A DNA stretch of 64,000 nucleotides. It comes from Heliocidaris erythrogramma. Its lineage: Eukaryota; Echinodermata; Echinoidea; Camarodonta; Echinometridae. The notes beneath the pieces are model-generated. The model was not told where the DNA came from and searched no databases. It was given only the letters and a program-made list of their open reading frames with translations. Made by a program: the position numbers and the translations under genes. Positions within the stretch are counted from its first letter, which is position 1. The number at the start of each line of letters is the position of its first letter. Shown here one piece after another: positions 1 to 64,000 of this stretch. Location of the stretch: NCBI GenBank assembly GCA_025617745.1, contig CM046871.1:32557579-32621578 (forward strand). The letters are read 5' to 3'.

Positions 1-358
1 CCCGTAATCCTATTGTCCCCTTCGCCACTCACGCGCGTCAATACGCTACGGCCATCTTCCTCTTTTGCGAGCAATCCCAAGTAGAAAAATGTTGCTTGCA
101 AGGTGAGGGGAAGGAGGGAGGGTCATAGGTAGGTATATAGATTTATATAGTAAATAAGAAAATCAGTGCTGATTTTACAAGTATACCTATCCCTCAGTTT
201 AGTACCTGCTCACAATAGCATCGCATGTTCTAATACAATACCAATTCATAAACTCTCAATCACAAAAGCAGATGCTATGTCAGAAATGCTCTAGCATCAC
301 AGGAAAAGAAAGGTACTGAAAATCTGTTGTATGATAGGCAGGTCAAAAGCAAGAAACG

Positions 359-900
359 AAATTCTTAGGCATATTGATAGATTCAAATATTACTTGGAAT
401 AGTCACATTAATAATATATGCATGTTAGTGTCTAGAGGTACAGGAATTTTACACAAACTGAAATATTATCTTTCACAAAAAGCATTATTCATGCTTTATA
501 ATTCTTTTGTCTTATCGCATAATCCTACGTTAACATAATATGGGGAAATAGTAATACGACGATAATAAAAACATTTTTACGCCTCCAAAAGAAAGCACTG
601 CGTATCTGCACTTATTCAGCTTTTATAGCCCATGCGGATCCTATATTCTACAAATTGAAGACCTTGAAAATTCCTGATATTCATACTTTTCAAACTGCAA
701 TATTTATGTACAAATTTTCTGCAAAAACTATACCACAGTTTTTTTCGAAATATGTTTATGTACAATAAAGAGCTACATGCTTATCCTACACGCCATTCAT
801 CCGATCTCCGCTTAACAAATCCTATATTACTCCTAGCACATAAAACAGTGATTTACCTGACGTTATTACTCCTCATCTCTTTGTTCTTTTAAAGCTTCGC
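359..900 (+). pseudogene. LINE reverse-transcriptase 3' fragment (CR1/Jockey-like)
   Basis: From 359 the plus strand reads KFLGILIDSNITWNSHINN, followed by residues of the type LHKLKYYLSQKAL and LQKKALRICT. This is the segment that follows the catalytic palm of non-LTR retrotransposon reverse transcriptases. In-frame stops and frame changes appear from about 530 onward, so the copy is dead. No 5' part and no clear poly-A tail are visible. The family (CR1, Jockey or similar) is inferred from general resemblance only. Confidence 0.75.
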
Positions 901-1983
901 TTAAAAAATATCTCCTATCTAAATATTCATAATTCCCGCACTTTCACTCACACACGTGCACGCACTCGCATTTCACCTTAAAAAATGATATTCCGTAGAA
1001 CACGTTGTTTCTCTTTGTGACATCCCTTTCTGCAGACTCCAACTGGTGTCATGTTACTACTTTCTCCTGGCTGCTATCGCTTCAAGCTACTTAGCTTGTG
1101 ATGGCTGGCCCCTGCATTCACTTAATTTCGATATATTATTATATTTCAAGTTTAAGATTTCAGAATATATTTGTATATATATATTTTTTTTTTTCATTAC
1201 AATTTAAGTATATTAACTGTCGTAATTCTTGTTTATCAATCTTATAAATTGTATGATAAAGAAAAAAAATGTTAATACTTGTTTCATCAATAATGCAGAA
1301 ACAACTGCAAAAAAAGACAAAAAAAAACCAACTTGCCATTCACTCTCACTTGTCTCCATGCATGGGTGGTGCATGTGATGCCTCATTATCGGTTATTTGC
1401 CTATAATTAAATATCTTCTTCTTCTTGTAAATCTGACAACTCAGAGTCATCACTAGATGATGTATTATCAACTTGAAGAGATCTTTTACTCATGATAGAT
1501 AGCATGGGCGTTAATCGTTACGTAACTCTATTCATCATGGGGGGGGGGGGACGGCTATTGTCCCCCCAGCTAGATAGCAGCTAGATAGCCTTGGTGACCG
1601 TAATGTGAGTACCTGGACTGTATCTCACTCTTACTGCCACCTAGGTTACTGAAAAAATAGTTAGTTTGGTGTTTACAGTGGTTTAAAATGCTGAGGTACC
1701 AACGGTGGTACCTAAGTTGGTTCCCAGTGAGAATACCTGCACAAATTTTTTTTTACAATAAAACAAGAAATGAAAAATATTTTCTGTTACGCGTCACGTG
1801 TTTCACATTGGTTATTTTAGAAATTACAATCACGTGATCAAGAATTCAATTAGAAACAAAAATATATTCAAAATCATTAGATGAAATTTCTAATATAGGC
1901 CTACATTTAAAAGTGGCCACCTAAAAGGATTCCATCTTGAGTCGAGTTTGGGTAGAACTGAATCTGATATCAACATTAAACGA

Positions 1984-2040
1984 TTTGATGATGCTGATGA
2001 TGATGATGATGATGTTGCATGATGATGATGATGACGATGA
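1984..2040. repeat. (GAT)n microsatellite
   Basis: Interrupted GAT/ATG trinucleotide run. A long C homopolymer follows at about 2154-2178. The rest of 900-2640 is AT-rich with no gene that I can see. Confidence 0.85.
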
Positions 2041-2649
2041 AAGAGCCAGATGTATATAATAAAAATGACACTAACAAATTATGAGAATGCTGATGATAAT
2101 GGCAATGACGATCATAATGATGAGCTTCTTATAAATAGCGCCATTGCTTATAACCCCGCCCCCCCCCCCCCCCCCCCGCCCCTCGCGCTCCTCGCTCCCT
2201 GGGATCAGCCCCATTGCACGTTATTTCATCATTCATTAATTTATTTTTCATTCATAAGTTTCTTTCTCAATAAAATATCATTTGAAAAAGAAAAAAAACA
2301 GACTTCCTCCAGAGAAAGGGTAAACCCGGCTCGGTATCGGGTGAACTTTGTACTTTGAACTTTATTTCTATCGACCCCTTTCGGAGTATAAGAAAAGACA
2401 TATAGTAGTATTATAACATAATACATACCATGTTTAAATAAGATAGCAATAGGCCCTATAGGCAACAAAATCCAGAAAACTATGAAATCATAGTTTACAC
2501 AATAGGCCTACATGTGAATCATAACCTGAGTTTACAATGCGTGCCGTTATTACTGATACAAAATAATTTTAACAAACTTGGCAAGGTTTGACAGTGTTCT
2601 TATACGTGTTTGGTATAAAATAAAGTACACATTTTCAATGTGTTTGGGC

Positions 2650-2797
2650 CAGTGGCAGATCTACATAGGGGAAAACCGCCCGTGCCCCCTCTTTTGAAAC
2701 CTAACCGCGTACCTTAAGTTGAATGGAAAAAATCGCCCCCTTTTATACTTTTCCGGCTCTGTGCCCCCTCTTTTACAAAATCCTGGATCCGCCCCTG
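2650..2797. mobile_element. hAT-type MITE with 8-bp target-site duplication
   Basis: The left end reads CAGTGGCAGATCTA and the right end is the reverse complement of CAGGGGCGGATCCA. GTTTGGGC stands immediately on both sides (2642-2649 and 2798-2805). An 8-bp duplication with CAGNGGC termini is the hAT signature. The 148-bp body has no coding capacity. Confidence 0.85.
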
Positions 2798-3076
2798 GTT
2801 TGGGCGGTTTCTATACCGAGGTAGGCTATATTTGTCTCTTAAGCACACTCAAATAAGTAGTGAATTAAATTCGTCACCAATACTACCTACAATACATGTT
2901 TAGGGATGCCCTCGTATCTCTTACACAGGGTAATAAGTGATGACTGCCACATCTAAATTTACACAGATTTATTCGATCCTTTTCATCAAGACTCCAGATA
3001 AGGTTCTAAAACATGAACATCCTTGAAAATGCTATCATTTATACATGGACTATTTTCAAAATTCTCGTTGTGCCAG

Positions 3077-3428
3077 TGTTGCCACAGCTAAAAATCGAAA
3101 TTATGCCAAATCTCGTCCCAAATTATGCTAAATTGAGAAAAATTATGCTAGATCCATTTGAAGCGTAATTCAGGCGCCTGGGAACGATTTTCAGTCCAAA
3201 ATACTCTGACAAGCAAAAAAAAAAGAAAAAAAAGGGTCCTCATCATCAGCCTTAGATATCTGTTCTTAAAAGCAAATTCTCTATTTAAAGTCCGAAATTC
3301 AGAATTATGCTAGATCATAGTGAAAATATGCTAGATTTGGCCAAATTATGCCAGGAATAATGCTAGATTCCAAGAGGGTCAAAATTATGCTAAAACTGAG
3401 CATAATTATGCTAGATGTGGCAACCTTG
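3077..3428. mobile_element. MITE-like element with GTTGCCACA inverted ends
   Basis: Left TGTTGCCACAGCTA and right TAGATGTGGCAACCTTG are inverted. The interior is full of ATTATGCTAGA motifs in both orientations. CGTTGTGCCAG is repeated exactly on both sides (3066-3076 and 3429-3439), an unusually long 11-bp flanking duplication. It ends about 300 bp upstream of the LAMP-like start codon, so it may sit in or near that promoter. Confidence 0.7.
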
Positions 3429-3734
3429 CGTTGTGCCAGTCCGACTCGGTGCCGGGTAGGTAGGCGGTGTTCTTTCTGGACATGTCACGTGATCTCAGTA
3501 GGTCAGGTGCTGGTGAATTAATTTTAGCTGCTCATAGATCATGTATAGAGTTTGGCCCTAGCCTAGCCTAGCCATAGAGATACATACTATCTCTATGGCC
3601 CTAGCTAGCTAGCCTGTACTGTGCGCGTGTGCATGCGCATGCTTTAAAAAGCGTCAAGCTGACGTCGAGGCAAATATTTGAACAAGAAATCTGTCGGTGT
3701 ATGCGAAGAAGGAATACCACTTTCGCTGTCGACC

Positions 3735-6700
3735 ATGGCTGGCTTTTCTTGTTCTCAAGTTCTAGTGTTTCTAGGTAAGTCGTTTGATAGTGAATCATGC
3801 TTTCATTGTAACTTAGAATCTTAGATAAATGTTAGATACGATTGCGAATGTTGACTGCCTTGACTTGAGTGTTGTTGTTGAGGGGCACGGAATAAAACTA
3901 GTGTAGCCTGTAGGCCTAGGTAGTAGTAGCATGCGTGGTCCTAATTTCGCCCCCCTAACGACATTTTGAACGATTACGGGAGTAATACTTCATATAGATT
4001 GTTCTAAAAAACGCTGAACATATGTTAAAAATACTTGAGTTAAAAATGCGATGAAAATTGCGCGTCAATTCCTTCGCGTTCCTTCAGAAATGACGTCACA
4101 ATGGACACGTGTTCACCGACGCGCGCTGGATAAGGGTGTACTTAATTTCGCCCCCCCCCCCACTCCATCACAGTGACTATAGATGGCGTCAACATTCGCC
4201 AATATCGTCAACATTCGCCAACATCGTCAACATTTGCCATTACGAGAGCGACGTAGCTGGCAGCACAACATTACACACAAAATGGCGATTTCCATGAAAC
4301 GCTCGGACAGTGGGAATACGTCGTGGAAACATACATAATTTTCGACATTCTATGACTCTAGACATTCACTGGCGGTATGAAACTTCCATTTTAGTGATTT
4401 TCTACATTATTTTGATTAAAATACGAAATATTAAGCCAATACTTACATTTTTTGCCCTCATTTTTCTCCGTTGCCTTCGGCCTAAGCGTCATATAGTTTC
4501 TTACGCGTAGTCCCACGCGTTTAAATGCATTAAACGCGCTGGGTACCATTGTTGCGCTTGGGGGGCGAAATTAGAGCAAGGGCGAAATTAGGGCAACTGA
4601 TCATACTAGTACTAGTACTAGTAGTAGTACGGTATACTAATACTATAGTCTATAGAGTATAGTGAGTGTACTACCACTACCACTAGTACCAGTAATGTAT
4701 GATGGCTTTGTAGCCCCGGGACGCTGCCACATCGTGGCAGTGAGTGAAACCAGTACGATTCGGTGGGTCTCACAATTTACCAATGTTCAAATGACCATTG
4801 AAAATATGGCCATATAAGTTATTTTTTGAAATTGAAGTATCATAAATACGATGGCACTTACCTAAACAGACCTTCCGCAAATCAGCTTTTCCTAAAAAAT
4901 GTGTAGAATCGATGAATGTCACTTTTTACTCTCAATTTTCAAAACCATGCAGTCCCATTCGCCATGTTGTTGAAGCAGAAGCGAAAATAGGCACTTGCGC
5001 ATGCGCCTATGAATATTTATTACAACGACGGCATAGTTTTTGTCACAGGAATAATGAATATTCATATATCCACTGTGCTCCGGCGATCTCTATTCGCTCG
5101 AGCTCCTGCCTGCCACTCGTCTCAATGAATATTCATAATGCTCCCTTCTTGTCTGACGCATGCGCATTGCAAGCAAAACACGACCTACGGAAGTTTTTAG
5201 TACAGGCTTTTGGAGATAAATAGGCCTTTTTTGTATCATCCTCATTGAAAAGAAAGACGACAGTCAATCGTAAAGTATTGTAAGTATCTAAAGTAGCCTA
5301 AAATCAAATAATGTCATGTTTCATGGCTATCATTTTGACAAACGACCTTGTAATTAAGAGACATCCAAGCAATCAAAGGACTGCTGATCGCAGCCCGAAC
5401 ACGTAGTGTTCGGGCTGCCGCAGTAAGATGGCTTTGATGCCTTTACCTATACCGACCTCTTAACTATGTTTCCAACGACTACGGCAAAGATTCTTCATGA
5501 AACGTAATGAAAATTCATCAGACTATTACCCAAATACTGGGCAACAAGATCCAGGTACTAACGAGTGATAACACTTGCGCGTTCTTGTACAAATGACGTT
5601 GCAATAGAGTCATCTCATTTTACGCACAGACATGATAGAGGGAGAAGTGCGTTTTAATTACCGACCCCTGCACATAGTCAATGGCAATTTATGAAAAGAG
5701 ATTATTTTAATGAAAATATGAAAAATTAACAAAAAATTTATAATAAATACTTTTTTATTCCTCATCTTATTTTGGCTGTTCCCAACGTAGACCAAAAGCT
5801 TCAGTCTCTCTGTATCGTCGCTGTATCGTACACCTTGTTGGTGATACACGGTCGTACCGTCTGTCTATGGGAAGGTTGAGAAATGTCAGAAATATTAAAG
5901 ATTTCCCCATAACAGACGGGTATTTCTGTCTATTCCCAACGTTGCTAGGCATTCTACGCGTAGTCCATGGGTTGATTTGCAAGACGCGCGCTAGATGCCA
6001 TGATACGCTTAATGGTCGGTATTATGACTGGCCGGTATTATGACTGGCCGGTAGTAGGTGAAGTGATCATACACTACCAGACTAATGTAATGGGGTGTTG
6101 CAAGAAAGTTGCTATCAATTGCAAATTGTAAAGCAAATTAGAACGACCATTCTGAATGGTTCAGGGTCTGCCCATTCAAGAAGGTGTGCTTGCAACAATG
6201 ATTTTGATTGGTCAGTACCGATCAGTTGCAACTTGCAATCACTAATCAGTCGCAACTTTCTTGCAACACCCCATAACTTAACTCACTGTACGTTTATGCT
6301 TGCTTTTGAAGGCGGAATGGGCGTTTTGAAACACTCATCGTAAAAGCTCATTGTAAATGCAGCTCCGCTGGGTATTATTTTTGCTTCCCTTCTCCAGATG
6401 AATTCGGGCTCTGCAGCTGGATTCGCAAACCTGCAGATCCAAGTTTGGGCGCGCGCTTTTTCGAAACTGTATTCTAGACCTACCATGCCTACTGACTACT
6501 GTGATTTTTCGTGTCGCGATCTTGCACTGGTCACTAGACCACCTTTCCATGTATCCATGTCTCCCCTCTTGTAATGCAGACTCAAAATAGCGGCTGCGTG
6601 CGCTGTCTGCGATGCAACATAATCGAAACTATACGATGCAGTGCAGTGTTGGAGATGTCTGACAAAATTTCCATTAATGCTAAAGGTTGAGGTCTCAACT

Positions 6701-9700
6701 GGCTTAGTGCCATCTACGTTGACTTCTTGTTTAGCATGAATGGAAATTTCCATGGATACATATATAAACACTGAGTTCTCCAAAATTTTGTATCCAATAA
6801 TTTGCCTTTTTTTTCCGTTAATTCTTAAAATAAACATATTAACATTAGCATTCCAAAAGTTTCCCTAGGAGGAGATGCTATGGTGAAGAACCTTTCAATC
6901 GCGGGGGTCAACGGGAAAGGGTTTTTCCCACTTATCCAATGAACAAGATTATAATGCGTTTTTCCAGGGCATTTTTCATAACCTGCCAAACCAGCAAAAT
7001 TAGAATGGCGGATAAAAAATCCTGGCTTCCTGTAGTGTAAGGGCGTATAGCACACACCACGAATAGTGGTCATATTGACCACTACGCGATATGAATGCAA
7101 AAATAGTAGGTACTCTGTCGCATGTACTAAAGATATGGGGGGAAAATAAGATAAATATTTTAAATACTTCCTTTCAAATTCAGCTCTTAAAAATCTCACT
7201 CCTACCTCAAATGGCCGTGGAAATGGCCGTTAGGAAGAACTTTTGATATTTCCAGCAATATCCAAAGTCAAAATCATGTACGAAACCGAAGAAATCCTTG
7301 CCGATTTGTTATCGCGTTTCAAAATGGTGTACTGCCAGGCGTTCGGATGCTCCAATCAGTCGGGAAAAGTTAGGAAAGGAATGGAAACTCAAATTTCCTC
7401 CTTAACGCGTAATAATGGCGGCATCCGGGTACTTCTGGTCCGAGAGGTCCGACAAAATGTCACAGGGCGGGGCTTATCTGTTCAAAATGGCGACGCACAC
7501 GATCGATATACATGTAGGACCTTCTAACAGACGACAAAATGATATTTCTAACTACTTGTTGACGGCGTTAGGGGGGCCCAAATGTGTTGAAATTCGACAT
7601 ATATAATCAACAATGTGCCCTTCAACTAAACAGCTAACTAAATCGCCAGGGTTTACCTTCCCTTTAACTGTACAAAATTCTAGTTCCTGATCTCATACAG
7701 TATTAGAGATATGAGGCTCTAAACATGCATCTAAAATTTCAAAAATGAAATTTGACACCATGTTCGGTGACCTCGTACGCAGAAACGAAAGGTCAGTTTT
7801 GCATCCCAATTGATTTTTCTTTTAAAAAACCATCATTTTCATAAAACTCATTTCTTGGAACACGCATTGGTTGCTATGCGAGGCTGTATCTTAGCAACAA
7901 CTTGACCTTGGGGCAAAATATTTTGGGGTTTTCCGTCAGACACTCCGAGGAACATTTGGTGCGAGTTTAAAAAAAAATCGAAGGGGGTCGGGTGACAAGC
8001 ATTCGTTGATTTGACGTGGATTGACCCACATGTACGTTGTGGATTTGCCAATTTGTGTTTGATTGATTACAACTTTGATTACAAAATTCTTAATTCAAAT
8101 TTCTTATCAGATTTTGCTCAAACTTTCACTGATTTTTTAATTTTTTTAAAAACCAAGTTGATATCAGGGTGGAATCATGGAATCCACCCCCCCCCCCCCC
8201 GATATCTCAACCGTCGACCGCGCAATCATGCCGAAAATCGGCACAGGTCGTCCACAACGTAATCTACAAAGCTGTATAGTTAAATGCTCCGAAAAATGTT
8301 CACATTAATTATGCAAATTTATGCATGAAATCAAAATTTTGCTCTAAATCATTAAATAAAGCTCAAAAATATGCTAATATTTGGTCTATCCACTTTTTCC
8401 AGTATTCTTAGCAAATATACTTGAAAAAAAATTTGGTATCAAAATTGATTTCTTATTTTATTGTATTTAAAATTTCTTATGTATTTGTTTTTTTTACCTT
8501 TTTTTTTTTATTGTTTTTAGGGTTAAGGCTTTCTTCTTGCTCCCTTTCATGTGTCATGTCTAAGTTCCGACATATGCTCCGGGCTTTATGTCCGCAAAGA
8601 CAAAGGGTAAGAGTTTGAGTTACAGTTGGGTTTTATAGGTTTAGGTTTAGGTATATGGCGTTTGGTCCAGGGTTAAAGTTTACAAGATGGTGAGCGTACG
8701 GAATTGATGCAGAGCTCTTATCCCCAGAGCATGCATTTAATTGTACACCATCTAAGCCCAGTTTCACTTAATATACTTCTTACCTCATGTTTCTCCAATC
8801 ACTTTTTTTATTTCATTTGCAGTGGCAGGTCTAGCATGTTTCTCAGAAATATGTGGTGCTACAAACACTGCAGCTAAAAATAAAACAACTGCCCATCCTA
8901 CAACTACTGCTGCTCCAACAACTGCCCCTCCAACAACCACTGTCATGACCACTGCCAGCAACATGCCCACAGCAGCAAGCAACATGACCACAGCCAGCAA
9001 CATGACTACCACCACCAGCAACATGACCACAGCTGCAAGCAACATGACCACTGCTGCCAGCAACATGACTACTGCTGCCAGCAACATGACTACTGCTCCC
9101 AGCAACATGACTACCACACCAAGCAACATGACTACCACCACCAGCAACATGACTACCACACATATGGGTAAAAACAAATTTGTTTAAATGTGCAGAGCAC
9201 CAATTCATTATCAAATGTCACATCACTTTGGCTCCTTTAACCCCTAGCATGCTGTGGGTGGATATTCCCACAGCATGCGCATGATCCTTGTAGCTAGCCA
9301 TGGGTACCTTTATTTCATTAGAATGCAAAGTTCATGTATTGCCGAACATTTTGGCTTGTCTGACCTAGCAACACTCAATGTATGCAATCTGCTTTCCTGA
9401 AATTGAAATACAATCATCTGTAGGAAGTGAATGAAATAATTTCTTACAAGTTAAAAAGTTGGATTAAATTTGAATATGCATTACAAAAATTGCCTATTGC
9501 GTGTAACGTCCATTTGTAGGTGGGTGAATGTGATGGCCTTCGTTTGCCCAGAAATAAGAAATAAGGTTTTTATTGCCTTTTTTTCTTTCGTCACAAAATA
9601 AAGTAACAACATCTGCCCCAGAACAGCGATGGAAAGTGAAGGACAAGGATGGCAAACTGTGTATGCTGATGGACTTCGACGGAACAATAACATACGTAGG

Positions 9701-12700
9701 TTCACCATTAGTTTTAAAGTTTAAGTACAGGTCAGACCTCCCAGTAATGATGACATTAATGGGATGTTCAGTGCTGCCAACCTAAAATTGTATTCTTTAC
9801 CTTTTACGGTTGATAAGGGGGTATGGCGTTGTGTGTCACAGGCAAAAATTTAGAACAGTTCTTGTAACCCAGAGCCATAAATAGTTAATGCCAGTGGATA
9901 ACAAAAGGTTGTTCGAGGAGACAGGTGCAATGCATTATGGTAATGTTGTGTTCCAAATTAATTCCAGACATCCATAGATGTTGGTACCCCCTTATCAAGT
10001 GTAATATGAGCGAAACTGGGTGAGGAATTCGTACTAGTTGGCATGTCTGGATGTTTCATTAAAGGTCCACCCTACGGCTGCCCTAAGATACACAAGCATA
10101 ATCACACATACGCACAGCATAGTATGGGTGTACCTTTAATAGACCGCTTCGGTAATGTATGCAAATTTTATGCATACCTTTAAAAACAAAAGTTGTTCTT
10201 GACAAACCTGAAAGCTTGCCGGGCATAGTATACTATGAATACATCGTTGGGAGTGCGTTGTTGCGATCTGGCAACACAAAGGTTTTTATCGTGGTGTACG
10301 CACGAGGCGCAAGCCAAGTGTGTTATACACTACGATAAAAACCTGCGTGTTGCCGGATCGCACTAACGCACTAACTTACAACCATGTATTAAAAGTTTTA
10401 TAAAACGGGTCGGCAATATGATTATGTAGTCTACCTGGATGACATCACATAAGCACAGCCAACAAAAGTCATGCTCATTTCAGTGCGCACATGTAATCCC
10501 TGCGCTAAAATGACAATTAAACTATGCGATTTCATTGCGCAGCTCAGCCATGCTTTAGAGCCTCTTTGCTGTGCGTTGGTGCTTTTTTTTGGACGGTCAC
10601 GTGGTGTTATTTGACCAATCACGATGGCTACATTCTTGAACCCTTTTTATAACAACAAATAATGTACCGTATGCAAACTGGATTCCAAGCATTGAGGCTC
10701 ATTTATAAAAAGCATGTTCGTGGAATAACTCGTCACTAGGTGCTCAGAGAATATATGTGCATAAATTTGTATACATTACAGAAGCGGTCAATTGGATTCA
10801 GCAGCGTTCCGCCGCCGCGTCATGCTTGTGTGCACTCTAACTGCCACATTCCTTGATGGATTTCTTTCAAATTTGCATGGAGGTGTATCTTGGTGTAATC
10901 TAAAAACCTTATAGATTTTGGTGATGCTGCCCCCAGTGTTCTGTCTTTTATAGGGTAAAAGGCCATATTTTTGTGGATAGTTTGTGTGCGCCCTAGCGGT
11001 CACATTTCTCAACGGATTTTGTTCAAATTTTGCATGAAGGTGTCTCTTGGTATAATCTAGAACCTTATAGATTTTGGTGATGCTACCTCCAGTGTCCCGT
11101 CTTTTACAGGGTCGAAAGTCATATTTTGATAGATGTCTTGTGTGCGCTCTTGTGTGCCCTCTGACGGTCACATTTCTCAACGGATTTCGTTCAAATTTTG
11201 CATGGAGATGTATCTTGCTATAATCTACACATCTTTACTTTATGGTGATGCTACCCTCATTGTTCAGTCTTTTATAGGGTCAAAGGTCATTTGTCCATTT
11301 CGTGCACTCTGCATTTGACAGATTTATTTTAAATTTGGTATGGAAATGTATCTTGGTAAAGTTTATGCACCTATAGTTTGTGGTGATGCTGCCACCAGTG
11401 TCCCGTCTTTATAGGGTCAAAGGTCATATATACTTTGGAGGATGGCGTGGGTGCACTCTGTAGGCCATATTTCTTGATGGATTTCTTTCAAATTTTGTAT
11501 GGAGATGTATCTTGGTATAATCTACAAATGTATACTTTTTGATATTGCTGCCCTCATTGTTCCGTCCTTTATAGGGTCAAAGGTCTTATGTCTTTTGTGT
11601 GCTCTAACTGCCACATTTCTTGACGGATTTCTTTGAAATTTTATATGGAGGTGTGTCTTAATAGTGAAATCTACACATTTATAGTGTTTGATGATGCTGC
11701 CCCCAGTGTTCTGCCTATTTATTATAGGGTCAAATGTCATATTTTGGTTGCTGTCTTGCTTGTCATGCACTCTGGAAGACACATTTGTCAACTGATTTCT
11801 TTCAGATTTTGTAAGGAGGGGTCCATCATAGATTTCTCTAGACCTCTACAGTTTTTGGTGATGCTGCCCCCAGTGTTCCATCTTTTATAGGGTCAATGGT
11901 CATATTTTAGTGGATATCTTGTGTGCACTGATTGTGCAGGTCTCATTTCTTAACAGATTTCTTTCAAATTTTCTATAGAGATGCATTATACTCTAATCTA
12001 CACACATTGTTTTGGTGATGCTGCTCCTAGTGTTGACAATAGTCCGGGCCACTGGCAGCAATCTCTATGCCATCCTTTTGTTTGAGGGAAGGGAGGGGGG
12101 AGGTTCTTTGCCCCTCCTTCAAATCGCTGCCAGTGCCGGGGGATACATTCGCATTGCGCTGCAATGGACATTTCTGGTTGAAAATCTTGATATCATTATC
12201 GGTGAGGTCTCATCAGCCCTTTAGTGTTCTGTTTTTGACATTGTTTTTCTGTCTTAAATAAGTTATGAATCATTACAATGGTGCATTGTACAGGGTGTAT
12301 AAACCAGAAAAACATGAGCTAATTAACATGCGGTAGCAATCAATTCACTGAAAAGCACAAGTCACATTTGCACATAATGTATGTTGCCACATTTCACATG
12401 TACATTCAGATTGCTAAGATCACCGCTCCATTCAACCCTCAACAAAAAGGAGCCCCCTAAGTAAAATTTGGGGGCTATTATCAGGTCTCTGGGGGGCTCC
12501 ACTTTGAACGTTGTCCTCGTAACTTCTCATTCTTTAGTATGTGTACAGGAAGCAATGGTATGCCCAACGGGTGTTTGTTTGCCCCTTAAAGTCGGGTAAA
12601 CAATATATCTTTAGAAAATGTTTTTTGAGGTACATGTAGGCCTCAAGTTTGCGGGGGGGGGGGGACATTTTCATGATTTTTTTTTCAAACAAAAGTCGCC

Positions 12701-15700
12701 CTCGTGAATTCACTCCTGGGGGCTTTTTCAGTGCTTTCGCAGGTGCATTCGCCCTCCATCCCCGTGAATCTTGAGCCCTGCTGCTCCTGTAGCCTGATTC
12801 CCTTATCTTTCTATGCTCCTTACTCAGCTACATGTACATAACATCGGTTATTTGTAGTCTAGATCTGTTAAAGGTACTGAGTTGCCATTGTATCATAATT
12901 CGCTAACACCAAATTTAGGTTGAAGTACCAATTAATATGTGTGAGGTCTCCCAGGCAGGCAGGCAGGCAGCAAACCAAGGAGCTGGGGAGATTTATGATG
13001 ATGACACTTCCTTACTGTAGTAGGAAGGGTGACAAAGCATGAAATAAGAATTGCCTGTCATTGAAGTCCACTCTGGGGCGATTGACAAGTTTGGTTTGGT
13101 TTGGTGGAAATCAATTTCCTGTCATTACCAGAACATGTACATGTTTGATTGTTACCAAAGATTTTACAGACAGATGTCACAAATATTCATGATTCCTTGA
13201 GAAAATTACTTTTTTGATTATGGTTTAGATTCAAATTGTTAATTTTGCTACAAACAGTGTTCCATAGTATCAGCCTTTGCTATTCACAAACCTGTTTCAT
13301 TGTCAGATTATCAAAGATTTATATAGGGTTGGTTAAGGGCCTAGATTGTGATTGGAATTTTGATTAGATATGCATGAGATTAGGGTTAGGGTTAGTTTCT
13401 GGTTCAGGGGAGCGTTTCATCAAGCGTTTTGTCAGTGATTTTTACTGACAAATTTGCTCTCAGCCAATCAGATGCAAGGATTTCAGTAGCTTATAACAGT
13501 TGGTAAAACGCTTGATGAAACGCTCCCCAGGGTTGATTTTAGAATACGGCTAGAGTTTGAAATTGACTGCAGATCAATTGCGGCTGAAGCGTGTGTCATA
13601 TGTGTACTACAATAGAAACTCACTATAACAACGATCTTTGGACCATGAAAATTACCTTGTTATATCAGGAATTTCCTTATATCAAGGTAAAAAAAAACAA
13701 AGAACATAAAGACCTGGGACCATCAAAATTACATATCAGGAATCTTCTTATATCAGAGCTCTTTATAACGAGGTTCTATGGTACAATCAAAATTTATTCA
13801 AGTCAGGTTATCAAAGGCAATATGAAAATGGTGTGGACAAAGTCACTATTATCTGCAAAATACCACTCGAAGGCCCATGTGGGACTATGTGGAACAATCA
13901 CTGCAGATCTAGAAAAAGAAAGAATTTAAAGAAATCCCATTGTCAGTGGGAGTTGGATTGAATTTACTTACATTTCCCCCCAATGACTTGATTCGGGATC
14001 TTATCAAATGTAGTCTGCTATAAATTTGGGGTTCCCTAGATGAATATGAAGTTTTTAAATTGCTCATTTTCCCCTTCAGCGCATACGATCTTCACCGGAC
14101 CAATCCTTGATAATCTACACATCACGTAGTGCACAAAGTCACTTGAGTATAGTTGTGTGTGAATACAAGATAATCCCAGGGAACCTTGTAAATGTATGAT
14201 TGCATTATACTATGTATGAATGAAAAATACAAACAGATGACCATGGAGGTTTTTGCCTTACAGAAAGGGTCCAGTCATCGGATACCGTCTTCTGCCTCCA
14301 TCGCAAAATCCAAGTGTACAGCCGCTTTCTCATCGTTTGTTGTGGAGTATCACGAACCAAAAGAGAATCTGTGGCAGTTGGTTCTGAACTTCACTACCGC
14401 AAAGAACTCCTTCCAATTGAGCAGGAACAAGATGATTGTGAATTTGTATAAAAACATGTGTAAGTACCAATTTGGTTAGATACGAACAACATTCAGAAAG
14501 AAGAGGGTCTATTCTCCAAAACATAATGCGTACCTGCCAACTGTCCCTATTTAACAGGGACAATCCCAATTTTTGGTAAAAGAAAGAGCCAATTCTACCA
14601 CTGTGTCCCTTTTTTTTGGGGGGGGGGTAAAAATTTGTTTGTAGTAATGTATAGAAAACTTTAATAGAAATGTCCCCATTTTCAGCCTCTGCCTTGTCAT
14701 TTGTCCCTATTTCTTGGGTTTCAAGGTTGGTCTGATAATGGAGTCTTGTAGATGAAAATGTAACACCCTGCTATGTTAAACAGATTGGAATAGTCCCAGC
14801 AGTGGCACCATAATAGGTCAAGAGCCTGTCCCGAAATAGTCACCCCATTTTACATATGAGATTGAACCCCTTATAGCTACTTACATCATCCATGTCATTC
14901 ATGAAAAAGCTTGTCAGCCTGAACGAAGCCGCCAGGTTTGGCCCCAGGACCCCCCAAAAGAGCCCCAAACTCGGATCAATTCAACCCATCTAACATATGC
15001 ACCAAACTTTGTCAGAAGGAAGTTGTATGACTATATACATTACCAAAACACAAGAACTGACCAAATTTTCTGTTGGGATGGGTTGTCAGACAACCCCTCA
15101 AAATTTGGTTAAAGTTTTACCCTCAAGTCCCATGGACTAAATTTTGTCCAAAGTATGAGGTATGGCTGTACATTACAAAAACATAAAACTGACAAACTTC
15201 CATCGGGTATGTTAACACTCGCGTGAAAAAAACACCAAAATACCCCCTTAACAAGCTTTGTTGCCCCAAATTTTCCGGATGTAGAGAAAAACCTTACTTT
15301 TTTGCGTTACAGCCTTAATAACTCAAAAGTGTTTTATTCAATTCATGTCAAATTTACAAAGTACAATCTCGAGTATTGTAATTTTCTTGGGGTGCAATTT
15401 GGTGTCCAATGATCATTTCAATAATTTATAAAGTTTTAATAATTGTATATATTGCTTTCTCAAAAGTAGTCGTATAATATTGTCAGGATTATGTAAACAC
15501 ACCCATCATCAACCTGTGCCCATTTGACAAGGCAAAATAGAGAGCTTACAAGTATTTGTGTAATTAACACATGAATGGTAGATTCCATCATGGTACATGT
15601 AGATTTCATCATGGCAGCCTTAAGGCCCAGATGATGTACAGTAACTATGTGGGTATTTCCAGAAATAAGGGTCCCAATTTGTGGTATTCCTGTGGTATTC

Positions 15701-17194
15701 TACAAATGAAACACACAGGTTTCTGTAGCTTTGAGTGTAAGATGCCAATCATGGAGTAAGACTGCAAGGTGATTCTGAGAATAACATATTGTATCTTCAC
15801 TGTTAGAATAGTACTCAATCTTACTCCACTATTTGTCTCTACCCAGAGCCACAAAAAGCAGTGTGTCATTTTGTAAACGGACACCAAGAATGTCACAAAT
15901 TTGGACCCTTATTTCTCGAAATACCCATGTAACTATGGATTATTTTGTGAAAAATATTGATTTGAAATCTAGTTAGTTATTTAGTATATACTGCATAGTA
16001 ATTCATGTCTAAGGACTGACCAGTACAAGGAATTCTCGCTACCTCAAATATGCAATTTTCGAAGTAGAGGGCAATATTATGCATGGAAATGGTCCGCATC
16101 TTCGTCAACTTCACTTGAAATACTACGGCTTATGAATAAAATGAGTGCTAAAATGCTTAATTTTTGGATCGCATGACATAAACCACTCAAATTTTGAAAA
16201 TGCAACCAATTGTCTCAATAAATCAGGATGGTATCTTTTCAAACATGTTAAGTTATACTGAAACTCGAGGATTTTTGTAATACCTGTGTACATTTTCAAT
16301 GCAAAAAGACAAACACTTGTCGACCCAATCAGGATATTGTCAGCACTGTGCATGCGTGGTTTGCATGACAAACGCCATCTGTTGGCGAAATTGCGTATTT
16401 GGGGTGGCGAGAATTGCCAGCCAGTGAATAAGTTACTCCATCCATTTCTTTTCCAACTGTCTTCCAGCATTTCAGAACTCCGGTACAAACCATCAGGATA
16501 TCCTGGATGTTCCATTTGGGGATTACTACGAGTGCGGCTATCTCAATGCAAGTCTCGATGCGTTCTCGGTGAGCTTGACCAAGCCTACTTTCCAGCCGTT
16601 TGTCCAGAAAACCAAGGGAGGCGACAAATTGGGCAATGGTAAGGGAAAAAGACATCATTCTTTGCACAAGTCTGTATTTCACCATGTACCATGTATTGTA
16701 GTGCTCTTAGGCCTAGAGTAGCTCAGACATTAAATAGTGTCACTACTCACTAACTAAAGTTACAAGCCATGCAAATTTGGCATATTTTGTGTCTCAAGTG
16801 TATTCAAAAAGAATTCTTATAAATTGCTGAAATATTCAGCCATTGAAATTTAATACAGCTTGTTGTTCAACTCTTTGTAATGAAGACAATTTTTTGCACA
16901 AAATATTATCCACCAGGTAGGTTAACTCGACTTTATATATAAAAGTTTATGCAGGTTTCATCATGTGGAAAGCCCATTTTGAAATGTAATGCAGAGAGTT
17001 GTGTTATTTTCGCTCTTTGTCTCTGTTCCAATGTCTCACCAGAATACCAGTGTAGATCTTCTGGAAACCACATTAACATCGTCATCGGAGTCCTCATCGC
17101 CATCGTCGTGCTCATAGCTGCCATTGGAGTGACGTACTACGTGGTGAAACGAAGAGGAAAGCCTTCTGATCCTCCCTATGCTCGGGTTCAGTGA
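3735..17194 (+). CDS. LAMP/CD68-like lysosome-associated membrane glycoprotein (six exons)
   Basis: Exons: 3735-3774, 8823-9167, 9604-9695, 14264-14459, 16468-16638, 17043-17194. All introns are GT-AG, phases join, and they encode 331 residues. The start (GACCATGG) opens a signal peptide (about 1-26) split by intron 1. Exon 2 adds a Thr/Ala-rich mucin-like stalk with tandem SNMTT repeats. Exons 3-6 form one LAMP luminal domain with four cysteines (148, 177, 247, 285), as expected for two disulfides, including the YYECGYL and SVSLTKPTFQPF segments. Residues 292-316 are a membrane helix, and the 15-residue tail ends PPYARVQ, a YXX-hydrophobic lysosomal sorting signal. One LAMP domain plus a mucin stalk resembles CD68 or LAMP3 rather than LAMP1/2. 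I place it in the late endosome/lysosome membrane. The C-terminal Gln and lack of Gly before the Tyr depart from the usual GYXX tail. Confidence 0.9.
5390..5418. repeat. Perfect 13-bp hairpin
   Basis: GCAGCCCGAACAC and its exact inverse are separated by GTA, inside intron 1 of the LAMP-like gene. There is no T-run after it and no obvious RNA gene; function unknown. Confidence 0.6.
6091..6273. mobile_element. PIF/Harbinger-type MITE
   Basis: Inverted ends TGGGGTGTTGCAAGAAAGTT are perfect on both sides. TAA flanks the element directly at 6088-6090 and 6274-6276, the 3-bp TWA duplication of PIF/Harbinger elements. The 183-bp body is non-coding. It lies in intron 1 of the LAMP-like gene. Confidence 0.8.
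6665..6749. repeat. 20-bp inverted repeat with 45-bp loop
   Basis: AAATTTCCATTAATGCTAAA at 6665-6684 is inverted at 6730-6749 with one mismatch. No flanking duplication is evident. It could be a small fold-back or a template-switch product. Confidence 0.55.
6855..7060. mobile_element. Old copy of the TAGCCAGGATT palindromic family
   Basis: The order CCTAGGAGGA...GGTGAAGA, CAGGGCATTTTTCAT and CCTGGCTTCCTGTAGTGTAAGGGCGTATAG matches, with many changes, the right arms of the elements at 57.8-62.1 kb. This shows the family is dispersed and old. Ends are not defined here. Confidence 0.55.
7324..7440 (+). pseudogene. Possible THAP-domain N-terminal remnant
   Basis: A well-placed ATG (CAAAATGG) opens MVYCQAFGCSNQSGK, which has the spacing of the first zinc-binding Cys pair of a THAP domain (Met, Cys, four residues, Cys). 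After about 16 residues the similarity stops and no Pro/His part of the C2CH fold follows. It could be a first exon or debris of a P-type transposase gene. It lies in intron 1 of the LAMP-like gene. Confidence 0.35.
8177..8500. repeat. Dispersed repeat, copy 1
   Basis: After a C-run this stretch matches 48949-49250 in the same orientation: ACCGTCGAC, CAACGTAATCTACAAA, GTTAAATGCTCCGAAA, TTTGGTATCAAAATTGATTT. The second copy lies inside an element with AACCCTAATC inverted ends, so this is probably a fragment of that family. Confidence 0.7.
8951..9163 (+). repeat. 21-bp coding minisatellite in the LAMP-like stalk
   Basis: About ten imperfect units of AGCAACATGACTACC-type sequence encode seven-residue repeats around SNMTT. 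Nine units contain the N-glycosylation sequon Asn-Met-Thr within a Thr/Ser/Ala-rich, O-glycosylatable context. The first unit has Asn-Met-Pro and lacks the sequon. Confidence 0.85.
10252..10372. mobile_element. Short fold-back MITE
   Basis: AGTGCGTTGTTGCGATC...GGTTTTTATCGTGGTGTA is inverted as TACACTACGATAAAAACC...GATCGCACTAACGCACT with a few mismatches around a short loop. It lies in intron 3 of the LAMP-like gene. Confidence 0.65.
10795..12045. repeat. Diverged satellite-like tandem array (about 140-165 bp units)
   Basis: Eight units recur, each with GCACTCT...CACATTTCT, GGATTTCTTTCAAATTTT, GGTGATGCTGCCCCCAGTGTT and TTTTATAGGGTCAAAGGTCAT. The GATGCTGC motif recurs at about 10.92, 11.08, 11.24, 11.39, 11.54, 11.69, 11.86 and 12.02 kb. 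Units are well diverged. Open frames across it are short shadows. The array fills part of intron 3 of the LAMP-like gene. Confidence 0.8.
13405..13530. mobile_element. MITE family GAGCGTTTCATCAAGCG, copy 1
   Basis: Inverted ends C(A/T)GGGGAGCGTTTCATCAAG flank a GTCAGTGATTTTTACTGAC-type interior. GGTT occurs directly on both sides (13401-13404, 13531-13534), which may be the target duplication. Two further copies lie at 31.8 and 41.8 kb. Confidence 0.75.
13608..13783. mobile_element. pogo/Tigger-like MITE, copy 1
   Basis: Ends near TACAATAGAAACTCACTATAA and the inverse of TACCATAGAACCTCGTTATAA. The interior repeats TTATATCAGGAAT and GGGACCATCAAAATTAC. It matches the copies at 18.0 and 46.6 kb. 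TA-flanked ends of the type CAGTGGAACCTCGTTATA suggest a pogo/Tigger relative. Confidence 0.65.
15648..15929. mobile_element. MITE with GGGTATTTC inverted ends
   Basis: GGGTATTTCCAGAAATAAGG at the left end is inverted at the right end with one difference. TAACTA stands directly on both sides (15642-15647, 15930-15935). The body is non-coding and lies in intron 4 of the LAMP-like gene. Confidence 0.7.
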
Positions 17195-17360
17195 GAGACT
17201 TTAATACCGAGATATAGGCTAGTCCGAGGTATTTGATTTCCTGTACGTTACCAAGTATTATGGAATTATCGTTTTACTTGATATTCGGTCAGATCCGCAT
17301 TCTACACACAGCACTAATATCCTTTGGCAAGACATTAATCTACATTTGCCACTCTCAACC

Positions 17361-17535
17361 CAGGGGGGTGTTTCATAAAGCTGTTGGTAAGTTACGCACG
17401 ACTTTACGCACGACTGGTGATCAGTTCTTGTGCTAAATGACTGAGAATCTGATTAGTATAGCACCCAAGAACATGTTCCAGTCGTTCGTAAAGTCATTCC
17501 TAACTTTTCGAACAGCTTTATGAAACACCCCCCAG
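17361..17535. mobile_element. MITE with GGGGGGTGTTTCATAAAG inverted ends
   Basis: CAGGGGGGTGTTTCATAAAG and its inverse (CTTTATGAAACACCCCCCAG) bound a 175-bp non-coding body about 170 bp past the LAMP-like stop codon, so it probably lies in the 3' UTR or just beyond. Target duplication unclear. Confidence 0.7.
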
Positions 17536-17705
17536 GTGTTGTAAGTGGGTACCTGGTAGGATTTATTCCTTGAATGCACTGAGCGCTACGGTTGCCGGAG
17601 CTAAAGCCATGGTAATAACATCCAAAGCCCTTTGGAAGCGCATAGAGACGTTATATCATAATGTGATATGCGCTATACAAGAATGGAATATTATTATTAT
17701 TGATA
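17536..17705 (+). mobile_element. SINE with (ATT)n tail
   Basis: GTGGGTACCTGGTAGGA...GAGCGCTACGGTTGCCGGAG...ATATGCGCTATACAAGAAT ends in ATTATTATTATT. The GCGCTATATAA plus (ATT)n ending recurs at 45.68 kb (+) and, inverted, at 32.1 kb, so this is one short interspersed family. The polymerase III head is not clearly recognisable. Confidence 0.55.
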
Positions 17706-18024
17706 CAATCTTCAGATATACCAAAATTTTAGAAATTGGGGGGTGAATTTTTTGGTAATGTACAAGAAAAATACCTTTGACTTGCTCATATGATACTGAA
17801 ACTACCAGGTATGCACAATGTTATCCACAGTCCTATACGATAGTCAACCTGCTTTAAGCTTTGATCACACATGTATGAAAAACCTGGGGGGGGGGAAAGA
17901 ACATGCTGGCTACATGATAATACTTGCCACAGTATCTTTTTAATTGGTGTTTATTCCTCCCATTTGACTTGTACGCTAATTAAGATTTGCAAACTTAGAA
18001 ATGCTAGTGTCTGTTTAGCAGCTG

Positions 18025-18265
18025 CAGTGGAATCTCGTTATAACAAACTGCTTGGGACTAAGGAATTTACATGTACCTCTTTATATCAAAAGCTTGCTAT
18101 ATCAGGGCTAGAAAACAACAGAATAAAAAGAAGTGGGACCAGCAAAATTACCTTGTTCTATCAGGGCTAAACAAGCAAGAAAGCACAAAGGAGTGGGACC
18201 AGCAAAATTACCTCGTTATAATGAGAGTTTGTTATAACAGTGTTCTTTATAACAAGGTTCCACTG
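18025..18265. mobile_element. pogo/Tigger-like MITE, copy 2
   Basis: CAGTGGAATCTCGTTATAAC at the left, GTTATAAC...AACAAGGTTCCACTGTA at the right. The interior repeats GTGGGACCAGCAAAATTACC twice. Same family as 13.6 and 46.6 kb. Confidence 0.75.
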
Positions 18266-21100
18266 TAAATCAAATGACTTTTTATCCGAGACCTATCCCT
18301 AATGTGATAATGAAAAAATGAAAATGAATGAATAATAAAAAAATTTCCAAAAGATCGATGTGAAAAAATTATGTCTTGGAACCTAGTTGTGTACAATTTT
18401 TCACCTTAGAAGTGCATTATTTCATTTGACTTTGTAAAGCTAAGCAGCCTAGTCTTATCTTCAGAGTTCTCAAACTCGGTGTATTGATTATCTTTTCTAA
18501 CACCTGGTACTAGGCAATAATTAAGTGTCTTGAATTTTCTACTGCATTAAGCAATATCTACATTTGTAATCCGCCCCCCCCCCCCCCAACTCTCTTTGCT
18601 CAATTGCAAAATTTTGATACAGGAAAAGTTTGTATTCGGGCAAGAGCCCCTGTCAAACATAGTACCTGCCTGACTTTATATTGTCAATTTTCTTTCTTTT
18701 CATTCACGGTAATTTAGAAATAATAAATGTATATATGAATGCAACAACTCTTTATCAGTATATTAAAGGATTGCATGTTCCTGTTAACTTGGCCTCGTTA
18801 TCGCATGTTTAAATATTTTAAATGGTTTAATACTCTTGCATAGATTTTGAGCAGAAAGCCATGTTCAAAATATCTTGTTGGATTATATATTTTGTGTTGT
18901 TTACTCAGATTTTATTCATGACTAGTTATCGTAAGCTTAGGTTTATACCTCTTTGTTTTTCATTTTTGGCAGAGATATATATCAGTTACATAGATATTTT
19001 AAGACATTTTAGAAGGAAAAAATATCCATATTGCTGTAGTTTCTTAGTACTTTTGCTTGTGATTTGGTTGTATGATGTAAATACTTATCTCTAAAGAGAA
19101 GTTGCTACGTTGAGAGAGGGATTAAGTTACGTCTTTCTCATTATTTTTATTCTTTTATTGTGTGAATGTGAAATTTAAAAAAAATCGGGTCTGAAATATT
19201 TATGCAGGGTCTTTCATTCAAATCAGCTTGGATACGATATTAGATTCAAAAGTTTTTATCCCAGAAATTTTTATCATCTTAATGGTCATGCATGCATGCT
19301 GCCGTAGGCATTGTAAGCATTTTTATTTTATTTCCTTAAAATTGTTTTGTGATTTATTTTTTTTTTTGCTAGATGAAGCCAATTTTCCACACTTTTATTA
19401 TCTTATATATATCGTCCTTGTAGTTATAGTACCCAGTACTAGTCCATACTTTATTTTACAGTATATATATTTCTTTATAATTATTTTTCTTCATGGATTC
19501 TACGGACCTGGATGAACCTTTTGTATGATGAAAACCAACGAGCGAAAGTTCAAGAACATTATTTTTTTTTAAAGAAATACATCAATGCATGTATGATATT
19601 GATGGGTTCGTGGAATTCAAGGAAAGCTACATGTATGTTTAGAATAGTCCTATTCCTACCAAATAAGGAAAAAGCATTAATAGTGCTCTGTACATAAAGC
19701 TGCCTTTTCTATGTGATTCTGATATTAGTTTTTCTTTCACCTTTTTAAAACCTTGGCTATGAAATACAGAATCATGTAAACTGAAATGTTGATGTATATT
19801 TTTCACTTCAGATAATTACATTTAACTACAGCAAAATTAGACTTCATAGTATGACATTTATTATGAGGAAAGTAGAAGTAGATCATAGATTTTACCTATT
19901 TCTTGTTTTATAAGCGGATAATTAATTATAACATGTTATTTCATGAGTATACATGTATGCAGAGTTCTAATACAATTTTAAAGAGTTTTTAAAAACTTTA
20001 TCCAAATATGTTGTCATTGTTTGATTATTCCTGAGCTTCATTGTGTATTTTCCTTGTGTATTTCACTTTGCATGCCTTTATACAAAGCTTTTGGATTCCT
20101 AACAGTGAGATATTACATGAAAAGCTTTGCAAATATGCTAACAAGAATTGATATTACAAAATAATGACAAATTTGCAGAAATTCGTAACGATTTGTCTGT
20201 TTACATCTTCTGGATAATTGATAAATTGCTTTAGATTTGTGTTAACAAGAGTTTCTTCAATCCTAGTTATGGTATTAATTTTGATGTTTAATTCTAAAAA
20301 AATTGAGTTATGGAAAGTCAGCCGTGATTATTTCACAGTACGTGTCCAGAAATTTGTTTTTTGGAAGTAAGACAGACCAACGTTTTTATGAAACAATTTT
20401 TCTAAAATGTTCAACAGCAGAAATACATGAATAACACCAACTTTTTTTGAAAATGGAAAAATATATCTATCATTCTCTCCTAAGTGTCTTTCCTAGTCTC
20501 TAGCCTCCCCCTTTCTTTCTCTCTCTCTCTCCCCCTCTTTCTCTCTCTCTCTCCTGGTCCCTCCCCTTAATTCTCCCTTCAACAAGTAAGTCATAAACAT
20601 ACACCATCGTCTGTGTATTCATTCGTATAGCATCATGATATTGTATTACCAATAGCTGATGGTGATATTTCTTTGTTGAATATATCAAATCGCCAACATT
20701 CCTTGCTACACAAAAAACTTTTAATTTGGAATAGGTTTGGGTATTTACTTGCCTTGTCCATGATACTACAAGTGCAAATAAAATATTAAAAAATCTTTTA
20801 TTTGATTTTTTAATGAAATAAATGCATATGCATTTGGACAACTTTTTTTTAAAGTAGTTCACAGAGCATTTCGTTTTGATCCGCGTAAATTCGACAAGGA
20901 CACTACATCAAGGTTTCTTCTTCTTTCCCCTTCTTTTACATAGTTTCATATTTATTTTATTTATTTTTTTCTTCCTTTTTATTCATCTTCTCCCACTTCA
21001 ATTTTTATTTGGAGGATGATCTGTAAAAAAATTAAAAATAAAAAAATAAAATAACACCAATCGTGTTTATCATCCTTGAAAAAATTCAGCCTAATAAATA

Positions 21101-24100
21101 TCAAAATATGCTCCGATGACCGTTTACCCATTTCATTTCAACTTCTCCATTAGGTAATCTTCTGTACTGGACACTATTTCTTCTTACTTTCATCTTTCTT
21201 TGTATATTGAGAAGGCATAGAAAAGCTAGAGAAAGAAGAACGGTCGAGATGACGATGTAAAATAAATATGTCGGAGAGTTGGCGGTCTTTATCACGTTGA
21301 CGAGTTTACATTCGGGTGTTGTGACGTCACTCTGCTGTGAGGATTCTGTGTGAAGCAAGAGAGAGACGAATAGACAGGGTTGATAGGGAATGGAGGAGAG
21401 AGAGAGAGGGAGGGAGGGAAAGATATACAAGAAAGAGGTAAGCAGGGAGAGAGAGAGAAGGAAAAGGAAATATTAGCCGTTGTTCCTCTGGTTGCTTAAA
21501 ATTACAAGTGTACACATACTTTCTTAGTAGTCGGGTAAAATAAACCAAACCAAACCTAAACAATCAACATCAACATCTTCATCATCAACATTATCACCAT
21601 CTTCATCATCATCAAGGTCATCATCATCATCATCCTGATCATCAACATCATCATCCTCAAAGCCGTCATCATTATCCCCATCATCATCATCATCTTCCTC
21701 CTCAAGGCCATCATCTCATCAACATCATCATCATCATCATTAACATATTCATCATCATCATCAACATCAACATCATTATCATCGTCAAGGCCATCATTAT
21801 CATCATCATTATCATCATTATCATCATCATCATCAATCATCATCGCCATCATCATCAACATTATCATCACCATTATTAGTATTATCATTACCATAATGAC
21901 CATCCTATTCAAAACAATGTATAGATATAGTCGACCCTCGTGCATGAACCACGATCAAAACAGAGTCAATCAATTTCATCACCAATAGTATAATTCTTCC
22001 CCGATATTTGCTTCGACGACATTTGCTACGGACTTTATTTTGTTACTGAATATTTAGGGTTAATCAGGGTTGCAGGTAGGCATAGGTTGGGTGTAAGGGT
22101 TAGGTTTAGTATTTGTCAAGGGTTCAAGTTAAGAATTCTGGTAGTATGTATACCATTGACCACAGAGCATTTGTCGCCAGAGATTAAAGCTTGTAATGTG
22201 TTTATTTTGTGATAACTCTGCCGAGGAAGTGGATAATATGACAAGCCCTTCATTTTCTTGTTGCCAGGATACATTTCATAACGTTTTTAAAACCGTTATG
22301 AAATGTATCAATTAAAATTGATTTGTTAATGCTTACCTTTAACACAGACAGGTATGTTGTCGGGTGGAGGTGGCAAGTCTGTATCCTCGCCGACATGAAA
22401 CACAACTGCCATTCCAAGCTGCATAAAACAAATTACATGTGCCATGCAAGAGTCATATTTTCTATGAAAAAAATATGTAAATGATTGTTCGTCATGACAC
22501 ACCATAATTATGCCGATGCAAAGTTCTACGTTATCACTTTGATGTGGATAGATAGGTTGATTTACGACGGCAAAGACAATAAATGACATTATCTCTTACC
22601 GTCGTTTACAGATTACAATGGCGGATCCAAGGGGATATTGGGCCATGTACCCCGGCTCCCCCCCCCCCCCCCCAAAAAAAAAAAACATATTTGGTCATAC
22701 CGCAACTGCGCAAAAAAAAGAAAATGTGCTCAATATGTTTGTATATAATATAATTATATATATTTCTGCTATATATTTCATCTCTTAACAGTTGTTTCTT
22801 TTATTATTGACTTTTGTGTAATTCTCATTAACCGACGCAGGACAATATATTTCATATATATATATATATATATTGCAAAAATGTCAAAAAGGGAGGACAG
22901 CTCTGGGAACTTTGATTGAGCTACGCACCGTTATTCTCGCAATTTCTTTCACATTTATTTATATATATATAATGCGAAAGGAAATGAGAGAACAATGGTT
23001 GCGTAACTTAAATCAATGTTCCCCAGAGCTGTCCTCCCTTTTTGATTTTTTTTCATTTTTTCAAAGGCTGAAAAAATGTCTCCGCCCGGAATCGAACCCG
23101 GGTCGTTGGCTTAGAACGCCAATGCCTTAACCACTAGACCACGGAGACGGGTTAGTGGTTGTGGCGACACCAGATTCAATTGACCGACAGATTGACAAAT
23201 CTTCAACCTTATTAATTAATTAATTCCTTTGTCGGGGGCAGGTGAGTTTTGAACAAAGACAAGCCGCGTGCCTCAGCTGGATCCAAGCGAATGCTTTGAG
23301 ATACATGTATACATTAGAATAATCAATAACAATATTGTAAGGAAATAACATATACAACAGCTTTGGCAACTCTCGTGGAAATAAATACAATGCGAAAGGA
23401 AATGAGAGAATAATGGTTGCGAAACTTAAATCAATGTTCCACGAGAGTTGCCAAAGCTGTTGTATATGTTATTTCCTTACAATATTGTTATTAATTATTC
23501 TAATGTATACATGTACCTCAAAGCATTCGCTTGGATCCAGCTGAGGTAACTGAATTTAAATTATTCCATACATGATTATATAAGATTTAAACATATTAGT
23601 GTGATGATGTATATCCAAACAAAGTGAACAAATCATAATTTTACGGAATCTATTATTTAAAAACAAAAAAAAACAAACAACAAGGACCCCTCCCTACCCA
23701 CATATGCACCTACCTACCCATTCCCTCCGAAACTACCACTGCGTAGAAACCTTCCATCCTAAAAAACAGACATTCACTCATGTACACACCCACCCACCCA
23801 TACACCCACACACCCTTACGCACACCCCCACAGACCCACGCACCCCCACTGCTCGCATTCAGAATTAAAGGACTTTGCTGTGAATGGAGAAGAGCCGTCG
23901 CATCTGTCCTGGGATCGTATCTATTTGGAAGATATACCAAGTGTTTGTTGATGATGACGTTTTTTTTTTTTTTGTCTGTTCGGTTTTTTTCTTTGGGGGG
24001 GGGGGGGGGGGGGGGGGGTTTTGGGGGGTGATGAACTTAACATTTTTTTTATGAAGTTGGTGCCTATGTAACACCTTTTTTTAATAAAAGGAAAAACAAA

Positions 24101-24317
24101 CACGCATAAAACGTAGGGGTGGAGAGGATAAAACAAAGTTTACGTTGTATTCAGACATTCCCATTTCAGCAAATGCCATCCCGATTTATTTCTTTTAAAG
24201 GCAATATGGTTTCCTTTAGTTCTGCCAAAGACGGTGTTGCTGATTGTGACCTTGCCTTATATATTATGAACTTGATTATGAAAACAACCAAATTCATAAT
24301 GTATGTTTGTATGACCC

Positions 24318-24348
<31 letters not shown>

Positions 24349-27300
24349 ACGTTTATCACTTTCTGATTGCGCCACTGTAAAAAAAAAATACTGACTAACC
24401 TCTAGATGTACATCCATATGGCAATGGAATAGCCACCAGCCTGGATTGTCAGCTTTGAAACGTAGTATGGCATAGCGTTGAGCCATCATTAATGTATCTT
24501 TTCGTGGAGGCCGATGAAGGTTGCGCTTTATTTCACCTAAAAAGAGATGATCAACATTAATTTCAATTTCATTAGAGATTGTGTTATACCGCCTTGGTGT
24601 TATTAATTTCATTTTGCATTTTAGTATCCTGCACAATTATGACAAAATAATATATCTGAGCGTTAAAGTCAAACTCCTACTTTGATTTTAGCAGGGCCCT
24701 ATACCGGGCATGATATTCTGAAAATGTAATGCATTTTCAATTGGTAAACATAAATTATATTTTTCAATTAATCAATAAATCTTCCATAATTCGGGAGGCT
24801 CAAGGCACCTATAAATTATTGCCCTGGATGTAGCCATGTTAGGCAAGCTGTCCTTGGGCACTGGCAGCAATTCAAGGAGTTACCGCCTTTTTTATTCCTG
24901 GTAAGAATTTCAATGACTTATCCAACCAGAAAATCATTTACTACACCTGGGTTGACATTGGCATTTGTAGATTACGTGTAGTAGTATAGGAAATAATTTG
25001 AGAAAATATACCTTTCTCGTCCATATCTTTTATGGTCTGTAGCGGTAGTTGCTGGCCGTTGTCATAACTGATGACGTAGAAATGGTTACCATGGAGATGA
25101 ATTGGGTGTGGCTCAAATTCTTTCAAAGACTTTGTCACCAATACAAGCTCCACAACCTGAAAATTATAATTATTACAGATCTGTCATGAAATACATCCTC
25201 CCTATAATAGACGGCAATTTAATTTTTGTACTTAACCAAATTACTTTTGTAAAATCTTATATACTTTTACAAGATTGTACATTCTACAGTTTATATAAGT
25301 ATGATCTACATAATTATTGTATCCAGTGACACAGCGCGGGTCCAGCCTTCGAGGAAGCACTGGTATTATTTGGGGCACCGGACTATAACTTACTGCATGA
25401 AAATTAAAGATGAAAGTTAAAGTGAAAAGATAAGAGAGTTAATAGACGGAGAAGGCGTTCCCAACCTTGACCGGTGTCCAAGCAGATACAAAGAAATAAA
25501 GCGAGAGAGAGGGAGAGAGGGGTGGACGGGAGGAACTGAGAGCTTATAGAGGAAGAGAGACGGTAAACAGAAAGAAAGGAGAAATCGAGAGAAAAGAGAG
25601 AGGAAGACAGAGTGTATCTTATCTACCTGTCCTCTACCTGATTCAGTTTGACCTGGATCGCATGAGTACATTCGCAGTACTCTTCTTTACAGTCTCGCTC
25701 ATATTCCCTCATCATCGTCGATTTCGTGCATAGACTCCCAGCTGGAAGATGACGATGATGGGTGAGCAACGGGGCCGTTGGGAGCACGAAGCTGATGTTG
25801 CTCAGCATGTGAGTCCTCTTCGCTGTGTACATGCGACCTCCTTGCTCTACGGAGTAGTATGTACTGTGATGAAGATGAGGAGAGTTACGATACACGCTGT
25901 CGACTTCGATATAGTGGGTGACGTCGGCCTCAGGACGCACGATGTCCGAATCGACGGGACCTAGCGATGAAAGTGGAACACCCTCTTAACAAAATACCTC
26001 AATCCTGTTGGGTTATTTTATTTTCTTAAAAGAAGTTACAAGTTATCTAAATGCTTTCTTGTATTTAGGCATGTCAGTAAATTACAACAAAATAAACAGA
26101 CAAAACAATCGAAGTAAAGCATATATTTTCACATTATCGGACTATAATGTTAAAAAATTAAAAATAAAAGAAGAAAACACTTAATATTTTATTTAGAAAA
26201 TAATGATAGGGCACCATAATATTTCCTCCCGGATGCATAAGCATATTATGAGAAACATATTTCACTAGGGTGGTGTACACGTCGTCTCTTGCCTAAAAAT
26301 AAACTTTCCAGTTTCTAAATTTCGCGAGCGAGCAAAGTGAGCAAGCCCAATTTTGTCACTTATTAGAGAGAGAATGCAAATTTGTAGTCAAAATTTGAGA
26401 TAAGATATACCCCGCCCCCCCCCCCCCTCCCTCCTGTGTGCAAACAATATTTTTACCAATCTTTTATACCTGCGTCTTTGAGGTCGTGAACCCCAGGTGT
26501 TTCAGGTTTGCTTTCAACTATAGGTAAATTGAGAATAATTCTATCTTGGTCATTAGCATCTGGTGGCTTCATTTGCTGAGGAGCTCCTTCATATCTCAAT
26601 ATCGCAACTTCTTCAATTCCCTCGCATTCTGATCCATCCACTCCGCGCACTCGTATCGCGTAGTTGTCGATCGGTTTGTCGGCAGAGATCACGAAATCAT
26701 ACCGTTCGCCTCCCGATATTACTCCAACGTCTACCGAGATCGGTTCGACATCCGCGCCGTCTGTAGAAATTATCAATAGTTTGTGATTGGAGATCGATAC
26801 TTCCATTGGACAGTTTGTGACTGCTGTGTTGATAGTTCGAAACCGATAGCGCAACCCTGGCTTGACAGTGAATATTGTATCTGGGAGTTGAGCTTCTTTG
26901 CCATTCCTTTGGAAGATCTGCCAAGAAGAAAAAAATGATGAAGTTACGATATTTGAAATGCCAACATGAATGAAAATAAGTAGTTACACAAATCTGTGGA
27001 TGGTGGTGTAACCGAATGCTCAAGTTTAGACATTTTCAGATAGACACCTCTGTAAGCAGTGTTGAATTTGGTATTGTTATTTTAACATTTTTATTTATAT
27101 GGAGGGAGAATTATAATGAGATGAACATTGCCTCGACCTACATCAGTCACCTTTCTCTTTGTGCCACGTCCGTTAATAAGAATGGCATCAGGACCTCCTG
27201 GTCCGTCGGCGTGTAGATCCTTCATCATATGCTGCATTGAAAGAGTATCAGTCCAATCCGACATCATTATTACATGATCGACGTCATCGACGTCGTAGAG

Positions 27301-30158
27301 ACTAGCATGAACAATGTCATCCTTTCCTTGTCGTACGACCACGGGCCCGAACAACCCATCGGCCCGCTGCAGCCCCGAATGTGAGTGCCACCATTGTGTC
27401 CCCGGTGTGTCGGCGACGAAATCGTAAGTGAAGGCTTGAGGTCGAGGAATGGGGCACTGCGTGATCATTGATGTCCCGTCCATGTGGGGTGAGGTACGTT
27501 GATGTTGACCATGCCAGTGAATGGTCAAGCCTTCCGAGTTGTCCAGGGCATTGCGGACGGTAACACGAACTCGATCACCCTGGCACACCTGTAAAGCGAT
27601 CGACAGAAGTGTATGTTAATGTAGGGACGGCCTCCCAGGGAAAAGGGGGCGGACGTTCATTTTTCGGGGGAAATCGATCTTCCCCCCTCCCCCCCCCCCC
27701 TCCCCATCACGGAAAATTTATTTTAACTGAAATGCACACTAAACTGCTAAAGAAAAAATAGTACAGAATGAGTTGTGGCTACATAATATAACACCGTTTT
27801 GGCTCTAAAATGATAAATGGTGCAACATTTCAGTATTCCAATCGCTACACTCCCTCGCATAACAATAAAATAGTGCCCCCGTGCCCCAGCCCCTTTCCTT
27901 ATCTACGCCACTATTGAAAGGAATTCCCTGAAGATTTTAAGCGCCACGATTCAGCCAGTGTTTCCCTGCTATGTAGACTACTTGGAAATTTGGCCATCTG
28001 TAATAATTATTTTTTTAAATATAATGTCCGAAATAAAAATTTGTAATAATTTCCAAACCATATACCTGAATACTTGGCCCTGGTATCTGTCGATTGATTG
28101 CCAAGACTGGTCGCTGAACCCCGTTTAAAGCTATACAATGAGGCCGCAAACAGTCACTCGTATTGAAAGGACAGTCATAGCAAGCCTTAGACATGGAGTA
28201 ATACCACTCTGCTACAAAGTGGAAGTCACAGGTTCTCGGCTCAGGTAATCTCGTACAATCCCGTGCGCAGGAAGTGGAATCATTGTAAACACCGTTCGAC
28301 ACATTTGGTGTAGTAGAAGTAGTCGCAGCAAAAGGGTAGAAGGTGAATAAATCTGGACGGAGATGAAGAAAAATATGTATACATCTTGGAAAGAATAATA
28401 TACTACTACTGCAACTTTTCAAAGTAATGAATAAGAGAAATAAAAAACATGATTTGTTGGAATATGACTGCTTTTATACAACTGAAAATATACCTTAAAT
28501 CTAACTATTCCTTTTATATGTTTTTTTCTTTTTCACTGAAAGAAAAATGTATTAAAGATAAATAGGTGAAAGAAAGAAAAAAAAAGGAAAAATGAAATAT
28601 GAGAGAGAGAGAAAGAAAGAGAGAGAGAGAGACAGACGTAGTATACCCGAACATCCCAACACAATACCTCACCTCTTCCAGCCCGACCCCCCCCCCCCCC
28701 CTTCCCCAGTGCACCCTAATCCACGAGTGCCCCTCTCCGTACCCCGTGACTTACAATAAGCGTAAACGTGTGTGTCTTTTAGCATTGTACTCCTGAATTG
28801 CCTCGCCCCCCCCCCCCCCCCACACACACACATGGGCAATCCCCATCCGGCATAGCTTAACTACGGCAACAGAAAAAGTGCACATATTTTGGACGTACGC
28901 CTCTACCTTGGCAAACTTGCTAGAAAATGGTTTTCTACTCACTCACTTCTACAATCGGGAGCAAAACTAACGAAAACCCTAAAGAGGCTTCAGAAAGAGT
29001 CAAGATATTCAGCAAGGCTACCTAAAGTTGAGAACCTTTGCAAATGCTGTTTTATACACTTTATCTTATATTGGGGGCGCAATGTTTAGCGAGCAAAGCA
29101 ATTACATCTTTATATTTTCAAATTTTGAACCCTTAAGCTATTTATAAGAACTATATAGGCCTACTGGGGCGCTAAATTACGAGATCCAGAAAGAAAATAA
29201 TTATGCGAGGGAGCAAAGCGACCGAGCTTTGGAAAATTTTCGCATTTCAAACCTTACAAAACTAGATTTCTAGTGCATTTACAATGCGGATTTGGGGACG
29301 CATACCGTAAGGATTAAGAGATTTTTCATTTCCCCCTTCTTACTTCCTCTCCTTTGCGTTTTTGCGCCCCTCCAAGTGAATCCTGCATGGGGCACGCGCC
29401 CCCTGCTCCCTAGATACGCTAAGGGACAGACCGGGGGAGGGTGTGGGAAGGGGGTTATCCCCCTCCCACACCAGGGACTTTTTCAAAAATCTGTCTAAAA
29501 ACTTGCATTTCAAAGCATCCCAAAATGTTTTTTAATGAAAAGAAGGAATGCACGGATCTACGCCAATGGACGGAACCCCTCAATTGAGAATAACAATGCG
29601 AGCGAACGAATTTTCCTCGATATTTTCTCATTGAAATTATGGAATTTCTTATTTCCTTACTTCTAATCATTAAAGAATGTGATGATATTTCAAGATCAAA
29701 CATAATGAGTTTGGATAATCATTAGTTTTAAGTTAATGTATCATAATTCTTATTTATTTTATCCAAAAATATTGGGGTGATAACATAGGCCATCCCCCAC
29801 CTCAAATTTTTTTGGGATATATACCCCCATCCCCCAGAATCGACACCCATGGTATATATTTATTTTTGCATTACGCAGAGCCCTGTGGAAGACCAGTGCC
29901 GTTTTTATCATTTTAATGTATCTTCTGTTTCATTTTATTGTATACGAATTCTGTACTTTTGTATAATCATTGTAACTGAACAGGCTACTCTGGATAAAGA
30001 ATTGATATAAATAAATAAATAATGCTGTCTTAGCAGTCAGGTTAAATAAACCATCAAACCTTTTCAATTTAAAATATTCACTTACACAAAGCTTGTATGA
30101 GGATGAAAGCGACACCGAACGATGCCATTGATACCATGATGATCAACCGATAGTTCAT
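21101..30158 (-). CDS. Laccase-like multicopper oxidase, membrane-anchored (nine exons)
   Basis: Exons (transcript order): 30158-30086, 28352-28066, 27588-27151, 26917-26470, 25960-25638, 25156-25012, 24536-24400, 22418-22337, 21345-21101. All are GT-AG and in phase, encoding 725 residues. A signal peptide (1-24) precedes a Cys-rich segment (SKACYDCPFNTSDC, RPHC) typical of animal laccases. Cupredoxin domain 1 has HWHG (144-147) and HSH (188-190); domain 2 is exon 4; domain 3 has HPIHLHG (540-546) and HCHMDVHLELGM (609-620). All ten copper-binding His plus Cys610 and axial Met620 are present, so catalysis is expected: one-electron oxidation of phenols, amines or metal ions with four-electron reduction of oxygen to water. 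A helix at about 671-693 and a basic tail make it a type I membrane protein. The real substrate cannot be read from sequence. A tRNA-Arg and two fold-backs sit in intron 7. Confidence 0.93.
21562..21895. repeat. (ATC)n microsatellite
   Basis: About 330 bp of interrupted ATC/ATT trinucleotides, in intron 8 of the oxidase gene. Both strands give long acidic or Met-rich open frames that are artefacts of the repeat. Confidence 0.95.
22268..22309. repeat. 16-bp perfect hairpin
   Basis: GATACATTTCATAACG is exactly inverted at 22294-22309 with a TTTTTAAAAC loop. It lies 28 bp past the oxidase exon 8 donor (minus strand), close enough to affect splicing if transcribed. Confidence 0.6.
22886..23047. 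repeat. Fold-back A (imperfect palindrome)
   Basis: The outer 22 bp (AAAAAGGGAGGACAGCTCT...) are identical in both arms. The inner arms, around an AT-rich centre near 22960, pair with many mismatches. The right inner arm (22971-23022) is the same 52-bp sequence as the loop of fold-back B, with two differences. It adjoins the tRNA-Arg gene and lies in intron 7 of the oxidase gene. Confidence 0.8.
23077..23148 (-). tRNA. tRNA-Arg (anticodon TCT)
   Basis: Full cloverleaf of 72 nt: 7-bp acceptor stem GTCTCCG/CGGAGAC without mismatch, D arm GTCT/AGGC, anticodon stem TTGGC/GCCAA around the loop GTTCTAA (anticodon TCT), 4-nt variable loop, and T arm CCGGG/CCGGG with loop TTCGATT. A box TGGTCTAGTGG and B box GGTTCGATTCC fit the consensus. 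The discriminator A is followed immediately by a T6 run, a polymerase III terminator. No intron and no encoded CCA. It lies within intron 7 of the oxidase gene on the same strand, between fold-backs A and B. It looks functional. Confidence 0.92.
23271..23546. repeat. Fold-back B (110-bp arms)
   Basis: 23271-23380 and 23437-23546 are inverted copies with about two mismatches, starting at CCTCAGCTGGATCCAAGCGA. The loop (about 23389-23438) holds the 52-bp core also found in fold-back A. Arms of A and B are unrelated. Near-identity of the arms suggests recent formation. Confidence 0.88.
23995..24018. repeat. G homopolymer
   Basis: A run of 24 G. Comparable C or G runs occur at about 2154, 4150, 18573, 22656, 24317, 26405, 28688, 28806, 30516, 31465, 31752, 32761, 41384 and 57891. 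Several stand at the ends of repeat elements. Confidence 0.8.
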
Positions 30159-31585
30159 AACACCTGCTGAAAGAATAACAAACCGTTTTTACAGCCAATA
30201 AAAGTGATAGCCCGTATACTACTGCTACTCTTGTCATGAAATTAAGACATCGATATGTTACATGTAAATGTACTTAGAAAATACACTTCACCGTTTTTCT
30301 TTAATTATTTGAGTTTGCTTTGGTGTCTCCTTATGTAGTGGCGGATTTTTTATTTTTATTTTTATTTTTTATTTTTTATTTTTTATTTATTTATTTATTT
30401 ATTTTTTATTATTTTTTTTTTTTGGGGGGGGGGGGAGGGGGCAATCCCAGCCCGTGCCCCCCCCCCCTTTTGAAAGAAAAGTATGCATTGTGCCCCTCTT
30501 TTTAATTGTGCCGCCCCCCCCCCCCCCCCCACTGAACGACTTTTGGAGCGCTGGCGAAATTTTTTTGTCGAACCCCCCCCCCCCCCCCTCATGGTAGAAA
30601 GAAATTTGAAGTTTAAATGTTTGTTTGTTTTATTTCCGTATCAATCAACATTAATTAAAAACACATACAAAGCAGAAAAGGTATGACAAAGAAATACAGC
30701 TGGTGGCCCATTATCAACATCAACTGTAATTATTGCCGCTGTCCTTCTATAGGACCAGTGTAAACGATTTAAATACTAATTTACACAATATAAGTTACAA
30801 ATAAAAATATATACCTCTGTACAATAGCGTATGCCCAAATTTTCATTGAATCAAATCTTAAGCTTTTCTAACAATAGGACATGCCACCAAATATATACGA
30901 TGAGTATAAAGTTGGAAATATAGATTCACTTACCGTTGTATAAATCACAATTCGTCACTGAGGCAATTAAAATTTTATCAGTCGGTATTAATAAAGAAGG
31001 CCCGAGAACAGAAGTACAATGAACATTCCCATGTTCTCAAATGCTGTCTTCTCATCGAAATTTCGTTAATTACAGCTGTCATCGATGTTATGTATGAATG
31101 TCATTGTAACAGTGGTGTCCTTTTACACAACTCAAGCATTGGTGATGTTTACCCGAAGTTATCTCTGCAATTACAGGAGTCCATTGTTGTTTTATGATCT
31201 TTGGACGGTATCTGACCCTCAAAAGATAACGAAGGTTTGCGGAGAAAGATTTGCATGCATGGGCCGATCTCTGTTTTCTGATCATACCAGTATTAGATTT
31301 TTCATAGTCACAGGGCATAGATTTTCTATAATTTGTGATTGGAAGAATCGGTTGTTAAACTATCTTTTAAAATGGTATTTTCAATGATATAAATCCACAC
31401 TTTGTGACGTTTAAAGAGCAATATCGATATTTGTATTTGCTATTGACTGAATACATTCCATCGGAATGGGGGGGGGGGGGGTAAATTGCCTCATTTTATT
31501 CTTTCCATACAATAGTGCTATGACCATAGAAAGTGTCATCTGATACATAATCGAATGGCCAAAGAAGAAAAATTAAAGATATAGA

Positions 31586-31722
31586 AATAAAGGAATAATG
31601 AGAAAATAAAGTGAAAAGATTATGTGACCCCTCCCTGTCCCTCCCCACAATAATTACTTGTGGGGAGGGTCAGGGAGGGGTCATATAATGTTTTCACTTT
31701 ATTTTCTCATTATTCCTTTATT
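31586..31722. repeat. Fold-back with 64-bp arms
   Basis: 31586-31649 and 31659-31722 are inverted copies with about three mismatches and a 9-bp loop. The inner end is GTCCCTCCCCACA. No flanking duplication is evident. Confidence 0.85.
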
Positions 31723-31805
31723 CTTATTTTATGCTCTAAGTAAGACCGGTACCCCCCCCCCCCCCCGCCCCATGTTGCCAGTGCCTTCTAAATGTCTGGA
31801 CCATG

Positions 31806-31900
31806 CAGGGGAGCGTTTCATCAAGCGTTTTATCAGTGATTTTTACCGTCAACTGTTATATTAAGCTACTGAAATCCTTGCTTGATGAAACGCTCCCCAG
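31806..31900. mobile_element. MITE family GAGCGTTTCATCAAGCG, copy 2 (internally deleted)
   Basis: Starts CAGGGGAGCGTTTCATCAAG and ends CTTGATGAAACGCTCCCCAG. It is shorter than the other two copies (95 bp) because part of the right interior is missing. Confidence 0.75.
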
Positions 31901-32009
31901 CCCTACGCCATGCACTCACTGATAACTGACAGGTTGTGGTAGAGAAGAATGATGATTAGGCTTCATAAATTTTTTGATTGGTCACTCTCTAGTAGATGAA
32001 TATTATAGC

Positions 32010-32079
<70 letters not shown>

Positions 32080-32150
32080 TAATATTGTCCATTTATATAG
32101 CGCAGCTAGCCAGCTACTTTACAAATATACTCTACTGCGCTTCACACAGG
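32010..32150 (-). mobile_element. (ATT)n tail and 3' end of an inverted SINE
   Basis: About 70 bp of (ATA)n is followed on the plus strand by TCCATTTATATAGCGCAGCTAG. Read on the minus strand this is GCGCTATATAAATGGA plus (ATT)n, the same ending as the SINE at 17.5 kb. The 5' part is not recognisable. Confidence 0.55.
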
Positions 32151-32239
32151 GGCGGCGTGCCTAGGGGGGCCGGAGGCATAGTGCCTCCCCCCCCCCCCCT
32201 CCCCCCTCCCCCCTCCCCCCCCCCCCCTCCACTTTTTCA

Positions 32240-32640
32240 ACTACCTCAAAAGTACCCTTTTTACATCTGAAAAAATGCCCCCTTTCTCTCTGATAAGTGG
32301 CCTTTTTTTACTACTAAAGGTGTCTCTTTTCCTTTCTAATAAGTGTCGTTTGCCCTTCTGATAAGTGCCCTTTTTCCTCCTGATAAGTGCCCTTTTTCAA
32401 ATCTGATAATTGCCTCATTTTCTCTCTAATAAGTGCCCTTTTCTTCTGATGATATACATTTTTACTTCTGATAGGTGCCGCTTTTCAAATCTGATAAGTT
32501 CCCCTTTTCCTATCTAATATGTCCTCTTTTCCTCTCTCGTGAGTGCCCCTTTTCACTTCTTATAAGTGCCCCATTCCATCTCTGATAAGCACCCTTTCCT
32601 CTTCCGATAAATGCCCCCTATTACCTATATTTCCCACCTT
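32240..32640. repeat. Degenerate minisatellite, about 28-bp units
   Basis: At least a dozen units of the type TCTGATAAGTGCCCTTTTTCC in tandem with many substitutions. It follows a (C)n(TC)n tract. No coding potential. Confidence 0.8.
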
Positions 32641-33282
32641 TTCTTACAAAAAGAGTCATTTCGAACTTCAAAGAATCGATGCTGCTTTATGTAGTAACAT
32701 GTACACATAATTACTACAATGTAAGGCAGTGGAGCTGGAGGCAAGAGGGGCATAATGCCTACCCCCCCCCCCCCCCCCCCCACCTCCCAGCAAAGGATTT
32801 CTTATTGCGCTCGCTCGAAAGTGCCCATAATTTACACCAATTAAGGGCAATATTTTCTGAAAATCTCCCCAAAACTCGCTCGCTACGCTCGCTAGCTCTT
32901 ATAGTATATAATGAAATCAAGCAGATCGCATAAAGTACATGTACGTTGGAAAGACAGGGATAATGTATGAATTAAAAGATAATTCGACATTCCCCAATTA
33001 ATTTGCTGCTGTCATTTGCATTATATCGCTATAAATAATTCTCAACCAAAGGAATTCAGCATTAGAAATAAGTCTGAAAATTTTTGCTCGCTCGCACACT
33101 AGTCATTAGACCATCATAAACAACTGCTAATTGGGAAACTGAAGCAGTGTCCAGAACCACAATGAAAAGGAAGAATATGATGTTTGATAATGTATTAATC
33201 ATGTTACCTGGACTGTAGGGTAATACCAATGTCACAAAAATGGTCCCTTTTTTCCCCAAAAGTGCCCTTTTTGGCTGGTCCT

Positions 33283-33418
33283 TCTTCTTCTTCTTCTTCT
33301 TCTTCTTCTTCGCCTTCTTCTTCTTCTCCTTCTCCTTCTTCTTCTTCTCCTTCTCCTTCTCCTTCTCCTTCTCCTCCTCCTCCTCCTCCTCCTTCTTCTT
33401 CTTCTTCTTCTTCTTCTT
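33283..33418. repeat. (CTT)n/(CTC)n pyrimidine tract
   Basis: About 135 bp of pure pyrimidine trinucleotides on the plus strand. Long Phe, Ser or Glu open frames here are artefacts. Polypurine-polypyrimidine tracts can form triplex DNA. Confidence 0.95.
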
Positions 33419-34052
33419 TTGTAAGCAACATTTTCTGTTTTATATAGTATATACTAATTATACGTTAGAAATAAAATCCGATAATCAAATACTAGTACAT
33501 GTAATATCTACGAAAAATGATAATATTAAGCACAAAGGCCTAGGACTTGCTTGTTATGCATGTGTAGGCTTGTATAAGGTTCTATTTTTTTAAAGAAGAA
33601 AGATAGCTCCTATAGCTTTCTTACCAAACTCGAGATTTAAAACTTTTCATTTGAAAGTATGATCTTGAATATTTTCTAATCCACCGCCCCATCCCCTTTC
33701 TCCTCAATGGTCGAAAGTTCTTGGAGGGGGAAACCCCCTTCCCCGTAGAGATAGTCTATTATTAGACCTTTCGTGGTAATAGTCAAATAAAATAAATTTC
33801 GAAATACATTACAAATAATAGGCAGTTGGATGATAAATCAAAATAATAATAAAGATAACAAATTCAAATGATTTGTGAAGTTGCTCAAATATAGCGAGAC
33901 TTCTGATATTCTCAATCATACCATGCTATTTATAGCTAAAATGCATTTTCGAAGAAGACTACAATTTATTGGATGACGTAATTTGCCACACGCACACGCG
34001 TTTTTCACGTTATTTTCTTGCTTGCCGGAGTCTGAGACTGAGGAAAATAAAG

Positions 34053-37000
34053 ATGTCGGCATCTAAACCTAGGGCTCAAATTACGCATGTCATATTTGAC
34101 ATGGATGGATTATTGATCGGTAAGAATAATAGGCTAATATATCACTATTTGTGGGCTTGAAATTTTTCATTTACGAGATCCAAATTATTGAAGAACGAAC
34201 AAGGAATTGCACACTAAAACTAAGATCGAGAGCTATCACCTTTTCATACGGAAACAGCCTGGACTGTGACGGGGTGCGGTCGGGGAGCTGTGAGATAGAT
34301 GCCTGTTCATCCCTCTCCCGCTATGTTGTGATTCACTTTAGATAGATCTTGATCATCGGTCAGTTAATGGCCTCGTGATTTGTAGGTCTTACTTTTTTCT
34401 GTCTTTTTAGAATTGTTTTTAATCATAATTTTCACATAATCATGACATTCACTCCTCAACAAGTCACAGTGTAGACAGTGCAGTGTAGGCCCTACTCGTG
34501 TCAGTCTCTGTACTCTGTACTGACATGACTGACTACTGTAGTGCTTCATTTTGACCTTTTTGTCATGTTTTTCACCCCCTCCCAACAAAAAAAGAAAAGA
34601 AAAAGAAAATGCCAACCATCTAATAAGAGTGAATCAATTTATGTGGCCTGTTTTTAAAAAAAAAACTTGATTAATTATCATCATTGGAAATCTATTGCTG
34701 TGCTGTGGGAGGGTGTGTCATGCATTAATATTACATCGTGTCTGTATATCATTGTTACTTGTACTACATCATGTACATCTTCTATTCAGTGATCTGACAA
34801 ATTGTCCTCATTCAGCAGTTCTTCTATTAAAGCCCTCTGCAAACTTTACGATCGGTCTGCGATTTTTAAAGAAAGTGTAATAGCATTTGATATGAACATT
34901 TAACACATGAAATCTTTTAGATTTAGTTTAGGTTCTGAATAGTCATATAGATAGCCATATTGGAATTACTGGTCTGCTGCAAGCCTTCTAGTTGGAGGAA
35001 AGGCTAAATCGGCTCCGAATCGTAGTGACATCAGATCAGTCGTACGATTGTCTACGATTATGAGCTTATTTGGCCTTTATTCTGGGTAAGAGGCTAATAA
35101 TGCAACGGTGTGCGGTGGGTTTTCATTATCTGACATAAAGGGTTCGAGCTTGGGTTGCGATTGAGAATAAGGTTAGGTTTAAAGGTTAATGTTGGTTCCA
35201 GAGTTGAGGTTTATAGAGATTAGGTGAGAATTTATTTTTCATGACTAGACATTTATTGTTTCTTTCAGACACTGAGCGCTTGTACACAATAGTATACGAG
35301 AAGGTCTGTGCTAAGTATGGTAAGACTTTTACCTGGGAGGTCAAGCTACAGCTGATGGGGAGAAAGACGATGGATTCCGCTCAGAAGATCATCGATATCC
35401 TTGGTATACCGGTAGATGCAGAGCAATGGGTACGAGAGATCAGCGATGAAATGACCAAGATCATGCCAGATGCTAAACTTCTTCCTGGTAAGAATTTCTT
35501 TTGATTCATGTAAAGGTGCTAATCACAATCAAATATTTTTTAGGTTCCCTGCCAGTAAGCCATACATGAATTCAAAATATTGTCTTCACATATTGCATCT
35601 GTATTCTGTATTCTGTAAACGGGAATTGCAAGGTTGAATACACTATAAATGAAGGTAAAAGTGTCTTGTGAGTAGACTGCTTGATGCACCCATACGAACA
35701 TAGATGTGCATGGAAACAAAGTTCAACTACATGTAGTAATTCCATATAGAAATTGAAGTGAACTATTTATATAATATCGACTGGCCTTGAGGGGGATACA
35801 ACATATATTCCCCGAACTAGATTCATATTACCCAAGTCCAAGACGAGGGTAATATGGATTTAGTGAGGGCATTATATGTCACATCTCCCGAAAGTAGGAA
35901 CCAGTCAATATTGTTGTTATTATTATTATTATCCACATCATACATCTAGAGCAAGAGAAACGTAAAATGGATTCCAAATTGGATTCCAAATCATCTAATC
36001 CCTGCTTTTCGTTGAAATTCGCAAATAAAATTCCCCCTCTTCTCACTGAGCCACCAAGCGAAACTGTGTGAGCAAATAACTGTGTGCTGTAATTGCGCTC
36101 TTCATTGTTGCCTGGATGTTAGACCAGGGAAAATACAAGGCTATGTTGCCTAGTCTTATAACATTTCAAGTCCATAGGCTAGCGTGAAAGAAGGTGATAC
36201 AAGATGTCTGATACAGATAATAATGAATTTAAACTCATAGAAGGTAATTCCGTGGTGTTGGGTCATTTAGTGTCTCATACCTTACCAACTGTCATGAATT
36301 TATTAACATAATTGTCATTGAAAATGCCATTTCCCCTTATATTTGGTCTTATCCAAGCTGTAGCTATTAGGGCTGTCAACTCAAAATTATTATCAGATAT
36401 ACTAGAAGGTATAGTTAATGTATCTTATGGAGCAAGAGCAAAAGGCACCAAGTTCAAAATTATAACTAATTCATCATTACGTAATTCCATTTCTTTATTC
36501 TTGTATGCAGGTGTTGATAGGTTCATACGTCACTTACACAAGCAGTCTATCCCTATTGCTGTGGCTACCGGTTCGTCCACGCCGGCGTATGACCTCAAAA
36601 CGGCCAATCACAGGGAGTTCTTTGACCTGTTCCACCATGTCGTCTGCTCTGGTGATGACCTTGCTGTGCAGAACGGTAAACCCGCTCCAGATATATTCCA
36701 AGTTGCGTCCAATAGATTCAAGGAGAATCCACCAGCATCAACCAAGAATGTAAGTTATAGGTCCGATTTCGCGAAAGAGGTTTATGGTTTAAATCTCCAT
36801 AAGCGTAGTATGCGCATGTCCTCATGTTCAATGGGCTGATGGTAACGTGCTTATATACGCTCATTTTAGTCCAGGCTTGAGGTTTAAACCAAGAATGAAA
36901 ATAAACATTTTTATATTTGAATATATTTATTGTGTATCATTTTGTGTACATGGTTGCATTATCATCAGGGATGCCACTTTTCAGACAAAAGTAGGAATTC

Positions 37001-37358
37001 CTACTTTTTCAACATATTTTTAGCCATAGAAAACCACTTTTTATGTACACAAAGGCCCATTGTAGATGATTTTTCCTACTTTGTTATCAATTCTAAGTGG
37101 CATCCCTGTATCATAGAGTATGTTTTCATGTGTTCATTATTCTAATTTTTCTTATTATTTGTATTTGTTCAGATTCTCGTCTTTGAAGATGCCCCCAACG
37201 GCGTGTTATCGGGTAAAGCAGCAGACATGTGGGTCATAATGATTCCCGATGAGAGGTTAATCGGCACTGATGCTACCATCTCCGCTGACCAGGTACTCAA
37301 GAGTATGGAAGAGTTTAAACCAGAGGAGTGGGGTTTACCCCCATTCTCCCAGAGTTGA
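34053..37358 (+). CDS. PUDP: Pseudouridine-5'-phosphatase (HAD superfamily, four exons)
   Basis: Exons: 34053-34119, 35269-35487, 36511-36749, 37173-37358. All are GT-AG with matching phases, encoding 236 residues, close to the usual length of this family (HDHD1). HAD motif I is FDMDG with nucleophile Asp16 and acid/base Asp18. The helical cap is in exon 2 (DTERLY, MGRKTMDSAQ). Motif II is ATGSS (Thr115), motif III KPAPD (Lys152), and motif IV FEDAPNG (Glu180, Asp181). All catalytic residues are present. The family hydrolyses pseudouridine 5'-phosphate, from RNA turnover, to pseudouridine in the cytosol, with magnesium. The ATG at 34053 places motif I where the family has it. Three 68-bp copies of the last coding segment follow the stop codon. 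Confidence 0.94.
35773..35912. mobile_element. MITE with AATATYGACTGG inverted ends
   Basis: AATATCGACTGGCC and the inverse of AATATTGACTGGTT bound a body whose interior also pairs (ACATATATTC and ATTATATGTCACAT). It lies in PUDP intron 2. Confidence 0.55.
36966..37108. mobile_element. hAT-like MITE with CAGGGATGCCACTT ends
   Basis: CAGGGATGCCACTTTTCAG is inverted as CTAAGTGGCATCCCTG. TATCAT stands on both sides (36960-36965, 37109-37114). It lies in PUDP intron 3, about 65 bp before the exon 4 acceptor. Confidence 0.75.
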
Positions 37359-37548
37359 TGAAGTTTTATGAAGGTTTTTTTACCAGAGAGGAGTGGGGTT
37401 TGTCCCCTCATCTCTCCCAGAGTTGATGATGTATTTGGAAGATTTTATACCAGAGAGGAATGGGGTTTGCCCCCCTCATCTCTTTCAGAGTTGATGATGT
37501 GTTTGGAGGATGTTACACCCAAGGGGTGGCATTTGCCCCCCTCCTCTT
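37304..37548 (+). repeat. 68-bp tandem repeat spanning the PUDP stop codon
   Basis: The last coding segment (ACCAGAGGAGTGGGGTTTAC...CAGAGTTGATGA) recurs three times after the stop, each with the CCAGAGAGGAATGGGGTTTG and CAGAGTTGATGATG blocks. TGA codons of units 1-3 lie exactly 68 bp apart (37356, 37424, 37492). The fourth unit is degenerate. Confidence 0.88.
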
Positions 37549-39146
37549 AAAGCTGAAATGTTTTAAGTACATGTATATAGAGCCAGAATGATGTTAACTC
37601 GTAATATTATACAAGTTAATGTCCTTCTGGGTCTGAACAGATGACGTACAGTCAAACGGGAGGTCCCCCAAAAGTGCTCCATTTTATTTCCAGCTCTGCT
37701 TGACTGGGTCAGTCTCTGAAATAATACATAAATGACCAGGAACCCCGGGAACATCTAAATTTCCAAATGATTGAAATGGACTAGTTAGAGGAGGAATTAC
37801 AAATTCATGACATACTTTACTTGAATACTTGTCTATGGAAAATGTGACATAATTGAAAAATAACAGGTGGCATGTGGTTTCAAATACCGTGCCGTAAATT
37901 GCAGGGTGGCCTTGCCAGCCAATCACAGTGCTACGATTCTATGGTCTCGACAATTTCAAGGATATATTGTGTACTTGGGTTGAATGTTGCTGGATCCTGA
38001 CCCTGTCATAAATGTATTGATGTTTTGAATGGTGTATGATAATGTAAAAGATGAAACTTCAACACTTCCATACATATCCGTTTTAGTAGTGGCTCATATA
38101 CTTTTTATATGTCTTTTAACGACTTGAAATCTTAAAAAGAGCGTTTTGTTTTAATGGTTCATCACTTATTTTCAATTACTTATTCTTTGAATTGTAACTT
38201 AAACAAGGTATGTCAGTTTTGGTTAACTAACCATTTATCTTTCCAGAAAATTTGTTGAGCGTAGCACTAATATAATGAGTTTAATACTTAACTTTTAATA
38301 TGACCATCCAAAACGGCCCACTAGTTGCAAGAAGAGTGTGCCATTTCAGTCACTGGATATAAAAATCAGCCCTCCTTGCTCATTTGCATACGATCTGCAA
38401 TTTGACTGGAAGAGCTGTGCTCTTTTGTCAGTCATAGATTTTTCACCGAACTCCATTTTACGGTTGGCCCTTCTGAAGTCACGCACACATAACAAAGTCA
38501 TATATCTGATGTGTTTTTTATTCTGTGACTACTATCCTTCAAGCAAATGATGTAAGTTCTGATCCATCCAGGTAAATCTTCAAATAACAAACCATTATTG
38601 GATCATTACACCTGGACTTCAGTTTAATTCCGAGGACGGTTTCACGTCCAGTCCTGGTTGTTTCATCAGACGTTTTCCCGTCACCCAACTGGACGGGCTT
38701 ATGAAGCATCCAGGACTGGACTTGAAACCTTCCTTAGTGGAGTTGTGTGTGGTTAGTCTAGGAAATTGACCAGGGAGCAGTTGTTGCTGGATCACAGAAC
38801 AGGGTAACAGTCTTGAGTCCATTGGGTAGTCTTCCAGAATTATCAATGTTGATGAGAGAGAGGGGATTTTGTAGAAACCTGTTTGATTGTAAATAAGCAA
38901 CAGTATTTAGCAACTATTCGCGCAAGAGTATTCGTGGTTGTATCATGATTAGATGAGGTTTAATTGCAATAATGTTTTTACTAATGAATGAAAAGTTGTC
39001 TTGGCATGTTTGTTTTAGAATGTGAATAAATACTTGTATTTTCTTATTGCAAACTGTAAATTACACTTGTGTGAAATTTTCTTGTGAACACTCTTGTAAG
39101 ATTTTTCATATTGTGATTATGCCCCTCAATGTATTATTACTACTAA
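37549..39146. other. PUDP 3' flank
   Basis: No gene seen. A small inverted-repeat element at about 38632-38745 (GGACGGTTTCACGTCCAGTC and TCCAGGACTGGACTTGAAAC) is the only structured feature. GAATAAATAC at 39022 is one possible polyadenylation signal, but it is far from the stop. Confidence 0.45.
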
Positions 39147-39422
39147 CTCCCTGGCATCAAAGCTCCTGCTGGCTCTGAACTACCTCGGAGGGAGTGGGTA
39201 ACACTCAACCGGCTGCGCACTGGGGTTGGAAGGTTCAACGCTAACATGTACCAATGGAAACTTAGGGAATCACCGGCATGTACCTGTGGTGCAGATGAGC
39301 AGACGGCAGACCATATTATCTACAACTGCCCCGACCTCCAACCCCCTGACGGGATGACTGACTTATCAAGTCCAAAAGACGCACAAATCAACTGGCTTAC
39401 CAAGCTTCAACAAATAGCCTGA
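39147..39422 (+). pseudogene. LINE ORF2 C-terminal fragment with Cys-rich motif
   Basis: The frame PGIKAPAGSELPRREWVTLN continues through LRTGVGRFNANMYQWK and CTCGADEQTADHIIYNCP to a stop at 39420-39422. This is the conserved tail with a CxC...HxxxxC motif downstream of the reverse transcriptase in Jockey/I-type LINEs. The 3' flank ends in a GAAAGAAGAAGAA tail. The copy is severely 5' truncated, but its remaining frame is open, which suggests a young insertion. Confidence 0.8.
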
Positions 39423-39654
39423 TGTATAACGCTACTACCTCATACGAAAGAAGAAGAATGTATTATTCTGCAGCTGAATTATAAATTGCTGAGTAATTGT
39501 ATTAATATGATCTATGCAGCGGGCCATATTCTGCTAAACAAGTTTAAAATGATGCTGCGTATAAGCATGGTCTTAGTTGAGTTAAGCCTTTTCATTGCTC
39601 TATGCAACTTACGACACTTGCATTTGTAGGTTGTACATTTTGTGTATGAGAGAT

Positions 39655-40070
39655 GGGAGAGAGAGAGAGAAAGATAGACAGGGAAAGTGAGAGAGAGAGA
39701 GAGATACAGAATGGGAAGAGAGAAAAGATAAGTTGAATTTAACAAAGAGAGAAAGGGAAAGAGAGAGAATGAGTTGGCAGAAAGATTTGAATGGTTCAAA
39801 GGGAGAGGGGGACAAGATTTCGGAAGAAAGAGTTTGGTGTGTATTAGAGGGAAGGGAGGGGTAAGATTGGTTAATGATTGGTACAAAGAGAGTGAGATTT
39901 TGAAGAGAGAGAGAGAGAGGGGGCAGATAATGGCCTAATGGTTATGGACAAGAGAGCAGTGGAAGAGGATAGAAAGTGGAGAGAGAGAGGGGGGGGGGGG
40001 AATGGAAGGAAGAGATGGCAGTATATAAATGAGATTGAGAGAGAGAGTTGGCAGAGGGAGCAAGTTAGAC
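39655..40070. repeat. (GA)n-rich purine tract
   Basis: Many interrupted GAGAGA runs and a G run at 39990-39999. Open frames rich in Ser/Leu on the minus strand are artefacts of it. Confidence 0.85.
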
Positions 40071-40843
40071 TTGGGTTCCATCCATGACCTTCTAATTTTT
40101 GGACCAAGAGTTCCCCTGTGATATGACACTATAACATTTGAAGGTGTGGGAAATATATAAAATATTATATAACATGGAACCCCCATCCTTGTTCTCAAAA
40201 ATAATCCAGACAAGAAAATAGGAATCAATTTCTTTTGGCCTATTTAAAAGGGAACCATCTCCTTGGTACTTCCTTAGACCTCATTGAATTTTCAGAACTT
40301 TTAGAACAAGAATTAAAAAAAAACGGTACATGACTATTGTAAGAGTCTGTTTTATTTTCCTTGCTAGATATAAAACTACAATGTATATAACTTCTGTTCT
40401 CTTTTCAATTCCCCCTCCCCATCTCTCTCTCTCTTAATTACTCTAACCCACCCCAACTCTCTCTCTCTCTTTCTGAAACTAAATAGAGCATTACCTAACC
40501 TTGCCCATAAAAAGTTGTAATTGCATCACTAAGATATTGTTCAACAGTTGACCTCTAAAGAAAGAGGAGTTCTGCAAGAACAAGAAATTTGGGGAAGTTA
40601 CATGTTTTGTTTTTTACTATATCAGACCCACCGAAGGAATCTGGGCAATTTCTGCTGTATTTTACCAGTACAAGTAATACAGTTAAAAGCACATTTACAA
40701 GCTCAACATTCATAATAATTCATTTCTTTTATTTACAAATAGTGTCACACATATGCACACATTTTTTAATATTAATCGAAACATTTACTCTATACAAAGA
40801 TTACACATATATTTCTGCTTCTTTTGAAAGCAACTTGATATTA

Positions 40844-41765
40844 GGGCCCCGTTGCATAAAACTTACCATTAACGGTAACTTTGCCATCAATGGTAACTCC
40901 CATGGAAACCTTGATTTTGATTGATGAGTGATGTTACCATGGTAGTTACCATTGATAGCAGAGCTACCATTAAAGGGATAGTTCACCCTGACAATAAGTT
41001 GGTTTTAATAAATGCAGAGAAACAAAAGAAACATATCAGTGAAGGTTTGGCGAAAATTCGTTAAAGAATTATGGAGTTATGGATTTTTAAACTTTTGATT
41101 TTGTGACGTCACATGCGAGCAGCTTCCCCATGTGTCATATGATATAGTTCAGTTCAATTTATTATTTTTTTCTCAATCATAAAAATCAACAATGGCAAAA
41201 TCATTCAAAGTCAGTATAAAATATATATACATATACGATTACAGAGAAAAAAAGGAAACTACAAAAAAGGCGTAGCTCCCTATATAAACATGACATAACA
41301 TAACAAAGCGATTATATCATACAAAGAAAGCAAAACAAACGGGAAAGCAGACAAAAACATCAGCAAACACCAGCAAACATACGGGGGGGGGGGGGGGGGT
41401 AATGGTAAATGTAAATTCCAGAAAATGACATTTTCTCAGAAAAATGGAAATGGTGTTACTTGTGCATTCAATATAACATCTTAAACATCACTTCATACCC
41501 GCTCCTCTAAGAAAAATATCTTCAGTCATCATGAACCATTGAAAAATGGGAATTTATAGAATTTATATTACATGACGTATGGGGTAGTTGTTCGCATATG
41601 ACGTCAAAAATTTAAACCTTAAAACACCCATAACTCTCTTATTCCTTGATGGATTTTTGTCGAACCTTCACCAATATTTTTCTCTTATTTTTCTGCTTTT
41701 ATTAAAACCAACTTATTGTCAGGGTGAACTATCCCTTTAATGGTAAGTTTTATGCAACAGGGCCC
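40844..41765. mobile_element. Outer MITE of a nested pair (TTGCATAAAACTTACC ends)
   Basis: GGGCCCCGTTGCATAAAACT at the left and its near-perfect inverse (AGTTTTATGCAACAGGGCCC) at the right. Several TTACCATTAAYGGTAA palindromes lie inside. It is split by the element at 40974-41736. Confidence 0.75.
40974..41736. mobile_element. Inner element with TTAA target duplication
   Basis: AGGGATAGTTCACCCTGACA is perfectly inverted at the right end. TTAA stands directly outside both ends (40970-40973, 41737-41740), the target site of piggyBac and Kolobok-type transposons. The arms pair imperfectly, with TGACGTCA in both. About 250 bp of unrelated AT-rich DNA starting TTCAGTTCAATTTATT (41150) and a G run (41384) look like a further insertion. 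Confidence 0.8.
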
Positions 41766-41834
41766 AGGTTGGATTTACCCTTTAACTGTTTTAAACTATT
41801 TTTTGAGGTGATTGGTACACTTTAACTCCTACTA

Positions 41835-41976
41835 CAGGGAAGCGTTTCATCAAGCGTTTTTGTCAATGATTTTTACTGACAACTTTGCTCTCAGCCAATC
41901 AGATGCAAGGATTTCAGTAGCTTATAACAGTTGTCGGTAAAAATCACTGACAAAACGCTTGATGAAACGTTCCCCA
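41835..41976. mobile_element. MITE family GAGCGTTTCATCAAGCG, copy 3
   Basis: Ends CAGGGAAGCGTTTCATCAAG and CTTGATGAAACGTTCCCCAG. The interior CAGCCAATCAGATGCAAGG is shared with copy 1. Confidence 0.75.
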
Positions 41977-42601
41977 GATCAATGCCTTGTAACACAGAGC
42001 TCAGCAACTGATCGGGACGATTGATGCTTGCAATTAATTTCATCGATTGCTCTGCACAATCAATTGCAAAAATCAACAATAAGAGCAATCGCTGCGTTTT
42101 GAGTTACGGGGCCCAGCCCTGTACAATGCTTTAATGCCCACAATCAAGTCACTTCCACTGAGTGTTTATAAGTAGTAGCCTAACAAGCACAACGTACATG
42201 TAACAGCAAAAGCTATGAGGCATCAAGGATATAATATGGAGAAAAACATGGCTACAGACGACTGCAGCTAAGTGATAATACTTGTTTACGTTGTGTTTGG
42301 TATAAACACATTGCACACAGCAAATAAATGAATGCCGATAATAAACTTCTAAATATCAGTTATCTGATTAGACAGCTAAGTACATATTTTAGATACTGAT
42401 CTTTAATCTATTTGTATTTTTATCATAGTTTTGTTTATAGTCCACTCCATATTTTCCACTACAAATATTTGTTGTTTATCCTATCTAACCAAACAATACT
42501 TTCCACTGTTTAATGGTACCAGACTCGATTAGCAATCATGCTACTTTCTGGTTCCTGTTGGGTCTAATGTATATCTTTTGTCATGTGTTTGTTATTGGAC
42601 A

Positions 42602-42722
42602 AGCTCTTAGCTCTTAGCTCCAAGCTCCAAGCTCCAAGCTCCAAGCTCCAAGCTCCAGCTCCAGCTCCAGCTCCAGCTCCAGCTCCAGCTCCAGCTCTAG
42701 CTCTAGCTCTAGCTCAAGCTCA
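42602..42722. repeat. AGCTCY hexamer minisatellite
   Basis: Tandem AGCTCTT, AGCTCCA, AGCTCC and AGCTCT units. The AGCT core makes the tract nearly self-complementary throughout. Confidence 0.9.
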
Positions 42723-42916
42723 AATAATTTACCAAAGCAGCTTTGTATATGATCACTGGTTCTATGACACATGTTCCAGCAAAACTTGTTTTGTAGTCAA
42801 TATCCTACACTATGCACATTCCTGCTTTCAACACTGTACCAGACAGACACTAACCCTAACCGCAAACCCAATTAATTGCAAGTCTAACCATAACCTTTAT
42901 TTGACAAAATAAAGCA

Positions 42917-43330
42917 CTGGTCACATTTGTCCGATAACAATGACGATAAAAATGACGATAAAAATGACAATAAAGATGACGATAAATCGTTGCCAAATCG
43001 CTCAAGCATCGTTTATGTCAGTGGTAAATGAATAGGAATTCTTAGTGGTAGGTCAGACTTCTCCTATACATGGTAACGAGCCTCCCTCTCCAATTTTATC
43101 CTTGCGGTGGAATCGCTCAGCCAACGATTATTTTTTCAGGACAGAGCTCACTGAAATTTTCAGAGAGCAAATTGTTTTTGCTACCTCGAGGTGACGTTAC
43201 TTCAGGACAATCATGTGGGCTGTGTCCTGCTTGCTTGATTGACAGAACCCACCAATTTTTATTGTCATCGTTATAGGTACTTTTCATACGCACATACATT
43301 ATCGTCATCGTATCGGATAAATGTGACCAA
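42917..43330. mobile_element. MITE with TGGTCACATTTRTCCGATA ends
   Basis: CTGGTCACATTTGTCCGATA at the left and its inverse (TATCGGATAAATGTGACCA) at the right, followed inward by AATGACGATAA tandem units on both sides. Non-coding, about 410 bp. Confidence 0.7.
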
Positions 43331-44489
43331 CCCGTAACGCCTGGAGCAAACACTGGGTCACACCTGTATTACTGCATCCTGATATTAATCAATAGAAAAA
43401 GTATAAAATTGCAAGCCATACATGTAAATTTTTTCCAATGTTTCATGTATGGGGTTCTGAAATCTATTTCTAACAGAATGTTAAAATATGTGATTCTGCA
43501 TACGTGAATAACTTTCTTACAAAAGCATCTGCAAAATGAATATTCATACATAGCATTGTAACTGTGCATTAAATTTTCCCAAATACAAAAGGGGAGTACC
43601 GTAGGAGGAGAATCTTTTCTCCAAATAGAGAAACAGAAAATCAGTAATTTCATCAGCCATCTGCAACTGCATATTGTACATGTTAATTACGGAGAAACGT
43701 ACATCAACATTACAATGATAGCTTTACATTAAGTCTTCAGTAGAGGTATGACAGTATTATACGATACTGTAAATTATACAATTTATTTCTTCAACGGTGA
43801 GCTTTCTCTAATCATCACTAGTCAAACATGATGCATAAACGTTTACTAACATACCGTAACACAACAGAACGATCATTTTTGCTTGATTAGTGTTTGCTCC
43901 ACAGTTCTCTTTCGGCCTTTTCACTCGCGAGTAAAATTCATCGTATGGAAAGTTATTAGTTTAAAGCCGATTAACTAATCAGCTCTAAACCACATTTTCC
44001 TTGTGTGAACATTGAACTATACGATGGGCGGACAGATGCGAACTCGCGATCTAAAGACCGGTCAGAGCAGATTGTGTGTGAACAGATATACATCTTTAAA
44101 TGGGTGGAGCGAAGACCGGTTGCGCGCTTTGATTTACATGACCTATTATTTCACGCAATGGCCCTACTGTGCATTTAATCAGCAGTGAATCGCTAACAAT
44201 CGCTAATCAGCTTTAAATACGCTGAATTTTACCCATGTCGCATCCAAAAGCTTTTAATTTGTGCTGCACGACTGCTAACTGAAATTATTCTTACCTACAG
44301 TACCTATCTAAAAGGAATTGCATAGAAAAGTATGCAAATATTTGAGGTGATCATAATTTTGAGTTTGAACGTACCGGTAGCATGAAATTCCATAATTATA
44401 TTTACTGTTACGCTACAGTCTGTTTGGCAAGTCTATTAAAATACAAGTATAAATCTAGTTTTATTAATTTCAGTAGTTGATTCTACATA
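43331..44489. other. Intergenic DNA
   Basis: AT-rich, with no gene, RNA or repeat that I can define. Confidence 0.4.
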
Positions 44490-45791
44490 CCCTTCCGTGC
44501 CATAAGTAGTGCAACATAGTGAAATTCGTTAAATTTTGTGTGAATGACTTTTCTTTGTTGTAGCGGTGTTTTGTTCTAAATCATTGAATAGCGACCGTCA
44601 TTTCGGTTTAAAAGGAATGTACGCCTTGTTCACTTTCTCATTCAATGCTACCGAGTCCTTCATGCACACACCATGGTTAAGACAGCCGAGTTATCTAACG
44701 AGCAATGCCGACAAATCGTCGCATTGAGACAGGAGGGGGTTTCGGTAGCTCAGATTTCTAAACGATTTCGGGTATGCTGTCAAACGGTGTACCGAGTGTG
44801 TAAACGCCATGAGGATACAGAAAATTCCGACAAGCGACCAGAAAGACCACGCCTCGGGATGATCGGTACAGTTGGTAGCAGAATCTCAAAGAGAATGACA
44901 CAAAGACGCCTGTACTCTTACAATCATCATGCCCGCATTTCCAGGAGAAAGATTCTAATATCTCCTGTCAATCGTCTGAGACGCATCAGGTGGGCCACCA
45001 GAGTGAGAGTGAGGGATTGGACATTGGAGAACAACTGGAGTCATTTCGTGGTTTCCGACGAGAGTAGGTTTTGCCCATCTTTGAACGACTGAAGAGTAAG
45101 AGTCTGGCATGAACCGAACACCTCGTATGACCCACGGAACCTTACCTACACTCAAAGGAATTCCATTTTAGTCATGGACTGGGGGTGTGTCGGCATCTTT
45201 GGAGTAGGTGATCTTGTTGTCGTAGACGGGAACATGGATAACGCCAAATATCAGGAGATTCTGGACTCTCACTTGTTTCCATCCATTGGTAACATCTTTG
45301 GCTACGAGCAACATCCGTTCATTTTCCAGGATGACAACGCACCGGCACACAGGGCTGCCCAGATGAACCAATGGTATGGCGAAAATGGCGTCAACAGAGT
45401 GCAGTGGCCGGCGCAATCACCAGATGCTAACCCGATAGAGAACCTGTGGGATGACATCAAGAGAGCCCTCACCAATGACTGGCCAACCACCAGGGAGGGT
45501 TTGATCCGCTCCATCTTCAGGGCCTGGGGGAGCATCACCCAAGAAATGGACTCTACGCGACTATGCCAAGGAGGAAGTGCGCCATCATTAGAAGGCGCGG
45601 GTATCCAACAAAATACTAGAACCTCATGAACTTTACATGACAAATGACTCTTGACATATCAATAAAATGTGGATTTGGCGCTATATAAGTTACATTATTA
45701 TTATTATTACTACAAAGTCATTAAAACAGCACTCATTTTGCCTCTTGTGCAATGCATGTATGTATGTTGCAATACTTTTGGAACGGGAGGG
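44490..45791 (+). mobile_element. Tc1-type transposon, complete with ends
   Basis: Inverted ends CCCTTCCGTGCCATAAGTAG and (inverse) CCCTCCCGTTCCAAAAGTAT, both continuing into TGCAACATA. TA stands directly outside each (44488-44489, 45792-45793), the mariner/Tc1 target duplication. Length 1302 bp, normal for the family. A SINE-like GCGCTATATAA plus (ATT)n lies near its right end (45681-45712). Confidence 0.85.
44673..45619 (+). pseudogene. Tc1 (DD34E) transposase, disrupted
   Basis: An N-terminal paired-type helix-turn-helix domain (ELSNEQCRQIVALRQEGVS) is followed by the catalytic domain: first Asp in VVSDESRF, second in FQDDNAPAH, and Glu in DANPIENLW with 34 residues between the last two. 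One in-frame TGA at 45090 interrupts an otherwise open frame. A single frameshift near 45570-45585 moves the usual C-terminal RRRGYPTKY ending to another frame, with its stop at 45617-45619. The region after the HTH also looks shortened. Few lesions, so inactivation was recent. Confidence 0.88.
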
Positions 45792-45904
45792 TATTACAGA
45801 TAAAGCATAACAAAGAGATTCCAGTATCATGAAGCACACATATTCAATGCTTTAAAAAAAATTAATTAAGTTAAGGTGTTTAAGAATTAGAGGCATAATT
45901 TGAC

Positions 45905-46560
45905 ATAAAATTGAGGGGACGTGTTGTTTAATGCGATCAGCCAACCGCTGAGAAGTACGGCCCACGTACCTGGCATCGCACCGGCACTGAAATTGGTAAA
46001 TAACATTACCCAAGTGGGGGGTGGGTAGTATATCCTTGCTAGTTGATGGTAGCATCCTGTGTGTAGAAAACACAAAACACATCGCATTAAACAACACGTC
46101 CCCTCGACTATTCGGAACAGTACAACCAATCAGCTCACGCAGCCCGTCCGTGCCTGCAAATCTGAAATGCACGCTAACAGACCAAAGATAGCCAAATGCG
46201 ATTCAGCGATTGGTCTCCACTTGCTGAACAATCCAGCTTGCGCACAAAGCTATGCCGAAGATCAATTCTCAATTATATCCCGGGCCAGAAGCTCAGCGCA
46301 TTTACACTTTCTGGAAGCCGCCTACATTCAGTCGCACGAACCCCTTCTATGCAGACAAAAGGAGTTCGTCCAAGCTTTGCGATTGTTCTGAAATTATGGC
46401 GTCTGGGTTGCGTCCGGGTTCATCGAGTATAATATAGTTGATTTCAAATAATTTGTTATATACCTGCGTGATAACCTGATGAGTGCAGGTCGAAAAGCTT
46501 CGTTATCATGTCTCTTTTTCGTGCCATATTGAAATTTTGTAGTACCAATAAATTATTTGT
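45905..46560 (+). mobile_element. Penelope-like element, 3' part with inverted 5' partner
   Basis: The minus strand from 46085 to about 45905 encodes HLGNVIYQFQCRCDARYVG and RTSQRLADRIKQHVPS, the GIY-YIG endonuclease of Penelope-like retroelements. Starting at 46078 the plus strand encodes the same HRIKQHVPS and runs on through FLEAAYIQSHEPLLC to a stop at 46389-46391. The two halves meet head to head, sharing about 27 bp (ATCGCATTAAACAACACGTC) in inverted order. Such inverted, truncated arrangements are usual for this class. A hammerhead ribozyme motif follows the ORF. Confidence 0.82.
46466..46511 (+). ncRNA. Hammerhead ribozyme of the Penelope-like element
   Basis: The conserved core CTGATGA (46476-46482) and GAAA (46492-46495) are both present, separated by a 9-nt helix II/loop GTGCAGGTC. 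Helix I is open-ended: GATAAC (46470-46475) pairs exactly with GTTATC (46502-46507) and extends outward with T-A and G-U pairs. Helix III is minimal, AA-GC-TT, ending in the cleavage triplet TTC at 46499-46501. Type I hammerheads with very short helix III, probably active as dimers, are known in Penelope-like elements. Helix II is weak (one G-C pair plus a U-U). Confidence 0.68.
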
Positions 46561-46640
46561 GTACTCATAATAGTTCGTTTATTAAATTGGCTTATAATGT
46601 ACATAAAATCATCCCTGAAAGTTTGAAGAAAATTGATCTA

Positions 46641-47012
46641 CAGTGGAAATTCGCTATAAAGAGCTCCGATATAACAAATTTCCTGATATAACAAGGTAAT
46701 TTAGCTGGTCCCAAGTCTTTATCTTCTTTTTACCCTGATATAAGGAGATTCCTGATATAAGAAGGTAATTTTCATGGTCCCAGCTCTTTGTTTCGTGTTT
46801 TTACACTGATATAAGGAGATTCCTGATATAACAAGGTAATTTTCATGGTCCCAGCTCTTTGTTGTTGTTGTTTTTTTACACTGATATAAGGAGATTCCTG
46901 ATATAACAAGGTAATTTTCATGGTCCCAGCTCTTTATGTTTTGTGTTTTTACCCTGATATAACAAGTTAATTTTCATGGTCATAAGGACCTCGTTGTAGT
47001 GAGTTTCCCCTG
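46641..47012. mobile_element. pogo/Tigger-like MITE, copy 3, internally expanded
   Basis: CAGTGGAAATTCGCTATAAA at the left and CTCGTTGTAGTGAGTTTC at the right match the family ends. Inside, about four units containing GGAGATTCCTGATATAACAA and TTTTCATGGTCCCAGCTCTT are arranged in tandem, making it longer than the other copies. Confidence 0.75.
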
Positions 47013-47888
47013 CATAGTGACTGAAAATAAAGTGCAGTTTATGTAAAAACCTAAACTGGCACAACAACACCCCATCTAACCAGAGGAGTGCATTAGGAAA
47101 ACCATAAACCAGAGATGCAAACAAAATAACTGTACTTATCTGTAACTGCATCTGTGCCTGGCACAACAAGAATTATACTCGTACACACAATGCTGAAATT
47201 AAAGATACATGTACGCTGTATCATCATAACTAGAGGATTGATTTCAAAGGAATTTCATACTACAGTCTCCGACTTCAATTTGCTTTTCAAAATCTGTTGG
47301 ACCAATATTTCATCATGTATTTTCAAAAGTTATATAGTACCTTTAAAAATTGGATGTTTGCAGCAACTTATTTTATCAACAATTGCAGCAAAATATCAGC
47401 CAGTGGTACACAATGGAATAAACAATGAAGCAAAATAAGTTCAAAATGGTACATTATGAAGCAGTAATAGTATTAAAGCAAACTGTTTGTGAATTATTGC
47501 ATACAAAGAGGGAGGGTGGGGGGTACATTTCTTTCTTTTATATACACGTACTGGTATGCATGGTTGCCCCAGATGGATAATATTTATATTTTTAATATTC
47601 GTTATCTAATACTATTTCGATTTATTTCAGGATTCATTCGCATTTAAATCGTAAGGTGTGCGGTAGCTTCAAACCCATGAGACAGTGTATTGCACAGTCC
47701 TCTTGGTAGATTTTACCAGGACCGTGATGTAAACTAACATTTCTGGTTGGCATGAAACCATTAATATGAATAGCCCTGTATTTTATTATAAACACACATT
47801 ATGTTGACCTTTAATTTTTGAAGTAAACAACACATAATTACTTACTCCGGCAGTTACTTTTCACCTCATACTTCATAATAATAATAAT
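47013..47888. other. Intergenic DNA
   Basis: No gene or defined repeat seen. Confidence 0.4.
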
Positions 47889-48086
47889 ATAGTCAAACCT
47901 ACTAAAATAGCGACCACCTGTATAGAAAGACCATTTGTCCATAAAGACCACATATTTTGTTTCCCTTGAAAAGTGGTTCGCATTAAAAAGGTGTATTAAG
48001 GAATATGGACATAAAAACCACCTGCTTATAAAGACTACTTTTCTTAATCTCCCTTGAGGCAGTCTTTATATACAGGTTTCACTGTA
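47889..48086. mobile_element. Tigger-like MITE (GACCACCTGTATAGAAAGACC), copy 1
   Basis: Left TAGTCAAACCTACTAAAATAG and right ATATACAGGTTTCACTGTA match, in inverse orientation, the element at 52560-52757. The interior repeats AAAGACCAC. TA-type ends. Confidence 0.75.
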
Positions 48087-48413
48087 CGACAATAATAACA
48101 ATAATATGCCTTGTTTATCAAAGGTAGCTTCGTCTGTATTAATACTGAAGGCCCTGCAGTCATATTATTACCCTGGCTTTACCCAAGCTACTATGATAAG
48201 GCTCTAGTATTCAAGGAATTTCTTCCCAACAGGAACCCAGTTTCTTCATCTAGATGGAGAGTGGCATAGGTAGAATAAAGTGCTGCCATAGGAAATTCAC
48301 CATGGCAGGTTCAAACCCTGTACTGTCTTGGAAATAACCTTTTAGTAACTAACCGCCCGGGACTGCCTTTCCTATTACTAAAAAAGAACTTGACTCACTC
48401 CTGCTGAGAGTCA

Positions 48414-48632
48414 TATGCACTGCACACAGAAATGTGTATATGGGATTACACACAAATGTTTGGCCCGAACATTTCAGCTGTTTCTTGTCATATTTTGAAT
48501 ATAAGCATTTGAAGAGCATTCCTTTTCAGGGGACATATCTACTATGATAATCTTCCAAACTAACATGAAAAGAATGAGAAAGCTCACAAATTATTTTTTA
48601 CTTTTCCCAAAACTCAAGCTTCCCTTGAAAAT
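48414..48632. repeat. Dispersed repeat pair, copy 1
   Basis: About 220 bp matching 53707-53937 in the same orientation: TGCACTGCACACAGAAAT, GAACATTTCAGCTG, ACTATGATAATCTTCCAAAC, GAATGAGAAAGCTCACAAAT. A CTTTTAGT...CCGCCCGGGAC block just before it (48340) recurs at 50978. Confidence 0.75.
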
Positions 48633-48903
48633 CTCCAACTGCTTTGCATGGTCAGCTTTGCGTTGGTTTTCGGAATGACCATCGAGCAAAACAAAACAAT
48701 GCACGGAAATAAGACGTGTCCAATACACATATCAACAACTCCTACGATAATTCCGCTGAGCTGGTATCATCATCATCATCAACAACTCGTGTCAGTTCTA
48801 TCATTTCTTCACTCACTGATGCACCCTGAAAAGATAAGAAAAATTATGAATGTATTAAAAGAATCATGAGAGGGTATGTGAAATTATATTTGTATACTTT
48901 AAT

Positions 48904-49601
48904 AACCCTAATCAAGCCGGGATGTTTGGACAATTGGACAGCGGATTCTGCCCCCCCCCCAGGATCTCGACCGTCGACTACACGTCGCCCACAACGTAAT
49001 CTACAAAATTGTAAAGTTAAATGCTCCGAAATAATTCACATTAATTATGCTAATTTATGCATGAAATCAGAATTTTGCTCTAAATCATGAAATAAAGCTC
49101 AAATAATGCTAATTTTTGGTCTAGACACTCTTTCCAGTATTCTTAGCAAATGTACTTGAAACAAAATTTGGTATCAAAATTGATTTCTTATATATCTCAT
49201 TGTATTTTTAATTTATTATGTATTTCTTTGATCTTTTTTACCTTCTGTGTTTTGTTGTTTTTTTTAATGAAATTTGTCGGGGACACTTTTGCGATCATAA
49301 ACACCATAAAATAAATTGATTTTAATCAGTAGAAGTAAAAATATTCACAGATTTATAAATTTGGGCTGAAAACACATTTTGCATTGAAATCATACATGAA
49401 ATCACATTTTTGAGTAATTTTTGGTCTGACGTGCAAGTGTACCGCATGACCGGACGTCGCGAATTTGGTCTCAAAAGATGCGTGAGATTCAAAAGAAAAA
49501 AGTTATGAAACGCTGCGGCGACTGCTTTGCGTGTTGCGGACATATCGCGAGAAACGTCTAGGGGGTGGATTCTGCCCCCGCCCCCCGGCCTGATTAGGGT
49601 T
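48904..49601. mobile_element. Element with AACCCTAATCARGCCGG inverted ends
   Basis: AACCCTAATCAAGCCGG and its inverse CCGGCCTGATTAGGGTT bound 698 bp. GGATTCTGCCCCC occurs near both ends in opposite halves. The interior contains the dispersed repeat shared with 8177-8500. Confidence 0.7.
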
Positions 49602-49859
49602 AATATAAAGCACTGTGAGAATGGAAAAATTATTCACATGGATTTAGGTTTTCACACCAGTTACAATTCAGTACAAGGATTTTGCTTGTGATTATTAAAA
49701 CAAGGTATAAATACTATTTCACAGTATTAAATTGGAGCCTGGAGTCTAGAAATACTTTTGCAATGCCTGACACTAGCAGGAGTCATGAACATCCGTACCC
49801 TAATAAAGCTAACTTGCAACCTAAACCAAAAGTCTGTATCTCGTGACTAAGAAAAAGGC

Positions 49860-52800
49860 CTAAGCAATTATCGCCAGAGCAAATGTCAGGTCACTGCTAG
49901 TACTCACCCTCTTCCTGACGGTATTCTCCTGCCCCCTGCTAGTACCCTCTGATGGGTATCTTCTTCTAGGGCTTACAAGGGGCTCTGCAGCCTGGTGACT
50001 GTTGTTGTAAATAAAGATGGCGAGGAACACTGTGGGCATCTGTAAGAAGAAGTCCAGAGTTGGCTGGAATCCTGTCAGCCATATTGAGAGACTGATGATG
50101 AGGACAGTGGCGACCTGTGCACTGTGAACGTGGAACATGTTGTCTCTGAACTTCAACATAAGGGATATCGTGAGTCCCAGGCTGGCGGTGGCAAATATGA
50201 GCATCGTTGAGTACCAGGTGTACCCGCTAAACATCCCGCAGTAGATAACGCGGTTACGGAAGTTCGGAATGACCAAGAGAGTGAGGGTGTTGAAGATGAC
50301 GCCAAAGGTATAAAGGCGCGTGTTCTGGACGATGTACATGTAGATACTCTGCTCACTGTGACTGCCTTCCTTGAAGATCTTCTCATTGTAGATGTTTGCA
50401 AGAGATGACAAGAAGCATTGCAACAGGATCAAGACATGCCCGAAGCTGACTGTGAAACTGTACTTGCTGACTTCTGAGACTGACGGTTCGGAGGTGTGGC
50501 GTAGTTTCCGATGGCAGAGATCCGATGGCACGGCATGTCGCTTTTGGAGTACTTCCACCTCATAGAGGGTGGCATTGTCAATGGATTCTAGCGTGGCGGA
50601 TGAATGATGGTGGCCTTTGAGTGTGCTTCTGTGATCTTGGTTGGATAACGACACAATAGCCAGGAAGAGAATCAGAAGGGAAGCCCACTGCACCTTGCTA
50701 AATTTTCGCCTGAAGAAAGAAATTCAAAGTAAAGTAAAACAAAACTTTTATACAGGGTAGAAAGCTCTTCTATAACATTCACTTTCACTCACTGATAAGG
50801 ATAGATGCTGAAAAGGAATTCTACAGATAACATTTCATTATTTGGCTTGAGAGAGAGGTTGAGAAATGGATTGAAATGAAAGTGGAGTTACGTTACATGT
50901 ACTTTCACCATAACCTCCAACACGTATAGCCCTCACTGTGACCATAATCATATTCTGCTCAGAGCAAGTAAGGTGTAAACCTTTTAGTCACTAAACCGCC
51001 CGGGACCGCCCTTTTTATTACTCACTGAACAACCGCCCGGGACCTGTGTAATACTACATCAAAATGTATTGTAGGGGATATTGGGTGCTGAAGCTTTGTG
51101 TGTGCTATCTTTACACATAAGCCATTTAGAATCCACATTGAAGCGATGCGTTACTGTGGAAAAATTTTGCGTACAGCACAGAGTCTATGCCGTAAGATGG
51201 TCTAGTGAGTAAATGACTACAATATGAATCATCCTCAAAAACATTTACAGAGCTAACACACTTCTGTCTTTAGGCAGACTATTTACTCCCCATAAAGCTG
51301 ACATTAAGGAGTTTTCGGATATGTCGACTTAGATCGTCCCAGTGACAAATGGACTGCTTTGTGTTGACTGCATACAAAGTAGGTGAAGCATGAAGCTAAC
51401 AATGGGTGAAGCAAGGTTCACGTTTTAGAGAAGACAGCAAAACCATGTTTGACACGTTCTCGATCTGACTAGTGGACGAGGGAGAAGCCAGTGGTCGGGT
51501 GAGCCGTTCATGCACAAAGCGCGGTATGCAGCTGACACAAAACAGTCCATTGTAGCTGGGAAAATCTCAGACGGTGTTCAAGTCCACACATTCGAAAGCT
51601 CTCTATTGTGTAAACCTAGTGAGCAGGAACAAATTTCATGACCAGAGTGTGTTTTAGGTAACAAATCCCGCCCAAGAATAAAAGTTTTGGATTACATAAT
51701 GGGCGAGTACCAGGTATTTGGTCATTTCGATGTCCGATATGCTAGTATTATGAACGTATATATACAGACATTAAAATATTTCATAGAGATACCAGCTCCG
51801 GTAAAGCTTTCTTCTTATTACAATGATCAGAAATATTAAAATGCTTTTAAACTGGCAAAACTTGAACAGCGCCACCTTACAATAACTGCTAAATTGAGAT
51901 TATAATTTGAAAATTAATTGCATTTTATTTTGAATTTCAACGAACAGCTGCTTGGAAAATAGGCACATTTTATATTTCAAACTATTATTTTTGACGTTGC
52001 ACATGTGGAAAATTGCTTACAGATACAGTCTAAGCTTCTACAAACTAGAATGGGGCATGATGAGAAAATTAGAGGTACATGTACACTAGACAAATCCTGT
52101 TGATAGATGGCGCCATTAGGAGCTTCAATTTACTGTCACTTTAATGTATGGGACAATATAGCTTGGACTCGCCCTAATACAATTGGACTTCCTGTAGGAA
52201 TATATTTTTATTCCTGAAACAGTATCAAAATTCTGAGAAGTTCTTTCTAACGGGAGATATCTCATGCCTACTTTACCATTAAAATGACGAATAAAAACTA
52301 CATATTTTATTTCTGAAGGAACTTACAGTGTACCGGTACATTTTTAGATTGCATTTGTTTCATCACATTCTCCTTGTGAATTATCTTTACCAGTCTTAAA
52401 AATGAGAAGCTATAAAGATACATGTACTTATCACTTACTTCAAAATGAGTCTGAAAAGTAATGATGTTGAGATAATGGTAAAGTTGCCCAGCAACACAGC
52501 TACAGCCTGTGATGAAAAAAAATATAAAAATATACAACACATACTGTATTTTTAACAAATACAGTGAAACCCGTCTATAAAGACCACTGAAGGGAGACAA
52601 GAAAGGTGGTCTTTATGAGCAGGTGGTCTTTATGGAAAGGTTTCCTTTAATAATGCGCATTTCAATGAGAAACATTGTTCAAGGGAAACGAAAATTGTGG
52701 TCTTTATAGACAGGTGGTCTTTCTATACAGGTAGTCGCTAAAGCAGTTTGGACTGTACTCTTGGTCTGCATGTACATTACATCTGCTAATTCCATTATTC

Positions 52801-55800
52801 ATGGGAAACGGTTTTAAGGAATCTATACTAAATGACCCGTTACTGAACTCCTAACAATGCATCTACTGTATATTTATGTGAATTACACAAAATATACAAG
52901 GAATTAAAAAAATAATCATAAAACTTTTAAAAACATGTCAAAATGACATTTGCCTAACAGTGCAGCTTGAATGGTGCTCAGGAAGTTACTTTCATTATGT
53001 GTGAATGCCCCCAATAGGAATGGAGGCCATTCAACCAAATTTGGGGTGACCATTTCATTCAAAACCTGGGCAAACTTGACATGAAACAGGAAGAATAATG
53101 CTGATCAGCTGTCCAAGGACAGAATTTCATTAATCCAGGTATCAAATTAAAGAAATACATGTAAATGGTCATTCCAAGTCAAAGTTTCATCTATAATTAC
53201 TCCAAACAATTCGGACTTGAAAAACATGATATGAGTGTTTTTTTATATTAAGAGAAAGTTTATTGCACTTAAACCAGTTTGATACTTTCATAATTCAAAG
53301 TATTGGTTACGGAATTAAGGTCTTTGTGAGAACAATAGATATTTGTGTCGTCGGCAAATAAGACAAAAAAAAGAACGGAGGATGTATTAATAATATCATT
53401 GACATAAAGAAGAAATAGTAGTGGGCCTAAGATGGAGCCTTGGGGGACACCGCATTGAACTAAAAGGGGATCAGAATCATATCCATTGAATGTAACATAT
53501 TGTCTTCTGTTTGTTAAATAATCTTTAAACGATAAGAGTGGTTGACCTCGAATTCCATAATGACTTGAGTTTGGAAAGTAGGATAGCGTGATTCAGCGTA
53601 CCGAATGCTTTACTTAAGTCACAGAATATACCAACAACATGTTCTTTGTTAGCTATGGCATTTGTAATTTTGTCATAAATTTGAATTAATGCTAGGTCAG
53701 TCACATGTCACATGCACTGCACACAGAAATAGTATGATCATGGGACTAGACACAAACATTCTACACGAACATTTCAGCTGCTTCTTGTCATGTTTTAAAT
53801 AAAAATGTGAGGGCATTTGAAGAACAATCCTTTTCAGGTGGCTATTCCACTATGATAATCTTCCAAACTAACATAATAAGAATGAGAAAGCTCACAAATT
53901 ACTTTTTACCTTTCCCAGAACTCAAGCTTCCCTTTAAGGTTAGACATGGGTCCTGGGTTACTTTTCTTTTTTTTTTGATCACACCAAATAAAAGGAGAAA
54001 TTATTGCGCTCACAAACCAGGGTTCTACTTCAATACATTCAGAAATTATGTTTGTGTCACTCACCGGTTCAAAGAAAGTCATGACAGAAAACCCGATCAA
54101 ATTATCAAAGAAATAGAGTAAGCCTGGGACACTCCATTTGAAGAACTTGAGACATTCTGGCCAGCTGAACTGAATGAATTCTTTGAACATAGATCTACCT
54201 GTAACCAAAGAGAAAGGAAAACTATTTAAGGGGGTAAATACAGTAATCAGGGAGATTTTGGTTCCCCAAAATAATTTTTTGCTTTCAAGTTCACTTAATT
54301 AAAGGATGTGTGAAATACTATAGTCTTAATTTTCATGTTGAATAAAGCCCAACAAGTATGTTGAATTATGATTAAAAATGCCAGTATATCATGGCATTCA
54401 ATGACATTGAGTGTTTTCTTCAGAAAAAAATCATACCGAACCCTGAACAAATTAGGGACAAAGATTGAGGCAGAAAGGAAACGTGCAGATTGCTCACATA
54501 TGGTCTGTAACATAAGTGATATGAAACCTATAAATTCTATTGAACGATTTTAGAAGATATCTTTTTGTTTTCTGATTATAAAAACATGAATACATAAATT
54601 AGGCTGTCTTGCATATTATTATTTGAATAAAACTTCATATAACATAATTAAAAGGATATTTTCAAAAAACCTTCAACACATCAATTTCTATTAGAGTAGA
54701 CCACCTAGTTTCAAAACAATATGATCAGTCCAACAGTTGTTAATGATGTTTTCTTTATAATGCAAATTAGCGAGTAGTTGTGCAGCATTTTACTCAAATG
54801 AAATTACTCATTTAGGCATATACTATGAATATATCAACACTTAACTCATGTGAATGCCATCAATAACAAAAAAAATCACTTAATAAACAAATCAAAACTA
54901 TATAATGTATGGGGCCTTAATTCACTTCACACCTGTTCCTCCCAACTGAAGGTATGCACTTCATAGAGGCAAATTCAATGTCAATCTAGGATAGATTTTC
55001 TCATACGATGCTACCACATTACATACAAAATGTAAGCATACCTGAAGTTGGTGGCTCCACTAGAGCACAGACCTGCCCACATATAGTACATTCATGTCAA
55101 TGTGCATTTAATATGCCAACTGGACATGACATGAAGAAATCTCTTGATAGTGCCCATACTCATTTGCAGCTTTTCCAATATATCACTTTAGATTACAGGG
55201 GGTGGATGTTCTAAAAGATCATCTTAAGGTAGGAAGACAAGCTATTTCTCTCTATTTCTCTACATGAAGTGGAATGTCTATATATGGATTTACTGTAAAA
55301 AGTTTCAGGAAAAGCGCAGTATGGATAAGGTAATGAAAAGACTACATTTGGCAGTTATTAAGTGAAGACTGTGTGACGGAGAATATATTTTCAGCGTGTT
55401 AACATATTCAGAATTTTAGAGACGTAGAAACAGATTTCATTCTACCAAATCTGACCTACACCATCTTTTAATTTCAATATAAAGCATTGAACAACACAAC
55501 CCAAAAAGTTTCAGTTTCAGAACCAAATTATTTTTATATTTCACATGTCACAATGTTTTCACAAAATGAATATACACAGAAGAGATGCTTGGTTTTTTCT
55601 TTCTCACCACTCATCTCCAATTTGAGCATGATAGACAAACACACAATCAGTTTCACAGCCTCAGCACACACGTTGACCGTCACAGGTAAGTAGTCATATT
55701 TGTGATCTGAGAGAAGGAAAAATAAAAAAGAAAAAAATTTCTTTCATTCTTCTTTTGATAAGTGATCACTATTACTGTACTTTTCATAACAAATTTGAAA

Positions 55801-57046
55801 ATGATGAGTTGGTGACATAAATAATAGTGCTGATAATCATGACGCCAATCAAATAATAAAAACAGAAACAACTAGAAATTACACTGAAGATGATGATTAA
55901 TACCCCCGCCCCGTGACAACAGCCATTCTTGAGTTTTGGTCGAAAAAACTGAGGAAGTAGTTCGATCCGCAAGATTTTTCCCAGATTTACTGCTATAGAT
56001 ACCGGTATGCCATTTCCATGGCAACGCAGCTTCCGACACATCCAAAATATATGTCTTGCACATCTTCCCACCAAGACCATTGAGTGTACCAAATTTCTTG
56101 ACTTTCGGTCAAAAACTGAGGAAGTAGTTTGATCCGCAAGGTGTTTCCTTGATTTTCTGCCATAAATATGCCATTACCATGGCAACGCAGATTCCGACTC
56201 ATCCGAAAAATATGTCTTGCACATCTTCCCACCAAGACCAATGTGTGTACCAAATTTCATGACTTTCGGTCAAAAACTGAGGAAGTAGTTCGATCCGCAA
56301 GGTGTTTTCCTTGATTTTCTGCCATAAATATGCCGTTACCATGGCAACGCAGATTCCGACTCATTCGAAAACTGAGAAAGTAGTTCGATCCACAACATTT
56401 GCAACAGACCGATCGACCGCCCGACCGACAGCCCAACCGTTGACTGATTCCTATATACCCCCTTCAAACTTCGTTTGGCGGGGTTATAAAAACATTCTTA
56501 AAGGGAGTGGCAAGTCGTAATCCATGGGCCTGACCAGTTGGCCTGACTCAGGGAAATTTCGGATACAATCAGGTCCAATCGTGCGCTACCGAAGGAATGT
56601 TATTGCCGAATTCCTCGCGTGATCGTTAACTCGAATCCCTACATACGTAACCGACCAATGAGAGTCAAATACTGGAATAAAGAACATGCGATCTTGTTTA
56701 CTCAAATTTGGGTCAATGTGCGAACTTTTATTAGCTGCGCGCGATAAATTGAAGTCGCTTTGAACTTTGATCCAGAGGAAGGAGCAGCCAACTGTAAAAC
56801 CGCCCATAGATTGCGACTTGACGCCCCCTTTAATAGTTCGTGGGAATATGTATCTGCTACATGTTATGATTTGTGAAGGAAAAGCTATCAAGACAACAGG
56901 TTTAAATTCTGACAAAGTCTTCACATTTGCTGTACTATCAATATCTGACCTTCATTAGCAGATAGTCTCATGAGCATCACTCTTCCCGACCCAAGAACAA
57001 CATAGACAGCCGCCAAGGCAACGGTCGTCGAAGAAGGGCACTCCAT
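49860..57046 (-). CDS. SLC35A5: Probable nucleotide-sugar transporter SLC35A5 (five exons)
   Basis: Exons (transcript order): 57046-56950, 55706-55608, 54198-54065, 52506-52439, 50709-49860. All are GT-AG with matching phases, encoding 415 residues, near the usual length. Exon 1 starts MECPSSTTV and ends MRLSANE. Exon 2 has HKYDYLPVTVNVCAE, the conserved region after the first helix. Exon 3 has FKWSVPGLLYFFDNL; exon 4 AVAVLLGNFTIISTSLLFR; the long last exon RKFSKVQWASLL, ILLQCFLSSLANIYNEKIFK, and LKFRDNMFHVHSAQV. These are SLC35A hallmarks, and the long loop and ANIYNEK segment fit member A5. It is a Golgi multi-pass transporter that exchanges cytosolic UDP-sugars for UMP; the sugar cannot be inferred. 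The C-terminal tail after IFIYNNS is poorly conserved. Confidence 0.93.
52560..52757. mobile_element. Tigger-like MITE, copy 2
   Basis: TACAGTGAAACCCGTCTATAA at one end and the inverse of TACAGTCCAAACTGCTTTAG at the other. It is inverted relative to 47889-48086. Its edge lies 54 bp upstream of the SLC35A5 exon 4 acceptor, where branch point and polypyrimidine tract are expected to be nearby. Confidence 0.78.
53250..53700 (-). pseudogene. LINE reverse-transcriptase fragment
   Basis: The minus strand reads GIFCDLSKAFGTLNH, then after a frameshift GVPQGSILGPLLFLLYVND and LFADDTNIYC, the palm motifs including the catalytic FADD of non-LTR reverse transcriptases. One frameshift near 53560 and Gly for the usual Asp in SKAFD show decay. 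It lies in SLC35A5 intron 3, same strand. Confidence 0.88.
53707..53937. repeat. Dispersed repeat pair, copy 2
   Basis: Matches 48414-48632 in direct orientation. It abuts the LINE fragment, so it could be part of the same insertion or a neighbouring one. Confidence 0.7.
55930..56490. repeat. Tandem repeat, about 162-bp units
   Basis: Three to four units share CCATGGCAACGCAGATTCCG, ATGTCTTGCACATCTTCCCA, GACTTTCGGTCAAAAACTGA and GGAAGTAGTTCGATCCGCAA. The array ends in CGACCGACAGCCCAACCG and a hairpin-like TATACCCCCTTCAAACTTCG...GGCGGGGTTATA. It lies in SLC35A5 intron 1. Confidence 0.85.
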
Positions 57047-57629
57047 TGCAAATAGACTCGGCTCGTATCGCTATCTGAGAAACTAATCTGACACGAGTTC
57101 CTCCTTACTGCCACGATTACAGGTTTGATGAACCACCAGTCCAGTCACTGCAATAGAACTGTACAAGTTGGGGGAAGATAGTGAAGAAAGCATAAAACAG
57201 AGCTGACAGGTATACCCGGACGTTGTGTGTCCGGACAGGTTGGTTATCCGGACAGGTAATTTTTAAACAGTAAATTGAACAATTTTTCATGCAAATTTTC
57301 ACAAATCTTTCACAGGGTAAGTTGAAATCATTTGAATTGCAAATATTCACTGATTTTAGTAGTTTACCTGATGCATAATTTTTGTAAAATCTGACAGCAA
57401 ATTTGGCAGGCTAATTTATTATCGTATGTAAAAGCTTAGAATGTACCTGCTCACAATTTTCTACAATGCCAAGTCAAAAACAATAGTTTGAAATATAAAA
57501 TTTGCCAAATTATCCAAACAGAGCTGTTTGTCAAAATTCAAGGTAAAATGCAAATAATATTCAAATCATAATCTAAATTTAGCAATCACTACAAGACGGC
57601 ACTGATTCAAGTTCTGCCAGTTTAAAGGC

Positions 57630-57837
57630 CAAGTCCACTGTAACAGAAAGTTGATTTGAATAAATAGAGAAAAATCCAACAAGCATAACAATGAAAATTT
57701 AATCAAAATAGGATGTAAAATGAGAAAGTTATGGTATTTTAAAGTTTCGCTTAATTTCGCAAAACATTTGCATGCACATCCTGCTCAGTATGGAAATGAG
57801 GGAAACAGTGACGTCACCCACTCACTATTTCTTTTGT
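57630..57837. mobile_element. Truncated repeat related to the TTAA element
   Basis: GGCCAAGTCCACTGTAACAG, GAATAAATAGAGAAA, GAGAAAGTTATGG and AGTGACGTCACCCACTCA follow the same order as one arm of 40974-41736. TTTAAAGG at its left resembles the TTAA edge. The right half is missing where the next element begins. Confidence 0.5.
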
Positions 57838-58730
57838 ATTGCAGATATGGCATGACAATGGATACACACAAACACTGGTGAGTTCTCCCCGGGGGGGGGG
57901 GGGGGGGCATGTGTGACATATATATGTCACACATGTATGTGCCGCTGTGACGTCCCCCATTTTCAACCTTCTTGGGTCGCTCCCATGATATGCGATTTTC
58001 AGATTTTCACTAAACGCATTGGCTTCCGACTCGCTCCCTAGAATATGAGAAAACAATGCGCACAGCCCATTGTCCGGGAACGGTCGCTCCCTAGCCTCCC
58101 AGGCCAGCGCAGCGGGGAGCTGGCGGCCTAGTGCCCCCTAACTGAACGCGGTATTACTAGTGCTAGCGGCGACTCAGCGAGATCAATCTGCATGCGACAT
58201 CGAGTCAGTGCAGTGGCGCGGCATGTACAGCATTAAAAACAGCGCTGCGACCCCTGACACGGCTCATGCACCGTATGTGTACCAGAGTAGTGAGATCGCG
58301 AGCAGCTAAAATTAGATCTGCCCATGAGCCCTTTCGCTCCTTAGACCCTCAAAAATGAGCTTCCTCAATTAACCATTTAGCTCCTTAGCCCCGTTTTGAG
58401 ATTGGCAGCGGCACACCCACATCCAAAAACAGGTTGAGTGCCCCCCCTCCCCCCCTGGGGAGTTCTCAGAAATTTCTTATGATCTTTTTTGGTTAAAATA
58501 TGTACGATCTAAAAGACATTCTAATTCTAAACATTTTCCTACGAGGAAACGCTGTGGTGAAGGAGCCGTCGGTCGCGGGAATTATCAGAAAAGTGTTATT
58601 TCAGGGCATTTTCCAGTCCTGCTAACCCGTGCGCAATTAATTAGATTGCTGGGTAAGAACGCCTGGCTTCGTGATGTAGAAGGCATATAGCCAATTTTTT
58701 TTTTTACATTCACGAAGCCAATCCTGGCTA
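57838..58730. mobile_element. TAGCCAGGATT family, half copy (element B)
   Basis: Corresponds to the right arm of the palindromic elements: GCAGATATGGCATGACAATG near the palindrome centre, GGAAACGCTGTGG, CAGGGCATTTTCCAGTCCTG, CTGGCTTCGTGATGTAGAAG, ending GAAGCCAATCCTGGCTA. The left arm is absent. It is interrupted by the insertion at 57888-58459. Confidence 0.75.
57888..58459. mobile_element. GC-rich-ended transposon insertion with 8-bp duplication
   Basis: GAGTTCTC stands exactly on both sides (57880-57887, 58460-58467), and removal of the insert restores the family sequence. Ends are CCCGGGGGGG and the inverse of CCCAGGGGGG. An 8-bp duplication points to hAT or P-like transposition. The 572-bp body has no recognisable transposase but repeats a CGCTCCCTAG motif. 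Confidence 0.8.
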
Positions 58731-59833
58731 GGCGAGATGAGTTAGCCCTCGGACATTTAACCCGAGGTATGTGGGTTCGACTCTCAGTTTGGACATTACA
58801 AAAATAACGTTTTGTATTCTTATTATTACTAAAAGTAGGATGAAACTTTGAAACCCCATCCAACTCCAACTCCAAGCATTGTAGGGCTATTTCAAAGTTG
58901 CGCATGCGTCAAGGACGATAGTGACAAATGGGAAAAAAAAATTCGCGTCCCGGGGCTAGTCTATGACCGCGTTTACACAGAGTGAACTCGAGTTCAAATT
59001 CCACAGCGAATTCAATTGCGACCTTGGATCAGCATAAATTATTTTTCGGTGGGCTGTTTACACCAAGCGTTGGACGAACTCGAATTCAGAAGGAAAGTGA
59101 ATTCGACTTGATTACGCCCTCGCTTGGTGGAATATCGTGACAATCAACTTCCGGGTTGAATTTGTGAAAACCCCGCGAGTAAGTTCAAAATGGCGGTAGC
59201 GAGTATTGTAAGCGCAGCCATTTTGATCTGGTTTTGTATGATTTTACGTCGGAATTACAAAATTATGAACGAATATTTGCAGATATGATGAGCGTGTGGT
59301 TAGCCAGGATTAGCTTCGTGAATGTAGAAAAAAAAAAATGGCTAGGCCTATACGCCTTCTACACACGAAGCTAGGCGTTATTACCCAGCAATCAGATTCC
59401 GCACGGGGTAGTACGACATGAAAAATGCCCTGAAATCACACTTTTCTGATAATTTCCGCGCCCCACAGGCCCTTCCCCACAGCGTTTCCTCCTAGGGAAA
59501 CGATTGCAATGACAATTTTGTTTTGATTGACACTAATTTCAGTAAAAAATCCCCCAAAGAGCATAAGAAATTTCAGAGAACTCACCAGCGTTTGTGTATC
59601 CATGCCTCCGGGGTCATGCAGATCCAAAATGGCGGCACTGTCGATCATCGAAACTATGAGGCGCTGTTTGTAGATTTATTATTTAGCTCAATTATTTACA
59701 TATAATTCTCTATTTAGCTCTTTTCTACAATTATTCTAATGACATAAAGGATACAATTATTTATATTACATATCATAATTGATAGGATTGAAGTAAATTG
59801 AATATATCATAAAGAAATGTGAGAAAATTACAA

Positions 59834-59905
59834 TGCCCCGACCGGGATTCGAACCCGGGACCCTGGATTACATGACCAGTGCTCTACCAACTGAGCTATC
59901 CGGGC
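59834..59905 (-). tRNA. tRNA-Thr(TGT)-like sequence, probably pseudogene
   Basis: A 72-nt cloverleaf can be drawn: acceptor GCCCGGA/TCGGGGC with one G-G mismatch, D arm GCTC/GAGC, anticodon stem CTGGT/TCCAG with a T-T mismatch, and T arm CCGGG/CCCGG with TTCGAAT. A box TAGCTCAGTTGG and B box GGTTCGAATCC are intact. The anticodon loop CATGTAA would give TGT, but position 33 is A instead of the invariant T. These faults argue for a decayed tRNA-Thr. Confidence 0.65.
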
Positions 59906-59915
59906 TCCCGTCGAA

Positions 59916-59969
59916 GTAGAGCACTGGTCATGTAATCCAGGGTCCCGGGTTCGAATCCCGGTCGGGGCA
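59916..59969 (+). pseudogene. Partial inverted copy of the tRNA-like sequence
   Basis: Identical to the last 54 nt of the tRNA-like gene, on the opposite strand, and lacking the first 18 nt. It carries the same anticodon-loop change, so the change predates the inversion. The 10-bp spacer between the copies is the centre of palindrome C. Confidence 0.85.
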
Positions 59970-60895
59970 TTGTAATTTTCTCACATTTCTTTATGATATA
60001 TTCAATTATTTATATATAATGAATTTTATAATTTACATTTTTTATAAATAATGTTTTCACAAATTCATTATATGGAAATTGCAAAATTCATTATTTATGA
60101 AAAATTGTATCCTTTATGTCATTTTATATTATAATTATTGTAGAAAAGAGCTAAATAGAGAATTATATGTAAATAATTGAGCTAAATAATAAATCTACAA
60201 ACAGCGCCTCATAGTTTCGATGATCGACAGTGCCGCCATTTTGGATCTGCATGACCCCGGAGGCATGGATACACAAACGCTGGCGAGTTCTCTGAAATTT
60301 CTTATGCTCTTTGGGGGATTTTTTACTGAAATTAGAGTCAATCAAAACAAAATTGTCATTGCAATCGTTTCCCTAGGAGGAAACGCTGTGGGGCGCGGAA
60401 ATTATCAGAAAAGTGTGATTTCAGGGCATTTTTCATGTCGTACTACCCCGTGCGGAATCTGATTGCTGGGTAATAACGCCTAGCTTCGTGTGTAGAAGGC
60501 GTATAGCCATTTTTTTTTTTCTACATTCACGAAGCTAATCCTGGCTATGCGTGGTGGATTGAATCAAGCCAGTTCGGTGAATTTATACTGACGCGACGCT
60601 TAGCAATACTGGAAGTGACGTATGACGAGGTCACTGGCTGGATATTTGCTAGTCGACTTTCAATTACGTGTCCGTTCACACTGAAAGTGCAAATAGCGAA
60701 TTTAAATTCGATAATAGTCGAGTTTGAATTCGATTCGAGTTCTAATTGCGACTACCCTGTTTACACACAAATGAACTCGAGTTCAAATTCGACTAAAGTC
60801 GAGTTCAGTCTCTGTGTAAACGGGGTCTATGCAAAGCTCATCCACACAACACACACGACCATCTGACCATGACGACACACATGCATGATCACGAG

Positions 60896-62120
60896 TAGCC
60901 AGGATTGGCTTCATGAATGTAAAAAAAAAAAAAATTGGCTACCTATACGCCTTCTACATCACGAAGCCAGGCGTTCTTTATACCCAGCAATCTAATTGCG
61001 CACGGGTTAGCAGGACTGGAAAATGCCCTGAAATAACACTTTTCTGATAACTCCCGCAACCGATAGCTCCTTCGCCACAGCGTTTCTAGCTCCTACGAAA
61101 ACGTTTAGAATTAGAATGTCTTTTTGATCGTACGTATTTTTACCAAAAAATCCAAAAAAGATCATAAGAAATTTCCGAGAACTCACCAGTGTTTGTGTGT
61201 ATCCATGCCTCCCCTTGTCATGCAGATATGGCATGACAATGGCATGACATTTTTTTGGATTTTTTGGTAAAATTACGTACGATCAAAAAGACATTCTAAT
61301 TCTAAACGTTTTCCTAGGAGGAAACGCTGTGGCGAAGGAGCTATCGGTCGCGGAAGTTATCAGAAAAGTGTTATTTCAGGGCATTTTCCAGTCCTGCTAT
61401 CCCGTGCGCAATTAGATTGCTGGGTAAGAACGCCTGGCTTCGTGATGTAGAAGGCCGTATCCGGACTCCTACCCCCTGGACAACCACCCCCCGGATAACC
61501 ACCCCTAGGATAACCACCCTCTAGGACAACTACCCCCTAGGACAACTACCCCCTAGGGCAACCACCCTCTAGGACGACTACCCCCCTAGGACAAGTACCC
61601 CCGGATAACTACCCCCCAGACAACTACCCCCTAGGACGGGCTAGGACAACCACCCTCTAGGACAACTACCCCCGGATAACTACCCCCCGGACAACTACCC
61701 CCAGGGACAACTACCCCCCGTCATAGTTGTCCTAGGGGGTGGTTGTCCGGGGGGTAGTTGTCCAGGGGGTAGTTGTCCGGGGGGTAGTTGTCTGGGGGGT
61801 AGTTGTCCGGGGGGTAGTTGTCCAGGGGGTAGTTGTCCGGGGGGCAGTTGTCCTAGAGGGTGGTTGTCCTAGGGGGTAGTTGTCTGGGGGGTAGTTATCC
61901 GGGGGGTACTTGTCCTAGGGGGGTAACAAAGTTAGTCGTCCTACTCCTAGACTGGCTAACGTTAGAGGGTGGTTGCCCTAGGGGGTAGTTGTCCTAGAGG
62001 GTGGTTATCCTAGGGGTGGTTATCCGGGGGTGGTTGTCCAGGGGGTAGGAGTCCTAGAACCGTAGAAGGCGTATAGCCAATTTTTTTTTTTTTTTACATT
62101 CACGAAGCCAATCCTGGCTA
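60896..62120. mobile_element. Palindromic element D with 8-bp duplication
   Basis: ATCACGAG flanks it exactly (60888-60895, 62121-62128). Ends are TAGCCAGGATTGGCTTC and inverse. Without the insertion at 61456-62061 the arms mirror each other around a centre near 61225 (CATGCCTC...GGCATGACAATGGCATGAC). Same family as B and C; the 8-bp duplication suggests a hAT- or P-like cut-and-paste source. Confidence 0.85.
61456..62061. mobile_element. TU-like fold-back element
   Basis: GTAGAAGGC stands on both sides (61447-61455, 62062-62070). The left half is built of short units of the type GGACAACTACCCCCTA, and the right half of their inverse. Outer ends (GGACTCCTACCCCCTGGACA) match inverted for over 60 bp. 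Inverted arrays of short tandem units with an 8-9 bp duplication are the described architecture of fold-back/TU elements; TU elements come from sea urchin. An unmatched piece (about 61908-61965) interrupts the right half. Confidence 0.85.
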
Positions 62121-62128
62121 ATCACGAG

Positions 62129-63414
62129 TGGCTGACTGCGAACCCCGCGGCAGCAGCAGCAGCACCCTAGTATAAAAGTAGTAAGTACGAGTCTACGTGT
62201 CGTGTTACGTACCGTAACCGTACGGTATGTCGATATAGGTAGTGGAGCTGCAGAGTGATGGAGTCCAACACTGGTTTTGGGTCATCTAACCAGCCTTGTT
62301 GTTGTCGAAACTAAAAGCTGAAGTTAGATTTCATGGTACTGCAAGAACAAAAACTTCTAAAACCAACCATACAAAAAGGCTTCTTTTTCGAAGGAAATAC
62401 GTACTGATCGACTTTTTTGGCTTCCCAAACTTCTTTCGTCTTCTTTCGTTGTATGGTATCGGCAATCGGTCAAATTTGACTATTGTTGCCAATGACGTTA
62501 TACATTTATTTTATTTTATTTTATTTATTTGATTTCAGGCAAAAGAAACAAATATACAAAATACAAAGAAAATTGAAAGCTCAATGTAAGTTTGTGGGAG
62601 CAGAGCAAGCACTGTCATAACTATCTTACTTCAACACACATGCATAATTGAAATTCAGTATTTCTGACTCCTTCTCTCTTTTAAATTTAATTTACATTTA
62701 GAATCAAGTAAACATTTAATACTGTATATGCATCTGTATTTAAAGCTTAATAAGAAAATAACAAAACACCACATGCTTCAGCTCAGTTCCAACTAGCGCT
62801 TGCCTAGCCCTTTCATAGATGCAATCTTACCGATACGGAGCGGTACTTTGCGCCGTTTTTTCGGACATGCCTAGGTAACTCATGCATAGACATAGGGGCG
62901 CTGTTGTACCTGTGCTTACTGATGGGTTGAACATGTATTTTGGATAATTATCAATTAATGAGATGAAAACACTTGTGGGCTAAGTTAGTAGAAAATGGAG
63001 CTTCTAAATGCACATAATTGTGTGCGTGCATCATTTATACATTAAGACATAACTTTTATAATACACACAAAGGAAGAAAATACATTTAGCATTGAAACTC
63101 AGACCTACATAAAATACAAAATACTAGTATCCCTCACTACGAACACGATAACAAAAGAGAGCGGACAAAATACACAGCCCCCGGCCCACCGCACCCCACA
63201 ACCGCTCCGGCAGACAAAAGAACACCCCTCACCGCCATTATGCAAAATAAGCAGAACAGGTGAAAATGCATGTGGTTCCTGTTCCACATAAAAAATTATA
63301 TTCACTTTACAGCAACGAAGGGACGCTCCCCCGTCCACCAGAGAAAATACAGGAAGCACAGTGAGGAGCCGTATACCCCCGTCCGCTTCTTTGCCTGCCA
63401 TGTTCATGTAGTGC
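62129..63414. other. Non-coding stretch with a possible TATA box
   Basis: TATAAAAG at 62171-62178 lies about 85 bp before an ATG (62259) that opens a frame of only 18 codons. No donor or further exon is convincing. From 62.5 kb on I see AT-rich DNA and no gene. Confidence 0.3.
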
Positions 63415-64000
63415 CTAGTTCTTCTTTACTGAGAAAGGAGGGTTAAAGCCTACCTTCCCCGAAAAACGCTTCGTTCGCAGAACGAAACGTGTAATAGCCC
63501 TTTGTATTTGGGGATCACCACTTTTCAAATAATCAATTATTTTTCTTTCATTGGTTTCATTCAGTTCAGACAGGAGCATCGCTCTCTCGATAATATATTT
63601 TGGGCAATCTATAAGGTAATGGCCGACAGTTTCAACCTGTTGACATCTGTCACAGAAACCAGTTGGATGAATACCTAGTCTTAATAGATCATGGTTGAGA
63701 CCTATCACTCCAACTCGAAGACGATGGAGTATAATTTCTTGTTGTCTACCTAGGTTACAAGTGTAAGTAGATGTAATTGATGACTGCAGCTCTTTTAAAC
63801 TGGAATTTGATTGATTCCATCTTTCTTGCCAGAGTACTTTGGAACTCTGAACTATAAGTTGTTTTATTTCTGAAAGTGTTATTTTGTTATATATTTCAAT
63901 ATTTTGGGATAGAGCAGCTTTTGCGCACGAGTCTACTATTTCATTGCCCGTGATTCCGCAGTGTCCTGGGATCCATTCCAAATATATATCTATTCCTTTG
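63415..64000 (-). pseudogene. LINE RNase H and 3' ORF end (I-type)
   Basis: The minus strand opens at the window edge with WIPGHCGITGNEIVDSCAK, the C-terminal motif of the RNase H domain that some non-LTR retrotransposons (I, Loner and relatives) carry. It is followed by LHRLRVGVIGLNHDLLRLG and the zinc-knuckle-like CDRCQQVETVGHYLIDCP. The frame stays open for 188 codons and ends KVGFNPPFSVKKN, then stop. The 5' part lies beyond the window, so this could be a longer and possibly intact element. Confidence 0.85.

Follow-up and report, generated by a model that had tools for sequence, protein, structure and literature searches.

In the part of PMC3846280 considered here, Penelope-like elements (PLEs) are reported to occur with direct and with inverted pLTRs, a 31-bp tail being optional at one inverted pLTR; their duplications measure 8–10 bp, their inverted repeats are mostly head-to-head, and self-priming is favoured as the cause. 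The part of PMC11167929 considered here reports that a PLE protein, once purified, cleaves AT-rich DNA on both strands and extends each of them, that its reverse transcription (RT) starts at two adjacent internal sites whose spacing equals the tail, and that no strand difference in the start site was seen. Animal retrozymes are short, tandem, non-autonomous units of ~150–300 bp (PMC7761336, in the portion used), and tRNA SINEs carry their promoter 10–15 nt from the 5′ end of the unit (PMC8969392, likewise in the portion used).

Here we analyse a 1,247-bp palindrome with a tRNA-like centre (element B) that lies in a 64,000-nt stretch of Heliocidaris erythrogramma DNA (hereafter the window) on contig C19. 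The genome comprises 1.06 Gb in 26 contigs and is marked as eukaryotic by its size, repeats and interrupted exons. We consider it highly probable that three nested events produced it: a palindromic MITE existed, a tRNA retroposon inserted into it via a PLE-like route, and the loaded transposon spread. A puzzling palindrome thereby becomes an ordered nesting of two mobile elements, the composite being a retroposon spread by a DNA transposon.

Element B and its transposon family

The features of element B and its immediate neighbours are as follows (strand in brackets where one applies).

58455–58738 (+): element A, consisting of one right arm from a related transposon
59293–59300 (+): left 8-bp target duplication CGTGTGGT, 6/8 identical to the right copy
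59301–60547: element B, a non-autonomous TIR transposon of 1,247 bp, long-palindrome MITE, composite copy (from TIR boundaries, arms and a family of 1,260 exact TIR ends)
59301–59766 (+): left arm of the original transposon, through the left 13-bp repeat (from alignment to tRNA-less empty relatives)
59754–59766 (+): direct repeat CAATTATTTATAT, left copy; two copies in element B and one in the empty element L104, attributed to retroposon insertion
59767–60002: inserted retroposon of 236 bp, a long (tail) arm and a short inverted arm, head to head (98–99% match to the 324-nt unit)
59767–59916 (−): tail arm, unit ~314 through the tRNA to 140
59834–59905 (−): retroposon head resembling tRNA-Thr(TGT), with A33 and positions 31:39 mismatched (ARAGORN, Rfam)
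59916–60002 (+): inverted short arm, unit 19 to 106 (111 counting the shared CAATT)
59916–59969 (+): inverted partial tRNA copy of 54 nt, 10 bp from the tRNA
60003–60015 (+): right copy of the direct repeat CAATTATTTATAT, of which the retroposon also contains the first 5 nt
60003–60547 (−): right arm and AT-rich former centre of the original transposon (from alignment to empty relatives)
60548–60555 (+): right 8-bp target duplication TGCGTGGT
60896–62120: element C, a related tRNA-less transposon with the 8-bp duplication ATCACGAG on both sides

Three pairs of inverted segments in element B are 100% identical: the outer 44 nt (59301–59344/60504–60547), 121 nt of the arms (59348–59468/60386–60506) and an inner 92-nt pair (59796–59887/59916–60007). 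A further 266 nt of the arms (59475–59740/60128–60393) show 98% identity. TIRs are present at both ends, as in a MITE, and the two flanking duplications, CGTGTGGT and TGCGTGGT, are imperfect copies with two differences, each C/T at a CpG. On the minus strand of 59834–59905, ARAGORN and Rfam both call a tRNA-Thr or tRNA (anticodon TGT; 59.1 bits). An initial annotation of this DNA had described the palindrome, its arms, the tRNA-Thr-like centre and the 54-nt inverted copy 10 bp away, all of which proved correct to the base. The anticodon-loop defect that it ascribed to both tRNA copies is also present: each reads TCATGTAATC around the anticodon, with A at position 33 and T:T at 31:39.

The terminal pattern TAGCCAGGATTRGCTTCGTGAATGTA has 1,260 exact matches in the genome as against none for the reversed control, which excludes a chance origin of element B. 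Pairs of ends on contig C1 are spaced ~0.6, 1.1, 1.25, 2.4, 3.6 and 4.4 kb apart. The target duplication is of constant length, being exactly 8 bp at 19 of the 20 C1 loci fetched and 7/8 at the remaining one (two of the 20, L075 and L076, have one duplication and probably common flanks). Its motif is symmetrical and G+C-rich, near SSCRYGSS, among 38 distinct exact cases chosen for exactness. Such an 8-bp duplication would fit the hAT or P type as candidate superfamilies. No ORF of at least 150 aa was found in the 20 C1 loci or in the fetched 2.4–4.4-kb elements (L061–L066); the 4.4-kb elements were therefore rejected as autonomous members, and since L061–L066 lack such a frame the transposase is probably supplied from elsewhere, in trans. 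The TIR pattern had no match in viral contigs, and in the open-access literature the TIR string matched only items on medical or primer topics, judged by title.

Some structural variety within the family was also recorded. The 4.4-kb members L061–L064 have near-identical 531-bp arms; L062 has its interior in common with L063, and L061 and L064 match L063 in the arms only. Family members directly abut one another in L061, L079 and L080, in L080 with an identical 8-bp duplication, which suggests that the family inserts next to its own members.

Near element B, the right arm of element C holds a ~600-bp palindromic minisatellite of the CTACCCCCTAGGACAA type (~61461–62057). Element A is seemingly split by a ~560-bp insert at 57888–58454, with GAGTTCTC near both edges, and its end directly adjoins a tRNA-like, B-box-like stretch, GGGTTCGACTCTC, at 58740–58800, for which ARAGORN made no call. 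Elsewhere in the window lie two ORFs with Tc1/mariner-type HTH and DDE_3 domains (44673–45629), coding stretches for a multicopper oxidase (27091–27588) and a nucleotide-sugar transporter (49860–50693), and a tRNA-Arg(TCT) on the minus strand of 23077–23148 that has a T run on its 3′ side and resembles an ordinary gene.

Palindrome, empty site and spread of the loaded transposon

Nine elements of the family, eight of them tRNA-less, were compared with their own reverse complements. Six of the tRNA-less elements match end to end, E67, E68, E69, E77 and E71 at 91–98% and E74 at 79%, and E65 and E63 have near-identical inverted arms of 501 and 531 bp. ARAGORN found no tRNA in any of the 20 C1 loci that supplied these elements, and the tRNA-less size classes of 0.6, 1.0–1.1, 2.4 and 4.4 kb have their outer arms in common. 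Because tRNA-less palindromic members with 8-bp target duplications exist, the arms of the transposon predate the tRNA.

The empty insertion site itself can be found. A pattern across the insertion point has 38 matches, to which two elements contribute two matches each; 12 begin GGATACAATT and are uninterrupted, and 26 begin ATATTCAATT and are occupied. Five further empty-site loci were fetched, one of which (L104) shows both ends and measures 1,021 bp with the duplication GGAGGGGG. Against the loaded form, L104 gives two alignment blocks that abut at the point of insertion, and the joined flanks of element B (400 bp, with the 236-bp insert omitted) match it at 95.6% over 409 columns. The repeat CAATTATTTATAT occurs twice in element B and once in L104; as the insert also contains its first five bases, the duplication made on insertion amounts to 8–13 bp.

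These results bear on the two routes put forward in the initial annotation, namely that a mobile element acquired a tRNA-bearing sequence and then duplicated itself in inverse, or that an inversion turned around within the tRNA. The acquisition is borne out, the 236-bp insert being absent from the empty relatives. Neither an inverse self-duplication after capture nor a turn-around within the tRNA finds support in a family in which six of eight tRNA-less relatives are end-to-end palindromes and L104 has the empty site; the mechanism proposed there was mostly wrong. It had also been suggested that other palindromes of the family be checked for what sits at their centres. From the tRNA-less members sampled, the tRNA is seen to have been inserted later; this comes very near to the chance insertion named there as the contrary outcome, yet the insertion has spread in ~30 copies.

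Thirty sites in the genome match a pattern that spans the tRNA mirror junction, and 29 of these, the window copy included, lie in the transposon, on 12 contigs. Of the 29, 22 fall in loci fetched by arm similarity, five adjoin an arm or occupied-site match, and two (L125 and L126) were fetched and match the composite; the thirtieth, on C20 (L127), lies outside the transposon and matches as tandem copies of the unit. The junction reads CTAC in the window copy and CTGC or CTGT in 28 of the 29 other matches. L003, whose tRNA a further insertion interrupts, is one more composite. Inside its tRNA (2100–2470 of L003) sits a second tRNA-like sequence that begins with AAT repeats and constitutes a third level of nesting.

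Both ends were found in 17 of the 23 composite loci examined, and 14 of the 17 carry an exact 8-bp duplication (a run of C in one case). Thirteen of 14 aligned copies of 1,230–1,300 bp differ by less than 1% from the majority; the other, L023, differs by 5.8% (73 of 1,249 compared positions) and accounts at least partly for the higher mismatch rate of the tRNA among aligned composites. A single capture best accounts for the 29 composites. The set as a whole is likely to be young, which is put no higher because the aligned copies are the best arm matches.

Three other histories of the palindrome can be weighed against this evidence. A replication fork stalled at a tRNA gene, followed by an inverted duplication that made the whole 1.25-kb palindrome, is the model drawn from the initial annotation; the palindrome does have its centre in the tRNA, and replication forks can stall at tRNA genes. 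The tRNA-less relatives are, however, palindromic themselves and carry the empty site once, which refutes the model unless insert and one repeat were lost by exact secondary deletions, and we regard it as extremely improbable; no observation calls for a stalled fork. Equally improbable is a history in which the tRNA came first and precise excision or gene conversion emptied formerly loaded copies: palindrome centres are deletion-prone, but several tRNA-less size classes share their outer arms, and the loaded copies, picked by similarity, are nearly identical (13 of 14 within 1%). Long palindromes are also difficult to assemble, and collapsed or mirrored reads might have created element B. The chance of such an artefact is nonetheless close to negligible, given that the same central junction recurs in this transposon at 28 other sites, that composites have their own exact duplications in the 14 cases above, and that the arms of element B are non-identical.

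The tRNA-headed retroposon and its paired ends

The 5′ half of the tRNA has 2,211 matches in the genome at up to three mismatches, as against none for the control, and these matches together with the ARAGORN and Rfam calls rule out a chance tRNA-like sequence. Of the 82 exact tRNA-head matches listed on C1, 70 are in the stretch up to 67.9 Mb for which TIR ends were also listed; a listed exact TIR end occurs within 2 kb of one of the 70 and within 6 kb of three. The insert of element B is one member of this stand-alone family, which is separate from the transposon. Head-to-tail tandems with a period of ~320–340 nt define a family unit of ~324 nt that comprises the tRNA, its 3′ flank, a tail, a body and a leader. 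A- and B-box-like sequence is present in the tRNA head. Tandem copies and longer ones have the tRNA in the interior of the unit, and many copies hold conserved sequence well upstream of it. Sampled units show 1–2.3% mismatch to one reference unit (tail excluded); the lower mismatch rate of their tRNA is not evidence of selection, since the loci were picked by exact tRNA match.

The altered anticodon region is a trait of the family, as TCATGTAATC is read in 49 of the 60 matches that 38 stand-alone stretches contain and in 54 of 55 in 30 arm-selected loci (with some overlap). A working host tRNA-Thr gene would have U33 and a paired anticodon stem; with A33 and T:T at 31:39 in most sampled copies, this identity was rejected for the head. 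A 27-nt pattern from a host-type tRNA-Thr arm has 71 matches at up to two mismatches, 68 of them clustered on C9, and nearly all of the 68 read TCTTGTAAACC (U33) at the anticodon site. The C9 cluster (G000:C9:52639000-52670147) holds its 68 tRNA-Thr(TGT) arm matches on one strand, often ~350 bp apart; three members read TCATGTAAACC and have A33, like the retroposon.

Several single loci of the family deserve mention. The 324-nt unit at 766–1089 of L090 folds better than its shuffles (z −3.17), and the sequences flanking its tRNA on either side are complementary. L112, L113 and L121 hold short single-arm copies of ~128 nt that start near unit 301–303. In L099, units of 2–2.5 kb are repeated in tandem, and every one combines a piece of the tRNA unit with a minisatellite. 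A C2 array spaced at 2–2.5 kb was considered as a full PLE and rejected: it consists of unit and minisatellite, and its longest frame, of 210 aa, is repetitive.

Copies that lie close together are often head-to-head. Among 100 listed exact heads, neighbours within 1 kb are head-to-head (−,+) in 13 cases, tail-to-tail (+,−) in none and on the same strand in eight. We mapped 38 stretches to the unit, which derive from exact tRNA matches on C1 and C2 and were in many cases chosen for holding pairs; frequencies and ages obtained from loci sampled by exact tRNA match (C1, C2) or by best arm match describe those samples and are not genome estimates. The 38 stretches have 61 outer 3′ ends: 29 at unit 123–160, 23 at 95–122 and nine elsewhere, the limits of the clusters having been set after a first look at the data. 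Both ends fall in the clusters in 16 of 23 head-to-head stretches (the other seven have an end outside), and all 16 insertions combine one short end with one tail end, at sites ~35 nt apart. None of the 16 pairs shares flanks with another; among the 38 stretches, L112 and L113 are one locus copied, and L107 and L108 share a 167-bp flank. Exact target duplications of at least 8 bp were found in 9/16, compared with 2.5% of 240 cross-locus (mismatched-flank) controls, and the target duplications of the retroposon are short, AT-rich and variable in length. The two head-to-head arms often run through the tRNA and overlap.

The insert of element B fits this signature, its arms ending at unit 140 and 106–111. 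The 54-nt mirror copy of the tRNA is thus accounted for by a retroposon family that often inserts as head-to-head inverted copies.

A different driver has been considered for these insertions. The retroposon could be a tRNA SINE moved by a LINE, its head-to-head copies being 5′ inversions by twin priming as in L1. Twin priming also joins inverted pieces, and the tRNA head with its box-like sequences and the short, AT-rich target duplications would suit a SINE. So would the starts of some copies, which fall at unit 285–310 (14–40 nt upstream of the tRNA) in 16 of 61 copies and in 7 of 11 single-arm stretches, as expected of a Pol III transcript; the other 45 copies start elsewhere in the unit. 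Against this stand the two end sites with one of each in all 16 scorable pairs, arms that overlap through the tRNA and are not expected from a single template read once, the head-to-tail tandems, and the conserved sequence well upstream of the tRNA in many copies. On balance we judge a LINE-driven SINE to be unlikely.

The reading that we prefer, three nested events, would proceed as follows. A non-autonomous TIR transposon would have been an end-to-end palindrome of ~1.0–1.1 kb with an AT-rich centre and 8-bp, G+C-rich target duplications. The tRNA-Thr-headed retroposon would then have inserted into the AT-rich centre of one copy, duplicating 8–13 bp, with both target strands extended from the retroposon RNA, most likely by a PLE enzyme. 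Synthesis of one strand would have begun at the tail site, distal on the template, and that of the other ~35 nt upstream, so that the two head-to-head copies differ in their 5′ ends and the second has only 54 nt of the tRNA. A transposase acting in trans would finally have mobilised the loaded transposon to ~30 sites, that in the window included. Of this scheme we observed the palindromes without a tRNA, the empty site, the retroposon family on its own, the two-site ends of the sampled stretches and the composites, and we infer the PLE enzyme, the transposase and the order of strand synthesis.

A wider proposal, which we put forward tentatively and hold to be doubtful, is that the 324-nt unit represents a new class of non-autonomous retroposon in which the tRNA replaces the hammerhead of PLEs and retrozymes. 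RNase P and RNase Z might cut tandem transcripts at the tRNA into unit-length templates, which a PLE protein might copy from two internal starts onto both strands of AT-rich targets.

Comparison with PLEs, retrozymes, SINEs and MITEs

GIY-YIG domains are abundant in this genome (of 1,721 candidates 150 were scored, and 121 of these match), and several lie in open frames of 400–974 aa that are candidate PLEs. No PLE with the tRNA unit in it was found: the eight C1 matches listed are all more than 5 kb away from any listed exact tRNA head of that contig, and the tRNA unit is absent from all three of the fetched 501-bp flanks of GIY-YIG frames, which gave chance-level matches only. Downstream of one of these three frames (L128) a regular expression picked out a hammerhead-core-like string, which Rfam did not report at E ≤ 1.

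A hammerhead was sought in the retroposon as well. An Rfam scan of four unit-bearing loci (E ≤ 5) returned none, a regular expression for the core motif found none in the 324-nt unit, and an identity as hammerhead retrozyme was accordingly rejected. PLEs have an ORF with RT and a GIY-YIG endonuclease, and the unit has no such ORF. We therefore call the unit PLE-like in its mode of insertion, and non-autonomous, rather than a PLE by membership, because 324 nt is too short for RT/GIY-YIG, no hammerhead was found and no unit lies beside the three GIY-YIG frames.

The new part is the tRNA-bearing, apparently ribozyme-less, PLE-like retroposon: a narrow search of the open-access literature found no description of a tRNA-headed retroposon paired with the insertion signature of a PLE. 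Its ~2,200 head matches and the low divergence of its units would allow the two-start-site model of PLE reverse transcription to be tested by mapping ends.

With PLEs, as far as the parts of the two sources considered here describe them, the 324-nt unit shares direct tandems, head-to-head inverted copies, AT-rich targets and short duplications, as well as a tail of 30–40 nt on one inverted copy. It differs in its size of ~324 nt, in being without the PLE protein, in its tRNA-Thr head and in that no hammerhead was detected. The strict occurrence of one end of each kind is not explained by the published assay, which in the part of PMC11167929 considered here shows no strand difference in the start site.

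Animal retrozymes, as the portion of PMC7761336 used here presents them, resemble the unit in being short, tandem and non-autonomous, but they have a hammerhead, and in the unit none was found and a tRNA is present instead. Like tRNA-derived SINEs, the retroposon has a tRNA head, thousands of copies, target duplications and some starts just upstream of the tRNA; unlike them, it has its tRNA internally in tandem and longer copies, and its pattern of ends is PLE-like. The transposon that carries it agrees with MITEs with long inverted repeats in its TIRs, constant 8-bp duplication and high copy number and, in the 20 loci examined, in being without an ORF of at least 150 aa, and differs from them in that one of its subfamilies has a tRNA-bearing retroposon at its centre.
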